Of a stretch of DNA of 64,000 nt, positions 1 through 64,000 are shown piece by piece; positions within the stretch are counted from its first letter, which is position 1, and every line of letters begins with the position of its first letter. The stretch is from Methylobacterium sp. FF17 (GTDB lineage Bacteria > Pseudomonadota > Alphaproteobacteria > Rhizobiales > Beijerinckiaceae). The notes beneath the pieces were generated by a model. It was not told the DNA's origin. It was given only the letters and a program-made list of their open reading frames with translations, and ran no database searches. Location of the stretch: positions 3,984,001 through 4,048,000 of the forward strand of contig NZ_CP107532.1 of assembly GCF_025813715.1 (NCBI RefSeq), written 5' to 3'. The translations under genes and the position numbers were made by a program.

Positions 1-2
1 AC

Positions 3-89
3 CTGTTTCCGGATGCCGAGATCCGGATGGAACGGGTGATGTCGCTCGGCAAATCATTCATGGCCATCCGCCGGGCCCGGGCGGACTGA
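3..89 (+). CDS. C-terminal end of a truncated gene, possibly a SAM-dependent methyltransferase
   Basis: Only the last 28 codons are inside the window. The reading frame opens at position 3 and stops at a TGA at 87-89, giving a tail that starts LFPDAEIRMERVM and ends MAIRRARAD. A 'LFPDAEI-x-x-ERV-x-x-LxKSxMAIR' ending is typical of class I SAM-dependent methyltransferases, where it forms the last beta-hairpin. This is a family resemblance from a short fragment, so the function is tentative. About 120 bases separate it from the next gene. Confidence 0.4.
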   Translation: MFPDAEIRMERVMSLGKSFMAIRRARAD

Positions 90-209
90 GTCGTCCCCCA
101 GGACGCCATTCCTCCGATCCCCACCCAGGGTGGGATTCGTCGAGGTCCGCCCGACGGCCGCCGTCGCGCGGGCACACCCATCCGGTCAAGAACGCGGGAG
201 CGGAAAGAC

Positions 210-1418
210 ATGCGACCCGGCCTGCGATTCCTCGCGGTGTCCCTCGTCCTGCTCGCCGGCCTGCGCATGCAGCCGGCGGCCGCGGAACGCGTGCGCGTGA
301 CGCCCACGTTCTTCGGCATGCATGTGGAGCAGCAATTCTACGTCGGCTGGCCCGCGGCGAAGTTCTCGACGCAGCGTGCCTGGGGCGTCTACCCCGCGAT
401 CACCTGGGACGCCGTCAATCCGGCACCCGGAACCTTCGCCTGGGCACCCCTCGACCGGTTCGTCACGGATTCCCTGAGCCGGGGCGTCGAGCTGGTCTAC
501 GTGTTCGGACCGGTCCCGCTCTGGGCCTCGTCGCGGCCGACAGCGGCATGCGGGGAAGCCCCGCGCGGCAGCTGCCACGCCCCGGACCTTAGCGCCTGGA
601 CGGAGTTCGTCACCCAGGTCACCAAACGCTACAAGGGCCGGATCAAGTACTGGGAGCTCTGGAACGAGCCGGACGCGAAGAACTTCTGGGGCGGCACGCA
701 TCCCGAACTGGTGGAGATGGCAAGGCGCGCCTACCCCATCATCAAGGCCGCCGGCGGGATCGTGCTGTCCCCCTCGCCCCAGGGCAAGATGGGGCCGGCC
801 TGGATGGAGGGCTACCTCGCCGCCGGCGGCGCCCCCTTCGCGGATATCAACGCCTTCCACGCCTACCTGTACGATGCGCCCGAGGCCCTCCTTCCCCTGG
901 TCGCAGCCTACCGCAGCCTCTTCGCGCGCTACGAGATCGGACAGAGACCGCTCTGGGACACGGAGCACAGCTGGGGCGAGCCCGACTCCCCCTTCGGCGG
1001 CGATGTCGACCAGCAATCCGCCTGGCTCGCCCGCTTCCAGATCCTCAGCGTCGCGACGGGCATCGACCGCAGCATCTGGTACGGCTGGCATCACGACGGG
1101 TGGGGCACCCTCTTCCGGAAGAAGACCCGTACGCTCCTGAAGACCGGCGTCGCCTACAACCAGCTCTACGACTGGCTCGTGAACACGAGCCTCGGCCCCT
1201 GCCGGCAGACGGGTTCGCTCTACGAATGTCCGATCGTCCGGGAGGACGGAAGCGAGGCACGGGCTGTCTGGAGCACGGGCGCGGAAACCTCGATCCCCGC
1301 ACCGGCCGGATATGGCCGCTATCGGACGATCGAGGGCCAGACCGTCGTCGTTCCCAAGGACGGGTCCGTGCCGGTCGGCATGAAGCCGGTCCTGCTCGAA
1401 GCCACGCCGGTGAACTGA
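210..1418 (+). CDS. Secreted glycoside hydrolase of clan A (GH39/GH5-like TIM barrel)
   Basis: A 402-residue protein with a signal peptide (positive start, then LAVSLVLLAGLRMQPAAA, cleavage near residue 26). The core is a TIM barrel. The motif WELWNEPD (about residue 150) carries the Asn-Glu pair that supplies the acid/base in clan-A glycosidases, and WDTEHSWG (about residue 250) supplies the likely nucleophile Glu. The order acid/base then nucleophile about 100 residues apart fits GH39, GH5 and related families. Substrate cannot be read from the sequence; a polysaccharide or glycoside in the periplasm or outside the cell is likely. Two Cys pairs (about 115/125 and 330/338) may form disulfides. 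The start is the ATG just before the signal peptide. It stands alone, followed by a tRNA gene. Confidence 0.75.
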   Translation: MRPGLRFLAVSLVLLAGLRMQPAAAERVRVTPTFFGMHVEQQFYVGWPAAKFSTQRAWGVYPAITWDAVNPAPGTFAWAPLDRFVTDSLSRGVELVYVFGPVPLWASSRPTAACGEAPRGSCHAPDLSAWTEFVTQVTKRYKGRIKYWELWNEPDAKNFWGGTHPELVEMARRAYPIIKAAGGIVLSPSPQGKMGPAWMEGYLAAGGAPFADINAFHAYLYDAPEALLPLVAAYRSLFARYEIGQRPLWDTEHSWGEPDSPFGGDVDQQSAWLARFQILSVATGIDRSIWYGWHHDGWGTLFRKKTRTLLKTGVAYNQLYDWLVNTSLGPCRQTGSLYECPIVREDGSEARAVWSTGAETSIPAPAGYGRYRTIEGQTVVVPKDGSVPVGMKPVLLEATPVN

Positions 1419-1563
1419 GCCAGAAGCCCGTCCGGCGCGCGGATCGGCATGGTGACGAACGGGGCGACGAACGGGGCCGTGGGCACTTTTCGCCCCGGCA
1501 TGCGATCAGGGGGCTTGCGCACCCAAGGGCCAAAAGCTAAGACCCGCCTGCCTTTAGGGGCGT

Positions 1564-1641
1564 CGGAGCGTAGCGCAGCCCGGTTAGCGCACTAGTCTGG
1601 GGGACTAGGGGTCGGAGGTTCGAATCCTCTCGCTCCGACCA
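1564..1641 (+). tRNA. tRNA-Pro (anticodon GGG)
   Basis: A 78-nt cloverleaf with encoded CCA. The 7-bp acceptor stem is CGGAGCG/CGCTCCG, followed by discriminator A and CCA. The anticodon stem CTAGT/ACTAG encloses loop CTGGGGG, which gives anticodon GGG (decodes CCC, CCU). The T arm contains GGTTCGAATCC. No copy of its 3' end is visible elsewhere in the window, so there is no sign that it served as an integration site here. Confidence 0.97.
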
Positions 1642-2022
1642 TTCGAGACCTTCCCCATCAGGGTCTCTGCATCTTTTCCAGGCCGATGCCGCCGGACCCC
1701 AGAGTGGGACGTTCCCGCGCACAGCCGGACCGAGGGCGGCCTGAGCCACCCTGATTGTTCCCGACGTGATGACGGCCTGCCTTCGTGGGCCATTCCGGCG
1801 CCTGCCGCCGACCAGATCGGCAACCCACGCCGGCCGCCGAGCCCCTGTCCGACAAACCCGCGCTCGGCCCGGCCGTCTCGTTTCAGCGCCATCGGTTTGT
1901 GGCGGAAGGGATACGCCCGTCGGGAATGCGCCAGACACTGATCCGTGATGCAGGCCCAACACGAAGGGCGGGGTATTTTCATCCCGGCCGATCGTCGAGG
2001 TGGCGTGGACCGGGAGCAGGAC
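1642..2022. other. Intergenic stretch with no supported gene
   Basis: The 381 bases between tRNA-Pro and the outer-membrane protein gene contain several open frames on both strands, but they overlap each other, are rich in Arg/Pro/Gly, lack a ribosome-binding site and show no family motif. They look like the by-product of high GC. No terminator or mobile-element remnant was recognised. Confidence 0.5.
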
Positions 2023-2898
2023 ATGATGGGATCACAGGGCGCCGCACGCTCCCGCGCCTTGGCGCTCGTCGCCCTCGCGTGCCTGGCACCCAGACGGGCC
2101 GAGGCGGCCTCGGCGGCCCAGCCGGGGCAGACGGTGGGCCAGGCGCCGGGTGCGCCCCTGGCACCCGGCCTCTACTTCGTCGACACGTCGAGCTTCGGCT
2201 CGCGCGACATCCGCCCACGCTCCACCGACTCGAACATCAACCTGCCGTCCTTCATCTGGGCGACGCCGGCCGAAGTCGTGGGTGGGCGGCTGCAACTGAT
2301 CGTCCTTCAGCCGATCGCCGCGTCCAGCACCGCCGGCGCGGCCTACCAGAGCGGGTTCGGCCAGACCCTGCTGGCGGCACAGGTGGCCTGGAAGCTCGGG
2401 CATGGCCTGAACTTCAGCTATCTGCTCGGCGCCTATCTTCCCAGCCAGACGCGGATCGTGATCCAGAACCCCGTCCTCCACCAGCGCTTCGCGATCACCT
2501 ACAATGCGGACGGCTGGAACCTGACCGCGAACTTCCTGCACGGGACCTACTTCGACACCACGTCGCCGACCGGCGCCTACTACCCGGACTTCCTCAACCT
2601 CGACCTCACGGCGACGAAGCATTTCGGCAAGTGGGAGGTCGGCCCCGTCGCCTTCGGGTCCACCGACCTGCCGACGAGGAACCCGGCCTATGCCCGCCAG
2701 GGCCAGTTCGCCGTGGGCGGCCTCGTCGGCTACAATTTCGGGCCGGTGACGCTGCAGGCCTACCTCACGCGCGACGTCGTCCAGCAGAATTACGGTGGTC
2801 GGGAGACGCGCGGATGGCTGCGCGTCACCGTGCCGATCCACCCGGAGGATTCCGAGACCACCTCAGCCAGCCGGCCCGGACCCATCCGCAAGTTCTGA
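2023..2898 (+). CDS. SphA-like outer-membrane protein (phenol MetA-pathway domain)
   Basis: A 291-residue exported protein. The chosen ATG (or the adjacent one at 2026) follows a GGAGCAGG ribosome-binding site and starts a signal peptide rich in Ala/Leu that ends near AEAASA; the frame is open further upstream but that part is not signal-like. The mature part has alternating hydrophobic and polar strands: GLYFVDTSSFGS at the start, then NLPSFIW, FGQTLLAAQVAWKLGHGL, LNLDLTATKHFG, GYNFGPVTLQAYLT and a terminal WLRVTVPI. This is the pattern of the 'MetA pathway of phenol degradation' outer-membrane family (SphA-like), thought to be beta-barrels for uptake of small or aromatic molecules. No catabolic genes are nearby, so the substrate is unknown. 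Confidence 0.7.
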   Translation: MMGSQGAARSRALALVALACLAPRRAEAASAAQPGQTVGQAPGAPLAPGLYFVDTSSFGSRDIRPRSTDSNINLPSFIWATPAEVVGGRLQLIVLQPIAASSTAGAAYQSGFGQTLLAAQVAWKLGHGLNFSYLLGAYLPSQTRIVIQNPVLHQRFAITYNADGWNLTANFLHGTYFDTTSPTGAYYPDFLNLDLTATKHFGKWEVGPVAFGSTDLPTRNPAYARQGQFAVGGLVGYNFGPVTLQAYLTRDVVQQNYGGRETRGWLRVTVPIHPEDSETTSASRPGPIRKF

Positions 2899-2942
2899 AG
2901 CCGGTTCTTCTCTGAACCCGGCCGATGCGGAGCGACGCGCGC

Positions 2943-3167
2943 TCAGCCCTCTCGGCCCCGGAACCGGAGGACGAGGCCACGCTCGCCCCAGAGTTCCGCC
3001 GGATGCGGGCTGGGGGTTTTCCGCACGATTTCGATGGCCGCGGCATCGCTGCGCGCCGAGAATTCGCGGACGCTCACGATGCGGCCGTCTTCCTGCCGCG
3101 TGATCGCGCGATAGAAGCGCGGCCGCGCGAATGCGGTCTCGGGGGCAAAAGGTATCTCGTCCGGCAA
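2943..3167 (-). CDS. Small hypothetical protein with TTG start
   Basis: A 74-residue protein read from a TTG codon. The start is supported by a strong GGAGG sequence seven bases upstream. The sequence has a balanced composition (FAPETAFARPRFYRAITR, then IVSVREFSARSDAAAIEIV) unlike the Arg/Pro/Gly shadows common in this DNA. It ends 45 bases after the convergent outer-membrane protein gene. No domain was recognised and no function is proposed. Confidence 0.55.
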   Translation of the reverse strand: MPDEIPFAPETAFARPRFYRAITRQEDGRIVSVREFSARSDAAAIEIVRKTPSPHPAELWGERGLVLRFRGREG

Positions 3168-3443
3168 TCCGCTTCCTCCGTTGTGATCGCGCGCGGTCGG
3201 GGCGCGGTACGGACAGCGGCCGGGGAAAGTTTCAGGCGTCGCGAAAAAACCCGCCGCGGCGCGAGCCGGGCGGGTCCAGGTGGTTCCACGCGGGGGCGTG
3301 GGCGGAGAGGGTTAACATCGGGGACGCGCGGTGCCACGGACTCTTCCGAGGTATCCCGATCGGGTAGGCGACGGCCCATGGCGGCGGAACGCCCCGCTTC
3401 CGTCAGCTATCCGCCGGCGATCCGCGCGTGGTAGCCTCGCACC

Positions 3444-3554
3444 ATGCCACGCTGGTTCTTCCTGCTCGTTTGCGCCTTCCTGGGTCTGGCCGTCGCCGGG
3501 AGCGCCCTGATCATTCTCAGGTCACCCGTCCCGGTCGAGCAGCGGGCGAACTGA
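3444..3554 (+). CDS. Very small single-span membrane protein
   Basis: A 36-codon frame encodes a peptide starting MPRWFFLLVCAFLGLAVAG, then a hydrophobic SALIIL and a short polar tail RSPVPVEQRAN. One transmembrane helix with the positive charge at the N-terminus is clear. There is no strong ribosome-binding site before the ATG, which lowers confidence. Small membrane proteins of this shape are often missed. It could also be a chance hydrophobic frame; conservation in related genomes would decide. Confidence 0.35.
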   Translation: MPRWFFLLVCAFLGLAVAGSALIILRSPVPVEQRAN

Positions 3555-3671
3555 CGCGGACCGTCGCACCCGGCCGGAGTGACACACGGTCCGCTTCGTC
3601 CTCGATCAAGCTTTGCTGAACCAAACGCGCCCGCTAGTCGTTTCCCGCGGCAATCGTGGAGGAGACGTGAC

Positions 3672-4019
3672 ATGAAGGTGCTCGGTGGAGTGGTGGCGTT
3701 GGGCCTGATTCTGATGGGACCGGCCCTGGCCCAGCCCTATGGCTATCGCGAGGACGGCTACCGCAACCGGTACGAGGGACGCGACGAGGGCTACCGCGAC
3801 CGTGGTTCCCGCTACGACGACCGCGACGACCGGCGCCGGTTCGGCGAGGACGAGGGCCGCGGACGCCGGGGTCGCGGCGGGGATGTCGGCTTCGACGAGG
3901 GCGATTACCTGCGCTGCAACCCCGACGTGCGCCGCGCGGTGGAGCGGGGCCAGATGCCCTCGGGCGCGGTTCACTTCCAGAAGTTCGGGCGTCGCGAAGG
4001 CCGGCGCCTGAGCTGCTGA
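3672..4019 (+). CDS. Small secreted protein with Arg/Asp/Tyr repeats and a C-terminal 'NPDV...FGxxEGR' module
   Basis: A 115-residue protein starting at the ATG after GGAGACGTGAC. Residues 1-21 form a signal peptide ending GPALA. The middle (about 22-75) is a low-complexity run rich in Arg, Asp, Glu, Gly and Tyr. The C-terminal 40 residues read YLRCNPDVRRAV...HFQKFGRREGRRLSC, which matches the short 'YLxxNPDVxxAV-(x)n-HFxxFGxxEGR' motif seen in many alphaproteobacterial secreted and glycan-related proteins. Two Cys (in LRC and the last residue) could pair. Function is unknown. Confidence 0.65.
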   Translation: MKVLGGVVALGLILMGPALAQPYGYREDGYRNRYEGRDEGYRDRGSRYDDRDDRRRFGEDEGRGRRGRGGDVGFDEGDYLRCNPDVRRAVERGQMPSGAVHFQKFGRREGRRLSC

Positions 4020-4068
4020 CAGCCGAGCAGAAACAATCGCGCGAAAGACCGTGCCAACGGCGCGGCGC

Positions 4069-4162
4069 GGAACGCATGCGGGGCTCCGGACCGGGGATGC
4101 CCCCGCAGCGTTCCGGCGCACGCGCCGCGTGACAGATGTGCGCCGGAGACAGTGCTCCGGCG
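4069..4162 (+). promoter_or_regulatory. Two strong hairpins in the region upstream of poxB
   Basis: The first inverted repeat pairs 4069-4083 (GGAACGCATGCGGGG) with 4101-4114 (CCCCGCAGCGTTCC), a 14-bp stem with one bulged base and a 17-base loop. The second is a perfect 8-bp stem, CGCCGGAG at 4141-4148 with CTCCGGCG at 4155-4162 around loop ACAGTG. Neither is followed by a T run, so a classical terminator is not shown. They may end transcription of the small secreted gene, or shape the poxB leader, whose ATG is 53 bases further on. Confidence 0.5.
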
Positions 4163-4214
4163 GAACTCCGACCTGGGGTGACGGTTCCGCTCGGGACAAC
4201 CGGAGCGAAGCCCC

Positions 4215-5975
4215 ATGAAGATCGCCACCGTCGCGGACCTCGTCGTTGATACCCTCGACCAAGCCGGCGTCCGGCGCATCTACGGCATCGTCGGCGACAG
4301 CCTGAACGCGCTCACGGAATCGCTCCGGGTGCGGGGCACCATCGACTGGGTCCACGTACGGCACGAGGAGGTCGCGGCCTTCGCCGCCGGGGCCGACAGC
4401 CAGCTCACCGGGAAGCTCGCGGTCTGCGCGGGCTCCTGCGGGCCGGGCCACGTCCACCTCATCAACGGGCTCTACGATTGTCACCGCACCCGCACGCCGG
4501 TGCTGGCCATCGCGGCGCATATCCCCACCGCCGAGATCGGCTCCGGCTATTTCCAGGAGACCCATCCGGGCGAGCTTTTTCGCGAGTGCAGCCATTACTG
4601 CGAGATGGTCGGCGACGCCTCGCAGCTGCCGCAGGTTCTCGAGAACGCCATGCGGGCGGCGATCGGGCTCAGCGGCGTCGCGGTGGTGATCATCCCCGGG
4701 GACATCGCCCTGATGGATGCGCCCCCGCGCAAGGTCGCGCCCAATGCCGGCCTGCTGCCGCCGCGCCCCGTGGTACGCCCCGCCGAAGCCGACCTCGACG
4801 CCCTCGCCGAACTGCTCAACGGTTCCGAGCGGATCACTCTGCTCTGCGGCCGCGGCTGCGCCGGGGCCCATGCCGAGCTGCTGCGCCTCGCCGAGGCCCT
4901 GAAGAGCCCCATCGTCCACGCGCTCGGCGGCAAGGACGTGGTGGAATACGACAATCCCTACGATGTCGGAATGACCGGCCTGATCGGCTTCTCCTCGGGC
5001 TACGCCGCAATGATGTCCTGCGACACGCTGCTGATGCTCGGCACCGATTTTCCCTACCGGCAATTCTACCCACAGGACGCGAAGATCGCCCAGGTGGACG
5101 TCAGACCCGAGCAGTTGGGGCGCCGCTGCAAGCTCGACCTCGGCCTCGTCGGCCACGTGGACGACACCATCCGGGCGCTGCTGCCGAAGCTCGCCATCAA
5201 GTCCGAGCGCCGCCACCTCGACGCCGCCCTCAAGCACTACGCCAAGGCGCGCGAAGACCTCGACGACCTCGCCACCGGCACCCCCGCCAAGGGCTGGTTC
5301 GGCCTGAAGCCGGCCCAGCAGCCGATCCACCCGCAATACCTCACGAGGCTCGTCAGCGAGGCGGCCGCCGACGACGCGATCTTCACGGCGGATGTCGGCA
5401 CGCCGACGATCTGGGCGGCCCGCTACCTCAAGATGAACGGCCGGCGCCGGCTCATCGGCTCCTGGGTCCACGGCTCCATGGCCAACGCCATGGCCCAGGG
5501 CATCGGCGCGCAATCCGCGTTCCCCGACCGGCAGGTGGTGTCGCTGTCGGGGGACGGGGGCTTCGCGATGCTGATGGGCGACCTCCTCACCCTGCGCCAG
5601 CAGAAGCTGCCCCTGAAGGTTGTGGTCTTCAACAACGGCACGCTCGGCTTCGTGGAGTTGGAGATGAAGGCTGCCGGCTACATCGAGACCGGGGTGGCCC
5701 TCGACAACCCGGATTTCGCTGCCATGGCGCGGGGCGCGGGCATCCACGCGGTCCGGGTAGAGGACCCGGCCGAGCTGGAGGCGGCCGTGCGCGAGGTGCT
5801 CGCCCATCCGGGTCCGGCGCTCCTCGACTGCGTGGTGGCGCGCCAGGAACTCTCGATGCCGCCCAAGATCGACGGCAAGCAGGTGAAGGGCTTCAGCCTC
5901 TACGTCATGCGCGCGGTGATGAGCGGGCGGGGCGACTCGGTCCTCGACCTCGCGAAGACGAACCTCCTCCGCTAG
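4215..5975 (+). CDS. poxB: Pyruvate dehydrogenase (quinone) / pyruvate oxidase
   Basis: A 586-residue thiamine-diphosphate enzyme that oxidatively decarboxylates pyruvate to acetate and CO2, passing electrons to ubiquinone at the membrane; E. coli PoxB has 572 residues. The N-terminal Pyr domain starts [12 protein letters not shown] and has the catalytic Glu in [12 protein letters not shown]. The central FAD-binding-type domain follows (about 190-330). The C-terminal PP domain has [11 protein letters not shown] and the NN pair of [11 protein letters not shown], which together bind Mg2+ and ThDP. The last 40 residues ([16 protein letters not shown]) match the PoxB membrane-binding tail. The ATG follows CGGAGCGAAGCCCC. 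It is probably monocistronic. Confidence 0.9.
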
Positions 5976-6190
5976 GTCGGGTGCCGGAGCAGGGCAGCGC
6001 GCGAGCCTCCGCCGACTCGGCCTCGAGCGCGGATCGGCGACCTCGTGGCCCCGTTCGGCGAGCGCCCGGGAAGATCAGGGCCGCGCCCGTCCTCCCGAAA
6101 GTACCGTTCCCCGCGTACCGGACGGGCGCCTTTCTTCCCGACCCGGGCGTAAACCTTGCTAGCGTCCGCGGTACGGTGGAAGGAGTTCCA

Positions 6191-7051
6191 ATGCGCTACA
6201 CCCTTGGCTGCAGCCTGTCCTACAACATCCTCTCGGACACGACCTTCATCTTCAACGTCGAGGTCGCGCGCCTCCGGAGCCTCGAGATCCTCAGCGAGAC
6301 GCTGACACTGAGTCCGAACCTCAAGCGGGACATCTACGTCACCCCAGACCTCCTGAACCGCTACCTCGGGGTCAACGTGCCGGTCGGGCAGTTCGCGCTG
6401 GAATACAACGCGGAGGTCGAACTCACCGTACACCGGGCCGACCCGGCGACGATCAACGAGACGCCGATCGCGCAGCTGCCCCTCGACATCCTGCCCTTCC
6501 TGCTGCCGAGCCGCTTCGTCTCCTCCGACCGGCTCACCCCCTTCGCGCTCGCCGAGTTCGGCGCCCTGCCGAAGGGCCATCAGCGGGTGAACGCGATCTG
6601 CAACTGGATCCACGATCACCTGACCTACCAGCCGGGATCCAGCGACGGCGAGACCACCGCCGACGAGAGCCTCCTCAAGCGCGCCGGGGTCTGCCGCGAC
6701 TTCGCGCATATCGGCACCGCCTTCTGCCGGGCGCTGGGCATCCCGGCCCGCTTCGTGAGCTGCTACGCGCACGGCCTCGTGCCGAGCGACTTCCATGCGG
6801 TGTTCGAGGCCTATCTCGACGGACGCTGGTGGCTGTTCGACGCGACCCGCCAGGCCGACCTCGACGGGTTGGTGCGCATCGGCGTGGGTCGCGACGCGGC
6901 CGAGATCGCCTTCTCGACGCCCTGGGGCAACATGCAGCCCGTCAACCAGCAGATCCGCATCGCGCGCTCGGACGGGCAGGGCAGCCCACCCCAGCGCACC
7001 GTCGACGCCATCTCGACGGAGGTGCCCGCGCCGCATGCGGGCGCGGCCTGA
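6191..7051 (+). CDS. Transglutaminase-like cysteine protease family protein
   Basis: A 286-residue cytoplasmic protein starting at the ATG after AAGGAGTTCCA. The N-terminal half is a beta-rich domain; the C-terminal half is a transglutaminase-like core. Catalytic residues are visible: Cys168 in AGVCRDFAHIG, His202 in SDFHAVFEAY and Asp217 in WWLFDATRQ. Bacterial members with this layout are thought to be peptidases or amidases, often encoded beside circularly permuted ATP-grasp and alpha-E genes. Those partners are not next to it here, so the substrate is unknown. The next gene, eutB, lies 148 bases downstream behind a hairpin. Confidence 0.8.
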   Translation: MRYTLGCSLSYNILSDTTFIFNVEVARLRSLEILSETLTLSPNLKRDIYVTPDLLNRYLGVNVPVGQFALEYNAEVELTVHRADPATINETPIAQLPLDILPFLLPSRFVSSDRLTPFALAEFGALPKGHQRVNAICNWIHDHLTYQPGSSDGETTADESLLKRAGVCRDFAHIGTAFCRALGIPARFVSCYAHGLVPSDFHAVFEAYLDGRWWLFDATRQADLDGLVRIGVGRDAAEIAFSTPWGNMQPVNQQIRIARSDGQGSPPQRTVDAISTEVPAPHAGAA

Positions 7052-7098
7052 CGCACCCTTCCGGTCACAGGATCGCGGAATAGTAGGATCGGAGTATC

Positions 7099-7118
7099 CC
7101 GGGATCCCGCGATCCCGG
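7099..7118. other. Perfect 8-bp hairpin between the transglutaminase gene and eutB
   Basis: CCGGGATC at 7099-7106 pairs with GATCCCGG at 7111-7118 around loop CCGC. It sits 48 bases after the transglutaminase stop and 80 bases before eutB. There is no T run. It may act in termination or as a GATC-rich protein-binding palindrome. Confidence 0.4.
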
Positions 7119-7198
7119 CGCGCCGCACCCTTGCCGGATGCGGTGCGAACGCGATCTCATCGAACCGAGAGCGTGTCGAGGCAGGAGCGCGTCGAACC

Positions 7199-8596
7199 AT
7201 GGCCTACCGTCACGTCGTCGGATCCCGGACCCACGTCTTCGCCGATCTGGCGGCCCTGATGGCGAAGGCGACGCCCGTGCGCTCGGGCGACCGCCTCGCG
7301 GGCATCGCGGCCGAATCCGCCGAGGAGGAGGGGGCGGCCCGCTGGTGCCTCGCCGAGGTGGGCTTGCGCGAGATCCTGGCCCGGCCCCTGATCCCTTACG
7401 AGGACGACGACGTCACCCGCCTCGTCCTCGACACCCACGATGCGGACGCCTTCGCGGAGATCGCCCACCTCACGGTCGGCGACTTCCGCGAGTTCCTTCT
7501 CACCGCCTCCTCCGAGACCCTGGCCCGCATCGCGCCGGGCATCACGCCCGAGATCGCGGCCGCCGTCTGCAAGATCATGCGCAACCAGGACCTGATCCTG
7601 GTGGCCCGCAAGTGCCGGGTCGTGACGCGCTTTCGCAACACCATCGGGTTGCCGGGGCGGCTCGCCGTGCGGATCCAGCCGAACCACCCGACGGACGATC
7701 CCGCCGGCATCACCGCCTCGATCCTCGACGGCCTGTCCTATGGCTGCGGCGACGCCGTGATCGGCCTGAACCCGGCCTCCGATTCGGTCTCGGCCCTGAG
7801 CGGCCTGCTCCACCTCTTCGACGACCTGATCCGGCGCCTTGAGATCCCGACCCAGGGCTGCATCCTCACCCACGTCACCACGACCCTCGAGGCGATGAAC
7901 CGGGGCCTGCCGGTCGACCTGGTGTTCCAGTCGATCGCCGGAACGCAAGGAGCCAATGCGAGCTTCGGCGTGACCCTGCCGATCCTCCGGGAAGCGCACG
8001 AGGCCGCGCTCGCCCTGAAGCGCGGCACGGTGGGCGACAACTGCATGTATTTCGAGACGGGGCAGGGCTCCGCCCTCTCGGCGGGGCAGCACCACGGCAT
8101 CGACCAGCAGACACTGGAGGCCCGGGCCTACGCGGTGGCGCGGCCGTTCCGGCCGCTCCTCGTCAACACCGTGGTGGGCTTCATCGGGCCCGAATACCTC
8201 TACGACGGCAAGGAGATCATCCGGGCCGGGCTGGAGGACCACTTCTGTGGCAAGCTCATGGGCGTACCGCTCGGCGTGGACGTCTGCTACACCAACCACG
8301 CCGAAGCCGACCAGAACGACATGGACACCCTGCTCACCCTGCTCGGCGCGGCGGGCTGCAACTTCATCATGGGCGTGCCCGGCGCCGACGACGTGATGCT
8401 GAACTACCAATCCACCTCGTTCCACGATTCGCTGTACCTGCGCGAGGTGCTCGGCCTGAAGCGCGCGCCGGAGTTCGAGGACTGGCTCACCCGGATCGGG
8501 CTCACTGACACGGCGGGAAGCCTGCTGCCGCAGGGATCGAGCGCCCGCCTGATCGCCGCCGCGCCCGGCCTCATGGACGGGGGCCTCGCCGCATGA
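7199..8596 (+). CDS. eutB: Ethanolamine ammonia-lyase large subunit
   Basis: A 465-residue catalytic subunit of the adenosylcobalamin-dependent enzyme that splits ethanolamine into acetaldehyde and ammonia. It has the expected length and hallmark stretches: LIPYEDDDVTRLVLD near residue 65, IRIQPNHPTDDPAGI-type active-site segment, QGCILTHVTTTLEAM, YFETGQGSALSAGQHHGID and GVDVCYTNHAEADQND, which line the substrate and cobalamin sites. It overlaps eutC by four bases (ATGA), so the two are translationally coupled. No eut microcompartment, transporter, reactivase (eutA) or aldehyde dehydrogenase gene is adjacent; it looks like a minimal cytosolic eutBC unit for nitrogen or carbon scavenging. Confidence 0.95.
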   Translation: MAYRHVVGSRTHVFADLAALMAKATPVRSGDRLAGIAAESAEEEGAARWCLAEVGLREILARPLIPYEDDDVTRLVLDTHDADAFAEIAHLTVGDFREFLLTASSETLARIAPGITPEIAAAVCKIMRNQDLILVARKCRVVTRFRNTIGLPGRLAVRIQPNHPTDDPAGITASILDGLSYGCGDAVIGLNPASDSVSALSGLLHLFDDLIRRLEIPTQGCILTHVTTTLEAMNRGLPVDLVFQSIAGTQGANASFGVTLPILREAHEAALALKRGTVGDNCMYFETGQGSALSAGQHHGIDQQTLEARAYAVARPFRPLLVNTVVGFIGPEYLYDGKEIIRAGLEDHFCGKLMGVPLGVDVCYTNHAEADQNDMDTLLTLLGAAGCNFIMGVPGADDVMLNYQSTSFHDSLYLREVLGLKRAPEFEDWLTRIGLTDTAGSLLPQGSSARLIAAAPGLMDGGLAA

Positions 8597-9396
8597 GCGA
8601 TGACCGGACCCGCGAGGCGGATTGGACCCGGCTGGCCCGGCTCACGCCCGCCCGGATCGGCCTCGGCCGGGCCGGATCCGGCCTGCCGACGCGGGAAGTG
8701 CTGCGCTTCGGGCTGGCCCATGCCCAGGCTCGCGACGCGGTCCACACACCCCTGGACCTGCAGGCCGTGACGGCCGGCATCGCGGCCCTCGGCTTCGAGA
8801 CCCTCGGTGTAGCCTCCGCCGCGCCCGACCGCGCCACCTACCTGCGACGGCCCGACCTCGGCCGTGCCCTGGCCGAGGAGTCCCGCGCGGCGCTCGCCGC
8901 CGGCGCCGGTGGACCGGTGGATCTCGCCCTGGTGGTCGCGGACGGGCTCTCGGCGCGTGCCGTGCACGAGGGTGCCGCCGGCGTCCTGGCGGCCTTCAAG
9001 CCCCACGTCGCGCGCGCCGGGTGGCGCCTCGCGCCCGTCGTCGTTGCCCATCAGGCCCGCGTGGCGCTGGGCGACGGCATCGGCGCGGCGCTGAAGGCTC
9101 GCGCCGTCGTGGTGGTGATCGGCGAGCGGCCCGGCCTGTCCTCGCCGGACAGCCTGGGGCTCTACCTCACCTTCGACCCGCGCATCGGGCGCTCGGACGC
9201 GGAGCGCAACTGCATCTCCAACGTGCGCCCCGCCGGGCTCTCGCACGATCTGGCGGCGTTCAAGCTGAACTGGCTCCTCGCCCGGGCCTTCAGCCTCGGC
9301 CTGTCCGGCGTGAACCTGAAGGATGGCAGCGACGCCGCCCTCGAGGCCGCGCCCGGCCCGGTCCCCGTCGCGGACGGCGCGCGGGACCACGCCTGA
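8593..9396 (+). CDS. eutC: Ethanolamine ammonia-lyase small subunit
   Basis: A 267-residue protein that forms the cobalamin-binding small subunit of ethanolamine ammonia-lyase with EutB. Recognisable features are the N-terminal LTPARIGLGRAGSGLPTREV, the segment DLALVVADGLSARAVHEGA, VVVIGERPGLSSPDSLG and the C-terminal RNCISNVRPAGL, which occur in this order in EutC. Start and preceding stop overlap as ATGA. Confidence 0.95.
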   Translation: MSDDRTREADWTRLARLTPARIGLGRAGSGLPTREVLRFGLAHAQARDAVHTPLDLQAVTAGIAALGFETLGVASAAPDRATYLRRPDLGRALAEESRAALAAGAGGPVDLALVVADGLSARAVHEGAAGVLAAFKPHVARAGWRLAPVVVAHQARVALGDGIGAALKARAVVVVIGERPGLSSPDSLGLYLTFDPRIGRSDAERNCISNVRPAGLSHDLAAFKLNWLLARAFSLGLSGVNLKDGSDAALEAAPGPVPVADGARDHA

Positions 9397-9529
9397 TCGC
9401 CGCGCGACCACCGGCGCCGAAGCGTGGCTGTGGCGGGGTCGCAACACCCCAAAAGCAACCCGACTTTGCCTTGGGAGCCCCCTTCCGCCGCCGCGATCCC
9501 GCCATAAACCGGGGCCACCTCAGGAAGCG

Positions 9530-9561
9530 CGGTAAACGGTAGTCCCCCCAACGCTTTACCG
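9530..9561. promoter_or_regulatory. Inverted repeat CGGTAAA-N18-TTTACCG upstream of ilvD
   Basis: CGGTAAA at 9530-9536 is the reverse complement of TTTACCG at 9555-9561, with an 18-base spacer. The half-sites are about 25 bases centre to centre and lie 127-158 bases before the ilvD ATG. Such spacing suits a dimeric or paired regulator, but a chance match cannot be excluded. Confidence 0.3.
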
Positions 9562-9687
9562 TGGAGTTCAGGCGCTTTCCGATCTGCGGTCCACGGGATC
9601 GTCCGTTGTCCATCCGGGCAGCGCGCGTCCCCGTGCCGGCGGTCGCCCTGACCTCAAGCGTAGCGGGCCGGGGCGGCGAGACAGACG

Positions 9688-11418
9688 ATGGACGCGCGTA
9701 ACACCGACAAGTCGAAGCTTCCGAGCCGCCATGTCACGGAGGGCCCCGAACGGGCGCCCCACCGCTCGTACCTCTACGCCATGGGCCTGACCCGCGAGCA
9801 GATTCACCAGCCGCTGGTGGGTGTCGCCTCCTGCTGGAACGAGGCCGCGCCCTGCAACATCTCGCTGATGCGCCAGGCGCAGGCGGTGAAGAAGGGTGTG
9901 GCGTCCGCCAACGGCACCCCGCGCGAGTTCTGCACCATCACGGTCACGGACGGCATCGCCATGGGGCATGCCGGCATGCGCGCCTCGCTACCGTCCCGCG
10001 AGGTCATCGCCGATTCGGTCGAGCTGACCATGCGCGGCCACGCCTACGACGCCCTGGTGGGGCTGGCCGGCTGCGACAAGTCCCTGCCCGGCATGATGAT
10101 GTCGATGGTGCGCCTCAACGTGCCGTCGATCTTCATCTATGGCGGCTCGATCCTGCCGGGCTCGTTCCGGGGCCGGCCGGTGACGGTGCAGGACCTGTTC
10201 GAGGCGGTGGGCAAGGTCGCGGTCGGCGACATGTCCCTCGACGATCTCGACGAGCTGGAACAGGTCGCCTGCCCCTCGGCCGGTGCCTGCGGCGCGCAGT
10301 TCACCGCCAACACCATGGCGACCGTCTCGGAGGCCATCGGCCTCGCGCTGCCCTATTCGGCGGGCGCGCCGGCCCCGTACGAGATCCGCGACAAGTTCTG
10401 CATGGCGGCGGGCGAGAAGGTGATGGAGCTCATCGCCAAGAACATCCGCCCACGCGACATCGTCACCCGCAAGAGCCTGGAGAACGCGGCCGCCGCCGTC
10501 GCGGCGTCGGGCGGCTCCACCAATGCGGCCCTGCACCTGCCGGCGATCGCGCACGAATGCGGCATCAAGTTCGACCTGTTCGACGTGGCCGAGGTCTTCA
10601 AGCGCACGCCCTACATCGCCGACCTGAAGCCGGGCGGGCGCTACGTCGCCAAGGACATGTTCGAGGTCGGCGGCATCCCGCTCCTCATGAAGACGCTCCT
10701 CGACCACGGCTTCATGCACGGCGACTGCATGACCGTCACCGGCCGCACCATGGCGGAGAACATGGAGCGGGTGCACTGGAATCCGGACCAGGACGTGGTC
10801 CGGGCCGCCAACACGCCCCTGACGCCCACCGGCGGCGTCGTGGGCCTGCGCGGGAACCTCGCGCCCGAGGGCGCCATCGTGAAGGTGGCGGGCATGTCGG
10901 AGGAGAAGCAGGTCTTCACCGGGCCGGCCCGCGTGTTCGACGGCGAAGAGGCCTGCTTCGAGGCCGTGCAGAAGCGCACCTACAAGGAAGGCGAGGTTCT
11001 CGTCATCCGCTACGAGGGCCCGAAGGGTGGCCCGGGGATGCGCGAGATGCTCTCCACCACCGCCGCCCTCTACGGCCAGGGCATGGGCGACAAGGTCGCG
11101 CTGATCACCGACGGGCGCTTCTCGGGCGCGACGCGGGGCTTCTGCGTCGGCCATGTCGGTCCGGAAGCCGCCATCGGCGGCCCGATCGGCCTGATCGAGG
11201 ACGGCGACGTCATCACCCTCGATGCCATCAAGGGCACCCTGGACGTGGCGGTGACGGACGAGGAGTTCGCCAAGCGCCGCGCCGCCTGGACGCCGCGCGC
11301 CAACTCGGCGACCTCCGGCTACCTCTGGAAGTACCAGCAGACCGTCGGACCGGCGGTAAACGGCGCGGTGACCCATCCGGGCGGCGCCGAGGAGACGCAC
11401 ACCTATGCGGACATCTAG
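9688..11418 (+). CDS. ilvD: Dihydroxy-acid dehydratase
   Basis: A 576-residue Fe-S dehydratase that converts 2,3-dihydroxyisovalerate (and the methylvalerate homologue) to the 2-keto acid in valine and isoleucine synthesis. The cluster-binding cysteines are in ASCWNEAAPCN, LAGCDKSLPG and CPSAGACGAQF, and TVTDGIAMGH plus GGSTNAALHLPAIA are family signatures. Length and motifs match the IlvD/Edd family, IlvD branch. The 3' end overlaps the start of exoR by 14 bases if exoR uses its first ATG. Confidence 0.96.
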   Translation: MDARNTDKSKLPSRHVTEGPERAPHRSYLYAMGLTREQIHQPLVGVASCWNEAAPCNISLMRQAQAVKKGVASANGTPREFCTITVTDGIAMGHAGMRASLPSREVIADSVELTMRGHAYDALVGLAGCDKSLPGMMMSMVRLNVPSIFIYGGSILPGSFRGRPVTVQDLFEAVGKVAVGDMSLDDLDELEQVACPSAGACGAQFTANTMATVSEAIGLALPYSAGAPAPYEIRDKFCMAAGEKVMELIAKNIRPRDIVTRKSLENAAAAVAASGGSTNAALHLPAIAHECGIKFDLFDVAEVFKRTPYIADLKPGGRYVAKDMFEVGGIPLLMKTLLDHGFMHGDCMTVTGRTMAENMERVHWNPDQDVVRAANTPLTPTGGVVGLRGNLAPEGAIVKVAGMSEEKQVFTGPARVFDGEEACFEAVQKRTYKEGEVLVIRYEGPKGGPGMREMLSTTAALYGQGMGDKVALITDGRFSGATRGFCVGHVGPEAAIGGPIGLIEDGDVITLDAIKGTLDVAVTDEEFAKRRAAWTPRANSATSGYLWKYQQTVGPAVNGAVTHPGGAEETHTYADI

Positions 11419-12304
11419 GACAGCCCTCGGCCGCGCCATGCGGCCGGCCTGGGCCGCCCGGGATCGGCCGCTCGCGTCGACGGGCCGGCGGCTCGTCGCG
11501 GCGGCGGCACTGCTGGCCTTCGGCGCGATCCCGGTGGCGGCGCTCGACGCCACCGCCCGGACGCCCGTGCCGAGCGGCAGCTACCGCAGCGCCCGCGAGG
11601 CGCTGCGCATGGGCGTGCGCGACTACAATGCCGGCGACAAGGAGGGCGCGGCCCGGGCCCTCGAATATGCCGCTGACCAGGGCCATGCCCTGGCCCTGTG
11701 GAAGCTCGGCCGCATGTATGCCGAGGGCGACGGCGTGCCCCACGACGATCTCAAGGCCTTCGAGTTCTTCTCGCGCATCGCCGACGACACCACCGACGAA
11801 GGTCCCGAGGCCCAGAATTCGGGCGTCGTCGCGAGCGCCTTCACGGCGCTCGGCGCCTACTTCCTCGACGGGATCAAGGGCACCTACGTGCGCGCGAACC
11901 CCGAGCGCGCCTACGACATGTTCAACTACGCGGCCTCGTATTTCGGGGATCCGAACGCGCAGTACAATCTGGGCCGTCTCTATCTCGACGGCACCGGGGT
12001 CGATACCGACCCGCGTCAGGCCGCGCGCTGGTTCAACCTCGCGGCCGAGAAGGGCCATGCCCCGGCCCAGGCGCTGCTCGGCCAGCTCCTCGTCAACGGG
12101 CAGGGCGTGCCGGCCCAGCGGGCGCGCGGCCTGATGTGGCTCTCGCTCGCCCGGGACGCCGCGCAGGGTCGCAAGGACGACTGGATCGTCGCCCTGTACG
12201 ACAAGACCTGGGCCTCCGCGAGCGAGGACGACCGCGCCGCCGCCCTGGCGCAGGCCTCGACGGCCAACGCCCAGGTCACGGGTTCGGCCCGGCGACGCCG
12301 CTGA
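11405..12304 (+). CDS. exoR: ExoR-like periplasmic Sel1-repeat regulator
   Basis: A 299-residue exported protein with Sel1/TPR-like repeats. After a cationic start and the hydrophobic segment LVAAAALLAFGAIPVAA it has the repeats AADQGHALALWKLGRMYAEGDGV, a mid repeat with YAASYFGDPNAQYNLGRLY and a third with AAEKGHAPAQALLGQLL. Order and wording closely follow rhizobial ExoR, the periplasmic protein that binds and inhibits the ExoS (ChvG) sensor kinase and so represses exopolysaccharide and activates motility genes. That role is from the family; the partner kinase is not in the window. The first ATG lies inside the end of ilvD; a second ATG at 11438 is an alternative, and both precede the signal peptide. 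Confidence 0.82.
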   Translation: MRTSRTALGRAMRPAWAARDRPLASTGRRLVAAAALLAFGAIPVAALDATARTPVPSGSYRSAREALRMGVRDYNAGDKEGAARALEYAADQGHALALWKLGRMYAEGDGVPHDDLKAFEFFSRIADDTTDEGPEAQNSGVVASAFTALGAYFLDGIKGTYVRANPERAYDMFNYAASYFGDPNAQYNLGRLYLDGTGVDTDPRQAARWFNLAAEKGHAPAQALLGQLLVNGQGVPAQRARGLMWLSLARDAAQGRKDDWIVALYDKTWASASEDDRAAALAQASTANAQVTGSARRRR

Positions 12305-12331
12305 GGCCGGGGCGGCCCCAGCGGCCCGACA

Positions 12332-12961
12332 TCACTGCTGGCTGGTGCGCGCCGCGAGGGCGGTCACGAAGGACGGCCGCGCCAGGATGCCGTTCACGTA
12401 GCCCGCGAGCTTCGGCCAGCGCCCGGCATCCACCGACTCACCGGCCAGATGCAGGTTGTGGAAGCCGGTGACCACCGAGATGTCCGCGATGCTGAAGGCG
12501 TCGCCGACGAGGTAGGCCCCCGTGATCTGCCCCTCGAGGTAATCGTAGATCTTCGGCAGTTCCTCGGTGAGCGCCTTGGTGACGGCGGTCTCGTCGCCGG
12601 GCTGACCCAGGAGCTTGGGCTTCACCACCCGGTTCGCGAAGGGCTTGATGATGGTCGCGAACATCTCCGTGTCGCCGTACTTGTCGAACCAGACCGCGCG
12701 GCCCAGCGCCTTGGGTTCGGTCGGGATCAGGGACGGGCTCGGAAACTTCGCCTCGAGATAGAACAGGATCGCCGAGGAATCCGCGAGCAGGAACCCGTCA
12801 TCGTCGAAGGCCGGGATCTTGCCGAGCGGGCTCGCCGCCTGGAAGGCCGGGTCCTTGTCGTGGAAGAACAGCGGGATGTGCTCGGCCGCCTCTCCCTTCT
12901 CCGCCAGGGCGACGAGGACCTTGCGGACGTAGGGCGAATAGCCGGTGCCGTAGAGCTTCAC
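12332..12961 (-). CDS. Glutathione S-transferase family protein
   Basis: A 209-residue GST. It starts at a GTG (VKLYGTGYSPYVRKVLVAL) with GGAGA about ten bases upstream. The N-terminal thioredoxin fold shows the active-site region GTGYSPYVRK, the cis-Pro segment PLGKIPAF and the glutathione-gamma-Glu contact LADSSAILFYLE; the C-terminal helical domain has FSIADISVVTGF, the conserved N-capping box. Substrate unknown. Transcribed after xthA (64 bases apart) and convergent with exoR. Confidence 0.85.
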   Translation of the reverse strand: MKLYGTGYSPYVRKVLVALAEKGEAAEHIPLFFHDKDPAFQAASPLGKIPAFDDDGFLLADSSAILFYLEAKFPSPSLIPTEPKALGRAVWFDKYGDTEMFATIIKPFANRVVKPKLLGQPGDETAVTKALTEELPKIYDYLEGQITGAYLVGDAFSIADISVVTGFHNLHLAGESVDAGRWPKLAGYVNGILARPSFVTALAARTSQQ

Positions 12962-13025
12962 GTGTGTTTTTCTCCGCTTTGGATGGGACAGCATTCCCCA
13001 ACCCGCGGAAGCGCGGATCGTTCGC

Positions 13026-13820
13026 TCACGCGTCGGTGAGTTCCACCGTGACAGGAACGTGATCGGAGGGCTTCTCCAGCCCGCGCAGGTGCTTCTGCAC
13101 CGAGGCCGAGACCAGCCGGTCGGCCGCCTGCGGCGACAGCAGCAGGTGGTCGATGCGGATGCCGGCGTTCCGGTTCCAGGCGCCCGCCTGGTAATCCCAG
13201 AAGCTGTAGACGCCCGCGCGCGGGTCGCAGGCGCGCAGGGCATCCGTGAACCCCTCGGCCAGGAGCGCGCGAAAGGCTGCCCGGCTCTGGGGCAGGAACA
13301 GGGCGTCGGCGCGCCACGCCTCCGGGTCGGCGGCATCCTCGGGGTCCGGGATCACGTTGTAGTCGCCGGCGAGCACCAGCGCCTCCTCGGCCTCGCGCAA
13401 ACCCTGCGCATGCAGGCGCAGGCGCTCCAGAAAGGCGAGCTTGTAGGGGTATTTCGGGCTGTCGACCGGGTTGCCGTTGGGCAGGTAGATGGAGGCCACG
13501 CGGACCGGGCTCACGCCCTCGCCGGAGATCAGCGCCTCGAGGTAGCGGGCCTGCTCGTCCTCCGGGTCGCCGGGCAGGCCGCGCCGGACCTCGCGCATCG
13601 CCAGGGGCGCCCGCACCAGCAGGGCGACGCCGTTATAGGCTTTCTGGCCCAGGGTCTCGACGGCGTAGCCCACCGCCTCGATCTCGGCGCGAGGAAAGGC
13701 GTCATCCTGGCATTTCAGCTCCTGCAGGCAGACCACGTCGGGCTTGGCCTCGTCGAGAAACCCCACGAGGTGGCCGACGCGCTGCTTGATCGAGTTGACG
13801 TTCCAGGTGGCGATCCGCAT
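13026..13820 (-). CDS. xthA: Exodeoxyribonuclease III
   Basis: A 264-residue AP endonuclease / 3'-5' exonuclease of the EEP superfamily used in base-excision repair. Signatures in order: MRIATWNVNSIKQR, VVCLQELKCQDD (metal-binding Glu), YNGVALL, VASIYLPNG, VLAGDYNVIP (catalytic Asp and Asn) and the C-terminal GIRIDHLLLS and KPSDHVPV (catalytic Asp-His). Start is the ATG opening the fold, because the frame upstream has no homology. It probably shares a transcript with the downstream GST gene. Confidence 0.94.
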   Translation of the reverse strand: MRIATWNVNSIKQRVGHLVGFLDEAKPDVVCLQELKCQDDAFPRAEIEAVGYAVETLGQKAYNGVALLVRAPLAMREVRRGLPGDPEDEQARYLEALISGEGVSPVRVASIYLPNGNPVDSPKYPYKLAFLERLRLHAQGLREAEEALVLAGDYNVIPDPEDAADPEAWRADALFLPQSRAAFRALLAEGFTDALRACDPRAGVYSFWDYQAGAWNRNAGIRIDHLLLSPQAADRLVSASVQKHLRGLEKPSDHVPVTVELTDA

Positions 13821-13972
13821 GGGCAGGGAATCCTGGCGCGAGGGGTCGGGGAGAGCGGCGAGGGGGGTCGGCGAGGGAGGTCGGCGGCCGCCGTGACGAA
13901 TGGGGCCCGTCATCGGGCCTTCGCGGCGGACTGGCAAGGCGTCCGACCGTGGCAGGATGGAGGGAGACCCGG

Positions 13973-14677
13973 ATGTCCGTGGACTGGCTGGCGCCCATCT
14001 GCGCCTATTGCGAGCGGAGCGATCCCGGGTTCTGGGCCGAGCCGGTGAACGCGCTGTCGAACGCCGCCTTCCTGGCGGCGGCGGGCCTCGCCGGGTGGCA
14101 GGCCCGCCGGAGCGAACCGCGCGACGGGCCGGCCCTCGCCCTCGGCGCGCTCGTGGCCGTGGTGGGCGTCGGATCGTTCCTGTTCCACACCCTGGCGGTG
14201 CGCTGGTCGCTGCTCGCGGACGTCATCCCGATCGCGCTGTTCATCTACGGCTATTTCGGGCTGGCGATGCGGCGCTATTTCGGCCTCGGCCCCCTGGCGG
14301 CCACGGGCGCCACCCTCGGCTTTGCCGCCTTCAGCTTCGGCCTGGAGCCGGCCCTCGACGCCGCCCTCGGCCGCGCGACGGACGCGCTCACCAACGGCTC
14401 CATCGGCTACGTGCCGGCGGTCCTCGCGCTCCTCGGCGTCGCCGCCGGGTTGCTGCGGCCGCAGGGCTGCGCGCTCGGACCGGCTCGGCGCCAGGCCGGG
14501 TGGGGGCTCCTCGGGGTGGCGGCCCTGTTCGCCCTCTCGCTGGGCTTCCGCACGCTGGACCGCGCCGTCTGCCCGGTCTGGCCGATCGGCACCCATGCCG
14601 CGTGGCACGTCCTCAACGCGGTGGTCCTCTTCGCGCTGATCCGCATCGCGATCCGCTACCGCGCGCGCCTTCCGTAA
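13973..14677 (+). CDS. Ceramidase-superfamily (CREST) integral membrane protein
   Basis: A 234-residue protein with about seven transmembrane helices. The start is the ATG after GGAGGGAGACCCGG. The N-terminal CERSDPGFWAEPVNALSNAA, then GSFLFHT, ADVIPIALFIYGYF and the C-terminal GTHAAWHVLNAVVLF match the alkaline ceramidase / CREST fold, in which an early Ser, Asp and three His bind zinc. Eukaryotic members hydrolyse ceramide; bacterial ones are largely uncharacterised and may be hydrolases of other amide lipids. Divergent from xthA. Confidence 0.8.
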   Translation: MSVDWLAPICAYCERSDPGFWAEPVNALSNAAFLAAAGLAGWQARRSEPRDGPALALGALVAVVGVGSFLFHTLAVRWSLLADVIPIALFIYGYFGLAMRRYFGLGPLAATGATLGFAAFSFGLEPALDAALGRATDALTNGSIGYVPAVLALLGVAAGLLRPQGCALGPARRQAGWGLLGVAALFALSLGFRTLDRAVCPVWPIGTHAAWHVLNAVVLFALIRIAIRYRARLP

Positions 14678-14846
14678 CCGCGAACCGCCCCGGCGCCGGC
14701 CGTTTTGTTGCGCCCCTGGGGGATTCGTTGCAGAAGATCGGGCCGCGTCGCGCGCGGCGTCCGCATCGGCCGATCGACGCGGGACCTGCACGGGTCCGTC
14801 GCCGGGCGCGACCGATTCACGACCCGGCAGATTTACGGAACACGTC

Positions 14847-16169
14847 ATGACACAGAGCCTCCGCATCGGCGTTGCCGGCCTCGGCACCGTCGGCGCCGCC
14901 GTCGTCCGCATGGTCGCCCGTCGCGCCGAGGCCCTCGGCCAGACCAGCGGCCGGACCATCCAGGTCACCGCCGTCTCGTCGCGCGACCGGAGCCGCGATC
15001 GCGGCCTCGACCTCACCGGCGTGACCTGGTTCGACGATCCCGTCGCCCTGGCGGCCTCCGCCGAGGTCGATTGCGTGATCGAACTGATCGGCGGCGCCGA
15101 AGGCGCAGCGAAGGCGACCGTCGAGGCGGCCCTGAACGCCGGCAAGCACGTGGTCACCGCCAACAAGGCGCTGCTCGCCAAGCACGGCGCGGCGCTGGCG
15201 AAGCAGGCCGAGGACCGGGGCGTTGCCCTGGCCTACGAAGCATCCGTCGCCGGCGGCATCCCGGTGATCAAGGCCCTGCGCGAGGGGCTGACCGGCAACG
15301 CCGTGTCGCGCATCTACGGAATCATGAACGGCACCTGCAACTACATCCTGACCCGGATGGAGCGCGAGGGCCTGACCTTCGAGGCCTGCCTCAAGGATGC
15401 GCAAGCGCTGGGCTATGCCGAGGCCGACCCGACCTTCGACGTCGAGGGCTTCGACACGGCCCACAAGCTCGCCATCCTGACGAGCCTCGCCTTCGGCACC
15501 GAGGTCGACGCGGAAGGGGTCTCCGTCGAGGGCATCTCGGCGATCCAGCCCCTCGACCTGACCATGGCCGAGGAGCTCGGCTACCGCATCAAGCTGCTGG
15601 GCGTCGCCCAGGCGGCGGCCGGGGGCATCGAGCAGCGTGTGCACCCGACCATGGTGCCGAAATCCTCCGCCATCGCCCAGGTCATGGGCGTGACCAACGC
15701 GGTCACTATCGATGCGGACGCGGTGGGCGAACTCACCCTGATCGGCCCCGGGGCGGGCGGCGAGGCCACGGCCTCGGCGGTGGTGTCCGACATCACCGAC
15801 ATCGCGGCCGGCACCCGACGCCCCACCTTCGGCCGTCCCACCGGGGCGCTGACCCCGTCGCAGCGGGTCGCCATGCAGCGGCACGAGGGCGGCTACTACA
15901 TCCGCCTCACCGTGCACGACCGCCCGGGCGTCGCCGCCGGCGTGGCCACCCGCATGGCCGAGCGCGAGATCTCCATCGAGAGCATCCTGCAGCGGCGTTC
16001 CGAGAGCGCGGCCTCGAAGGATCCGCATGGCCGCTCCGGCCAGCCGGTGCCCCTGGTCCTGATCACCTACGCCGCCACCGAGGGCACGATCCGGGCGGCC
16101 CTCGACGCCATCGCGGCGGACGGCCTCCTCGCCGAAGCACCGCAGGTGATCCGGATCGAACGCGAGTAG
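14847..16169 (+). CDS. hom: Homoserine dehydrogenase
   Basis: A 440-residue enzyme that reduces aspartate semialdehyde to homoserine (threonine, methionine and isoleucine route). The N-terminal NAD(P) fold has GVAGLGTVGAAVVRM; the catalytic domain has ANKALLAKHG, GGIPVIKALREGL, IMNGTCNYILTRM and the Lys-bearing EADPTFDVEGFDTAHKL. A C-terminal ACT domain (from about residue 350, YYIRLTVHDRPGVAAGVA) suggests allosteric control, as for threonine in other species. It stands alone with about 170 bases on the 5' side. Confidence 0.95.
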   Translation: MTQSLRIGVAGLGTVGAAVVRMVARRAEALGQTSGRTIQVTAVSSRDRSRDRGLDLTGVTWFDDPVALAASAEVDCVIELIGGAEGAAKATVEAALNAGKHVVTANKALLAKHGAALAKQAEDRGVALAYEASVAGGIPVIKALREGLTGNAVSRIYGIMNGTCNYILTRMEREGLTFEACLKDAQALGYAEADPTFDVEGFDTAHKLAILTSLAFGTEVDAEGVSVEGISAIQPLDLTMAEELGYRIKLLGVAQAAAGGIEQRVHPTMVPKSSAIAQVMGVTNAVTIDADAVGELTLIGPGAGGEATASAVVSDITDIAAGTRRPTFGRPTGALTPSQRVAMQRHEGGYYIRLTVHDRPGVAAGVATRMAEREISIESILQRRSESAASKDPHGRSGQPVPLVLITYAATEGTIRAALDAIAADGLLAEAPQVIRIERE

Positions 16170-16203
16170 GCAGTTCTCCCCTCCGGGTTCATCCGTCCGG
16201 CGG

Positions 16204-16253
16204 GTCCTTTGGTTCGGCAGTTCTTTGTATCCGTCGAGTCTTTGCGTCCGTTA
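16204..16253. repeat. Three degenerate direct repeats after hom
   Basis: GTCCTTTGGTTCGG (from 16204), GTTCTTTGTATCCGTC (from 16220) and GTCTTTGCGTCCGTT (from 16238) form a head-to-tail array with a period of 16-18 bases. It lies between hom and glpX, about 120-170 bases before the glpX ATG. Confidence 0.4.
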
Positions 16254-16323
16254 AGACACGATCCGGGGATGAATGAAGAAAAATGCGTGCAGCCGCCGGA
16301 ATTCAGTTTGTTCGACGCATTTT

Positions 16324-16336
16324 AGTTCTTAGAACT
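16324..16336. promoter_or_regulatory. Palindrome AGTTCT-T-AGAACT upstream of glpX
   Basis: A 6-bp inverted repeat with a single central base lies 35-47 bases before the glpX ATG, inside the most AT-rich part of the intergenic region, a position fit for an operator. No regulator is identified. Confidence 0.35.
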
Positions 16337-16370
16337 CGCCGAAACGTCAGCGAAGGGACGCAAGGCTTTC

Positions 16371-17354
16371 ATGTCCGGTGGCAATTTGGACTCGCGCGTG
16401 CCCGTCGCCCGGTCCCTGACCCTCGAACTCGCGCGCGTGACCGAGCGCGCCGCCATCGCGGCGGCGCGGCTGCGGGGGCAGGGCCGCGAGAAGGAAGCCG
16501 ACCAGGCCGCCGTCGACGCGATGCGCCTGGAGCTGAACCTGCTGCCGATTGACGGAACCGTCGTGATCGGGGAGGGCGAGCGCGACAACGCGCCGATGCT
16601 CTATATCGGCGAGCGCCTGGGCACGGGGGAGGGCCCCAAGGTCGATATCGCGGTCGATCCCCTGGAGGGCACCACCCTCTGCGCCAAGGACATGCCCGGC
16701 GCCATCGCGGTCACCGCCCTGGCGGAGGCGGGCTCGCTGCTCGCCGCGCCCGACGTCTACATGCAGAAGATCGCCATCGGCCCGGGCTACCCGGCGGGCC
16801 TGGTCGACCTCGACGCCAGCCCGGCCGACAACATCGCGGCGCTCGCCCGGCACAAGGGGGTCGACCCGGCCCAGATCACCGCGATCATCCTCGACCGGCC
16901 GCGCCACATGCAGCTCGTCGCCGCCGTGCGCGAGACCGGCGCCGGCATCCGCCTGATCTCGGACGGCGACATCGCCGGCATCATCCACACCGCCAACGCG
17001 GACGCCACCGGCGCGGACATCTACCTCGGCATCGGCGCCGCCCCGGAGGGGGTGATCGCCGCCGGCGTGCTGCGCTGCATCGGCGGCCACATGCAGGGTC
17101 GGCTGATCCTCGACAGCCACGACAAGCGCGAGCGCGCCGCCCGGATGGGCATCAGCAATCCGAACCGGAAGTACGAGCTCGACGACATGGCGCGGGGCGA
17201 CGTCATCGTGGCGGCGACCGGCGTGACGGACGGCGCCCTCCTCAAGGGCGTCCGCTTCAAGCCGGGCATGATCGAGACCGAGACGGTGGTCTACCGGTCC
17301 GCAACCGGCACCGTGCGGCGCATGCTCTGCGAGCATCGCCTCGGGGTGGGCTGA
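16371..17354 (+). CDS. glpX: Class II fructose-1,6-bisphosphatase (GlpX)
   Basis: A 327-residue metal-dependent phosphatase of gluconeogenesis, and of sedoheptulose bisphosphate handling in some bacteria. Family motifs are GTVVIGEGERDNAPMLYIGE, DIAVDPLEGTTLCAKDMPGA with the Asp-Pro-Leu-Glu-Gly-Thr metal site, IRLISDGDIAGII and GIGAAPEGVIAAGVLRCIGG. Length is normal for GlpX. The ATG opens a conserved N-terminus (LTLELARVTERAAIAAARL). Confidence 0.95.
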   Translation: MSGGNLDSRVPVARSLTLELARVTERAAIAAARLRGQGREKEADQAAVDAMRLELNLLPIDGTVVIGEGERDNAPMLYIGERLGTGEGPKVDIAVDPLEGTTLCAKDMPGAIAVTALAEAGSLLAAPDVYMQKIAIGPGYPAGLVDLDASPADNIAALARHKGVDPAQITAIILDRPRHMQLVAAVRETGAGIRLISDGDIAGIIHTANADATGADIYLGIGAAPEGVIAAGVLRCIGGHMQGRLILDSHDKRERAARMGISNPNRKYELDDMARGDVIVAATGVTDGALLKGVRFKPGMIETETVVYRSATGTVRRMLCEHRLGVG

Positions 17355-17394
17355 GGGGCGGGGTAGACTGGGGCGCGAATATCGCACCGACGCT

Positions 17395-17422
17395 GCGCCG
17401 TCCGGCTCCACCCGGACGGCGC
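17395..17422. terminator. Hairpin terminator between convergent glpX and the TPR lipoprotein gene
   Basis: A perfect 11-bp stem, GCGCCGTCCGG at 17395-17405 with CCGGACGGCGC at 17412-17422, and loop CTCCAC. It lies between two converging genes (stops at 17354 and 17436) and could serve both. There is no long T run. Confidence 0.6.
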
Positions 17423-17435
17423 CTCTCCGGTTCGC

Positions 17436-18314
17436 TCAGTTGAAGAGCGAGCCGACACCGCCCTGGACGCGGCCGAGGCCCTGCTTGGCGATGGGGTTGC
17501 CCGGCTCCAGCTGCGTCGCGCGCTGGTAGCTCTCCATCGCTTCCTTCTTGCGGTTCGACTTCTCGTAGGCGACGCCGCGATAGGCCCAGGATGTCGCGTC
17601 CTTGTTGTTGACGTTCAACGCCGCGTTGTAGTCCTCGATCGCCTTGTCGTACTGGTTGGTGGCGATCAGGCTCTGGCCGCGGGCGGCGTAGGGCGCCGCC
17701 ACGAAGGGGTTGCGGTCGATGGCGGCGTCGAAATCCGCGATGGCCTGGGTGTTCTGGCCCTGCTTCTGACGCACCAGCCCGCGCGCATGGTAGGCTTCGG
17801 CGGATTCGGGCGTCAGGCGGATCGCCTGGTTGAGGTCGGAGGTGGCGCCCTCGAGGTCGCCCTGCGCACGCAGCACGTTGGCGCGCCCGATATAGGCCGG
17901 GCCGTAATTCGGGTCGGCGGCGATGGCCTTCGAGAAATCCTGGAGCGCGGCGTCGTTGCGGCCGGTCTGCCGGTTGGCGAGCGCGCGGTTGTTGTAGGCG
18001 GAGGCCGAGTTCGGGTCGATCTGCACCGCCTTGGTGAAGTCGCCGATGGCGTCGTTGAACTGGCCGGCGCGGGCATAGGCGGCGCCGCGCGTCACGTAGG
18101 CTGCCGCGTCGTTCGGGTTGCGCTGGATCACCTCGGAGAGCGAGGCGATGTTGACGGTGGTCGCCCCCGTGGCGTCAGATTCGAGCACGGCGAATTGGCG
18201 CGAGGCGGTGGCACCGCCGCCGCCATAGGTCTCGCATCCGGCCAGCGCGGCCGCCACGAGCGCCGTGGCCCCGATCAGCCCCGCCTTCGATGCCCGCAGC
18301 TTCACAACCGTCAT
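17436..18314 (-). CDS. TPR-repeat lipoprotein
   Basis: A 292-residue protein with a lipoprotein signal peptide (lipobox LAGC, Cys27), preceded by a GGGGGAGCG ribosome-binding site. Residues from about 55 to 285 are seven TPR units of 34 residues, with repeated phrases such as AYYNRA-type NSASAYNNRALANRQTG, YGPAYIGRANVLRAQGD and AYRGVAYEKSNRKKEA. It resembles NlpI-like periplasmic adaptors that tether enzymes to the outer membrane. Partner unknown. Confidence 0.8.
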   Translation of the reverse strand: MTVVKLRASKAGLIGATALVAAALAGCETYGGGGATASRQFAVLESDATGATTVNIASLSEVIQRNPNDAAAYVTRGAAYARAGQFNDAIGDFTKAVQIDPNSASAYNNRALANRQTGRNDAALQDFSKAIAADPNYGPAYIGRANVLRAQGDLEGATSDLNQAIRLTPESAEAYHARGLVRQKQGQNTQAIADFDAAIDRNPFVAAPYAARGQSLIATNQYDKAIEDYNAALNVNNKDATSWAYRGVAYEKSNRKKEAMESYQRATQLEPGNPIAKQGLGRVQGGVGSLFN

Positions 18315-18570
18315 GGTCTTCGCTCCCCCCGGCGCCGCGCGCGACGCCGCCCCTGATCGATATCGTCCGTCGGCGGGGCCCGAACCGTCGGCCCCCGCGC
18401 CGGCACAATCCCGCGTCGCGGTGAACGCGCGCTTAAGGACCGGCCATGGGTCCCGCTCAAGCGGTTCGATGTGGCGAAGGTAAGGCCCGGAGCGGATGCC
18501 GGTTCCGAATGCCGGGCGGACCCGCACGCGGGCGTCCGGGTGTCGCAAATGGGCCGCGGTCGGGGGACCC

Positions 18571-19680
18571 TCAGGTCTTCGGGATCAGCCGGGTGACGTG
18601 GCCCATCTTGCGGCCGGCCCGGGCCTCGCCCTTGCCGTAGAGGTGGAGTTGCGCGCCCGGACGGGCGAGGATCCCGGCCCAGTCGTCCACGTCGGCGCCG
18701 ATGAGGTTGTGCATCTCCACCAGCATGCCGCCGACGCGGGACGGCTCGCCCAGGGGCCAGCCGCAGACCGCCCGGACGTGCTGGGCGAATTGCGAGGTCG
18801 TCGCGCCCTCGATGGTCCAGTGGCCAGAATTGTGGACGCGCGGCGCGATCTCGTTGACCACCACACGGGAGAGGCCGTCCGCCTGCGGCACCAGGAACAT
18901 CTCGACCGCGAGCACCCCGACATAATCGAGCGCTTCGGCGATGCGGCGGGCGATGCCGATGGCGGCGGCCTCGACCTGCGGCGCGATCCCCGGGGCGGGG
19001 ACGCGGGTCACGGCCAGGATGTGGTCGCGGTGCTCGTTGGCGCAGGGGTCGTAGGCCGCGAACGCCCCGTCGAGTCCGCGCGCAGCGACGACGGACACCT
19101 CCGCCTCGAAGGGCACGAAGCCTTCGAGGATGCAGGGCGCGCCGTTGAACTCGGCCAGGATCGCGGCGGCGTCGATGTCGCCCTTGGCCCGGATCATGCG
19201 CTGGCCCTTGCCGTCATAGCCGAAGCGGCGGGTCTTCAGCACAGCCGGGCGGCCGATTTCGGCGAGCGCGCGGGCAAGATCCGCCGCCGTGTCGACGGCG
19301 CGAAAGGGGGCGGTCTCGATGCCGAGCCCGTTGACGAAGCTCTTCTCGGCGAGCCGGTCCTGGGTCGTCGCCAGGGCGGCGGCGTTCGGGTGCAGGGGGG
19401 CCTTGGCGGCGAGCGCTTCGGCGGCCTCGGCGGGGATGTTCTCGAACTCGTAGGTCACCACGTCGACGCTCGCAGCGAAGCGCGTCAGGGCGGCCACGTC
19501 GTCATAGGCCGCGATGGTCCGCTCGGCCGACACGTCGAAGGCGGGGCTGTCCGCGTCGGGGGCGAAGATATGGACCTTGAGGCCGTAGCTGGCGGCGGCG
19601 AGCGCGATCATGCGGCCGAGCTGGCCGCCGCCCACGATGCCGAGGGTCGCGCCGGGCCGGATGTCGGGAATGCGGGTCAC
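18571..19680 (-). CDS. purK: 5-(carboxyamino)imidazole ribonucleotide synthase
   Basis: A 369-residue ATP-grasp enzyme that carboxylates AIR to N5-CAIR in purine synthesis. It starts at a GTG. Motifs: LGIVGGGQLGRMIALAA, VDVVTYEFENIPAEA, AVLKTRRFGYDGKGQ (ATP-grasp), ILEGFVPFEAEVSVV, EMFLVP and EIAPRVHNSGHWTIEG. It follows purE by 30 bases, the usual purEK order. Confidence 0.96.
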   Translation of the reverse strand: MTRIPDIRPGATLGIVGGGQLGRMIALAAASYGLKVHIFAPDADSPAFDVSAERTIAAYDDVAALTRFAASVDVVTYEFENIPAEAAEALAAKAPLHPNAAALATTQDRLAEKSFVNGLGIETAPFRAVDTAADLARALAEIGRPAVLKTRRFGYDGKGQRMIRAKGDIDAAAILAEFNGAPCILEGFVPFEAEVSVVAARGLDGAFAAYDPCANEHRDHILAVTRVPAPGIAPQVEAAAIGIARRIAEALDYVGVLAVEMFLVPQADGLSRVVVNEIAPRVHNSGHWTIEGATTSQFAQHVRAVCGWPLGEPSRVGGMLVEMHNLIGADVDDWAGILARPGAQLHLYGKGEARAGRKMGHVTRLIPKT

Positions 19681-19710
19681 GGAACTTCGTTTCTCAAGGT
19701 CGTTCGGCTC

Positions 19711-20208
19711 TCAAGGCAAATCGCTGCGCGGGGCTTCGGCGACGCTCGCAGTCTGGGCGGCACGCCAGGCTTCGAGGCGGGCGGCGAGGTCCGCATCGGT
19801 CAGCGCCAGGATGGCGGCGGCGAGCAGGGCGGCGTTGACCGCCCCCGCCCGGCCAATGGCAAGGGTGCCCACCGGGATCCCGGCCGGCATCTGCACGATG
19901 GAGAGCAGGCTGTCCTGGCCCGAGAGGGCCTTCGACTCGACGGGAACACCGAGGACGGGGAGGGGCGTCATCGCCGCCGTCATGCCGGGCAGGTGGGCGG
20001 CGCCGCCGGCGCCCGCGATCACCACCTGGTATCCCTGCGCCTTGGCCCCCTTGGCGAAGGCCACGAGGCGGTCGGGCGTACGGTGGGCCGAGACGATGCG
20101 GTCGTCATGGGCGACGCCGAGCGCATCCAGCGTCTCGGCGGCATGCCGCATGGTCGCCCAGTCGGACTGGCTGCCCATGATGATCGCGACCGGGGAGGCT
20201 CCCGCCAT
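19711..20208 (-). CDS. purE: N5-carboxyaminoimidazole ribonucleotide mutase
   Basis: A class I PurE of 165 residues (start at ATG 20208; a GTG three codons upstream is an alternative) that converts N5-CAIR to CAIR. Motifs: [29 protein letters not shown] with the catalytic His, [14 protein letters not shown] and [23 protein letters not shown] lies ten bases before the ATG. First gene of purEK. Confidence 0.95.
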
Positions 20209-20345
20209 CGTCGTCACATCCCTTCGCAGTCACGCGCAATCAGCCGGGCGACGCGCCGAGGCTCCAGGGGAGCCGCATACAAAAGCGGCGACGCGCCCGC
20301 AAGGCAGGATCCCGTTTCGCGGCCGTTCTGCCCCCCGGGCCCGCG

Positions 20346-20564
20346 TCAGGCGATGATGTCGGGGGTGATCTGGTCTTCCAGGTACGAGATCCGGTCGCGC
20401 AGGGAGAGCTTGCGCTTCTTCAGGCGCTGGATCTGCAGCTGGTCGGCCACCACCCCGACCTCGAGGGCATCGATCGCGCCGTCGAGGTCGCGATGCTCCT
20501 GTTTCAGCCGCGCCAACTCGTCGGCCGGCTCCACCGATGCATCGTTATCGAACAGGACCGTCAT
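20346..20564 (-). CDS. DUF465 (YdcH-like) small coiled protein
   Basis: About 72 residues from ATG 20564; an upstream in-frame ATG at 20603 would add 13. The sequence is a helical hairpin with ARLKQEHRDLDGAIDALE and QIQRLKKRKLSLRDRISYLE, the signature 'L..eH..Ld..I..le......i..LKkrKL.lkd.I..l' of DUF465. Function is unknown in the family. It is divergent from a second DUF465 gene 195 bases away. Confidence 0.85.
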   Translation of the reverse strand: MTVLFDNDASVEPADELARLKQEHRDLDGAIDALEVGVVADQLQIQRLKKRKLSLRDRISYLEDQITPDIIA

Positions 20565-20759
20565 CGCACCTGATGCCCCGGGACGCTTTACCCCGCCGAC
20601 CATGCGTCAGGTGGAGGGCCTCGGCAAGAACCCGGCGGCGCTCCTGCACAAACATCCGCTTGCACAAACATCCGTCAAGCATGGCCGTCGATAGGCTTAG
20701 ACAGCCGGCTGATCATATGCCAGTCTAGCCCCGTCGAAACGAGACAGGAGATACGGCTC

Positions 20760-20942
20760 ATGTCACTGCAGACACACCTGACCCAGCTCGCCCGCAAGCA
20801 CGAAGCCCTCGAGCGGGAAATCCACGACGCCGCCCACCGACCCTCGGCGAACGATCTGCGCATCGCAGAACTCAAGAGACGCAAGCTTCACCTCAAGGAC
20901 GAGATCAACCGGCTGCGAAGCGACACCGACGCGCTGCATTAG
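20760..20942 (+). CDS. DUF465 (YdcH-like) small coiled protein
   Basis: A 60-residue protein after a good AGGAGA ribosome-binding site. It has LARKHEALEREIHDA and RIAELKRRKLHLKDEINRL, the same helical-hairpin signature as its divergent neighbour. It ends 38 bases before a clear terminator. The family has no established function. Confidence 0.88.
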   Translation: MSLQTHLTQLARKHEALEREIHDAAHRPSANDLRIAELKRRKLHLKDEINRLRSDTDALH

Positions 20943-20980
20943 CGGCCACCCCGACTCGTTACTGATTCTCTGAGTGTTCG

Positions 20981-21017
20981 CCGCCGCCGCTGGTTTCCAG
21001 GGCGGCGGTTTTCGTTT
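20981..21017 (+). terminator. Rho-independent terminator after the 60-residue DUF465 gene
   Basis: CCGCCGCC at 20981-20988 pairs with GGCGGCGG at 21001-21008, extended inward by CTGG/CCAG around a TTT loop with one bulged base, and followed by TTTTCGTTT. Confidence 0.85.
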
Positions 21018-21118
21018 CCCGGCCCGACTCCGGGTGTCGGGAATCCCCGACGGCGCGAAACCCGCGTAGACTGCGCTGAAAACCGGCATCCACGACCGGC
21101 CACCCGCAGGGATACGCC

Positions 21119-23059
21119 ATGAATCCGACGCCCGCCGCCACGCCTCCGCTGTCGGGACGCTACACCGAGATCCACGCGGCCTCGCTCAACGATCCGGAAA
21201 CGTTCTGGCTCGATGCCGCCCGCGCGATCGATTGGGACGCTCCGCCGACCCGCGCCTTCGAGGCGGCGGCCGGCAGCTACGGACGCTGGTTTCCGGATGC
21301 GACCCTGAACGCCTGCCACAACGCGGTGGACCGTCACGTCGCGGCCGGACGCGGCGAGCAGGCCGCCATCCTGTACGATTCCCCCGTCACCGGCGCGAAG
21401 CGCCGGATCACCTACGCGCAGTTGCTCACCGCGGTGGCGACCCTCGCGGGCGTGCTGCGCGACCTCGGCGTCGAGCGCGGCGACCGCGTCGTGATCTACA
21501 TGCCGATGGTGCCCGAGGCCCTGTTCGGGATGCTCGCCTGCGCCCGGCTCGGGGCCGTCCACTCGGTGGTGTTCGGCGGGTTCGCCGCGAACGAACTGGC
21601 GATCCGGATTCAGGACGCAACGCCGAAGGTGGTGCTCGCCGCCTCCTGCGGCATCGAGCCGAGCCGGGTCGTGGCCTACAAGCCGCTGCTGGATGCCGCC
21701 ATCGCCGCCTCCACGCACAAGCCGGAGGCCTGCCTCATCCTCCAGCGCCCGCAAGGCCCCGCCGACCTCGTGGCGGGGCGGGACCACGACTGGGCCGAGA
21801 CGGTGGCACGCGCCGAGGCCGAGGGGATTCACGCGGCGTGCGTGAGCGTGGCCGCCACCGATGCGCTCTACATCCTCTACACCTCCGGCACGACGGGAAA
21901 GCCCAAGGGCGTGGTCCGCGATACCGGCGGCTACTGCGTCGCCCTGAAATGGTCGATGCCGAACCTCTACGGCGTGGCTCCCGGGGAGACCTATTTCTGC
22001 GCCTCCGACATCGGCTGGGTGGTGGGCCATTCCTACATCGTCTACGCGCCGCTCCTGCACGGCTGCACCACGGTGCTCTACGAGGGCAAGCCGGTGGGCA
22101 CGCCCGATGCCGGCGCGCTCTGGCGGGTGGTGTCCGAGTCCGGGGCCGTCTGCCTGTTCACGGCCCCCACCGCCCTGCGGGCGATCAAGAAGGAGGATCC
22201 GCGCGCCGAGCGGGTCGGTGCCTACGACCTCTCGGCCTTCCGCTCCCTGTTCCTGGCCGGCGAGCGGGCCGACCCCGATTCGGTGGCCTGGGCCGAGCGG
22301 GCGCTCGCCCGTCCGGTCATCGACCATTGGTGGCAGACGGAGACCGGCTGGGCCATCGCGGGCAACCCGGTCGGCCTCGGCCAATTGCCGGTCAAGCATG
22401 GCAGCGCCTGCATGCCGATGCCGGGCTACGACCTCCGGGTGCTCGACGAGGCCGGCAAGCCGGTCCCCTCCGGCACCATGGGCACCATCGCCCTGCGGCT
22501 GCCCCTGCCGCCGGGCTGCCTGCCCACCCTCTGGGGCTCGGACGCGCGCTTCCGGACGAGCTATCTCGCCACCTTCCCCGGCTGGTACGACACGTCGGAT
22601 GCCGGCATCGTGGATGACGACGGCTACGTCACCGTGCTGGGGCGCACGGACGACATCATCAACGTCGCGGGGCACCGGCTCTCGACGGGCGGCATGGAGG
22701 CGGTGCTGGCCAGCCACCCGGATGTGGCCGAATGCGCCGTGATCGGCATCCGCGACGCGCTGAAGGGCGAGCAGCCCTGCGGCTTCGTGGTGCTGAAATC
22801 GGGCGTGGACCGCGCGTCCCAGGCCATCGAGGGCGAACTGGTCGCCCTCGTGCGCGAGCAGATCGGCCCCGTCGCCGCCTTCAAGCTGGCGCTCACCGTG
22901 CAGCGGCTGCCCAAGACCCGTTCCGGAAAGATCCTGCGCGGCACCATGAAGCGCATCGCCGACGGCGAGGCCTGGACCACTCCGCCGACCATCGACGATG
23001 CGGGCGTGCTCGACGAGATCGGCGCGAGCCTGAAGGACAGGGGCATCGGGGCCGGCTAA
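21119..23059 (+). CDS. prpE: Propionyl-CoA synthetase (acyl-CoA synthetase family)
   Basis: A 646-residue ANL-superfamily ligase that activates short acids, probably propionate, with ATP and CoA. The P-loop-like core is YTSGTTGKPKGVVRDTGG; the 'VVRDTGG' ending and 'ASDIGWVVGHSYIVYAPL' are typical of PrpE rather than Acs. The hinge region is YVTVLGRTDDIINVAGHRLS, and the C-terminal KTRSGKILRGTMK has the catalytic Lys that is also the usual acetylation target. No methylcitrate genes adjoin it. Activity on acetate is possible. Confidence 0.9.
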   Translation: MNPTPAATPPLSGRYTEIHAASLNDPETFWLDAARAIDWDAPPTRAFEAAAGSYGRWFPDATLNACHNAVDRHVAAGRGEQAAILYDSPVTGAKRRITYAQLLTAVATLAGVLRDLGVERGDRVVIYMPMVPEALFGMLACARLGAVHSVVFGGFAANELAIRIQDATPKVVLAASCGIEPSRVVAYKPLLDAAIAASTHKPEACLILQRPQGPADLVAGRDHDWAETVARAEAEGIHAACVSVAATDALYILYTSGTTGKPKGVVRDTGGYCVALKWSMPNLYGVAPGETYFCASDIGWVVGHSYIVYAPLLHGCTTVLYEGKPVGTPDAGALWRVVSESGAVCLFTAPTALRAIKKEDPRAERVGAYDLSAFRSLFLAGERADPDSVAWAERALARPVIDHWWQTETGWAIAGNPVGLGQLPVKHGSACMPMPGYDLRVLDEAGKPVPSGTMGTIALRLPLPPGCLPTLWGSDARFRTSYLATFPGWYDTSDAGIVDDDGYVTVLGRTDDIINVAGHRLSTGGMEAVLASHPDVAECAVIGIRDALKGEQPCGFVVLKSGVDRASQAIEGELVALVREQIGPVAAFKLALTVQRLPKTRSGKILRGTMKRIADGEAWTTPPTIDDAGVLDEIGASLKDRGIGAG

Positions 23060-23138
23060 CCAACCCCCGCGGGCCCGCCTAGCCAAGCGCCCACGAACGC
23101 GCCACCTATGCGGGGACACCGATCTGCCGGAGACCCGC

Positions 23139-24257
23139 ATGACCGCCCGCCTGTTCGAGCCCCTGCGCCTCGACGACCTGACGCTCGAGAACCGCATCAT
23201 CGTGGCCCCCATGTGCCAGTATTCGGCCCATGCGGGGGAGGCCGGGGACTGGCACCTCATGCATCTCGGGCAGATGGCGATGTCCGGGGCGGGTCTGCTG
23301 ACCCTGGAGGCCACCGCGATCTCGCCCGAGGCGCGGATCTCCCCCACCGACCTCGGCCTCTATTCGGACGAGACCGAGCGGGCGCTGGGACGCGTCCTCG
23401 ACGCGGTGCGCGGCTACGCGCCGGTGCCGATCGCCATCCAGATCAACCATGCGGGCCGCAAGGCGTCCAGCCGCGCCCCCTGGGACGGCGGCGCCCAGAT
23501 CGACCCGGAGGCGCCGGACGGCTGGCGCACCGAAGGCCCCTCGGCGCTCGCCCACGGGGAGGGCGAGGTGGCGCCCCACGCCCTCGATTCGGAGGGGCTG
23601 AAGCGCATCCGCGACGGCTTCGTCGCCACCGCGCGCCGGGCGCTGACCCTCGGGATCGACGGGTTCGAGCTGCACGGGGCGCACGGCTACCTCCTGCACC
23701 AGTTCCTGTCCCCCCTCTCCAACCAGCGCACCGACCAGTATGGCGGCTCGCTCGCCAACCGGATGCGCTTTCCCCTCGAGTGCTTCGAGGCCGTGCGGGA
23801 CGCCGTCCCGGCCGGCAAGCCCGTCTGGATGCGGGTCTCGGCCACGGACTGGGTCGAGGCGGGCTGGACCCTGGAGGAGACGGTGGAGCTCGCCCACGCC
23901 CTGAAGCGCCGGGGCGCGGCGGCGATCCACGTCTCCACCGGCGGCCTCTCCACGCAGCAGAAGATTCCGCTCTCGGCGGGCTACCAGGTGCCCTTCGCGG
24001 AGCGGATCAAGGCCGAGACGGGCCTCACCACCATCGCGGTGGGGCTGATCACCGAGGCGGCCCATGCGGAATCCATCCTGCAGAAGGGCGAGGCCGACGC
24101 GGTCTCGCTCGCCCGCGCGCTGCTCTACAACCCGCGCTGGCCTTGGCACGCGGCGGCCGAACTCGGCGCGCAGGTGCGGGCGCCCAAGCAGTACTGGCGC
24201 TCGCAGCCGCGCCAGTTCAAGGACCTGTTCACCGACACCAAGCACGGACAGCGCTGA
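23139..24257 (+). CDS. NADH:flavin oxidoreductase, Old Yellow Enzyme family (YqjM-like)
   Basis: A 372-residue FMN enzyme of the 'thermophilic-like' OYE subclass (YqjM, NamA), which reduce activated C=C bonds. Motifs: ENRIIVAPMCQYSAHAG with the redox-tuning Cys, QINHAGRKASS, GFELHGAHGYLLHQFLSP, the substrate-gating NQRTDQYGGSLANR and VGLITEAAHAE. The catalytic Tyr of this subclass is expected near residue 28 and is present in CQYS. Physiological substrate unknown. It lies 79 bases after prpE. Confidence 0.9.
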   Translation: MTARLFEPLRLDDLTLENRIIVAPMCQYSAHAGEAGDWHLMHLGQMAMSGAGLLTLEATAISPEARISPTDLGLYSDETERALGRVLDAVRGYAPVPIAIQINHAGRKASSRAPWDGGAQIDPEAPDGWRTEGPSALAHGEGEVAPHALDSEGLKRIRDGFVATARRALTLGIDGFELHGAHGYLLHQFLSPLSNQRTDQYGGSLANRMRFPLECFEAVRDAVPAGKPVWMRVSATDWVEAGWTLEETVELAHALKRRGAAAIHVSTGGLSTQQKIPLSAGYQVPFAERIKAETGLTTIAVGLITEAAHAESILQKGEADAVSLARALLYNPRWPWHAAAELGAQVRAPKQYWRSQPRQFKDLFTDTKHGQR

Positions 24258-24265
24258 GCGTGCCC

Positions 24266-24327
24266 CACGAAACGCCGGGGCACCGACCGCTTCCCTTCAG
24301 CAAACCCGCTGCGGCGGGCGTTTCGTG
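24266..24327 (+). other. Long-range inverted repeat with an alternative inner hairpin
   Basis: ACGAAACGCC at 24267-24276 is the reverse complement of GGCGTTTCGT at 24317-24326, with one more C-G pair outside. Within the same RNA, CCCGC at 24305-24309 can instead pair with GCGGG at 24314-24318, which overlaps the right arm, followed by CGTTTCGT. The two structures exclude each other. It sits just after the OYE gene and 14 bases before the next ATG, so it may be a terminator or a leader switch. Confidence 0.45.
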
Positions 24328-24340
24328 AGAGACACGTAGC

Positions 24341-24697
24341 ATGGACGACGACGTCACGACCTTCACGGTGGAGCGGGTGCGCCTCGATATCGAGAACGGC
24401 ATCACCCTCATCTCGGGCGCCGACGACGAGGAGGAGCCGGCCGGCTACTTCATCATCCAGATCGAGAAGGGTGACCCGGACGGCCCGCTGATCGAGGTGT
24501 TCGGCGAGGACCTGACCCAGTCGGACGGTGTGACCGGCCTCGAGCTCGGCCTGCGCCACCTGCGCTTCGACTTCGACCCGCGCAGCACGATCGGCGCCGA
24601 GATGCCGGCGGTGCGCGTCGAGTCGCAGACGGAGATCCCCGAGGGCGTGCGCGCCCGTCTGTCCGTCGCTTTCGGCAAGCGCGCGAAGCGGGCCTGA
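24341..24697 (+). CDS. Acidic hypothetical protein, possibly Imm10-like fold
   Basis: A 118-residue acidic protein beginning MDDDVTTFTVERVRLDIENG. The segment YFIIQIEKGDPDGPLIEV followed by LELGLRHLRFDFD resembles the pattern of the Imm10 immunity family (a 'hydrophobic strand - VE - LxRxxLxLxL' order), but the match is weak and no toxin gene is near. There is no obvious ribosome-binding site beyond GAGAGACACG. Treat as a protein of unknown function. Confidence 0.65.
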   Translation: MDDDVTTFTVERVRLDIENGITLISGADDEEEPAGYFIIQIEKGDPDGPLIEVFGEDLTQSDGVTGLELGLRHLRFDFDPRSTIGAEMPAVRVESQTEIPEGVRARLSVAFGKRAKRA

Positions 24698-24731
24698 TAC
24701 GGCTTCCGCTCGATCGACGCGGATGCCGTAT
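24697..24731 (+). terminator. Hairpin overlapping the stop of the 118-residue gene
   Basis: ATACGGC at 24697-24703 pairs with GCCGTAT at 24725-24731, then after a T/T mismatch TCCGC (24705-24709) pairs with GCGGA (24719-24723). The loop holds TCGATCGA. The first base of the stem is the last base of the stop codon. No T run follows, so it is a terminator or 3' stabiliser by position only. Confidence 0.45.
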
Positions 24732-24856
24732 GAGATCGGCCCGCGCGGCACCTGAGCGAAGCGCAGATCCGGCAGTCCGAAGGAATCGACCGGATTTGGT
24801 CTGGCCGCGCGGGACCATCCAGACGAAACCCGGACTCGCATGCGAAGGAGCGTTCC

Positions 24857-25024
24857 GTGACCATCAAGATCGGCGACTACGTGTCCTCCGACGACAACGA
24901 GGCGACCCTGACCGTCGTGGCCCTGGAGGGCGACCGCGCCCTGTGCCGCTGGTTCGTGGACGGGGATGTCGACGGGGATGAGCAGGAAGCCTGGATCGAC
25001 ATCGCCGCGCTGACCGTTCTCTAG
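24857..25024 (+). CDS. DUF2158/YodC-like tiny protein
   Basis: A 55-residue protein that starts at a GTG six bases after a perfect AAGGAG. It reads MTIKIGDYVSSDDNEATLTV, then VALEGDRALCRWFVDGDVDG and ends IAALTVL. The 'kxGDxVxxxxxxxxMTVxxxxxxxxxCxWF' pattern is that of DUF2158, to which E. coli YodC belongs; function unknown. It is followed 27 bases later by another small gene, likely co-transcribed. Confidence 0.72.
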   Translation: MTIKIGDYVSSDDNEATLTVVALEGDRALCRWFVDGDVDGDEQEAWIDIAALTVL

Positions 25025-25051
25025 GCACGGAATCGCTTAACGGAGGCGCGC

Positions 25052-25348
25052 ATGTCCGCCGTGGACGACAAGCGGCGCGAGATCGCCGAACTGATCGCAC
25101 TGGAGCTCGGCTTCGGGGATCTCGACGGCCTCTCGCCGACAGACCGGGCGGCCGTCGAGCGCCAGACCGAAGAGACCATCGCGGGCTGCGGCATCGGGAG
25201 CGCCGAACCGGCGGATTGCGAGGAAGCGAATCTCCGCCTGCGCGGCCTGCTGACGGAGCTTCACGCCCTCCAGGTCCTCAGGAGCGACGAGGCCGACGCG
25301 CGGCTGGCGGCGGAGGGGGAAGTGTTCGCGCGCGAGGACGATGCGTGA
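25052..25348 (+). CDS. Small acidic hypothetical protein
   Basis: A 98-residue, mostly helical protein starting after GGAGGCGCGC. It is rich in Glu, Asp, Ala and Leu (REIAELIALELGFGDLDGL; LRGLLTELHALQVLRSDEAD). No family was recognised. It probably forms a short operon with the preceding 55-residue gene. Its stop codon lies in the left arm of a bidirectional terminator. Confidence 0.65.
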   Translation: MSAVDDKRREIAELIALELGFGDLDGLSPTDRAAVERQTEETIAGCGIGSAEPADCEEANLRLRGLLTELHALQVLRSDEADARLAAEGEVFAREDDA

Positions 25349-25378
25349 GGCGGCGCATGCCTGCGCGGTGACGCCTCA
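25346..25378. terminator. Bidirectional hairpin containing both convergent stop codons
   Basis: TGAGGCG at 25346-25352 pairs with CGCCTCA at 25372-25378, with an inner stem GCGCA/TGCGC around TGCC. The TGA of the plus-strand gene and the stop of the minus-strand gene (TCA on this strand) are the outermost three bases of each arm. Confidence 0.65.
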
Positions 25379-26191
25379 GCGCGCCACGGCCCCCACCATC
25401 GGCCCCAGTGGACGGCTCAGGTCCGAGCGGTTCAGCGAGGGCGCGTAGAGGCTGGAGACGCTCCCGTCGAGGAACAGGGCGTTGCGGCAGTTCAACGTAT
25501 CCTTGAACAGGCGCGCGAAGGCCCCGAAGGTGACGGGGCGCTCCGAGATGGCGAAGACGGCGGTGCGGCCATCGTCGCGCACGCCCACCCCGTTGCGGAT
25601 CTTCTGGCTCGGGCCATCGGCGGAGATCTTGGGGTGGATGTGTCCGTCCACCACCAGCATCGGGCCCGATTGCGTGGCGAAATCCGGTTTGGGGGGGCTG
25701 CGCAGGTAGCGGCCCGTCTCCATCACGCCGGCCCGGTCGCCCTTCACCCAGAAGATGCCGTTCGGCTTCAAGTGGAAGTTGCCGGGGCCGTTGGCCGTGG
25801 AAACGCCCTTCAGTTCGCGCCCTTCCTCGACATAGAGCCCGACCGGGGCCTGGCCTTTGTCGTACATGCCGGCATTCATCGCGAAGCGCAGGCCCGCGCC
25901 CTGCTTCTCGGCCAGCGTCGAGAGGGCGGAATAGGGCAGGCCGTCGCGCCCGAGCCAGAACACCCGCACCCGGTCGCGGCGCAGGTCGGCGGTGCAGACG
26001 GTGTAGGATTCGCCCTCCGCCTGGACGACCTGGCACGGTGCGGGGGCCGGGGCCGGGACCGGGGCGGCAACCGCCGGACCCGCCAGCACGAGGCCGAGCA
26101 GGCCGGTGCGGAGAAGGTTGGCGCGGAGGAGGGCCGCGACCGGAGGACGGCTCACCCGAGCGCGGGGCCGCACGACATCCTGGACCATCAT
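25376..26191 (-). CDS. Secreted phosphodiester glycosidase (NAGPA) family protein
   Basis: A 271-residue protein with an N-terminal signal sequence (hydrophobic LLGLVLAGPAVA near residue 40) followed by a Pro/Ala linker. The body has VFWLGRDGLPYSALSTLAE, FAMNAGMYDKGQAPVGLYVE, NGIFWVKG, SGPMLVVDGHIHP, RNGVGVRDDG and the final NALFLDGSVSSLYAP. These are hallmarks of the phosphodiester glycosidase / NAGPA domain (YigE-like branch). The human enzyme uncovers mannose-6-phosphate; the bacterial substrate is unknown. Confidence 0.82.
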   Translation of the reverse strand: MMVQDVVRPRARVSRPPVAALLRANLLRTGLLGLVLAGPAVAAPVPAPAPAPCQVVQAEGESYTVCTADLRRDRVRVFWLGRDGLPYSALSTLAEKQGAGLRFAMNAGMYDKGQAPVGLYVEEGRELKGVSTANGPGNFHLKPNGIFWVKGDRAGVMETGRYLRSPPKPDFATQSGPMLVVDGHIHPKISADGPSQKIRNGVGVRDDGRTAVFAISERPVTFGAFARLFKDTLNCRNALFLDGSVSSLYAPSLNRSDLSRPLGPMVGAVAR

Positions 26192-26410
26192 CCCTCACAC
26201 CCGTTGGCGCCAGGCCCGATCGGGGATCGCGGCGGGCGGCCACGCTTCCTCGCCCGAAACACCCCGCCTTTTCAAGGCTGGAGCGGGCGATGCGCGGGAT
26301 GGACGCGCGCTTCACGAAAGCGGGAGAGACAAAACGCGCCTGAACCCTTCCTGGTGCCACCGCGTTTGACGAGGGAAGGGGACGTTTCGGCTTCTTTCGG
26401 AGACGATGTG

Positions 26411-26917
26411 ATGAAACGAGTTGTTCTGGCTTCGGCGGCCATGATCGGCGCGCTCGCGATGATCCCGGCGACCGCCGAGGCACGCGGTGGCTTCCATGGC
26501 GGCGGCTTCCACGGCGGCGGGTTCGGTGGAGGCGGCTTCCGTGGCGGGTTCGGCGGCGGCGGCTTCCGTGGGGGCTTCGGCGGCTATCGCGGTGGCTTCG
26601 GCGGTTATCGCCACGCGGGCTTCGGTGGTTACCGAGGCGGATTCGGGGGTTATCGCGGTGGCTATTACGGCCGCGGCTACGGGCGCGGTTACGGCTACGG
26701 ACTCGGCGGCCTCGGCCTCGGCGTGGGTCTCGGCCTCGCGGCCGGTGGCCTCTATGGTGGCTACGGCCCGGGCTACGGGTATGGCTACGGCGGCGGCTAT
26801 GCGCCCGTCGGCTACGGCGCCTACGATTACGGCTACGGCGGCGGCTGCTACACCGTCCCGCGCGTCCGCTGGACCCCCTACGGCTACCGCCGGGTGCTGA
26901 TCGAGCGCTGCTACTGA
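26411..26917 (+). CDS. Glycine-rich secreted protein
   Basis: A 168-residue protein with a signal peptide (MKRVVLASAAMIGALAMIPA, cleavage after AEA). The mature chain is dominated by Gly-Gly-Phe, Gly-Gly-Tyr and Gly-Arg repeats (GGFHGGGFHGGGF; GYRGGFGGYRGGYYGRGYG) with a hydrophobic Gly/Leu stretch at about 95-115 and a Cys-containing tail CYTVPRVRWTPYGYRRVLIE. Such proteins are common in Methylobacterium; function is unknown. Codon use is Gly-driven and not evidence of transfer. The frame continues upstream but without signal-peptide logic. Confidence 0.75.
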   Translation: MKRVVLASAAMIGALAMIPATAEARGGFHGGGFHGGGFGGGGFRGGFGGGGFRGGFGGYRGGFGGYRHAGFGGYRGGFGGYRGGYYGRGYGRGYGYGLGGLGLGVGLGLAAGGLYGGYGPGYGYGYGGGYAPVGYGAYDYGYGGGCYTVPRVRWTPYGYRRVLIERCY

Positions 26918-26941
26918 TCGGATCGCCGATCCCGCTCGCAG

Positions 26942-26974
26942 GAGGGGCCGCCCAGGGCGGCCCCTCTTCGTTTT
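26942..26974 (+). terminator. Rho-independent terminator after the Gly-rich gene
   Basis: AGGGGCCGCC from 26943 pairs with GGCGGCCCCT ending at 26965, with an extra G-C pair outside, followed by CTTCGTTTT. The next gene ends at 27000 on the other strand, so it may act on both. Confidence 0.85.
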
Positions 26975-26999
26975 GGCCATCGCATGCCGGAGCGTCCGG

Positions 27000-27443
27000 C
27001 TATCGGCGCATCTCGTCCCGCCGCATCGGCATCGCGTCGATGGTCTCGTACAGGTCCTGAACGGGAAACGGCGCGGCCTCGACCCGCTTGACCCCGCCGT
27101 CCTTGCCGATGAGCGCCGCCCGGAACGCGCCGGCGGGCAATCCGAGCCGGCGCCGCAGGGCCACGGCCTCCCGGGTCTCGCCGACCGCCTCCACGATGAC
27201 GAGGTCGCGATCCTCGAGCCCCGTGCCGGCCTTCGCCAGGGTGGCGCGCTGCGCGATCAGGCTCGCGTCGTCCGGCCCCGGCGCGGAGATCACCACGACC
27301 CGCGCGCTCCAGCGATAGCGCGCCAAGGGGTTCTCGGCAGCCTCGGCGATCCCGATACCCGAAATTCCGATCGCCAAAATTCCGATCCCCAGAATTCCGA
27401 TCACCCCGAGCGTCGCCCCGCGCATCCCCCATCCAGCCGTCAT
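27000..27443 (-). CDS. DUF4174 domain protein with signal peptide
   Basis: A 147-residue exported protein. GAGGAGACG precedes the ATG. The N-terminus is an unusual Gly-Ile repeat (GVIGILGIGILAIGISGIGI) that should act as signal peptide. The mature part has ARYRWSARVVVISAPGPDD, RDLVIVEAVGE, ALIGKDGGVKRVEAAPFP and IDAMPMRRDEM, the signature of DUF4174, a thioredoxin-like fold of unknown role. No CxxC is present. Confidence 0.82.
   Translation of the reverse strand: MTAGWGMRGATLGVIGILGIGILAIGISGIGIAEAAENPLARYRWSARVVVISAPGPDDASLIAQRATLAKAGTGLEDRDLVIVEAVGETREAVALRRRLGLPAGAFRAALIGKDGGVKRVEAAPFPVQDLYETIDAMPMRRDEMRR
27354..27398. repeat. Three 15-bp tandem repeats inside a signal-peptide coding region
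   Basis: Units GATACCCGAAATTCC, GATCGCCAAAATTCC and GATCCCCAGAATTCC follow head to tail, then a decayed fourth. On the minus strand each unit adds five residues of the Gly-Ile-rich signal peptide of the DUF4174 protein, so copy-number change keeps frame. Confidence 0.75.
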
Positions 27444-27618
27444 CGCTTCGTCTCCTCGTCCCCCGAGAGTATCCCCGACACCGACAACGCGGGTCGGCCC
27501 GCCTCGGACCCGGACGGGGTCGCCACGGCGCCGAATCGCCCCACCTGTCCCGGATCACCGCCCCGCCCTTGGCACCGCCCTTGGCACCGCCTTCGGCACC
27601 CGACCCAGGAGTATCCCG

Positions 27619-28635
27619 ATGACCCCCGTCAATCGCCGCATCGTCCTCGCCGCCCGCCCCCACGGCGAGCCGAACGCCTCGCATTTCCGCCTGGAGGAGG
27701 GGCGGATGCCGGTACCGAAGGCGGGGGAGGTGCTGCTGGCCAACCGCTACCTCTCCCTCGACCCCTACATGCGCGGGCGCATGAGCGCGGCGAAATCCTA
27801 TGCCGAGCCCGTCGCCATCGGCGACACCATGGTGGGTGCCACGGTCTCCGAGGTCGTCGCCTCCAACCACCCCGATCACCCCGTCGGCGAGACCGTGGTG
27901 GGCTTCGGCGGGTGGCAGGACTTCGCCGTCTCGGACGGTCGCGGCCTGCGTCGGCTCGATCCGGCCGCCGCCCCCGTCACCACCGCCCTCGGGGTTCTCG
28001 GCATGCCGGGGATGACCGCCTATACGGGCCTCCTCAACATCGGCCGGCCGCAGGCCGGCGAGACCGTGGTGGTCGCCGCCGCGACGGGCCCCGTCGGGTC
28101 CCTCGTGGGTCAGATCGCGCGGCGCAAGGGAGCCCGGGAGGTCGGCATCGCGGGCGGCCCCGAGAAATGCGCCTACCTCACGGACACGCTCGGCTTCGAT
28201 GCGGCCGTCGACCATCGGGCGGAGGATTTCCCGGATGCGCTCGCCGCCGCCTGCCCGGGCGGGATCGACGTGTATTTCGAGAATGTCGGCGGTGCGGTGT
28301 TCGACGCGGTACTGCCCCTGCTCAACGATTTCGCCCGCATCCCGGTCTGCGGCCTCGTCTCCGGCTACAACGCCACCGAGTTGCCGCCCGGCCCCGACCG
28401 GATGCCGCTCCTCATGCGGTCGATCCTGTCGAAGCGCCTCCACCTGCAGGGCTTCATCGTCTGGGATTTCGCCGCGCAGGAACAGGACTTCCTCACGGAG
28501 GTCGGCACCTGGCTGCGCGAGGGCGCGATCGTTCACCGGGAGGATATCGTGGACGGGCTCGAGAACGCGCCCGAGGCCTTCGCGGGCCTCCTGAAGGGAC
28601 GCAACTTCGGGAAGCTCATCGTCCGGATCGCCTGA
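27619..28635 (+). CDS. NADP-dependent oxidoreductase, MDR superfamily (CurA / leukotriene-B4 dehydrogenase type)
   Basis: A 338-residue zinc-free medium-chain reductase. The start ATG follows AGGAGTATCCCG. Signatures: RYLSLDPYMRGRMS, VGFGGWQDF, VLGMPGMTAYTGLLNIG, the nucleotide fold ETVVVAAATGPVGSLVGQIA, then YFENVGGAVFDAVLPLL and LQGFIVWDFA. Relatives reduce enones such as curcumin, prostaglandin or alkenal substrates with NADPH. Natural substrate unknown. Confidence 0.9.
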   Translation: MTPVNRRIVLAARPHGEPNASHFRLEEGRMPVPKAGEVLLANRYLSLDPYMRGRMSAAKSYAEPVAIGDTMVGATVSEVVASNHPDHPVGETVVGFGGWQDFAVSDGRGLRRLDPAAAPVTTALGVLGMPGMTAYTGLLNIGRPQAGETVVVAAATGPVGSLVGQIARRKGAREVGIAGGPEKCAYLTDTLGFDAAVDHRAEDFPDALAAACPGGIDVYFENVGGAVFDAVLPLLNDFARIPVCGLVSGYNATELPPGPDRMPLLMRSILSKRLHLQGFIVWDFAAQEQDFLTEVGTWLREGAIVHREDIVDGLENAPEAFAGLLKGRNFGKLIVRIA

Positions 28636-28679
28636 GGCGCCGGCAGGGCGCGCATCAGGCGCGCCTTGCCATCGGACAA

Positions 28680-28694
28680 GAACAAATATAGAAC
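28680..28694. promoter_or_regulatory. SOS box (LexA operator, GAAC-N7-GAAC)
   Basis: GAAC at 28680-28683 and GAAC at 28691-28694 are separated by exactly seven AT-rich bases. This is the direct-repeat LexA box of Alphaproteobacteria. It lies 159 bases before the ssb ATG, in the only AT-rich part of this intergenic region, and most likely controls ssb. Confidence 0.72.
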
Positions 28695-28852
28695 ATAAGC
28701 CTTGCGCCGGACTCTGGGAGTCACGGGGACAGAGCGTCCGCGGCGATTGCGGCCGAGGCCATGGAAGCCCATGAATGGCCGTACCGCGGTCGTTCGGACG
28801 AAGAGTCCGCGATCGCGGCGCATCGTGAGATCGATCGGTAGGAGAGAGCGGC

Positions 28853-29437
28853 ATGGCCGGCAGCGTGAACAAGGTGATCCTGGTGGGCAATCTCGGGCGC
28901 GACCCCGAGACGCGACGCCTCGCCTCCGGCGATCCCGTGGTCAACCTGCGCATCGCCACATCCGAGTCCTGGAAGGACAAGATGTCGGGCGAGCGCAAGG
29001 AGAAGACCGAGTGGCACTCGGTGGTGATCTACAACGAGAATCTCGCCCGCGTGGCGGAGCAGTACCTGCGCAAGGGCTCGAAGGTCTACATCGAGGGCCA
29101 GCTCCAGACCCGCAAATGGGCGGACCAGTCCGGCGTCGAGAAGTACACCACCGAGGTGGTGCTCCAGCGCTTCCGGGGTGAGCTCACCCTCCTCGACGGG
29201 CGCGCCGGCGGCGGCGGCGAGATGGGCATGGACGAGGAAGGCGGCGGCCAGATCAGCCGAGGCGGCGATTTCGGCGGCGGTGGCGGGCGCGGCGGCGACC
29301 GGGGTGGCGATCGCGGCGGGGAGTATGGCGGCGGCGGTGGCGGCCGCCCCTCCGGCGGCGGCGAGCGCCGTCCGTCCGGCGGCGGCGGCGGTGGCTCCAA
29401 GCCGAACTTCGACCTCGACGACGATATCCCGTTCTAG
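28853..29437 (+). CDS. ssb: Single-stranded DNA-binding protein
   Basis: A 194-residue SSB. The ATG follows AGGAGAGAGCGGC. The OB fold occupies residues 1-112 ([68 protein letters not shown]). A long Gly/Arg-rich linker follows, and the tail DLDDDIPF is the acidic tip that recruits repair and replication proteins. An SOS box upstream suggests DNA-damage induction. Confidence 0.97.
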
Positions 29438-29464
29438 AATTCCCGGCCTCGACGAGGGCCATCG

Positions 29465-29493
29465 CGGGCGCGGCGCCATGGGTGTCGCGCCCG
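29465..29493 (+). terminator. Hairpin after ssb
   Basis: CGGGCGCG at 29465-29472 pairs with CGCGCCCG at 29486-29493, 28 bases after the ssb stop. It is followed by TTCGCGTTCG rather than a solid T run. Confidence 0.5.
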
Positions 29494-29734
29494 TTCGCGT
29501 TCGCGGGGGGCGCCGACCGTCCCAGGGTGCCGTGCACCCCGGGGCAAACCGTTCCTGGCCAAAGGGTTAACCGGGCCTCTCGGTGGCTTGCCCGCCGACG
29601 ATCTGCTATAGAAATTCCAGGACCCCGCGCGGTTCGGCCCCCGCGCCGATGCCGCGCGCAACAACCCCGTGAGCGGGCGCGGCCGACCGCCGACGCGGAC
29701 GCTCCGGGCCTCGTATCAGCAGAGACCGAAGACC

Positions 29735-32458
<2,724 letters not shown>

Positions 32459-32474
32459 TCGCCGGCTGACTACA

Positions 32475-32561
32475 CCCCGCGAGCATCACGTTTCTGTGTT
32501 CGCGGGGACTATTTAGGCAGATCAATCGTAATGCGGGCCGGCCAGCTACACCCCGCATTAC
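32475..32561 (+). promoter_or_regulatory. Two hairpins with mutually exclusive pairing after gyrA
   Basis: Hairpin 1 pairs CCCCGCGAGCA (32475-32485) with TGTTCGCGGGG (32497-32507), 11 bp with one G-T. Hairpin 2 pairs GTAATGCGGG (32528-32537) with CCCGCATTAC (32552-32561), 10 bp perfect. The string CTACACCCCGC occurs in both: it contains the 5' arm of the first and the 3' arm of the second. The GCGGGG of hairpin 1 could therefore pair with the CCCCGC of hairpin 2 instead. The first probably ends gyrA; the second lies in the leader of the porin gene. Confidence 0.6.
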
Positions 32562-32651
32562 TAAAGCATGTGGCCTTTTTACAATAGTCTTACCAGCAAC
32601 AACAGCGTACCCCGTGATCAAGCGCCACCAGACATTCACGGGACACACATC

Positions 32652-33512
32652 GTGCTGAGACAGACCCTTCTCGCCGGCGCCACCGGCATCCTCCTGTGCG
32701 GCGCCGCTTCGGCCGCCGACCTGCCGCGCCGCGCCGCGCCGCCGGTCTTCGTCCCGGTCCCGGTCTTCACCTGGACGGGCTTCTACCTCGGCGTGAACGC
32801 CGGATATGCCTTCAGCGAGAACAGCGCGATCCGGACCACGGGGAACAACGGTCCCGGCGCCGGTGCCCTGATCGGACCTGCCTTCACCAGCACGGTCGGG
32901 AACGTCCTCAGCAATCGCCGGCCTGGCAGCTTCCGCAGCGAGCAGGAAGGCTTCACCGGCGGCGGCGGCATCGGCTACAACTACCAGTTCACTCCGGGCT
33001 CGGGGATCGTCGTCGGCATCGAGGCGGACGCCCAGTACACGGATCTCGAGCGCACGCGGACCTTCATCAGCTCGCTGAACGATCCGTCGACGTTCCGTCA
33101 GAGCCTCGACTTCCTCGGCACGGTTCGCGGACGCCTCGGCTACGCCTTCGACAAGTTCCTGGTGTACGGCACCGGCGGCTTCGCCTACGGCAGCGTCAAT
33201 TACAGCGCCGACTTCTTCGGCAATGCGGCGGCTCGCCCGCTCGCCTATTCCGGCCGCTTCAGCCAGATGGAAACCGGCTACGTCTACGGCGGCGGCATCG
33301 AGTATGCCATCCCGACGGACAGCTTCCTGAACTTCTTCAAGGCGAGCGCGGTCACCGTGAAGGCGGAATACCTGCGCTACGATCTCGGCACCCGCAACGT
33401 GATCGTCAACCAGACGAACCTCGCACCGGTGACCGGTTCCTACACCTCGCGCTTCTCGACCGAGGGAAGCCTCGTGCGCGCCGGCATCAACTACAAGTTC
33501 GGCTCCTACTAG
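32652..33512 (+). CDS. Outer-membrane beta-barrel protein (Omp25/porin-like)
   Basis: A 286-residue outer-membrane protein from a GTG start (an upstream ATG in frame lacks signal-peptide character). The signal peptide [16 protein letters not shown] is followed by ADLPRR, the usual mature start of this family. The eight-stranded barrel pattern has [75 protein letters not shown] and the terminal [14 protein letters not shown], ending in aromatic Tyr. Relatives in Brucella and rhizobia are surface proteins that form small pores or stabilise the envelope. Confidence 0.85.
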
Positions 33513-33553
33513 GATCAACGCAGCGCTCGTTCGCACGAGCCCGACAGGCGTCG

Positions 33554-33585
33554 AGGCGGATCCCCGAAAGGGGGTCCGCCTTTTT
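33554..33585 (+). terminator. Rho-independent terminator after the porin gene
   Basis: AGGCGGATCCCC (33554-33565) pairs with GGGGGTCCGCCT (33570-33581), 12 bp with one G-T and loop GAAA, followed by TTTTCG. Confidence 0.9.
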
Positions 33586-33639
33586 CGTCCACGGCGCGGT
33601 GGTTTCGTTTCCGGCCGAAATGCTCTACCCCGGGCCGCG

Positions 33640-34140
33640 ATGATCCGCACCGCCCTCTATGCCGGCTCGTTCGACCCGGTCACGAACGGACACCTCGACG
33701 TCATCCGTCAGGCGTGCCGGCTCGTGCCGAACCTCGTCATCGCCATCGGCGTCCATCCCGGCAAGGCGCCGATGTTCTCGCCCGAGGAACGGGCCGACCT
33801 GCTTCGCGCCACCTGCACGCCACTCGCGCAGGCCGAAGGCACCGAGCTCACCATCGTCACCTTCGACGATCTCGCCGTGACGGCGGCGCGTCGCGTCGGA
33901 GCGACGGTGTTCATCCGGGGTCTGCGCGACGGCACCGATCTCGATTACGAGATGCAGCTCGCCGGCATGAACGGGGCCATGGCCCCGGAGGTGCAGACCG
34001 TGTTCCTCCCCGCCTCCACGGGCGTGCGCCCGATCACCGCCACGCTGGTCCGGCAGATCGCCGCGATGGGCGGCGACGTCTCGCCCTTCGTGCCGCCCCT
34101 GGTGGCCGAGCGCCTCGCCCAGCGTTTCCCGAGAGCCTGA
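33640..34140 (+). CDS. coaD: Phosphopantetheine adenylyltransferase
   Basis: A 166-residue nucleotidyltransferase that makes dephospho-CoA from ATP and 4'-phosphopantetheine. The (T/H)xGH site is TNGH in [15 protein letters not shown]; the second motif is [19 protein letters not shown], and [20 protein letters not shown] ends the fold. It heads a four-gene operon with two cyclophilins; in Alphaproteobacteria coaD commonly follows gyrA, here separated by the porin gene. Confidence 0.96.
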
Positions 34141-34176
34141 CTCCTTCGTTTCGACAACCAGAGAGAATGCCTGCCC

Positions 34177-34746
34177 ATGACGTTCGGCAAGACCCTCGGC
34201 CTCAACCGCCGGATCGCCCTCCTGGCCGTCGCCGCCCTGATCGGCACGGCCCCCGCGGCCCTGGCGGCAGACGAGAACACGGTGTTCCTCGACACCAAGG
34301 ACGGTCGCGTCACCATCGAGCTTCGGGCCGATCTGGCGCCGAAGCACGTCGCCCAGCTGAAGACCCTGATCAAGCAGGGCTTCTACAACGGCCTGAAGTT
34401 CCACCGCGTCATGGAGGGTTTCATGGCCCAGACCGGCGACCCGAAGGGCAACGGGACCGGTGGCTCGAGCCTGCCGAACATCCCGGCGGAGTTCTCGTCC
34501 TCCCCGTTCCGGCGCGGCACCGTCGGCATGGCGCGCTCGCAGGATCCGAACTCGGCCAATTCCCAGTTCTTCATCTGCCTCGGCGACGCGCCCTTCCTGA
34601 ACGGCCAGTACACCGTGGTCGGCCTGGTCTCGTCCGGCATGGAGCATGTCGACGCGATCAAGAAGGCCGCCGCCGGCGCGCCGGGCGGGGCGGTGCAGAA
34701 CCCCGACAAGATTGTGAAGATGCAGATGGCGCAGGGAGCCAAATAG
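34177..34746 (+). CDS. ppiA: Periplasmic peptidyl-prolyl cis-trans isomerase (cyclophilin)
   Basis: A 189-residue cyclophilin with a signal peptide (LLAVAALIGTAPAALA, cleavage near residue 29). The catalytic core has KFHRVMEGFMAQTGDPKGNG (active-site Arg and Phe), GTVGMARSQDPNSANSQFFI and PFLNGQYTVVGLV. It should assist proline isomerisation of envelope proteins. The next gene begins one base after its stop, so coupling is likely. Confidence 0.92.
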   Translation: MTFGKTLGLNRRIALLAVAALIGTAPAALAADENTVFLDTKDGRVTIELRADLAPKHVAQLKTLIKQGFYNGLKFHRVMEGFMAQTGDPKGNGTGGSSLPNIPAEFSSSPFRRGTVGMARSQDPNSANSQFFICLGDAPFLNGQYTVVGLVSSGMEHVDAIKKAAAGAPGGAVQNPDKIVKMQMAQGAK

Positions 34747-34747
34747 T

Positions 34748-35221
34748 TTGCGGCCGGGCGGACGACGCGTCGGGACCACCGTCGCGGCTCTCGCCGCGGC
34801 GGGCCTCGGCGTCGTCGCCTCCGCTCAGGGGGCGCCCTTCACCGGACCGCCGACGCTGCCCGAGACGCTGCGCGGCACCGTACGGGTGCCGCAGGACCGT
34901 CCGGCCGGGACCGCCAACACCCTCCGGGCGCTGTATCCCGTGCTCGCGGCCTGCTGGACGGCACCCGCCGACGCCGGTGACGGCGAGATCACGACACGCT
35001 TCTCCCTCCGGCGCGACGGGTCCGTCATCGGCACGCCCCGCGTGACCTACGCGAGACCGGCTTCGAACACCCACGCCGCCCGCATCCTCTCGGATGCGGC
35101 CCTGCGGGCGATCCGGCGCTGCACGCCAGCCCGGATCACCCCCGCCCTCGGCGCGGCCATCGCGGGGCGCCCGATCGCGCTCCGCTTCATCCACCGACCC
35201 TCCCAGCGACAAGGAGCTTGA
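34748..35221 (+). CDS. Exported protein with TonB C-terminal-like domain
   Basis: A 157-residue protein whose only plausible start is a TTG one base after the ppiA stop; AGGGAG lies at the end of ppiA. A signal sequence (VGTTVAALAAAGLGVVASA) is followed by a domain with LRALYPVLAACWTAP, ITTRFSLRRDGSVIGTPRV and ILSDAALRAIRRCTPARI. This order matches the C-terminal domain of TonB/TolA ('W.p....a..V.f.l..dG.v......s.s..lD.aal.ai...P'), here without the membrane anchor or Pro-rich arm. Two Cys could form a disulfide. It lies between two cyclophilin genes and is probably co-translated; a role in the envelope is inferred. Confidence 0.7.
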   Translation: MRPGGRRVGTTVAALAAAGLGVVASAQGAPFTGPPTLPETLRGTVRVPQDRPAGTANTLRALYPVLAACWTAPADAGDGEITTRFSLRRDGSVIGTPRVTYARPASNTHAARILSDAALRAIRRCTPARITPALGAAIAGRPIALRFIHRPSQRQGA

Positions 35222-35226
35222 GAACC

Positions 35227-35685
35227 ATGGCAGAGACCGAAACCATCACCCTGGAGACCACCAAGGGCCGCGTCGTGATCGGGCTGCGCCCCGACCTCGC
35301 CCCGAACCATGTCGAGCGCCTGAAGACGCTCGCCGCGCAGGGCTTCTACGACGGCGTGCCGTTCCACCGCGTCATCGACGGCTTCATGGCGCAGACCGGC
35401 GACCCGACCGGCACGGGCTCGGGCGGTTCCGACCTCCCCGACCTCAACGCCGAATTCAACGCCGAGCCGCACGTGCGCGGCACCTGCTCGATGGCCCGCA
35501 CCAACTTCCCGCACTCGGCCAACTCGCAGTTCTTCATCTGCTTCGGCGATGCCCGCTTCCTGGACAAGCAATACACGGTCTGGGGCAAGGTCGTTGAGGG
35601 CATGGACGTGGTCGACACCCTGAACAAGGGCGAGCCGCCGCGCTCCCCCGACAAGATCGTCAAGGCGACCGTCGACGCCGCCTGA
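35227..35685 (+). CDS. ppiB: Cytoplasmic peptidyl-prolyl cis-trans isomerase (cyclophilin)
   Basis: A 152-residue cyclophilin without signal peptide. The ATG at 35227 is nine bases after AAGGAG and five bases after the previous stop. Catalytic core: VPFHRVIDGFMAQTGDPTG, GTCSMARTNFPHSANSQFF and FLDKQYTVWGKVVEGMDVVD. The pair of periplasmic and cytoplasmic cyclophilins in one operon is usual for this order. Confidence 0.94.
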   Translation: MAETETITLETTKGRVVIGLRPDLAPNHVERLKTLAAQGFYDGVPFHRVIDGFMAQTGDPTGTGSGGSDLPDLNAEFNAEPHVRGTCSMARTNFPHSANSQFFICFGDARFLDKQYTVWGKVVEGMDVVDTLNKGEPPRSPDKIVKATVDAA

Positions 35686-35693
35686 TCCCCATG

Positions 35694-35727
35694 CCGTCCG
35701 GTCCCGGTTCCACCCGGGACCGGACGG
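35694..35727 (+). terminator. Perfect 14-bp hairpin after ppiB
   Basis: CCGTCCGGTCCCGG (35694-35707) pairs exactly with CCGGGACCGGACGG (35714-35727), loop TTCCAC. It begins eight bases after the ppiB stop and lies between the converging ppiB and mobA. There is no T run. Confidence 0.7.
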
Positions 35728-35799
35728 CCGAGGCCCGGAAGTCCCCGATAGCGAAGGGGCGTCCGCGCCTGCAGCGCGCTATCGCCCTGACGCGACGGA

Positions 35800-36432
35800 T
35801 CAGGATCGCTCGGCGCCGGCGAGCACGCGCTCGGCCGCGGCCAGATCCTCGGGTGTGTTGATGTTGGCGAAGGGATCGTGGGGCTCCGTCGGCCACGAGA
35901 CCGGCACCGCCCCGTGGCGCGCCAGGAACGCCCCGACCCGGCGCTCGCCCCGCTCCACCAGGGCCTGGCGCAGGTCCGCTCGCAGGGCCACCGGCCAGAG
36001 CGCGACCGTGAAATGCTCGCGCGTCCCCGATGCCGCCACCGCGATAGCATCCCCGTCCCGCACCGCCGCGAGCCGCGCCACGAGGTCCGGTGGCAGGAAC
36101 GGCGCGTCGCCCGAGACGCTGGCGACGTGCGTGATCCCGGGGTGATGCAGCGCCGCGTGGTCGAGGCCGGCCAGGATGCCGGCGAGGGGACCGGGATGGT
36201 CCGGGACGCCGTCCGGAACGATCTTCCCCGGAAACCCGGAGAAACGCCGCGCATCGCCGTTGGCGTTCAGGATCACGCCGGCCCCGCATTGGGGCGCGAA
36301 GCGGGCCAGCACGCGGTCGAGGAGCGTGCGCCCGCCGAGGAGCCGCAGGGGCTTGTCGCCCCCGCCCATGCGCCGCGACAGGCCGCCGGCCAGGATGAGG
36401 CCGAGGACGTCCGGCACCGGAACCGCCGGCAT
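35800..36432 (-). CDS. mobA: Molybdenum cofactor guanylyltransferase
   Basis: A 210-residue nucleotidyltransferase that attaches GMP to molybdopterin-Mo, giving MGD for enzymes such as formate dehydrogenase and DMSO reductase types. The signature LILAGGLSRRMGGGDKPL binds GTP; VSGDAPFLPPDLV is the metal-binding Asp motif, and DPFANINTPEDLA the C-terminal motif. It starts seven bases after the mrp stop, so the two form an operon. Confidence 0.92.
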   Translation of the reverse strand: MPAVPVPDVLGLILAGGLSRRMGGGDKPLRLLGGRTLLDRVLARFAPQCGAGVILNANGDARRFSGFPGKIVPDGVPDHPGPLAGILAGLDHAALHHPGITHVASVSGDAPFLPPDLVARLAAVRDGDAIAVAASGTREHFTVALWPVALRADLRQALVERGERRVGAFLARHGAVPVSWPTEPHDPFANINTPEDLAAAERVLAGAERS

Positions 36433-36439
36433 GCGAGGG

Positions 36440-37564
36440 CTACTCGATGACGATGCGGGGGGCCGCGCGGGGCGCCGGTCCGCCGGTGAGGTTGGCCCAG
36501 AGCTTGGCCGCGATGCCGCGATAGACCTGCGCATGCGGGCCGTCCGGGTCCACCGCCACCACGGGGCGGCCGGCATCGGAGGTCTCGCGGATCGTCATGT
36601 TGAGCGGCACCTCCCCGAGGAACGGCACCTCCAGGCGCTCGGCCTCCGCCCGCGCGCCGCCATGCCCGAAGATGTGCGAGGCCGTGCCGCAATGCGGGCA
36701 GATGAAGGTCGCCATGTTCTCGATCACACCGAGGATGGGAACCGCGACCTTCCGGAACATGGTCACGCCGCGCCGCGCATCGATCAGGGCGAGGTCCTGC
36801 GGCGTCGACACGATGACCGCCCCCGAGAGCGGGGTCGCCTGCGCCATGGTCAGCTGCGCGTCGCCGGTGCCGGGGGGCATGTCGACCACGAGCACGTCGA
36901 GCTCGCCCCAGGCGACCTCGCGCAGCATCTGGGTGATCGCCGACTGAACCATCGGCCCGCGCCAGATCATCGCCGTCTCGGCCTCGATCAGGAAGCCGAT
37001 GGACATCACCTTGATGCCGAAGCCTTCCATGGGCGCCAGCAGCCGCTCCTCGATGACCTTGGGCTTGCCCGACAGGCCGAACAGCTTCGGCACGGAGGGG
37101 CCGTAGATATCGGCATCGAGCAGCCCGACCCTCAGCCCCTGCGCGGAGAGCGCGAGGGCGAGGTTACAGGCCGTGGTGGACTTGCCGACGCCGCCCTTGC
37201 CGGAGGCCACCGCGACGATGTGCCGGACCCCCGGCAGGGCCGGGCCGGTGCGCTGGGGGGGAACGGCCGGGCGGCCGGGGGCCGGCGGCTGCGGCGGCGC
37301 CGGCTGGTTCGGCCCGCGCTCGGAGGTCAGGCTTGCGAAGACGCCCGAGACGCCGGGCGCGGCGAGGATCGCCCCTTCCGCCTGACGTCGGATCGGCTCG
37401 AAGCGCTGGGCCTCGCTCGGATCGATAAGGATCGAGAACATGACCCGGTTGGTGGGGTCCACCACCACCTGCGACAGGCGCCCGGAGGCGGGCAGGGTGG
37501 TGCCGGCGGCATCGACCGTCACGGTCGAGAGCACCTTCAGCACATCGTCTCGGGTGATCGCCAA
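36440..37564 (-). CDS. mrp: Mrp/NBP35-family ATP-binding Fe-S carrier (ApbC-like)
   Basis: A 374-residue protein that loads Fe-S clusters onto apo-proteins. It starts at a TTG ten bases after AAGGAG. An N-terminal MIP18/DUF59 domain (about 1-80: MAITRDDVLKVLSTV) is followed by a Pro-rich linker and the P-loop domain: VASGKGGVGKST (deviant Walker A), LLDADIYGPSVPKLFG, VVDMPPGTGDAQLT, and ENMATFICPHCG with the CxxC that bridges a cluster between two subunits. First gene of mrp-mobA. Confidence 0.93.
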   Translation of the reverse strand: MAITRDDVLKVLSTVTVDAAGTTLPASGRLSQVVVDPTNRVMFSILIDPSEAQRFEPIRRQAEGAILAAPGVSGVFASLTSERGPNQPAPPQPPAPGRPAVPPQRTGPALPGVRHIVAVASGKGGVGKSTTACNLALALSAQGLRVGLLDADIYGPSVPKLFGLSGKPKVIEERLLAPMEGFGIKVMSIGFLIEAETAMIWRGPMVQSAITQMLREVAWGELDVLVVDMPPGTGDAQLTMAQATPLSGAVIVSTPQDLALIDARRGVTMFRKVAVPILGVIENMATFICPHCGTASHIFGHGGARAEAERLEVPFLGEVPLNMTIRETSDAGRPVVAVDPDGPHAQVYRGIAAKLWANLTGGPAPRAAPRIVIE

Positions 37565-38036
37565 GGGTCTGGCTCCTTGCCGCGAGCGGCCGGACGAGGC
37601 TCGGCGCGGAGGTGAGGAAGAGGATCGTGGAGGCTCCGGCGGTCGCCCTTCGTCCACGCGAGGTCCCATGCGACAGCACAGGCCGCGTCCGAGCGCAAGC
37701 GGCGGCCTCGTGTGAGGGGGCGAGACAGGCCGTCACGGGGGCCACCCGCCAGGAATTCGCAGGTTTCCGCGCAGTGCCGACGTCCGCGATGTCGCTCGAT
37801 CACAGATTGCATTCACAGATCGGTAGGCATGCGGTGAATGGACCGGACGGCGCCTGCGTCTTCTTCCCGTACTGCAACGTTCGGTGCTGGACAGAAGAGA
37901 GTCGGGACGCTGCGGCGGCCCGGCCCGACACGGGATAACCTCAGCCTTGTTCCACTGGTCACGTCGCCCGTTCCCGAGTCCGCACGGCGCGGTGACGGCA
38001 TGCCCGCGCGGGGAGGTCGCCGACCGCGACCTCACG
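37565..38036. other. Divergent intergenic region between mrp and the GGDEF gene
   Basis: The 472 bases hold no supported gene. The frame of the GGDEF protein is open back to an ATG at 37884, but that 51-residue extension is Arg/Pro-rich without a motif. Promoters for both divergent genes should be here; the ATG-proximal part includes a relatively AT-rich GATCACAGATTGCATTCACA around 37800, but no clear operator was seen. Confidence 0.5.
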
Positions 38037-39311
38037 ATGAGCCCACGCCTACTGCGCTTCTCCCGCCCCGTCTCGGCGCGCTACGAGATCGATACGGGGC
38101 GCGAGCGGGCCCGCCACCTGCGCCGCACGATCCTGATCGGCCTCGTCTTCCATAACGGCTACAACCTGACGACGGCGCTGCTGATGCCCGGCATGCTGCC
38201 TCTGGCGCTCGGCCTGCGGCTGCTCCTGGTGACGCCGCTGGGGCTCCTCCTGGCCTGGGCCGTGACCCGGATGCCGGGTCCGACGCGCGAGCGCATGGTC
38301 ACCGCCACGATGCTGCTCGTGATCGGGGTCCCCATCCTGCTCTTCTGTCTCGAACCGGGGCCGATGAGCGCCATCTGCATGGTCGAGTACCCGCTGATGC
38401 TGGTCTTCGCCACCATGATGCTGGTCCTGCGCTTTCCCCACGCGCTGGTGGTCACGGGCATCGGCGCGGCGGCGTCCTTCGCCGGCCTCTGGCTGCGGTC
38501 GGACCTCGCGCCCGAACTCACCCTGTGCCTGGCCTTCCAGACCCTGACCGGCAGCTTCTTCGTCCTCTACGGCAATCACCGGATCGAGGCGGTGCACCGG
38601 CGCGCCTACCTCGTCTCGCTGCGCGAGATCCTGCGCTCGGCCGACCTCGAGCATGACCGGCGGGTGCTGACCGTGCTGTCGGAGACCGATGCCCTGACGG
38701 GGCTCGCCAACCGCCGCGCCCTGGACTCCGCCCTCGATGCCTCGGCCGGCGAGCCGCGCGGCACCGCGCTGCTGATGATCGACGTCGACCACTTCAAGCG
38801 CTTCAACGACACGTACGGCCATCCGGCGGGGGACGACTGCCTGCGCCGCCTCGCCGAGGCCCTGGCCGACGAGACCCGGGGCGGACGCGATCTCGTGGCC
38901 CGCTACGGGGGCGAGGAATTCTCGATCCTGATGCGGGGCTGCGAGGCCCGCGCGGTGGAGCGGGTCGTCGCGCGTCTGCGTGCCCGGATCGCCCGCCTCG
39001 CCATCCCGCACGGCGCCCGGGGCGACGATCTCGCGGTGATCTCCGTGAGCATCGGCGTGGCCCTGAGGGGAGCGGGGGCCACCGTCGGGCCGAGGGAGCT
39101 TCTCGTCCAGGCCGATGGCGCCCTCTACGAGGCCAAGCGGCAGGGCCGGAACCGCCACGTGATCCGGTTCGTGGGCGAAGTGGGTCTCTTGGAGGAGCGC
39201 CGCCCCGGCCGGCTGGCCGCCCTGCGCCGCATGCACGCCCGATCGGTCAAGCCCATGCCGAGCAAGGGCCCGGCGGCAAGGCCCGAAACCAATGCCGCCC
39301 TGGCTCGTTGA
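38037..39311 (+). CDS. Membrane diguanylate cyclase (GGDEF)
   Basis: A 424-residue protein that should make cyclic-di-GMP. The N-terminal 200 residues contain about six transmembrane helices (for example MLPLALGLRLLLVTPLGLLL and MVEYPLMLVFATMMLVL), a MASE-like sensor. A short helical linker leads to the GGDEF domain: SETDALTGLANRRALD, MIDVDHFKRFNDTYGHPAGD (metal-binding Asp) and RYGGEEFSIL. The usual inhibitory RxxD site before the signature is not kept (the matching tetrad is GGRD), so product inhibition may be lost. The start at 38037 is chosen because upstream sequence lacks structure. Confidence 0.88.
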   Translation: MSPRLLRFSRPVSARYEIDTGRERARHLRRTILIGLVFHNGYNLTTALLMPGMLPLALGLRLLLVTPLGLLLAWAVTRMPGPTRERMVTATMLLVIGVPILLFCLEPGPMSAICMVEYPLMLVFATMMLVLRFPHALVVTGIGAAASFAGLWLRSDLAPELTLCLAFQTLTGSFFVLYGNHRIEAVHRRAYLVSLREILRSADLEHDRRVLTVLSETDALTGLANRRALDSALDASAGEPRGTALLMIDVDHFKRFNDTYGHPAGDDCLRRLAEALADETRGGRDLVARYGGEEFSILMRGCEARAVERVVARLRARIARLAIPHGARGDDLAVISVSIGVALRGAGATVGPRELLVQADGALYEAKRQGRNRHVIRFVGEVGLLEERRPGRLAALRRMHARSVKPMPSKGPAARPETNAALAR

Positions 39312-39376
39312 GCAGACGAACCAGCGCCGCGCATCCGCGCCGGACAACCTTTCGATCAGTTGGAGACTGCGATCCC

Positions 39377-39880
39377 ATGCACCAGGGCAACCACCGCGAC
39401 CACGAGGGCGCCAAGAAGCTGTTCGCCCTCATCAAGGACGTCAAGGTCGCGATGATGACCACGGCCGACCCGGACGGGAAGCTCTACAGCCGTCCGATGT
39501 GGTGCCAGGAGGCGGACGAGAACGGCGACCTGTGGTTCTTCACCAAGCTGCACTCGCCCAAGACCGCCGAGATCAGCAAGGACAACCAGATCAACCTCGC
39601 CTACTCCGATCCGTCGAGCCAGACCTACGTGTCGGTCGCCGGCAAGGCCGAGATCGTGACCGATCAGGCGGTCATCGACGACAAGTGGACCGAGAGCCTG
39701 AAGACCTGGTTCCCGAACGGCAAGGACGACCCGGAGGTCGCTCTCATCCGCGTTCACCCCGAGAAGGGCGAGTACTGGGACAGCCCGAACGCCACCATGC
39801 TGCACCTCTACGGGTACGTGAAGGCGGCCCTGACCGGCGAGTCCCCGAAGACCGAGACCAAGAAGGTCGATCTCGCCTGA
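39377..39880 (+). CDS. Pyridoxamine 5'-phosphate oxidase-like (general stress) protein
   Basis: A 167-residue split-barrel flavin-binding-type protein. It reads AKKLFALIKDVKVAMMTTAD, LYSRPMWCQEADENGDLWFF, INLAYSDPSSQTYVSVAGKAEIV and KTWFPNGKDDPEVALIRVHP, the pattern of the 'general stress protein 26' branch of the PNPOx family. Members bind FMN or FAD and are linked to stress tolerance; the reaction is unknown. Confidence 0.85.
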   Translation: MHQGNHRDHEGAKKLFALIKDVKVAMMTTADPDGKLYSRPMWCQEADENGDLWFFTKLHSPKTAEISKDNQINLAYSDPSSQTYVSVAGKAEIVTDQAVIDDKWTESLKTWFPNGKDDPEVALIRVHPEKGEYWDSPNATMLHLYGYVKAALTGESPKTETKKVDLA

Positions 39881-40072
39881 GCCTCAGGCCCGGACGGACG
39901 GGGCGGCATGCCGAGGGGCGCGCCGCCCCGATGCGTTTTCGGGGCACAGCCCGTGCGGGAACCCGCCGCGCGGCGGCGTTGCCGTACCCGCGATTGACTT
40001 GTGACCGGGTGCCATGCGCCTCTGGCGCCGCGTGGGCGCCGAAGCCCCGTGTCAGGGGCCCCGATCCGAACC

Positions 40073-41365
40073 ATGCTCGATCTCGCCACGCGGGTGTACA
40101 ACCACAGCTTCAAGATCGACCCGATCGTCCGGTCGCTGCTCGACACGGATTTCTACAAGCTCCTGATGGCGCAGACGATCTTTCGCCGCCATCGCGAGGC
40201 CCAGGTCACCTTCGGCATCCAGAACCGCTCCCGCCAGGTACGCCTCGCCGAGTTCGTCGATGCGGGCGAACTCCGCGAGCAGCTCGACCATGCACGCTCG
40301 GTGTCCTTGAGCCGTGGCGAATCCACCTGGCTGCGCGGCAATACCTTCTACGGCCAGCGCCAGATGTTCTCCGCCGATTTCATGGACTGGCTCGAAGGAT
40401 TCCGGCTCCCCGAGTACGAACTCGAGGCGCGCGACGGCCAATACGTGCTCACCTTCCACGGCCCCTGGCTCGAGACCACGATGTGGGAGGTGCCGGCGCT
40501 GGCGATCCTCAACGAGCTGCGCACGCGGGGCGTCGTGCGCCACCTCGGGAAGCTCGACCTGCAGGTGCTCTATGCCCGGGCGATGACGCGGGTCTGGGAG
40601 AAGATCGAGCGACTCCAGCGCCTGCCGGGGCTCTCCATCGCGGATTTCGGGACGCGCCGCCGTCACGGCTTCCTCTGGCAGGACTGGTGCGTCGAGGCGA
40701 TGCACGAGGCGCTCGGCGACCGCTTCCTCGGAACCTCGAACTGCCTCATCGCCCTGCGCCGCGAGGTCGAGGCGGTGGGCACCAACGCCCACGAACTGCC
40801 GATGGTCTACGCCGCCCTCGCCGACGACGATGCCGCGCTTGCCCAGGCGCCGTACGCGGTGCTCGCCGACTGGCAGCAGGATTACGCCGGCAATCTCCTC
40901 GTGATGCTGCCCGATACCTACGGCACCACGGGCTTCCTGCGGAACGCCCCCGAATGGATGAGCGCCTGGACCGGCATCCGCATCGATTCGAAGGAGCCGA
41001 TCGCCGGGGGCGAGGAGGCGATCGCCTGGTGGCGCGCCCGCGGATCGGACCCCCGCGAGAAACTCGCGATCTTCTCCGACGGTCTCGACATCGACACCAT
41101 CGAGGCGATCCACGCCCATTTCCATGGCCGCATGCGGATCGGCTACGGCTGGGGCACGCTGCTCACCAACGACTTCCGGGGCCTCGTGCCGGACGGACGC
41201 CTCGATCCGATCTCCATCGTCTGCAAGGTGATCGCCGCGAACGGGCGGCCCACCGTGAAGATCTCGGACAACCCGTCGAAGGCGATCGGCCCCGAGGCCG
41301 AGATCGCACGCTACACCCGCGTCTTCGACATCGAGAACCAGGCCGCGATGCCGGTCCTCGTCTGA
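40073..41365 (+). CDS. pncB: Nicotinate phosphoribosyltransferase
   Basis: A 430-residue enzyme of the Preiss-Handler NAD salvage route, forming nicotinate mononucleotide from nicotinate and PRPP. Motifs: LLDTDFYKLLMAQTIF, SIADFGTRRRHGFLWQ (with the conserved Arg), FLGTSNCLIAL, VGTNAHELPMVYAA with the catalytic His, and RIGYGWGTLLTNDF. The start is the ATG before LDLATRVYNHSF; upstream frame is unlike protein. Confidence 0.95.
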   Translation: MLDLATRVYNHSFKIDPIVRSLLDTDFYKLLMAQTIFRRHREAQVTFGIQNRSRQVRLAEFVDAGELREQLDHARSVSLSRGESTWLRGNTFYGQRQMFSADFMDWLEGFRLPEYELEARDGQYVLTFHGPWLETTMWEVPALAILNELRTRGVVRHLGKLDLQVLYARAMTRVWEKIERLQRLPGLSIADFGTRRRHGFLWQDWCVEAMHEALGDRFLGTSNCLIALRREVEAVGTNAHELPMVYAALADDDAALAQAPYAVLADWQQDYAGNLLVMLPDTYGTTGFLRNAPEWMSAWTGIRIDSKEPIAGGEEAIAWWRARGSDPREKLAIFSDGLDIDTIEAIHAHFHGRMRIGYGWGTLLTNDFRGLVPDGRLDPISIVCKVIAANGRPTVKISDNPSKAIGPEAEIARYTRVFDIENQAAMPVLV

Positions 41366-41384
41366 GCGAGGTGGGGGCCGGGTC

Positions 41385-42494
41385 TCAGCGCGGATCGCCC
41401 TGGACGATGACCCCGTACCAGCCGAGCCCCGCATAGGTCTCGTAGCCGGGCGTGCGGTGGAAGGCGGTCACGGCCCCGGTACGGGGGTCGAGATCGGCCC
41501 CGCTCGGGCGCCCCTTCGGGGTGAAGGCGAGGGTCTCCTCCAGCACCCCGCGCCCATCCGAGGCCGCGATCACGCGCTGCTTGGCATCCACGAGGAGGAC
41601 CCGCGTGCGGGCGCGATCCGCATCGGACACGCGCACGCCGTCGACGATGGCACGGGCCTGGGCCTGCCAGTCGAAATGGATCGCGAGGACGCCGGTCGCC
41701 GCCCCGTGGGGATCTCCACCCGCCCGGATGCTGGCGCAATAGGTGGCCACCTGCGCGCCGTTCAGGCTCGACTGGCAGGCTACGTCGCCGGCCACGTATT
41801 CCTCCCCGCTGGCGAGGGCGGCGGCGCGGCGGAACCAGTCCTCGCCGGCCACGTTGCGACCCACCAGCGCGGGATACCGGTCCGGCCGCCCATGGGCGAG
41901 CACGTTGCCCTGGAGATCGCAGAGCCAGAGGTCGAGATACACGGTGTAGGCATCGAGGATGATGCCCAGGCGCCCGCTGGCATGGGCCGCCGCCGCCGGG
42001 CTCGGGACCGCCGCGCAATCCACGACGGCCGCATCCGTCGCCCACCAGCGCACGTCGCAGGTCCGCTCGTAGAGGTTGCGGTCGATGAGTTCGACGGCAT
42101 TGAGCGCGAGATCGATCAACCGCTCGGTCTGCGATTCTTCCGCGAAGTTGCGGACACGGGTCTGCAGCCCCGCGATCCGGTTCGACAATTCGACCTCTAG
42201 GGCCTTGGCGACCCCTTCGACCTCCGCGCCGATGTTGCGCACCTCCTGCGCCACCACGGAGAACCCGCGTCCCATCTCGCCGGCCCGGGCGGCCTCGATC
42301 AGGGCGTTCAGCGCCAGGATCTTCACTTGCCCGGTGATCGCCTGAATGCGGCGGCTCTTCTCGGAAGAGATGTGGCGAAGCTCGGCGATCTCCGCGGCGA
42401 TGCCGTGGAGGTTCGTGGCTTCGGGAGCCGTAGGTTGGGGGGCTGGGGGTTCGGAGCCCGCCCTCACCGCCATGTCCTGCAAAAGAGCCTCCAA
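41385..42494 (-). CDS. Soluble chemoreceptor-like protein with MCP signal segment before a Cache-like domain
   Basis: A 369-residue protein without transmembrane helices. Residues about 40-100 hold an MCP signalling tip: SRRIQAITGQVKILALNALI then EAARAGEMGRGFSVVAQEV. A coiled segment follows (about 100-150), and residues 170-365 resemble a Cache-type sensor (AYTVYLDLWLCDLQGNVLAH; VGRNVAGEDWFRRAAALASG; ATGVLAIHFDWQAQARAIV). The sensor is C-terminal, the reverse of standard receptors, and only one arm of the signalling hairpin is present. Start choice is uncertain: TTG 42494, an in-frame TTG four codons later with GGAGG at good distance, or ATG 42473. Confidence 0.75.
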   Translation of the reverse strand: MEALLQDMAVRAGSEPPAPQPTAPEATNLHGIAAEIAELRHISSEKSRRIQAITGQVKILALNALIEAARAGEMGRGFSVVAQEVRNIGAEVEGVAKALEVELSNRIAGLQTRVRNFAEESQTERLIDLALNAVELIDRNLYERTCDVRWWATDAAVVDCAAVPSPAAAAHASGRLGIILDAYTVYLDLWLCDLQGNVLAHGRPDRYPALVGRNVAGEDWFRRAAALASGEEYVAGDVACQSSLNGAQVATYCASIRAGGDPHGAATGVLAIHFDWQAQARAIVDGVRVSDADRARTRVLLVDAKQRVIAASDGRGVLEETLAFTPKGRPSGADLDPRTGAVTAFHRTPGYETYAGLGWYGVIVQGDPR

Positions 42495-43044
42495 CCGCCT
42501 TCAGTAGAAAATCGAGAATCGTACGGCTTGTTCTAAGACTGAATTAAATACGCCCCTTCCACAGGATAGATTCCTGCTCCGCGCGGCTTACATTTTTCGG
42601 ATTCCGCAAAAACTCAGATCAAAGATCCCGCCGTCGTTGGGCAAAGCGCAATCGGCGGATTTTGTCTCGCCCGATGACAGGCAATACTTTACGGATTTCG
42701 AAGCGTAGGCGGACGGTCGAGCTTCGGACGCTCGAAGACGATCGCGCCGGCCCCGTCGGCTGCGACGGGGCGATACTTCGCTGCGGCCGAGGATTCGTGA
42801 ATTGTAACCACGCGGATGCCACGCGCTTCGGTTGGGAAGGCACCCTCAGGACAACCGGAAACTGGTCCATGGCGCGCGTTAAGCGCTGGAAGCCATGCGC
42901 GAAACGCGTGGCGCAGCGGCGAGCTCACGGCGGCGTGACGGGATCCGCCGCCGGGAGGGATCGTTTTCCGCAGGGTCGCCGTTCTTCAGGCGGTGGTGGC
43001 CGCGAGGCGGATTGCCGCGTGTCGCGTCGTGAAACGGAACCGGA
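42495..43044. other. 550-base divergent intergenic region, AT-richer at its left end
   Basis: Between the chemoreceptor and the AI-2E transporter genes. Positions 42500-42690 are clearly AT-richer than the rest of the window (TTGTTCTAAGACTGAATTAA near 42530) and should hold the chemoreceptor promoter. Small open frames on both strands in 42620-43160 overlap each other and show no motif, so none is called. Confidence 0.5.
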
Positions 43045-45000
43045 ATGGCCCTGAAATCAATCTCGAAGCCGTCCCTGGTCCCCCCGCGACCCACGCGCAT
43101 CGCGGCGGCCGGTACGCCGCCCCAGGCCCTGACCTCCCCCCTGATCGTGGCCGCCCTCATCATGGTGGGCCTCTATGTCGGGCGGGACGTCCTGATCCCG
43201 ATCGCCATCGCGATCCTGCTCTCCTTCGTGCTCGGCCCCCTGGTGAACCTGCTGCGGCGCTGGCATTTCGGCCGCTTCCTCTCGGTGGCGACCTCCGTGG
43301 TCATCGCCCTCGGAACCGCCGCCGCCCTCGCGACCCTGATCGGGGTGCAGCTCGCGGACATCGCCAAGGACGTGCCGCGCTACCGCAGCACCATCGAGCG
43401 CAAGATCGAGGGCTTGAGCGACACGCCGGCCGGTCGCCTCGCCGGCTACGTGGCCAGCATCGGCCGGACGATGCACGAGAGCCGCGAGGAGCCCAAACCC
43501 GAAACCCCGCCCAAGCCTGCGCCGCAGGCCGGTGCCGCGCCGCCCGAGAAGGCGATCCTCGTCGAGGTCAAGGAGCGTGCGCCGGGGCCGGTGACGCTGG
43601 CGGGCACGCTGCTCTCGCCGATCCTGCATCCGCTGGCCACCATCGGCATCGTCTTCGTGGTGCTGCTGTTCCTGCTGATGCAGCGCGAGGACCTGCGCGA
43701 CCGCATGATCCGCCTCGCCGGCTCCAGCGACCTGCATCGCACCACCGTGGCGATGGACGACGCCGCCAAGCGCCTCAGCCGCTACTTCCTGGTTCAGCTC
43801 GGGCTGAACGCCTCCTTCGGCCTCGTGGTCGGCATCGGCCTCTACGTGCTGGGCGTGCCGAACCCGGTGCTCTGGGGCATCTTCTCGGCGCTGATGCGCT
43901 TCGTGCCCTACGTGGGCGCCTTCGTTTCGGCCCTGTTCCCGCTGGCGCTCGCCGCCGCCGTCGATCCCGGCTGGTCGATGGTGATCGGCACCCTCATCCT
44001 GTTCCTGATCCTCGAGCCGCTGGTGGGGCACTTCATCGAGCCGATGCTCTACGGGCAGTCGACCGGCATGTCGCCCTTCGCGGTCCTGGTCTCGGCCCTG
44101 TTCTGGACCTGGCTCTGGGGGCCTGTCGGCCTGCTTCTCTCCACGCCGCTGACCGTGTGCCTCGTCGTCCTGGGGCGGCACGTGGACAAGCTCGAGTTCC
44201 TCGACGTGCTGTTCGGGGACCGGCCGGCGCTGACCCCGGTGGAGAACTTCTATCAGCGGATCCTCGCCGACGACCCCGAGGAGGTGCAGGAGCATGCCGA
44301 CCTCATCCTGAAGACGAGTTCGCTGACCGCCTACTACGACGAGGTGGTGATCCGGGGCCTCGAACTCGCCGCCCGCGACGCGGCGCGCGGGGTGCTCACC
44401 AGCGAGCAGAAGAACGATATCCGCACCAGCGTCGGCGGGCTCATCGAGGAACTGGCGGACCGGGACGACCTGCGCGGCGACACCGAGGCGAAGGCCGACC
44501 CGGACGCCCCGCGTCCGACGCCGGTCCCCGAGGTCTGGCGTCCCGCCGGCACCGTCCTGTGCGTGGCCGGGCGCAGCTTCGTCGACGAGGCCGCCTGCGC
44601 GATCCTGGCCCAGCTCCTGACCAAGCGCGGGATCGGCACGCGGGTGGCGCCGTTCTCGGACGTGGCGCGGGCGCGGATCGGCGAATTCGATGCCGGCCCC
44701 GCCAAGCTGGTCTGCGTGGTCTCGATGGCGATCAGCGGCGAGCCGACGCATCTGCGCCGCCTCGGCGAGCGCCTGCGGCGCAAGCTGCCCGACGCCTGCT
44801 TCATCCTCGGCCTGTGGCAGGCCGACGAGGCCCTCGACGAGGCCGCCCAGCGCCGCGCGGTCGATGCCGACATCCACGTCTCGTCGCTGCGCGCCGCCGT
44901 CGATGCGGTGGTCGCCACCGCCCATGGCGAGCGGGCCCCGGCGCGCACGGCCCCGGAGGCGAATGAGGGACTCGCCCGCGTTCAGCCCATGCCGGTCTGA
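43045..45000 (+). CDS. AI-2E family transporter with extra C-terminal domain
   Basis: A 651-residue membrane protein. Residues 30-370 form the AI-2E transporter (PF01594) domain with about eight helices: DVLIPIAIAILLSFVLGPLV, then a soluble loop with a Pro-rich insert, then FLVQLGLNASFGLVVGIGLY, WGIFSALMRFVPYVGAFVSA and VGHFIEPMLYGQSTGMSPF. Members export small molecules such as autoinducer-2 or act as Na+/H+ antiporters; here the substrate is unknown. Residues about 500-625 form a Rossmann-like cytoplasmic domain (GTVLCVAGRSFVDEAACAIL; KLVCVVSMAISGEPTHLRRL) similar to B12-binding folds but without the cobalamin His motif. Confidence 0.85.
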   Translation: MALKSISKPSLVPPRPTRIAAAGTPPQALTSPLIVAALIMVGLYVGRDVLIPIAIAILLSFVLGPLVNLLRRWHFGRFLSVATSVVIALGTAAALATLIGVQLADIAKDVPRYRSTIERKIEGLSDTPAGRLAGYVASIGRTMHESREEPKPETPPKPAPQAGAAPPEKAILVEVKERAPGPVTLAGTLLSPILHPLATIGIVFVVLLFLLMQREDLRDRMIRLAGSSDLHRTTVAMDDAAKRLSRYFLVQLGLNASFGLVVGIGLYVLGVPNPVLWGIFSALMRFVPYVGAFVSALFPLALAAAVDPGWSMVIGTLILFLILEPLVGHFIEPMLYGQSTGMSPFAVLVSALFWTWLWGPVGLLLSTPLTVCLVVLGRHVDKLEFLDVLFGDRPALTPVENFYQRILADDPEEVQEHADLILKTSSLTAYYDEVVIRGLELAARDAARGVLTSEQKNDIRTSVGGLIEELADRDDLRGDTEAKADPDAPRPTPVPEVWRPAGTVLCVAGRSFVDEAACAILAQLLTKRGIGTRVAPFSDVARARIGEFDAGPAKLVCVVSMAISGEPTHLRRLGERLRRKLPDACFILGLWQADEALDEAAQRRAVDADIHVSSLRAAVDAVVATAHGERAPARTAPEANEGLARVQPMPV

Positions 45001-45126
45001 AATCTGCCCATCCGAATTCCGTCCGTTGCACGCATCCAGTCCGATGCGGCCCGCCGCTTTTGGGGCTTGACCGGCGACGCTTCCGTCCGCTTCGCTCCCC
45101 CGGCGTTTCGCAGGAGGAAAGGGCCG

Positions 45127-45915
45127 ATGAGCGTCGTCGATCTCGCGCGGTTCATGGACGATCTCGCCAACGCCTCGGGGCAGGCGATCCTGCCCTTCTT
45201 CCGGGCGGCCTTCGGCATGGACGACAAGGCGCGCGGTCATGCCGCCTTCGACCCCGTGACCGAGGCCGACCGGGCGGCGGAGGTGGCGATGCGCGGCATG
45301 ATCCGGCGCGCCCTGCCGACCCACGGCATCCTCGGCGAGGAGTTCGGATCGGAGAATCTCGACGCGGAATGCGTCTGGGTGCTCGACCCCATCGACGGGA
45401 CCCGGGCCTTCATCGCCGGCCTGCCGACCTGGGGCACGCTGATCGGCCTGACGCATCACGGCGCGGCCGTGCGCGGCCTGATGCACCAGCCCTACCTCGC
45501 CGAGCGCTTCTCGGGCGACGGCGCGAGCGCGACCCTGCGCTCGCCGCGCGGCACGCGGCCCCTCTACACGCGGCGCGGCACGGCCCTCGACCAGGCCATC
45601 CTCGCCACCACCGACCCGCGCCTGTTCGCGGACGGCGCGGAGCGCGAGCGCTTCCTCGGATTGGAGGGCGCCGTCCGGCTCTCCCGCTACGGCACGGATT
45701 GCTACGCCTACTGCATGCTGGCGGCGGGGCAGATCGATCTCGTGGTCGAGGCCGGCCTCAAGCCCTACGACATCGTCGCGCTGATCCCGATCGTCGAGGG
45801 GGCCGGCGGCGTCGTGACGACCTGGGACGGCGGCCCGGCGACGGGGGGCGGACGGATCGTGGCATCCGGCGACCGCCGCCTGCACGAGGCGGCCCTGCGC
45901 CACCTCAACCCGTAA
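45127..45915 (+). CDS. hisN: Histidinol-phosphatase (inositol monophosphatase family)
   Basis: A 262-residue Mg2+-dependent phosphatase. The ATG follows AGGAGGAAAGGGCCG. Motifs: DPVTEADRAAEVAMR, ILGEEFG, the metal site VLDPIDGTRAFIAGLPTWG and KPYDIVALIPIVEGAGG. The 'GTRAFIAGLPTWGTLIGL' wording is typical of the HisN type, which performs the penultimate step of histidine synthesis. The 3' end overlaps the convergent hydrolase gene by 11 bases. Confidence 0.9.
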   Translation: MSVVDLARFMDDLANASGQAILPFFRAAFGMDDKARGHAAFDPVTEADRAAEVAMRGMIRRALPTHGILGEEFGSENLDAECVWVLDPIDGTRAFIAGLPTWGTLIGLTHHGAAVRGLMHQPYLAERFSGDGASATLRSPRGTRPLYTRRGTALDQAILATTDPRLFADGAERERFLGLEGAVRLSRYGTDCYAYCMLAAGQIDLVVEAGLKPYDIVALIPIVEGAGGVVTTWDGGPATGGGRIVASGDRRLHEAALRHLNP

Positions 45916-46897
45916 GGCTCAGGCCTCGATCCCCCTCTCCGGCGCGCTCGGCCGCCTCGGACCCCGGCATGAAGGCATCGAAGGCCGCCCAGAAATCCTC
46001 GCGGATGCCGTCGCGCTCCGACAGGATCTCGTGGCGTGCATCCGGAAGCACGAGGATGTGCCCGGCCCGGAGCCCACGCGCGAAGCGCTCGGCGGTCCGC
46101 GTGCCGCAGACCGGGTCGGCGCCGGCGGCCACGATCAGGGTCGGTACGCCGATCCGCCCCGGCACGCTCGGGTCGGCGAGGCGCCGCATCGCCCGGAACG
46201 CCCCGGCGAGCCAGGCGATGCTGGGATCGCCCACGGCGCCGGCCCCGACATCGCGCGCGGCCGCCGCGTTGCGGGCATAGCGCTTCGGGTCGCGGCAGAG
46301 GCGGTTGTTCGGATAGGGCTTCGTGGCGATCGAGACGGCGGAACCGAACGGGACGTAGTGCCGCCCCCGCCCCAGCGCCTGGAGCACCCGGGCGAGCAGG
46401 GCCGCCCCGGCCGGCCAGCGCACCATGCGGATCGACAGCATCGGCGCCACGGTCACGAGGCGCCGGAACGGAAGCCAGCCGTCCAGGGCGCCCGTGAGCG
46501 CCACCGCGCCCCCCATGGAATGCGCCAGGCCCAGGTGCGGATGCGGCATGAGAGGGTTGAGGATGGTGTCCTCGATCGCCTTCAGGTCGCGGCGGTAATC
46601 GTCGAAATGCGCCACGTGGCCCCGGTGCGGATCGTCCACCTGCCGCTGCGACTCGCCCTGGCCCCGCCAGTCGAAGGCCACCACCGCGAAGCCGCGCCCC
46701 CGCAGGTCGGCGATGGTCTCGTAGTACTTCTCGATAAATTCGGCCCGCCCCTGAAGCAGGCAGACCGTTCCCTTCACCATCCGGGTGGTCGGGCGCCAAT
46801 GGGCGGCGCGCAGTTCGATGCCGTCCTCGGTGCGCACGGCCTTGAGGGCCCCGCCGAGGGGAACGGGATTGTCGGGCGTGGAACGCAGGGTCAGCAT
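45905..46897 (-). CDS. Alpha/beta hydrolase, lysophospholipase-like
   Basis: A 330-residue hydrolase. The oxyanion/strand region is GTVCLLQGRAEFIEKYYETI, the nucleophile elbow LAHSMGGAVAL (Ser), the acid lies in LIVAAGADPVCGTRTAE and the catalytic His in LPDARHEILSERD. This matches the monoglyceride lipase/lysophospholipase (PldB-like) group. Substrate probably a monoacylglycerol or lysophospholipid. Divergent from hsp20. Confidence 0.87.
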   Translation of the reverse strand: MLTLRSTPDNPVPLGGALKAVRTEDGIELRAAHWRPTTRMVKGTVCLLQGRAEFIEKYYETIADLRGRGFAVVAFDWRGQGESQRQVDDPHRGHVAHFDDYRRDLKAIEDTILNPLMPHPHLGLAHSMGGAVALTGALDGWLPFRRLVTVAPMLSIRMVRWPAGAALLARVLQALGRGRHYVPFGSAVSIATKPYPNNRLCRDPKRYARNAAAARDVGAGAVGDPSIAWLAGAFRAMRRLADPSVPGRIGVPTLIVAAGADPVCGTRTAERFARGLRAGHILVLPDARHEILSERDGIREDFWAAFDAFMPGSEAAERAGEGDRGLSLTG

Positions 46898-46950
46898 CGC
46901 GAAGAGCTCATGGTCAGGGTCTCAGGTGACGGAAGCAGACAAAAAATTCG

Positions 46951-47090
46951 ATCCTGGGGGGTGAGGAGGCTCTTGCGAGGCTGAAAGTGCCCCCCGATAT
47001 CACGGGAGCACCGGCCAATACGGCGGTGCGACAGGTCCGGCCCTCGGGCGGACCGAATATCAGCATGTTGCTTCTTACGGAGAATGTGTG
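46951..47090 (+). promoter_or_regulatory. ROSE-type RNA thermometer in the hsp20 5' UTR
   Basis: Four consecutive stem-loops precede hsp20: GGGGGG/CCCCCC (46956-46961 with 46990-46995, extended by ATC/GAT), GCACCG/CGGTGC (47008-47013 with 47024-47029), GGTCCG/CGGACC (47034-47039 with 47049-47054), and a 3' hairpin that hides the Shine-Dalgarno. In the last one CTTC (47071-47074) pairs with GGAG (47079-47082) around TTAC, then G47070 bulges and CATGTT (47064-47069) pairs with AATGTG (47083-47088). The TTGCT with bulged G opposite the GGAG is the defining ROSE feature. Melting on heating would free GGAG eight bases before the ATG. Confidence 0.82.
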
Positions 47091-47564
47091 ATGCGTCAGT
47101 TCGATCTTGCTCCCCTCTATCGCTCCACCGTCGGTTTCGACCGCCTGTTCTCGGCCCTCGACCAGTATGTCAGCGCCGATGCAGCCCCGACCTACCCGCC
47201 CTACAACATCGAGCGCACCGGCGAGAACGCCTACCGGATCACGGTGGCGGTGGCCGGCTTCACGGACTCCGATCTCGCGATCGAGGTCAAGGAGAATGCG
47301 CTGACGCTGAAGGGCGAGCGCAAGGCCGATGCCGGCAAGCCCGCGGAATTCCTGCATCAGGGCATCGCGGCCCGCGCCTTCGAGCGCCGTTTCCAGCTCG
47401 CCGACTACGTCCAGGTGACGGGTGCGGCCCTGGAAAACGGTCTCCTGCACATCGACCTCGTGCGTGAGATTCCGGAGGCGAAGAAGCCCCGCCAGATCCA
47501 GATCGCCACGGCTCGGGCGCAGAACGCCCCTGTGATCGAGGGTTCGGTCCAGCAGGCCGCTTAA
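47091..47564 (+). CDS. Small heat-shock protein Hsp20
   Basis: A 157-residue alpha-crystallin-domain chaperone that holds unfolding proteins. It has FDRLFSALDQYVSADAAPTY, PPYNIERTGENAYRITVAVA, the core VKENALTLKGERK, IAARAFERRFQLADYVQV and the conserved ALENGLLHIDLVREIPE. It resembles rhizobial HspA/IbpA class A proteins. Expression is expected to be heat-controlled by the ROSE element directly upstream. Confidence 0.95.
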   Translation: MRQFDLAPLYRSTVGFDRLFSALDQYVSADAAPTYPPYNIERTGENAYRITVAVAGFTDSDLAIEVKENALTLKGERKADAGKPAEFLHQGIAARAFERRFQLADYVQVTGAALENGLLHIDLVREIPEAKKPRQIQIATARAQNAPVIEGSVQQAA

Positions 47565-47591
47565 TCACGCGCCTGACCGCATCGTGTGGAG

Positions 47592-47622
47592 CGCCCCGGC
47601 CGACAGGCCGGGGCGTCTTTGT
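47592..47622 (+). terminator. Rho-independent terminator after hsp20
   Basis: CGCCCCGGCC (47592-47601) pairs with GGCCGGGGCG (47606-47615), loop GACA, followed by TCTTTGTT. Confidence 0.88.
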
Positions 47623-47702
47623 TCATGGCCTGTACGTTCGTGGCATCTGCCGCGCCATCGCGTGAGGCCGGGCGGAGCGTTGTGGGAGCGTTGTGGTTGC
47701 GT

Positions 47703-47999
47703 CTAGAAATCGTCGAACGGATCGCCGCGGCCCGGCTCGATGCAGCGGTAGCCCACGAAGCAGCGCGGCGTGTCGCCGGCCGGCGCGAAGGCCGGGACCG
47801 CGATCTCGGTGACCTCGCAGAAACTGCGATCCCGCACGAAGCGATCGTAGGTCTGCCCGCCCGTACCGAGGACGATGCCGCCCTGACGGCCCACCAGCGC
47901 CTTGGCCTGACCGCACGACATCGCGGTCGTGGAGGGGCGTTGCGCCTGCGCCGAGAAGGCCCACGCGGTGAGCAGCACGGCAAGGGGGAGGGCGCGCAT
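47703..47999 (-). CDS. Small secreted Cys-rich hypothetical protein
   Basis: A 98-residue protein with signal peptide MRALPLAVLLTAWAFSAQA. The mature part has SCGQAKALVGRQGGIVLGTG, TYDRFVRDRSFCEVTEIAVP and RCFVGYRCIEPG. Four Cys suggest two disulfides. The sequence style is that of a small exported family found in many Hyphomicrobiales, but no function is known to me. The frame extends upstream of the chosen ATG without signal-like sequence. Confidence 0.72.
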   Translation of the reverse strand: MRALPLAVLLTAWAFSAQAQRPSTTAMSCGQAKALVGRQGGIVLGTGGQTYDRFVRDRSFCEVTEIAVPAFAPAGDTPRCFVGYRCIEPGRGDPFDDF

Positions 48000-48112
48000 C
48001 GAAGGGGTTCCAGCCGCAGCGTTCGTCTGATGCGGCAACGCCCCTTCGGCCGGCCTTGATCCCGCTTTGCTTCCGGGAAAAGCGCTTTGCGGAGACGGTC
48101 GGACGTGGCGAC

Positions 48113-48571
48113 TCAGACGTCGCCGAAGACCAGTTGCCCCTGCGGGCTCGGACGGCGCGCGGACACCGCCGCCTTCCCACGCTTCGCCGACGCCTTACCG
48201 GAACTCCGCTGCGTGACCGGGCGCTTGGGCTGGGGATCGGCTCGCATGCGCGCCTTCGCCTTGTCCCGAGCGACCGCCTCCGGGGCATGCGGGTCGTCGT
48301 CGAGCCACTTGCCGCGCTTGATCACCTCGTTGACCCGGCCCTGATTGACGCCGACCTTGAAGGCGATCTCCTGCTGGGTCATCCCGGTGGAGGCATGCAG
48401 TTCCAGGATCGCGCGGGCGAGATCCGGCGTCATCTTCTGGCCGGTGAGGCGGCGGGCCGGCTTGATCGTCCGCGTGGCCCGGTCGCGGTCGCGCAGGCGC
48501 TCGAGGAGGGCGAGGGCCATGTGCATCCCGTGCTCGCGCAAGGACTCCTCGAATTCCTTCAACGTCGCCAT
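48113..48571 (-). CDS. Small HTH DNA-binding protein with basic tail
   Basis: A 152-residue protein from ATG 48571, which has GAGGA eight bases upstream; ATGs at 48580 and 48586 are alternatives. After a helical N-terminus (MATLKEFEESLREHG) comes a helix-turn-helix at about 65-90: MTQQEIAFKVGVNQGRVNEV. The C-terminal 50 residues are Lys/Arg-rich with Pro, then QLVFGDV. It is probably a DNA-binding regulator; target unknown. Confidence 0.68.
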   Translation of the reverse strand: MATLKEFEESLREHGMHMALALLERLRDRDRATRTIKPARRLTGQKMTPDLARAILELHASTGMTQQEIAFKVGVNQGRVNEVIKRGKWLDDDPHAPEAVARDKAKARMRADPQPKRPVTQRSSGKASAKRGKAAVSARRPSPQGQLVFGDV

Positions 48572-48862
48572 CGTCGGCATCCTCATCGCCGCAGGGTTCC
48601 GAGACACCGGAACCACGGCTGTTCCATCAACGCGATCGAGACTCCAGGGTTGCGCCCGGAAGAACCAGGGTTGAGCCTGCCGGCACGGCCTGACAACTGG
48701 CAAGACCCGTCATCCACCGGTATTCGCGCTCGACTCGGCTCCGGTCCCGGCACTGGCCTTTCGCGAAAGATCGCCAAGGCTTACCGCGCGCGCCACGTGG
48801 TCAGCGGCCCGCCATTCGGGTAAACCGCCGGTCCCGCCGTGGATGTCGAGGAGTTCCGCCCG

Positions 48863-49729
48863 ATGATCAGCCCGATCGTATCCGTTCCGCGCAACGGGCC
48901 GGCGCCCGGTGCGAGCCCCCTGGTGGAGGCCCTGGAGGACGGCGCGGTCCTGATGTTCCCCGACCTCGACTTTCCCCTGAGCCCCTTCGAGCAGCGGTTC
49001 GTCGAGCGTCCCTATGCCGACGGCAAGGCCAAGAACGTCAATATCCGGGGCGCCTCCGCCACCCTGAAGGGCGCGGCCGGAACCCCCGAGGAGCAGGAGG
49101 CCCTGCGCCAGCTGCTGATCCGCTACCGGGCCTTCGCGGAAGGGCTCGTGGCCGAGCACCTGCCGGTCTATGCCGGCAAGGTCTCGTTCGCCGGAACCTC
49201 CTACCGGCCCTTCGATGTCGACCAGCGCAAGCTCAGCTGGCGCCGCGACGACACCCGGCTGCACGTGGATGCCTTTCCGTCGAACCCGATCGGCGAAAAG
49301 CGCATCCTGCGGATCTTCCGCAACATCAACCCGAACGGGCAGCCGCGGCGCTGGCGCGTGGGCGAGGATTTCTCTGCGATGGCGGAGAAGTTCCTGCCGC
49401 GCCTGCCCGGCTACTCGCCGCTCTCGGCGCGTCTGCTCGCCACCCTGAAGATCACCAAGGCGCGGCGCTCGGAATACGACCACCTGATGCTGCACCTGCA
49501 CGACGCCCTGAAGCAGGACCAGACCTACCAGGACACCGCTCCGCAAGCCGACGTGCACTTCGCCCCCGGCCAGACCTGGGTCACCTTCTCGGACCTGGTG
49601 ATGCACGGGGCCATGGGCGGCCAGTACATGCTCGAGCAGACCGCCTACCTCGCGGTGGCCGACCAGGCCCACCCCGAGCGCAGCCCGCAGCGCCTGCTCG
49701 CCAAGGCGCTCGGCCGCCCCTTGCGCTGA
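48863..49729 (+). CDS. kdoO: 3-deoxy-D-manno-oct-2-ulosonic acid (Kdo) 3-hydroxylase
   Basis: A 288-residue Fe(II)/2-oxoglutarate-type hydroxylase that converts lipid-A-linked Kdo to Ko. Motifs: VLMFPDLDFPLSPFEQRF, KNVNIRGASATLKGA, SWRRDDTRLHVDAFPSNP (the HxD iron pair) and RILRIFRNINPNGQPRRW, with a later His in LVMHGAMGGQYMLEQT. They match the Kdo hydroxylase family. ATG 48863 lies nine bases after GAGGAG; a GTG eight codons upstream is less likely. It modifies the LPS core in the cytoplasmic or inner-membrane stage. Confidence 0.87.
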   Translation: MISPIVSVPRNGPAPGASPLVEALEDGAVLMFPDLDFPLSPFEQRFVERPYADGKAKNVNIRGASATLKGAAGTPEEQEALRQLLIRYRAFAEGLVAEHLPVYAGKVSFAGTSYRPFDVDQRKLSWRRDDTRLHVDAFPSNPIGEKRILRIFRNINPNGQPRRWRVGEDFSAMAEKFLPRLPGYSPLSARLLATLKITKARRSEYDHLMLHLHDALKQDQTYQDTAPQADVHFAPGQTWVTFSDLVMHGAMGGQYMLEQTAYLAVADQAHPERSPQRLLAKALGRPLR

Positions 49730-49770
49730 CCCTTTCCCACGCTCGCCACCCCACAGCCCGAGACAGAGCC

Positions 49771-50070
49771 ATGATCCTCGAAATCGCGCAGATCGACATC
49801 AAGCCCGGCGCGGAGGCCGATTTCGAGGCGGGCATCGCCAAAGCCTCCGCGATCTTCAAGGCGGCGAAGGGCTGTCGCAGCTTCGCCCTGCGCCGCTCGG
49901 TCGAGAAGCCCCAGCGCTATCGCCTGCTGATCGAGTGGGACACCCTGGAAAACCACACCGAGGATTTCACCGGCTCGCAGGCGTGGCAGGATTATCGCGC
50001 CATGGTCTCCCCCTATTTCGAGTCGGCACCCAGCGTCGAGCACACGGAGCTGACCCTGCAGGCCTTCTGA
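49771..50070 (+). CDS. Antibiotic-biosynthesis-monooxygenase (ABM) domain protein
   Basis: A 99-residue dimeric alpha+beta barrel protein (IAQIDIKPGAEADFEAGIAK; CRSFALRRSVEKPQRYRLLI; EWDTLENHTEDF). The family includes quinone-forming monooxygenases and small stress proteins. It lies 41 bases after kdoO and is probably co-transcribed. Specific reaction unknown. Confidence 0.85.
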   Translation: MILEIAQIDIKPGAEADFEAGIAKASAIFKAAKGCRSFALRRSVEKPQRYRLLIEWDTLENHTEDFTGSQAWQDYRAMVSPYFESAPSVEHTELTLQAF

Positions 50071-50136
50071 GCGGGGGCGGTTCAGGAAGCGCCCGCACGG
50101 GCGCCCGAGCGGCGCCGAACGCCGCCCTGAAGGTCT

Positions 50137-50556
50137 TCAGCGTCCGGAGCCGCGCACCAGCATCTTGAGGCGGGCATCGAGGCGCTGCAGACGCGCATCG
50201 ATGCCGCGCTGGGTGCACTTCATGAGGGTGTCTCCGGTATAGAAGCCGAACCGTTCGGCGCGTTCGCGACAATGCAGCAGCGGGGGCAGGGCGACGACGA
50301 GCCCGATCGGCCCGGTCAGCATGATCAGGGTGAGAAGCGCGGACGCTTTCCATCCGAGCCGGAAGCCTCCAACGCGATCGTCTCCGTCCGTTCCTTCGGA
50401 CCGGTCCGGGGTCGACCTGAACCAGCGGCCGCCTGTCGTACCGGCGGGACGCCGGGCGATGCGTGCCCGCTCGTGAAGCGGCACGTCTCCTCGGGCCCGG
50501 GCAGGCGGGGATACCGGAGCGGTCTCGGCGGCGGCGGCCCCCGGCAGAAGCGTCAT
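50137..50556 (-). CDS. Single-TM hypothetical protein, paralogue of the next gene
   Basis: A 139-residue protein with a cytoplasmic Pro/Arg-rich N-terminal part, one transmembrane helix (LGWKASALLTLIMLTGPIGL) and a C-terminal part with two Cys (LLHCRERAE and LMKCTQRGIDARLQRLD), ending VRGSGR. It shares the layout and several residues around and after the helix with the protein at 50637-50993. No function is known. Confidence 0.62.
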   Translation of the reverse strand: MTLLPGAAAAETAPVSPPARARGDVPLHERARIARRPAGTTGGRWFRSTPDRSEGTDGDDRVGGFRLGWKASALLTLIMLTGPIGLVVALPPLLHCRERAERFGFYTGDTLMKCTQRGIDARLQRLDARLKMLVRGSGR

Positions 50557-50636
50557 GTCGACCTCACACTCTGGATGCGGCCTGCGGATCGGGCCGGGTC
50601 TCGTTCGGGTTTCGGGGAGGGCAGGGCGCGGAGGCC

Positions 50637-50993
50637 TCAGCGGAGGCCGGCGGCAACGGTGCGGAGCTGGCCTTCGAGGGAAAAGACCCGGCCGGTGAGA
50701 TCGCGTCGGGCGCAGGCGGTGCTCCGCAGGAATTCGGGCATCCACGAACCCTGCGCGGACCCCCCGCACTCGGTCAGCATCGTCGCGCCGAGCAGGATCG
50801 CCATCGGCCCCAGCATCAGCACCAGCTTGATCGCACCCCAGACCCCGATTCCGCCCCGGCGCGCGCGTCGCCGCCGCACCGGTTCGTGCCGAGGACGCGG
50901 GGCGGCCCCTGAATCCTCCGGGGTGACCGCGTCGAGCTCATCCGGGGGACCGAACCGCTCATGGGCATAGATTTCGAGCTTGCTGCGCTTCAT
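50637..50993 (-). CDS. Single-TM hypothetical protein, paralogue of the previous gene
   Basis: A 118-residue protein starting MKRSKLEIYAHERFGPPDEL, with an Arg-rich stretch, a transmembrane helix (GAIKLVLMLGPMAILLGATM) and a C-terminal part with LTECGGSAQG and TACARRDLTGRVFSLEGQL. Two Cys are spaced like those of the neighbour. The two genes lie head to tail 80 bases apart. Function unknown; an envelope or membrane-anchoring role is only a guess. Confidence 0.62.
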   Translation of the reverse strand: MKRSKLEIYAHERFGPPDELDAVTPEDSGAAPRPRHEPVRRRRARRGGIGVWGAIKLVLMLGPMAILLGATMLTECGGSAQGSWMPEFLRSTACARRDLTGRVFSLEGQLRTVAAGLR

Positions 50994-51217
50994 GGGACGT
51001 CCGGGGAGCCGCGATCCGTCGCGAACCTTACGGCAGAGCTTCAGCGATGCGCGATCAAGGACACGCTAACGCCGGCCGGGCCGGCACGACGACGTCGCAT
51101 CATGGCTTCGGAATCTCTTCGGTCCGACCGTCGATTTGACGGAACCGGTGACAGCGCGCCGTGGACTGCGTACCAAGTGCCAACGTCTTCGGTCCCGCGC
51201 TTCGAGCGAACCCGCCC

Positions 51218-52141
51218 ATGATCCAACGCCCTCTCCGAATCGGAACGCGCGGCAGCCCGATGGCGCTGGCCCAGACCGGTATGGTCCGGGACCAGATCGT
51301 CGCGGCCAATCCGGGGCTCGAGACCGAGATCGTCGTGGTGAATACGGTGGCGGACCGCATCCTCGACCGGCCCCTGTCGGAGATCGGTGGCAAGGGCCTG
51401 TTCACCAAGGAGCTGGAGCAGGCACTCTTCGCCGACGTGGTCGATGTCGCGGTCCATTCGATGAAGGACGTCGAAACCTGGCTTCCGGACGGCCTCGTCA
51501 TCGCCTGCATCCTGGAGCGGGACGACCCGCGCGACGCGTTCCTCTCGCGTGGGGCGGCCGGCTTCGCCGACCTCGCGCCCGGGTCGCGGGTGGGGACCTC
51601 ATCCCTGCGGCGGGCGGCGCAGGTCCTGATGCGGCGGCCGGACCTTCGGATCGTGCCCCTGCGCGGCAATGCCAACACCCGGATGCGCAAGCTGGAGGAG
51701 GGCACCTGCGACGCGACGCTGCTGGCCCTCTGCGGATTGGAGCGCCTCGGCATGTCGGACATGGCCCGGAGCGTGCTCTCCGTCGAGGAGATGCTGCCGG
51801 CGGTGGCGCAGGGGGCGCTCGGCATCGAGTGCCGGGCGTCGGATGACGCGGTGCGGGCCCTGCTGGCGCCCCTGGCCTCGGCGCGCGCCACCGCCGAACT
51901 CGCCGCCGAACGCGGGCTGCTGGCGGAACTCGACGGGTCGTGCCGCACCCCGATCGCGGCGCTCGCCCGGATCGCGGACGACACACTCACGCTGGACGGC
52001 CTGCTCTTCCTGCCCGACGGCAGTGCCCATTGGGCCGTTCAGCGCGCCGGCCCCGTGGCCGACGCGGCGCGGATCGGACAGGAGGCCGGCGCCGAACTCA
52101 AGCGGGCGGCCGGCGACACCTACGCCCGCCACCTTCAGTGA
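51218..52141 (+). CDS. hemC: Porphobilinogen deaminase (hydroxymethylbilane synthase)
   Basis: A 307-residue enzyme of tetrapyrrole synthesis that links four porphobilinogens. Motifs: LRIGTRGSPMALAQT, SEIGGKGLFTKELEQAL, VDVAVHSMKDVETWLPDGL, GTSSLRRAAQVL, RGNANTRMRKLEEG and the dipyrromethane attachment Cys242 in ELDGSCRTPIAA. Start chosen at the ATG before IQRPLRIG. Convergent with the response-regulator gene 15 bases away. Confidence 0.95.
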   Translation: MIQRPLRIGTRGSPMALAQTGMVRDQIVAANPGLETEIVVVNTVADRILDRPLSEIGGKGLFTKELEQALFADVVDVAVHSMKDVETWLPDGLVIACILERDDPRDAFLSRGAAGFADLAPGSRVGTSSLRRAAQVLMRRPDLRIVPLRGNANTRMRKLEEGTCDATLLALCGLERLGMSDMARSVLSVEEMLPAVAQGALGIECRASDDAVRALLAPLASARATAELAAERGLLAELDGSCRTPIAALARIADDTLTLDGLLFLPDGSAHWAVQRAGPVADAARIGQEAGAELKRAAGDTYARHLQ

Positions 52142-52156
52142 CGATCCCGGCCGGCG

Positions 52157-52621
52157 TCAGCCCATGGGCTGAAGCATCTGGGGACCATGGGGCCGCGGGA
52201 AGATCTGCGGCGCTTGCGGAAGCCCGGAGATCGGGGCCGCCGGCAACAGCCGCATCATCGTTCCGGCGAGATCGATCACGTCGTGGATGCGGAAGGGCTT
52301 GCTGAGGAAGACGCTCCCCGCTACGGCGCGCCGGTCGTTGCGTTCTCCCGTCGAGGTATAGATGACGGGAAGGCCCGGATTGAGCGTGCGGTACGCCTCC
52401 GCGACGGTCCAGCCGTCGATCAATCCCGGCAGGTTGATGTCCGTGATCAGCAGGGCGAGATCGGCGCCGCGCGGGTCCGACCCCGCCGCGCGGATCGCCG
52501 ATACCGCCGCCTCGCCGCTGGACGCCGAAAGCACAGGCATCGCGCGCCGCTCGCACAGGCCCATGAGCATGTCGAGGAGCAGGTAATTGTCTTCCACGAT
52601 GAGAACGTGACGCTGTCGCAT
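52157..52621 (-). CDS. Single-domain response regulator (CheY-like)
   Basis: A 154-residue receiver. Acidic pocket Glu10-Asp11 in VLIVEDNYLLLD, phospho-acceptor Asp61 in LLITDINLPG, conserved Ser/Thr in VIYTSTG and Lys108 in FLSKPF. After the receiver there is a 35-residue Pro-rich tail and no output domain. It is divergent from an HPt gene 123 bases away, which suggests a phosphorelay pair. Confidence 0.85.
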   Translation of the reverse strand: MRQRHVLIVEDNYLLLDMLMGLCERRAMPVLSASSGEAAVSAIRAAGSDPRGADLALLITDINLPGLIDGWTVAEAYRTLNPGLPVIYTSTGERNDRRAVAGSVFLSKPFRIHDVIDLAGTMMRLLPAAPISGLPQAPQIFPRPHGPQMLQPMG

Positions 52622-52744
52622 CGATGGCACCAACTCTTTGCAGCACCGAATTATTCCGATATTCGTTAAGCACCGATCAACGGGCGTAGTGTTTCCGCAT
52701 GTGGCTACGCAACGAACGCGTATCGAACACCGCTGGGCAATTCC

Positions 52745-53191
52745 ATGCCGGACCAACCGCTCGTTCAGACATTGCAGCCGGAGGGATGTTCGGAAGTATC
52801 TCCCGATACTCCTCAGACCCAGACGGTCCTTGACAGACGGACCTCGCAAGCTGGTCAGCAGGTCTACGACGAATCCACCCTCAACGAGCTCGAAGATATC
52901 TTCGGGCGCACGCGTCTGATGGACCTGCTGGGTCGCCTCCGGGTCGAGATCGCGCTGCGGTTGCATGTCTCGACCAATGAACGCGACGTCCTCGGCCATG
53001 ACGCTCACACCCTTCTGTCGGTGAGCGGCTCCCTGGGCTTCGTCAATCTGTCGCAGCGCTGTTCGGAGGTGGAGCAGGCCTATCTGCGTGGGGGCGACCT
53101 CGCCGCGCCCCTGGAAGCCGCGCGGCGGGCAGCGGGAGAGGCCATCGCGGCGATCGGAGCGCTGGAGGATGCGAGGACGGACCCCGTCTGA
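52745..53191 (+). CDS. Orphan histidine phosphotransfer (HPt) protein
   Basis: A 148-residue protein. The first 40 residues are polar and probably flexible. Residues about 42-140 form a four-helix HPt domain: STLNELEDIFGRTRLMDLLG, then GHDAHTLLSVSGSLGFVNLS with phospho-acceptor His88, then RCSEVEQAYLRGGDL. The usual 'HxLKG' is changed to HTLLS. It should relay phosphate to a response regulator, probably the divergent neighbour; no hybrid kinase is in the window. Confidence 0.75.
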   Translation: MPDQPLVQTLQPEGCSEVSPDTPQTQTVLDRRTSQAGQQVYDESTLNELEDIFGRTRLMDLLGRLRVEIALRLHVSTNERDVLGHDAHTLLSVSGSLGFVNLSQRCSEVEQAYLRGGDLAAPLEAARRAAGEAIAAIGALEDARTDPV

Positions 53192-53610
53192 TCCGCCGAT
53201 ACCGGGCTCGTTGCATTGCAGCAACAGCTTAGCCGTAAACGATGGACGGGCGGGATTCGACGCGGCGGCGCCGCAATCCGGGTCGAAGAGTGATGCTCAC
53301 GAGGCCCGCAGCCCGCACGACACCTGAGTCTCACGCGAGACCCGGGTCTCATGGGAGACGTCGGCTCGAACACCGACAACGCTCCGTCAAGGTTGACGGA
53401 ACCTTCGCTTAACCGAGTGCCGCTAAGAGTACGTCGCGCAACGCTCGCCCTCGGGCGTCCGAAACAGGACGGTCCGGCGGGCGTTTTGCGAGAGACACCA
53501 AGACCCGTCATCAAGACCCGTCAGCGAACAGGCCCCCTGGGGTCATGCGAAGCGATATCGCCGGCCTTGTCTCGCACAGCCGGCGGGTTCGCCCGAGGAG
53601 ATACAGGATC
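53192..53610. other. Intergenic region between the HPt gene and pal, with repeats
   Basis: No gene is supported in these 419 bases. They contain two tandem 14-bp palindromes GTCTC-N4-GAGAC (53328-53341 and 53346-53359) and a 13-bp direct repeat CAAGACCCGTCAT / CAAGACCCGTCAG (53499-53524). The pal promoter should lie here. Confidence 0.5.
53328..53359. repeat. Tandem palindromes GTCTC-N4-GAGAC
   Basis: Two copies start 18 bases apart, with spacers ACGC and ATGG. Each is a 5-bp inverted repeat, so a hairpin pair in RNA or a two-site operator in DNA is possible. About 250-280 bases upstream of pal. Confidence 0.6.
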
Positions 53611-54129
53611 ATGTCCATGATTGCGCGCGCGCGCGTGTTTCCGCTGGCGGCCGCCCTCTGCGCCGCCCTCAGCCTGGCCGCCTGTACGAACGACAAGGAC
53701 CTGGCCGACGCCTCCGGATTCGGCGGTGGCGGCGGCCTGAACGGTGGCGCCAACACGCCCGGCAGCGCGCAGGACTTCGTCGTGAATATCGGCGACCGGG
53801 TGTTCTTCGAGTCGGATTCCACCGACCTGACCTCGACCGCCACCGCCACCCTCGACAAGCAGGCGAACTGGCTGCAGCGCTATCCCCGCTACACCTTCCT
53901 GATCGAGGGCCATGCCGACGAGCGCGGCACGCGCGAGTACAACTTCTCCCTCGGTGAGCGCCGGGCCCAGTCGGTGAAGGATTACCTCGCCTCGCGCGGC
54001 ATCGCGGGCGGCCGGATCCGCACCGTCTCCTATGGTAAGGAACGGCCGGTGGCGGTGTGCAACGATATTTCCTGCTGGTCGCAGAACCGCCGCGCCGTCA
54101 CGGTCCTGGACCGCGGCGCCGGTTCGTAG
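53611..54129 (+). CDS. pal: Peptidoglycan-associated lipoprotein Pal
   Basis: A 172-residue outer-membrane lipoprotein (lipobox LAAC, Cys25). After a Gly/Asn-rich linker the OmpA-like domain has VNIGDRVFFESDSTDLTSTA, YTFLIEGHADERGTREYNFS (diaminopimelate-binding Asp and Arg) and LGERRAQSVKDYLASRGI. It anchors the outer membrane to peptidoglycan and works with TolB in division. Start at ATG 53611, ten bases after GAGGAG. tolQRAB is not directly upstream here. Confidence 0.95.
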   Translation: MSMIARARVFPLAAALCAALSLAACTNDKDLADASGFGGGGGLNGGANTPGSAQDFVVNIGDRVFFESDSTDLTSTATATLDKQANWLQRYPRYTFLIEGHADERGTREYNFSLGERRAQSVKDYLASRGIAGGRIRTVSYGKERPVAVCNDISCWSQNRRAVTVLDRGAGS

Positions 54130-54225
54130 GACCATCGGCCCCGTCACGGGCCCGGCCTTTTGCCGTGGACGGGCGCCGCTGTTATCCAGCGCCCATCCGC
54201 CCTCCGACCCTCGGTGCCGAACGCC

Positions 54226-55185
54226 ATGCTCCGCCGCCTTCTCCTCGCGACCTGCGCTCTCTGCCTCGCCTCCAGCCCCATCACCCCGGCGCTGGCGCAG
54301 GATGCGTCGGACTTCGTGGTCCGGCTGAACCGGCTCGAGAACCAGTCGCGCCAGACCGCCGGCCAGATCGAGACGCTGCAGCACGAGAACCGCCAGTTGC
54401 GCGAGCAGCTGCGCAAGTTCCAAGAGGATGTGGAGTTCCGCCTGCAGGAGGCGAAGGGCGGACGCCAGGGCGCCCCCTCCGGCGGCAATCCCTCCGGCAC
54501 CAACCCGGGCCAGCCCAAGACGCAGAAGCGCAGCGACGCCTTCGACCCGGACCAGAATCCCGGTCGACCGGGCGCGCCGCTGCAACTCGGGACCACGACG
54601 CCCACCTCGCCCGTCGCCGAGGCGCCGCGCGCGCGCAGCGTGCCGCCGACCGTGGTCGATGCCGACGACGCGGAACCGGGCCTGACGCCGCCCGGCCTCG
54701 GCGGACCCGTCGACCTCTCGCCCCCCGGCCGCGTGCCGACGACGGGCGCCCTGCCGAACCCGTCCCGGCCGCCGAGCGTGGCCTCCACGGGCTCGGGCGA
54801 CTCCCGGGCCGATTACGAGGCGGCCTACGCCTATATCCTCCAGCGCCAGTACGAGCAGGCCGAGATGGGCTTGCGCCAGTTCATCCAGTCGCACCCGCGC
54901 GATACCCTCGTGCCGGCGGCGACCTACTGGCTCGGCGAGAGCTACCTGCAGCGCAACCGCAACCGTGAGGCGGCGGAGCAGTTCCTGAAGGTCTCGACCG
55001 ACTATGCTCGCTCCGCCCAGGCTCCGGACGCCATGCTGAAGCTCGGCGCCTCGCTGAACGCGCTCGGCGCCCGCGAGCAGGCCTGCGCCACCCTGGCCGA
55101 ACTGGAACGCAAGTTCCCCTCCGCCAGCGCCAGCGTCCGCCAGGGCGTCTCGCGCGAACAGAAGCGCGCGCGCTGCAGCGCCTGA
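54226..55185 (+). CDS. cpoB: Cell-division coordinator CpoB (YbgF)
   Basis: A 319-residue periplasmic protein with signal peptide (LLLATCALCLASSPITPALA). Residues about 28-85 form a trimerising coiled coil (VRLNRLENQSRQTAGQIETL). A long Pro/Gly linker (about 90-205) precedes C-terminal TPR repeats (YEAAYAYILQRQYEQAEMGL; TYWLGESYLQRNRNREAAEQ; MLKLGASLNALGAREQACAT). CpoB links Tol-Pal function to peptidoglycan synthesis. It is 96 bases after pal, and its stop overlaps the proposed tilS start. Confidence 0.93.
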   Translation: MLRRLLLATCALCLASSPITPALAQDASDFVVRLNRLENQSRQTAGQIETLQHENRQLREQLRKFQEDVEFRLQEAKGGRQGAPSGGNPSGTNPGQPKTQKRSDAFDPDQNPGRPGAPLQLGTTTPTSPVAEAPRARSVPPTVVDADDAEPGLTPPGLGGPVDLSPPGRVPTTGALPNPSRPPSVASTGSGDSRADYEAAYAYILQRQYEQAEMGLRQFIQSHPRDTLVPAATYWLGESYLQRNRNREAAEQFLKVSTDYARSAQAPDAMLKLGASLNALGAREQACATLAELERKFPSASASVRQGVSREQKRARCSA

Positions 55186-56201
55186 GCCCGCTCGAGCCCG
55201 TCGGGGCGGCCGTCGAAGCGGCCCTTCGGCCCCATCTCGGCATCGGCGCGCCGGTGCTGCTCGCGGTATCCGGCGGCCCGGATTCGACGGCTCTGCTGGC
55301 CGCCGCCGCCGCGATCGGCCCACCCTCGGGCCTGCATGTCGCGACCGTCGATCACGGATTGCGACCCGAATCGTCCGAGGAAGCCCGGGCGGTGGCCGCG
55401 CTCAGCGCCCGCTACGGTATCCCGCACCGGACGCTCGCCTGGACCGGTGTGAAGCCGACGCGTGGCATCCAGGCGGCGGCCCGCGCGGCGCGCTACGCGC
55501 TTCTCGCCGACCATGCGACTGCGATCGGAGCGGAGCGCGTACTCACCGGCCACACCCGCGACGACCAGGCCGAGACCGTGCTGCTGCGGCTCCTGGCGGG
55601 GAGCGGTCCGGCCGGCCTCGCCGGCATGCGGCCCGAACGCCGGCTCTCCGGCGGCGTCCGCCTCGCGCGGCCCTTTCTGACGATCCCGAAGGCCAACCTC
55701 GTCGCTTATTGCGAAGCGCGCGCGCTCGGCTTCGCCCGCGATCCCTCGAACCGGGACGCGCGCTTCGCCCGCGTCCGCCTGCGCGACGCGATGACGATCC
55801 TGGGAGCGGAGGGCTTGACCGCCGAGCGGCTGTGCCGCCTCGCCGAACGCTGCGCCCGCGACGGGGCGGCCCTGGCGCGCGCGTCCGAGGTCGCCTTCGC
55901 GGCAGCCGTCAAGGCGTCCTCCGGACGATCGCTCCTCCTCGACGGCGCACGACTGCGGACCCTGCCGGACGCGGTCGTCCTGCGCGTCGTGAGTCTCGGC
56001 CTGGAGTGGGTGAACCCCGCAGGCGCGGAACGGCTCGAACGGCTGGAACGGCTCGTCTTCGAATCCCTCCTGCCCGCTCTGCGCACCGGCACGCCCTTGC
56101 GCCGGACCTTGCGGGCGGCGCTGGTGGAGGTGAATCCGGCCGGCGATCTCGCCCTGGCTCCCGCCCCGCCGCGCCGTACGCCAGCCCGGTCACGCGCCTG
56201 A
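55182..56201 (+). CDS. tilS: tRNA(Ile)-lysidine synthase, probable CTG start
   Basis: The enzyme that turns C34 of tRNA-Ile(CAU) into lysidine. The PP-loop is AVSGGPDSTALLAAAAA, then ATVDHGLRPESSEEARAVA, GHTRDDQAETVLLRLLAGSG and RPFLTIPKANLVAYCEARAL. The first conventional start in frame is GTG 55254, only four residues before the PP-loop strand, which is too short for the fold. Upstream in frame, CTG 55182 overlaps the cpoB stop as CTGA and would give an N-terminus LSPLEPVGAAVEAALRPHLG, helical as in other TilS proteins. The CTG start is inference; the frame and function are certain. Confidence 0.88.
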   Translation: MSPLEPVGAAVEAALRPHLGIGAPVLLAVSGGPDSTALLAAAAAIGPPSGLHVATVDHGLRPESSEEARAVAALSARYGIPHRTLAWTGVKPTRGIQAAARAARYALLADHATAIGAERVLTGHTRDDQAETVLLRLLAGSGPAGLAGMRPERRLSGGVRLARPFLTIPKANLVAYCEARALGFARDPSNRDARFARVRLRDAMTILGAEGLTAERLCRLAERCARDGAALARASEVAFAAAVKASSGRSLLLDGARLRTLPDAVVLRVVSLGLEWVNPAGAERLERLERLVFESLLPALRTGTPLRRTLRAALVEVNPAGDLALAPAPPRRTPARSRA

Positions 56202-56357
56202 GAGACTCGGGTCCAGGTGCGGCCTTGCCGCAGGGAGGTGCACGACCCTGCGCATCGACTTGGCAAGGGGTGACACGCTGCCTACATTGGACGGGAGCGT
56301 CAGGATTGACCCGCCCCATTTCGTGTCGCGGGCCCCGGCGCCTCCAGGGATTGATCG

Positions 56358-58274
<1,917 letters not shown>

Positions 58275-58310
58275 GACCGGCTGACCGCCGCAATCGACCC
58301 ATGACGATCG

Positions 58311-58338
58311 CGAGCCCGCCCTCAGGCGGGCTCGTTCG
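58311..58338 (+). terminator. Hairpin terminator after ftsH
   Basis: CGAGCCCGCC (58311-58320) pairs exactly with GGCGGGCTCG (58325-58334) around CTCA, followed by TTCGTAT. Confidence 0.75.
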
Positions 58339-58522
58339 TATCAAGGCTCCGGTAACGCTGTAGCGGCGTCCCGCCCGGCGCCGCGGGTCCGGGAAACCGG
58401 ATCTTCAGTCCGCCGGATCACAGTGCTCCGAAAACCTCAGCCCCGAGGGTGACGGTGAAGATCGTGTCCCGAGGCGGACTCGGCTTCCCTACACCGCGAA
58501 CAGAAGACGGGACGCGAAGACC

Positions 58523-59866
58523 ATGTCGCGCAAGTATTTCGGCACGGACGGCATCCGGGGACGGGCCAACGGCGTCATCACGCCCGAACTCGCCCTCAAG
58601 GTGGGTCAGGCGGCCGGCCTGGTGTTCCAGCGCGGCGACCATCGCCACCGCGTCGTCATCGGCAAGGACACCCGGCTGTCCGGCTACATGATCGAGACCG
58701 CGCTGATCGCCGGATTCACCTCGGTCGGCATGGACGTACTGCAACTCGGCCCCATGCCGACGCCGGCGGTCGCGATGCTGACGCGGTCCATGCGCGCCGA
58801 TATCGGCGTGATGATCTCGGCCTCGCACAACCCCTTCGAGGATAACGGGATCAAGCTGTTCGGCCCCGATGGCTTCAAGCTGAACGACGATGTCGAGCGC
58901 GAGATCGAATCGCTGATCGACGGCGAGTTGCACCGGCGTCTCGCGGGCTCGCGCGACCTCGGGCGCGCCAAGCGCATCGAAAGCGTGCATGCCCGCTACA
59001 TCGAGTTCGCCAAGCGCTCCCTGCCGCGCAACGTCACCCTCGACGGCCTGCGCATCGTGGTCGATTGCGCCAACGGCGCCGCCTACCGGGTGGCGCCCGA
59101 GACCCTGTGGGAACTCGGTGCCGAGGTGATCGCCATCGGCGTCGAGCCGGACGGCTTCAACATCAACCGCGATGTCGGCTCCACGGCGCCGGCGGCGCTG
59201 GCCGCCAAGGTCCGGGAACTCCGCGCCGATATCGGCATCGCGCTCGACGGTGACGCCGACCGCGTCCTCATCGTGGACGAGAAGGGCCAGTCGGTGGACG
59301 GCGACCAGTTGATGGCCGTCATCGCCCGCTCCTGGAAGGAGGACGACCGTCTGACCCAGCCCGGACTGGTGGCGACGATCATGTCCAATCTCGGCCTGGA
59401 GCGTTACCTCGGTGGGCTCGGGCTCACCCTCGCCCGCACGGCGGTGGGCGACCGCTACGTGCTGGAGCACATGCGCGAGCATGGCTACAACCTCGGCGGC
59501 GAGCAATCCGGCCACATCATCATGTCCGATTACGCCACCACGGGGGACGGCCTCGTGGCGGCCCTGCAGCTCCTCAGCGTGGTCAAGCGCCAGGAACGGC
59601 CGGTGAGCGAGGTCTGCCACAGCTTCGAGCCGCTGCCGCAGATCCTGAAGAACGTGCGCTACCGCTCCGGCGAGCCGCTGCGGGCCGATTCCGTGGTCAC
59701 CGCCATTGCCCATGCCCGCGAGCGTCTCGGCAATGCCGGACGCCTCGTGATCCGGCCCTCGGGCACCGAAACGGTGATCCGGGTGATGGCCGAGGGTGAC
59801 GATCGCCGCCTCGTGTCGGAGGTCGTGGACGATGTCGTGGATGCCGTCACCCGCGCGGCCGCCTGA
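58523..59866 (+). CDS. glmM: Phosphoglucosamine mutase
   Basis: A 447-residue alpha-D-phosphohexomutase that interconverts glucosamine-6-P and glucosamine-1-P for UDP-GlcNAc, and so peptidoglycan and LPS. Motifs: [13 protein letters not shown], active-site Ser101 in [18 protein letters not shown], the metal loop [34 protein letters not shown] and the phosphate-binding [15 protein letters not shown]. The upstream terminator shows that it has its own promoter. Confidence 0.97.
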
Positions 59867-59902
59867 GGCGCTCGGACCGAAGCAGATCGGACCCAAGCCA
59901 AA

Positions 59903-60229
59903 TCAGATCCGGTCATAGGCCGCCGCCGCCACGCCGCGCCAAGCTGCGAGGAGGGCGGCCGCCAGGGTGTCCTCTCCGGCATCCCACAGGTCGAGGCTGG
60001 TCCAGCCGCGTCGGCCCCAGGCGCCCTCCACCGCACGGAACAGGTCCGGCTCGGCCTCGCAGGAGGCCGCCTGCTGCGCCGGGGTGAGGCGCAGGACGAC
60101 CCGCTCCTCATCCACCCACAGGGTCGCGAAGATTCGCCCGCCGACCCGGAAGTCGGGATGGCCGTTATGGGCACCCTCCAGAACTTCCGGCAAGGCATGG
60201 GCAAGGCGGCGGACATCGTCGGGTTTCAT
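59903..60229 (-). CDS. MmcQ/YjbR family protein
   Basis: A 108-residue protein: VRRLAHALPEVLEGAHNGHP, DFRVGGRIFATLWVDEERV, VVLRLTPAQQAAS and GWTSLDLWDAGEDTLAAALL. The 'ALPExxEGxxxxHPxFRVxGKIFA' pattern marks the YjbR family (CyaY-like fold, possibly DNA-binding). Role unknown. Convergent with glmM. Confidence 0.85.
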   Translation of the reverse strand: MKPDDVRRLAHALPEVLEGAHNGHPDFRVGGRIFATLWVDEERVVLRLTPAQQAASCEAEPDLFRAVEGAWGRRGWTSLDLWDAGEDTLAAALLAAWRGVAAAAYDRI

Positions 60230-60405
60230 GGACCGGATGCTAGACGTATCGGGGCCCACGTCCATGCGGCGTCCTCTTTGACCCGGCTGAAGTCTCACGT
60301 CGTCACGGGCAGATCCTGGGAGCGACCGCGTTCGACTGGCCCGTTCGCTCGCGAGGTCGAGCGACTGCATGCGGGTCAACGATCCGGCAAGGATAAGATT
60401 TAACG

Positions 60406-60420
60406 TTAAACCGGACTTAA
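60406..60420 (+). promoter_or_regulatory. CtrA box (TTAA-N7-TTAA) upstream of a porin gene
   Basis: TTAA at 60406-60409 and TTAA at 60417-60420 are separated by seven bases, with C after the second, the consensus of the alphaproteobacterial cell-cycle regulator CtrA. A further TTAA at 60400-60403 makes the left part a perfect 12-bp palindrome TTTAACGTTAAA (60399-60410). It lies 78 bases before the porin ATG. Confidence 0.6.
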
Positions 60421-60497
60421 CCCTTCCCGTCGAAGATGCCTTGGTCATCCCGCCGGCGTTTCGCGCTTCCGGCACACGGTCGATTGAAGGACATCCG

Positions 60498-61367
60498 ATG
60501 CGCCGCTCCAAGCTTTCTGCCTTGGCGCGCTCGATCACGCTCATTGTGAGCGTGGCAGCGCCCTGCCTCGCCCAAGCGGCGGATCTCCTGCCTCCGCTTC
60601 CCCCCGAGCCGCTGCCCCCTCCGGTCGAGATCGGCGGAGGCTGGTACCTGCGTGGCGATGTCGGCGTCGGCGCGACCAGCGTGGGCGGGCTCACGACCAC
60701 CGTCCTGAAGGGGTCGCTGCCCGACGGCTACCGCTACGATCAGAAGGCGATCGAGGACCAGTTCTTCGCCGGCGGCGGCGTCGGCTACCAGTTCGGCTCC
60801 TACTTCCACGGTGACATCACCGCCGAGTACCGGGGCGGCGGCAAGCTCACCTTCCAGGACAGCTTCGGCGCCGAATGCCGCGAGTCGGGCTGCCGCTGGG
60901 TCAATGCCTATAACGGCAATCTCTCCTCGGTGGTCGTGATGGCCAACGGCTACTTCGATCTCGGCACCTGGTACGGCGTGACGCCCTTCGTCGGCGGCGG
61001 CGTCGGTTCCGCGTTCCACCAGCTCAGCGGCTTCAACGACCAGGGCTTCGGCAACGCGGCCGGCGGTTACGGCTTCGCCCGCGACAAGCATTCCCAGACC
61101 CTGGCCTGGGCCGCGATGGCGGGCCTGTCCTACAGCGTGACGCCGAACCTGAAGCTCGAACTCGGCTATCGCTACCTCAATCTCGGCGACGTCCGCTCGG
61201 GGGTCGTCAACTGCGTGAACCAGGATTGCGGCGGCGCGACCTACAAGATCAAGGAGGTCACCTCCCACGATGTCCGGATCGGCATGCGCTGGCTGCTCGG
61301 CGGCGTCGCCGCGCTGCCCGCCGTGGCCGAGTACTCGGAGCCCGCACCCCTCGTGCGCAAGTACTGA
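60498..61367 (+). CDS. Outer-membrane beta-barrel protein (Omp25/opacity-like)
   Basis: A 289-residue protein. Start is the ATG eight bases after GAAGGA. Signal peptide SITLIVSVAAPCLAQAA, then a Pro-rich spacer (LLPPLPPEPLPPPVEIGGGW) and barrel strands: GGWYLRGDVGVGATS, FAGGGVGYQFGSYFHGDITA, TPFVGGGVGSAFHQLSGF, YSVTPNLKLELGYRYLNLGD and the final HDVRIGMRWLLGG. After the last strand there is a tail ending LVRKY. Two Cys pairs are unusual for a barrel. Likely cell-cycle controlled through the CtrA box. Confidence 0.85.
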   Translation: MRRSKLSALARSITLIVSVAAPCLAQAADLLPPLPPEPLPPPVEIGGGWYLRGDVGVGATSVGGLTTTVLKGSLPDGYRYDQKAIEDQFFAGGGVGYQFGSYFHGDITAEYRGGGKLTFQDSFGAECRESGCRWVNAYNGNLSSVVVMANGYFDLGTWYGVTPFVGGGVGSAFHQLSGFNDQGFGNAAGGYGFARDKHSQTLAWAAMAGLSYSVTPNLKLELGYRYLNLGDVRSGVVNCVNQDCGGATYKIKEVTSHDVRIGMRWLLGGVAALPAVAEYSEPAPLVRKY

Positions 61368-61417
61368 TCCGCGACCCGGCACGGCCGGGTCGTCACGCGA
61401 CACCAATCATCGAAGTC

Positions 61418-61453
61418 AGGGCGTGGACCGAGGTCCGCGCCCTCGCTGTTTTA
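61418..61453 (+). terminator. Rho-independent terminator after the first terminal porin gene
   Basis: AGGGCGTGGACC (61418-61429) pairs with GGTCCGCGCCCT (61432-61443), 12 bp with one G-T, followed by CGCTGTTTTA. Two more hairpins flank it: GACCCGGC/GCCGGGTC (61373-61391) and CCCGTCC/GGACGGG (61456-61472). Confidence 0.8.
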
Positions 61454-61638
61454 GTCCCGTCCTTTGGACGGGAGGCCTGAATAGGCGAGAGAAGCGGCCC
61501 GATTCACCTCCGAAGGGCAATCCGGCGTTAGGCTTAATCCGTCCCTAAGCTTTCCGATGCAGGATCTGCAGGTGGGTGCCGCGCACAGATCCCGGCAGCG
61601 GGTGGTGCCCCCTCTGCCTTGCTGCACACGAGGACGTC

Positions 61639-62496
61639 ATGGCCGCTTCACGATTCCGCACCATCACGGTCCTCGGGCTGCTCGGCACGGGGCTGAGCCT
61701 GGCCGGGGCCGCACAGGCGGCCGATCTCTTGCCACCCCCGCCTCCGCCACCCGCCGCGCCGGTCGCAATCGGGGAGGGCTGGTACCTTCGGGTCGATGCC
61801 ACGGTCAGCGACTATGCGCGCCCGCGCGACGCCACCCTGCCGCCCAGCGACGGCACGATCCTGAACCCGCTCAGCCGCATGAACCTCGACACGGTGCCGG
61901 GCTATGGCGGCGGCATCGGATACCGGATCACCCCCTGGCTGCGCCTCGACGCCACCATCGATCAGCGCCTGGGCTCCCGCTACAGAGCCTATTCCTCGGG
62001 CTCGGGCTTCACCACCGGCTACAATGTCGAGGCGGGCGAGCTCGATGTGCTGACCGGCCTCGTGACCGTCTATGCGGATCTCGGAACCTGGTGGGGACTG
62101 ACACCCTATCTCGGCGCCGGCATCGGCTTCGCCGACAAGGGTTTCGGCAAGGCCTACACCCAGACGACCTGCACGATCGCGTTCTGCGACGGCAATCCCG
62201 GCACGGGCCTGCGCGACCGTGTCAGCCGTCCGAGTCGCTCGGTCACCTCCCTCGCCTGGGCGCTGACCGGCGGTGTGGCGTACGATCTCGGCCATGGCCT
62301 CAGCCTCGACACGAGCTACCGCTACGTCGACCTCGGCCGCGCCAAGACGGGGCAGGATGCCTTCGGCTACGATTCGCGCCTGAAGGACCTCGCCTCGCAC
62401 GAGGTCCGGGTCGGCCTGCGCTACAGCTTCGCGGGTGTCTCCGGTCCGATGGCCGGCCTCTCGGTGCCGAGCTGGAACCGGAACCCTTACGAGTAG
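61639..62496 (+). CDS. Outer-membrane beta-barrel protein, paralogue of the preceding gene
   Basis: A 285-residue protein with signal peptide VLGLLGTGLSLAGAAQA followed by ADLLPPPPPPPAAPVAIGEG, the same Pro-rich spacer as its neighbour. Strands: GWYLRVDATVSDYARP, GYGGGIGYRITPWLRLDATI, WGLTPYLGAGIGFADKGF, LSLDTSYRYVDLG and HEVRVGLRYSFAG. Shared layout shows a tandem duplication, well diverged. ATG 61639 starts the signal peptide. Confidence 0.84.
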   Translation: MAASRFRTITVLGLLGTGLSLAGAAQAADLLPPPPPPPAAPVAIGEGWYLRVDATVSDYARPRDATLPPSDGTILNPLSRMNLDTVPGYGGGIGYRITPWLRLDATIDQRLGSRYRAYSSGSGFTTGYNVEAGELDVLTGLVTVYADLGTWWGLTPYLGAGIGFADKGFGKAYTQTTCTIAFCDGNPGTGLRDRVSRPSRSVTSLAWALTGGVAYDLGHGLSLDTSYRYVDLGRAKTGQDAFGYDSRLKDLASHEVRVGLRYSFAGVSGPMAGLSVPSWNRNPYE

Positions 62497-62550
62497 GGAA
62501 CGGCCGAACCGGCCGGCACCGCCGTCGCCTTCCTGTCCGAGAGAATGACC

Positions 62551-62575
62551 GATGCGCGGCCCCCGGCCGCGCATC
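62551..62575 (+). terminator. Perfect 11-bp hairpin after the second terminal porin gene
   Basis: GATGCGCGGCC (62551-62561) pairs with GGCCGCGCATC (62565-62575), loop CCC, 55 bases after the stop. No T run follows. Confidence 0.6.
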
Positions 62576-62718
62576 ATGCCGTTCGCGGGAGCCCCCTGGT
62601 CCCCCATGGGAACTACTCCGTTCGAGTGATGGCAACCGACCGTTAAGGTTACCCAAGTAGAACCAGGGAAGAGGCCCAGCATCTAGACCGTCGCGCTGAC
62701 GCCCTGAGGACGACACCG

Positions 62719-63648
62719 ATGCGTACCGCAACCCTCGCACTCCTGACCGGCTTCACCCTCGGTGTCATCGCTCCCGCTCAGGCGGCCGATCTCGATTACG
62801 GCGTGCTGCGTGGTTCGGATTACGAGCCCGAGGTGGCGGCGATCGACTGGAACGGCATCTATTTCGGTGGGCATGGCGGTTATACGTCGGCATCGCTGAA
62901 CCAGAACAACGTGTTTCAGCAGCTGCTCGCCCGTGAATTCTTCATGCGCGACATCGAAAGCCAGTTCAACGTTTCAAGTTATCTGACCACACCCTCGGCG
63001 CGGATCGGTGGAGCGAGCTACGGCGCGTTTGCGGGCTTCAACTATCAGTTCGACGAAGCGGTGGTGGGCATCGAAGTGGATTACACCCGCTTCGACCGCG
63101 AAGGCAGGGCCACCAACGACATCAGCCGCATCATGACGACGTCAGGAGGCATGTCCGAAGTCGTCAGCCTTGCTGGAATCTCCGCAACGAAGATCGAGGA
63201 TTATGGAACGATCCGCGTCCGCGGCGGCTGGGCCTTCGATCGGTTTCTTCCCTTCGTGACGGCCGGTCTCGCGATCGGTCGCGCCGAAATCACCGATTCG
63301 GTCGCAGTTCAGAACTACGGCTACAATGCCCAAACCTACGCCGCCAACCTGACAGCGACGACGCCCGCCTACGTCACCCGTCACGGCTACGCGAGCTTCA
63401 ATCCCGCCTATCCGGGGCCCAGGTCGTCCCCGAACGGCGAGGTCCAGACTGTGCCAGCCTCGCCCGAACTCATCAGCAAACGCGTCGTCAAGACCGTCGG
63501 CGGCCTGGCCCTGGGCGCAGGTCTGGAATTCGCGGTGACCGAGAACATCCTCCTGCGCGGCGAGTATCAGTACGTCCAATTCAACGATTTCGACGGGCAC
63601 AAGGTGAACCTGAACACCGTGCGGGGTGGCGCGGCCCTGAAGTTCTGA
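62719..63648 (+). CDS. Outer-membrane beta-barrel protein (Omp25-like)
   Basis: A 309-residue protein with signal peptide TLALLTGFTLGVIAPAQA then ADLDYGVLRGSDYEP. Strands: DWNGIYFGGHGGYTSASLNQ, YGAFAGFNYQFDEAVVGIEV, YGTIRVRGGWAFDRFLPFVT, LGAGLEFAVTENILLRGEYQ and a final NTVRGGAALKF ending in Phe, the classical barrel terminus. It is closer in style to the porin after gyrA than to its two left neighbours. Codon use in the middle is less GC-biased than average. Confidence 0.86.
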   Translation: MRTATLALLTGFTLGVIAPAQAADLDYGVLRGSDYEPEVAAIDWNGIYFGGHGGYTSASLNQNNVFQQLLAREFFMRDIESQFNVSSYLTTPSARIGGASYGAFAGFNYQFDEAVVGIEVDYTRFDREGRATNDISRIMTTSGGMSEVVSLAGISATKIEDYGTIRVRGGWAFDRFLPFVTAGLAIGRAEITDSVAVQNYGYNAQTYAANLTATTPAYVTRHGYASFNPAYPGPRSSPNGEVQTVPASPELISKRVVKTVGGLALGAGLEFAVTENILLRGEYQYVQFNDFDGHKVNLNTVRGGAALKF

Positions 63649-63729
63649 GCGCGGCGTTAAGAGCCCGCTTGCACTTCGGCGCCAAGACTGCCTCGGCGCA
63701 GTGCGAGAACCAAGGTCCGGAGTCCGTCG

Positions 63730-63999
63730 ATGCTTCGTCTCATTTTCCTGGGTAGCGTAGCCCTGGCCGCCGGTGCGGCTCAGGCGGGCGGCGAACCCGG
63801 CGCCTATGGGCGTGCGCGCGCCCTTCCGCCCGAGATCCCCTATCGAGATCCAGCCTATATTCCGCCGCCGCCAATCCGGCCTATCGCTCTGGTGCGAGTA
63901 CCGGTCGCGCCGGTGTTCGTGGCGCCGACCTTCATCGCGCCGCGCTCCCTCGCCCTGCCGCTCTACAACGAGCCGCCGCCGCGCTTTCCCACGCCCTGA
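63730..63999 (+). CDS. Small Pro-rich secreted protein
   Basis: An 89-residue protein with a signal peptide (LRLIFLGSVALAAGAAQA) and a mature part rich in Pro, Ala, Val and Arg (EIPYRDPAYIPPPPIRPIAL; RVPVAPVFVAPTFIAP), ending RFPTP. The stop is at 63997-63999, just inside the window. No domain is known. It may be an exported structural or low-complexity peptide; weak ribosome-binding site. Confidence 0.6.
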   Translation: MLRLIFLGSVALAAGAAQAGGEPGAYGRARALPPEIPYRDPAYIPPPPIRPIALVRVPVAPVFVAPTFIAPRSLALPLYNEPPPRFPTP

Positions 64000-64000
64000 C

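Follow-up and report, generated by a model that had tools for sequence, protein, structure and literature searches.

ROSE elements and the hsp20 leader of Methylobacterium sp. FF17

ROSE-like elements are described (PMC3669281, PMC11342760) as leaders of small heat-shock genes in which a U(U/C)GCU motif pairs imperfectly with the Shine-Dalgarno (SD) sequence in the last hairpin, leaving a bulged G. ROSE1 of Bradyrhizobium japonicum hspA, the founding member of the Rfam family RF00435, has four hairpins according to PMC3669281; the same source describes the short ROSE-like elements of Pseudomonas ibpA, with two hairpins, where leaders with deduced sigma-32 promoters give heat-dependent translation. 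In rhizobia, small heat-shock genes that carry a ROSE element are reported to be rpoH-dependent (PMC3989490), and the combination of a promoter layer with a thermometer layer is known from both settings. ROSE-G, as presented in PMC12857270, lies upstream of ABC transporter genes; it has a CUGCU motif, and the anti-SD strand of its SD hairpin contains a bulged G, with a second bulged G opposite.

The window, a stretch of 64,000 nt from Methylobacterium sp. FF17, carries on its plus strand, like all window features below unless stated otherwise, a gene for a 157-aa small heat-shock protein (hsp20, 47091–47564; Pfam HSP20, 1.8e-19), the ATG of which was found in 37/37 aligned leaders. Its SD sequence GGAG (47079–47082, 8 nt upstream of the ATG at 47091) is masked by pairing in the predicted fold. 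The masking structure is a hairpin at 47064–47088, in which UUGCU (47068–47072) pairs with the SD. It comprises ten pairs, three of them G-U, and one bulge (G47070): C47064-G47088, A47065-U47087, U47066-G47086, G47067-U47085, U47068-A47084 and U47069-A47083 lie on the outer side of the bulge, and C47071-G47082, U47072-A47081, U47073-G47080 and C47074-G47079 on the inner side. Masking of GGAG by TTGCT with a single bulged G, over ten complete pairs including G-T wobbles, had been read by eye in the initial annotation, and precisely this hairpin was recovered in the minimum-energy fold of 46941–47100, together with five outer pairs that cover the AUG.

That fold has an energy of −64.8 kcal/mol, and 5/200 shuffled sequences were equally stable. 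The stability of the SD hairpin by itself is unremarkable, with 27/200 shuffles folding as well; the claim for it rests on conservation. Of the 1490 ATGs in the window, counted over both strands, 11 satisfied a scripted rule for a bulged-G hairpin between U(U/C)GCU and the SD, among them the hsp20 start itself, and 2 did so when at least eight pairs were required; at hsp20 loci of the order, the rule was satisfied in 79/80. The occurrence of this hairpin before hsp20 is more than chance. Extension of the hairpin by pairing of 47058–47062 with 47089–47093 over the AUG (47058–47093) was considered as a further part of the conserved element and rejected, as its bases are unpaired in 17 to 31 of the 37 leaders, depending on the pair.

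Compared with the described definition, the leader has the U(U/C)GCU–SD pairing in its 3'-most hairpin, an anti-SD strand with one bulged G (G47070), a position in the 5' untranslated region of a small heat-shock gene, with transcription as predicted from the promoter, and three conserved hairpins, where two to four are required. By the literature definition it is ROSE-type, ordinary in kind and firmly supported, and the hsp20 mRNA leader is very probably an RNA thermometer of this type. The identity proposed in the initial annotation is thereby supported, the defining features being both present and conserved (37 leaders; 79/80 hsp20 loci).

The small heat-shock gene, the bulged-G SD hairpin and the presence of upstream hairpins are shared with ROSE1, and the SD motif, along with the arrangement of a deduced sigma-32 promoter plus a thermometer, with Pseudomonas ibpA (PMC3669281); the number of conserved hairpins, three, differs from the four of ROSE1 and the two described for ibpA. 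The bulged G in the anti-SD strand is common to the window leader and ROSE-G as presented in PMC12857270, whereas the motif (UUGCU instead of CUGCU) and the single bulge set the leader apart. Within the same genome, a second hsp20 gene (G000:C1:166028-166453) is similar in that CACGUUGCUCGUAGGAGGAUGUGG precedes its start; it differs from the window gene in its upstream hairpins, and the proteins are 55% identical. A third hsp20 match of the genome is preceded by UCGCU words at distances of 142, 74 and 57 nt, but two folded stretches contained no ROSE-like hairpin, and neither RF00435 nor the genus covariance model described below (R1) gave a match.

Predicted promoter, probable leader start and conservation within the genus

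Orthologs of the window HSP20 protein were found in 37/37 genomes of the genus searched, including that of the window, and their leaders were oriented to the coding strand and aligned (n = 37). All 37 leaders contain CTTG exactly 23 bases upstream of C(A/G)ATAT, while the intervening bases vary. The corresponding window sequence, CTTGCG-N16-CCGATAT, with a predicted −35 element at 46972–46977 and a predicted −10 element at 46994–47000, is close to the RpoH1 consensus of S. meliloti, CTTGAA-N15-16-CCTATAT, as quoted in PMC4843759. A strict RpoH-type pattern was present at 23/77 loci of the order with enough upstream DNA, compared with 0/821 control stretches; 11 of the 23 belong to Methylobacterium or Methylorubrum, and outside these two genera the count was 12/66. 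A simple scan of 46880–47700 revealed no sigma-70 promoter-like sites. The promoter upstream of hsp20 is therefore predicted to be of the RpoH (sigma-32) type, and its use by RpoH would be expected. By eye, no CTTG...CGATAT promoter was seen in the 150 nt examined upstream of the second hsp20 gene.

The intergenic region is common to hsp20 and a divergent alpha/beta hydrolase gene (Hydrolase_4, 45905–46897, minus strand). Downstream of hsp20, an intrinsic terminator-like hairpin lies at 47591–47616 (one found versus 0.5 expected in shuffles), and a 159-aa ORF on the minus strand (48113–48592) has a weak match to sigma-70 region 4 (20.6 bits; cut-off 24.1).

Four stem-loops had been counted in the 5' untranslated region at the outset. 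The last three were retained, and the first (46950–47001), which folds on paper with 17 pairs, was rejected as a part of the thermometer: it spans the −35 and −10 elements of the conserved promoter, so that it is to be regarded as promoter DNA, and the 36 other leaders retain a mean of just 37% of its pairs. For these reasons, the leader probably starts near 47006, as judged from the position of the −10 element (47006–47090, start ± 3 nt), and has three hairpins. The RF00435 alignment also begins at 47008.

In the SD hairpin, the bulged G47070 is invariant in 37/37 leaders, nine of the ten pairs are standard in all of them and the tenth is standard in 26/37; the variable pairs exchange U-A for U-G, G-U for A-U and U-G for C-G. 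The two upstream hairpins are consecutive and nearly invariant, each with a CCGGCC/GGCGG stem and a bulged G. Hairpin 1 (47008–47029, bulged G47014) is paired in 100% of alignment cells and contains two pairs in which both partners are changed; hairpin 2 (47034–47054, bulged G47040) is paired in 97% and has one such pair. A common stem of this kind distinguishes the leader from RF00435 ROSE elements. The first hairpin of RF00435 does contain an unpaired G at the corresponding position.

For the whole structure, outer pairs included, 87.3% of cells were paired, compared with at most 48.1% when the partners were slid. Cells changed on both sides amounted to 27, a number that 0/500 shuffles reached (mean 11.8), and neither the covariation score nor the percentage of paired cells was reached by any of the 500 shuffles. 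Two of the five covariation measures were indistinct from shuffles: 4 pairs had changes in both partners, a count reached by 33/500 shuffles, and there were 16 further pair types, reached by 448/500. Compensatory changes in related leaders, which the initial annotation had suggested looking for, were thus found together with wobble exchanges, in these 37 leaders and among the hsp20 loci of the order described below.

Most CCGGCC...GGCGG columns of the two upstream hairpins are invariant in the 37 leaders, and their bulged G is kept. This would also be seen if the leader were conserved for a trans-acting factor, an RNA-binding protein or a small RNA, recognising the CCGGCC/GGCGG hairpins, with the SD hairpin being secondary. 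Beyond the genus, however, the upstream hairpins vary, as judged by eye, while U(U/C)GCU is retained, and the unpaired G in the first hairpin of RF00435 likewise argues against such a factor, which we consider highly improbable. For a ROSE-type thermometer, the two stable GC-rich hairpins would probably serve to prevent misfolding of the leader.

The motif across the order and the Rfam model

At the level of the order, U(U/C)GCU was found not more than 45 nt from the start in 79/80 hsp20 loci. A search of the family gave matches in 56/60 genomes, and among the 54 genomes besides G000 and G008 the motif was present in 48/48 leaders examined (28 plus 20, where 6 of the 28 were identical to earlier loci, so that 42 were new). 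Agreement of the motif pairs and the bulged G at 80 of 80 loci in the hairpin selection is by construction, as the selection rule required them.

The single exception among the 80 loci, L084 (L084:1479-1500), reads AUGCA[G]CUUC AAA GGAGUGCAU; CA stands in place of the motif's UU, the opposite bases have changed to match and the bulged G is kept. RF00435 gave no match on this leader. A pattern search for hairpins of the L084 type was positive in 3/397 genomes of the order, with 1 for the reversed control pattern; one of the three matches precedes an hsp20 ORF (L159, G410:C1:3534032-3534051, minus strand), and the other two do not. The compensated CAGCU variant with a retained bulge, as predicted from these leaders, occurs in at least two genomes (L084 and G410).

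At the pair formed by the second base of the motif, U/A was counted 27 times, U/G 42 times, C/G 46 times and C/A once among 116 rows, some of which are near-duplicates, and when the requirement for this base was dropped, 115/116 pairs were standard, the remaining one being C/A. The pattern looks like covariation, but a tree test was not significant once relatedness was counted; with only 3 supported independent pairs, it is indistinguishable from shared descent.

A covariance-model search, which had been named in the initial annotation as a check, gave a divided result. RF00435 aligned to the window leader over model positions 1–94 and kept the SD hairpin in register, but the score was only 18.7 bits (cut-off 45; E 0.88 on 211 bases), and the leader was absent from the matches both in a scan of 15 kb and in a whole-genome search, where the second hsp20 gene scored 45.7 bits. 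By score, the window leader therefore falls outside RF00435. None of the 33 places exceeding the cut-off in the genome searches coincides with an ortholog of the window gene. On ten loci of the order, four of them from Ensifer/Sinorhizobium, RF00435 produced one match, at 34.2 bits and below the cut-off, and no match up to E 10 in the four Ensifer/Sinorhizobium leaders. The RF00435 model is narrow.

The relation was also determined in the opposite direction, using the covariance model R1 built from the 37 same-genus leaders only and run over 98 loci. R1 matched 16/16 loci fetched through RF00435 matches at 19.1–32.3 bits, with the best off-target match at 18.3 bits; these 16 loci represent 15 distinct places (L008 and L136 are the identical place), comprising 12 of the 33 RF00435 places over the cut-off plus 3 at 43.0–44.0 bits. 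Of 77 other hsp20 leaders, including 11 from the same genus, two of which are identical around the start to R1 training rows, 65 were matched at E up to 10 and 60 exceeded the 18.3-bit off-target best; stem length in the 12 missed leaders is 5 to 8 pairs. In genome-wide searches, the best R1 match was the ortholog leader in 25/25 same-genus genomes, an expected outcome for genomes whose leaders trained R1. With the stricter filters of these searches, only 9/24 over-cut-off RF00435 places in the genomes searched were recovered, and the second hsp20 gene of this genome was not among the matches. The leaders of the genus and Rfam-positive ROSE leaders are in a reciprocal profile relationship.

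We also considered, tentatively and as a reading that is rather unlikely to hold in full, that Hyphomicrobiales hsp20 leaders might constitute a large ROSE branch mostly invisible to the Rfam model, with a core reducible to the bulged G plus CU, a natural CAGCU variant in two genomes (AUGCA[G]CUUC / GGAGUGCAU), and upstream bulged-G hairpins that might act as a functional module beyond folding guides.

Predicted heat response and significance

At growth temperature, the last hairpin would pair UUGCU and its flanking bases with the SD and block ribosomes. Upon heat shock, this weak stem, which contains three G-U pairs and has G47070 bulged out beside the SD, would unzip and translation would start; upon cooling, the SD hairpin would close again. 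Given the predicted RpoH-type promoter, heat would therefore act twice, through a rise in transcript followed by a rise in translation.

Simulation with ViennaRNA, which omits non-canonical pairs and proves no switch, yielded probabilities of 0.017 at 25 °C, 0.025 at 30 °C, 0.047 at 37 °C and 0.077 at 42 °C for the four SD bases of the window leader to be open. The SD is hence about 92% paired even at 42 °C, and a sharp switch is not predicted. With a slightly different SD definition, the median SD opening between 25 and 42 °C rose from 0.0037 to 0.020 in the 37 leaders and from 0.0037 to 0.017 in eight paralog leaders fetched via RF00435 matches, of which five exceeded the cut-off. In simulation, the window leader behaves like Rfam-matched ROSE leaders. 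The SD was open in 3/37 simulated leaders (L015, L124 and L125), and for L124 and L125 the script probably chose the wrong GAG. When the 5' part of the leader was shuffled, the median opening was 0.39 at 30 °C, and the SD was as closed in 19/300 shuffles.

The modest simulated opening of the window leader from 25 to 42 °C, together with an RpoH-type promoter kept in 37/37 leaders, is what would be expected if the hairpin acted as a constant translational brake at all temperatures and heat induction came from the promoter alone. A mere brake would not need the bulged G and the weak pairs, which are nevertheless kept in the 37 leaders. Moreover, the RF00435-matched paralogs have the same simulated profile, and the sigma-32/ROSE-like leaders of Pseudomonas, as described in PMC3669281, do confer heat-dependent translation. 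A constant brake is, on these grounds, improbable, and heat opening with translational control is the favoured reading for the window leader.

The analysis adds one well-supported RNA thermometer, with the CAGCU variant as a small new point. No title on the window leader was present among the literature matches listed, and the leader may already be in print, for example in the subscription literature. As a natural double change, the variant is suited to asking which segment of the motif determines melting temperature. Nearly all sampled orthologous hsp20 leaders of the Hyphomicrobiales keep the ROSE core, and RF00435 lifts none of those tested over its cut-off; surveys that use Rfam only therefore undercount ROSE elements. 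A heat-shock evolution experiment with Methylobacterium reported mutations in hsp20 loci (as described in PMC13170269), which makes such leaders candidate targets.
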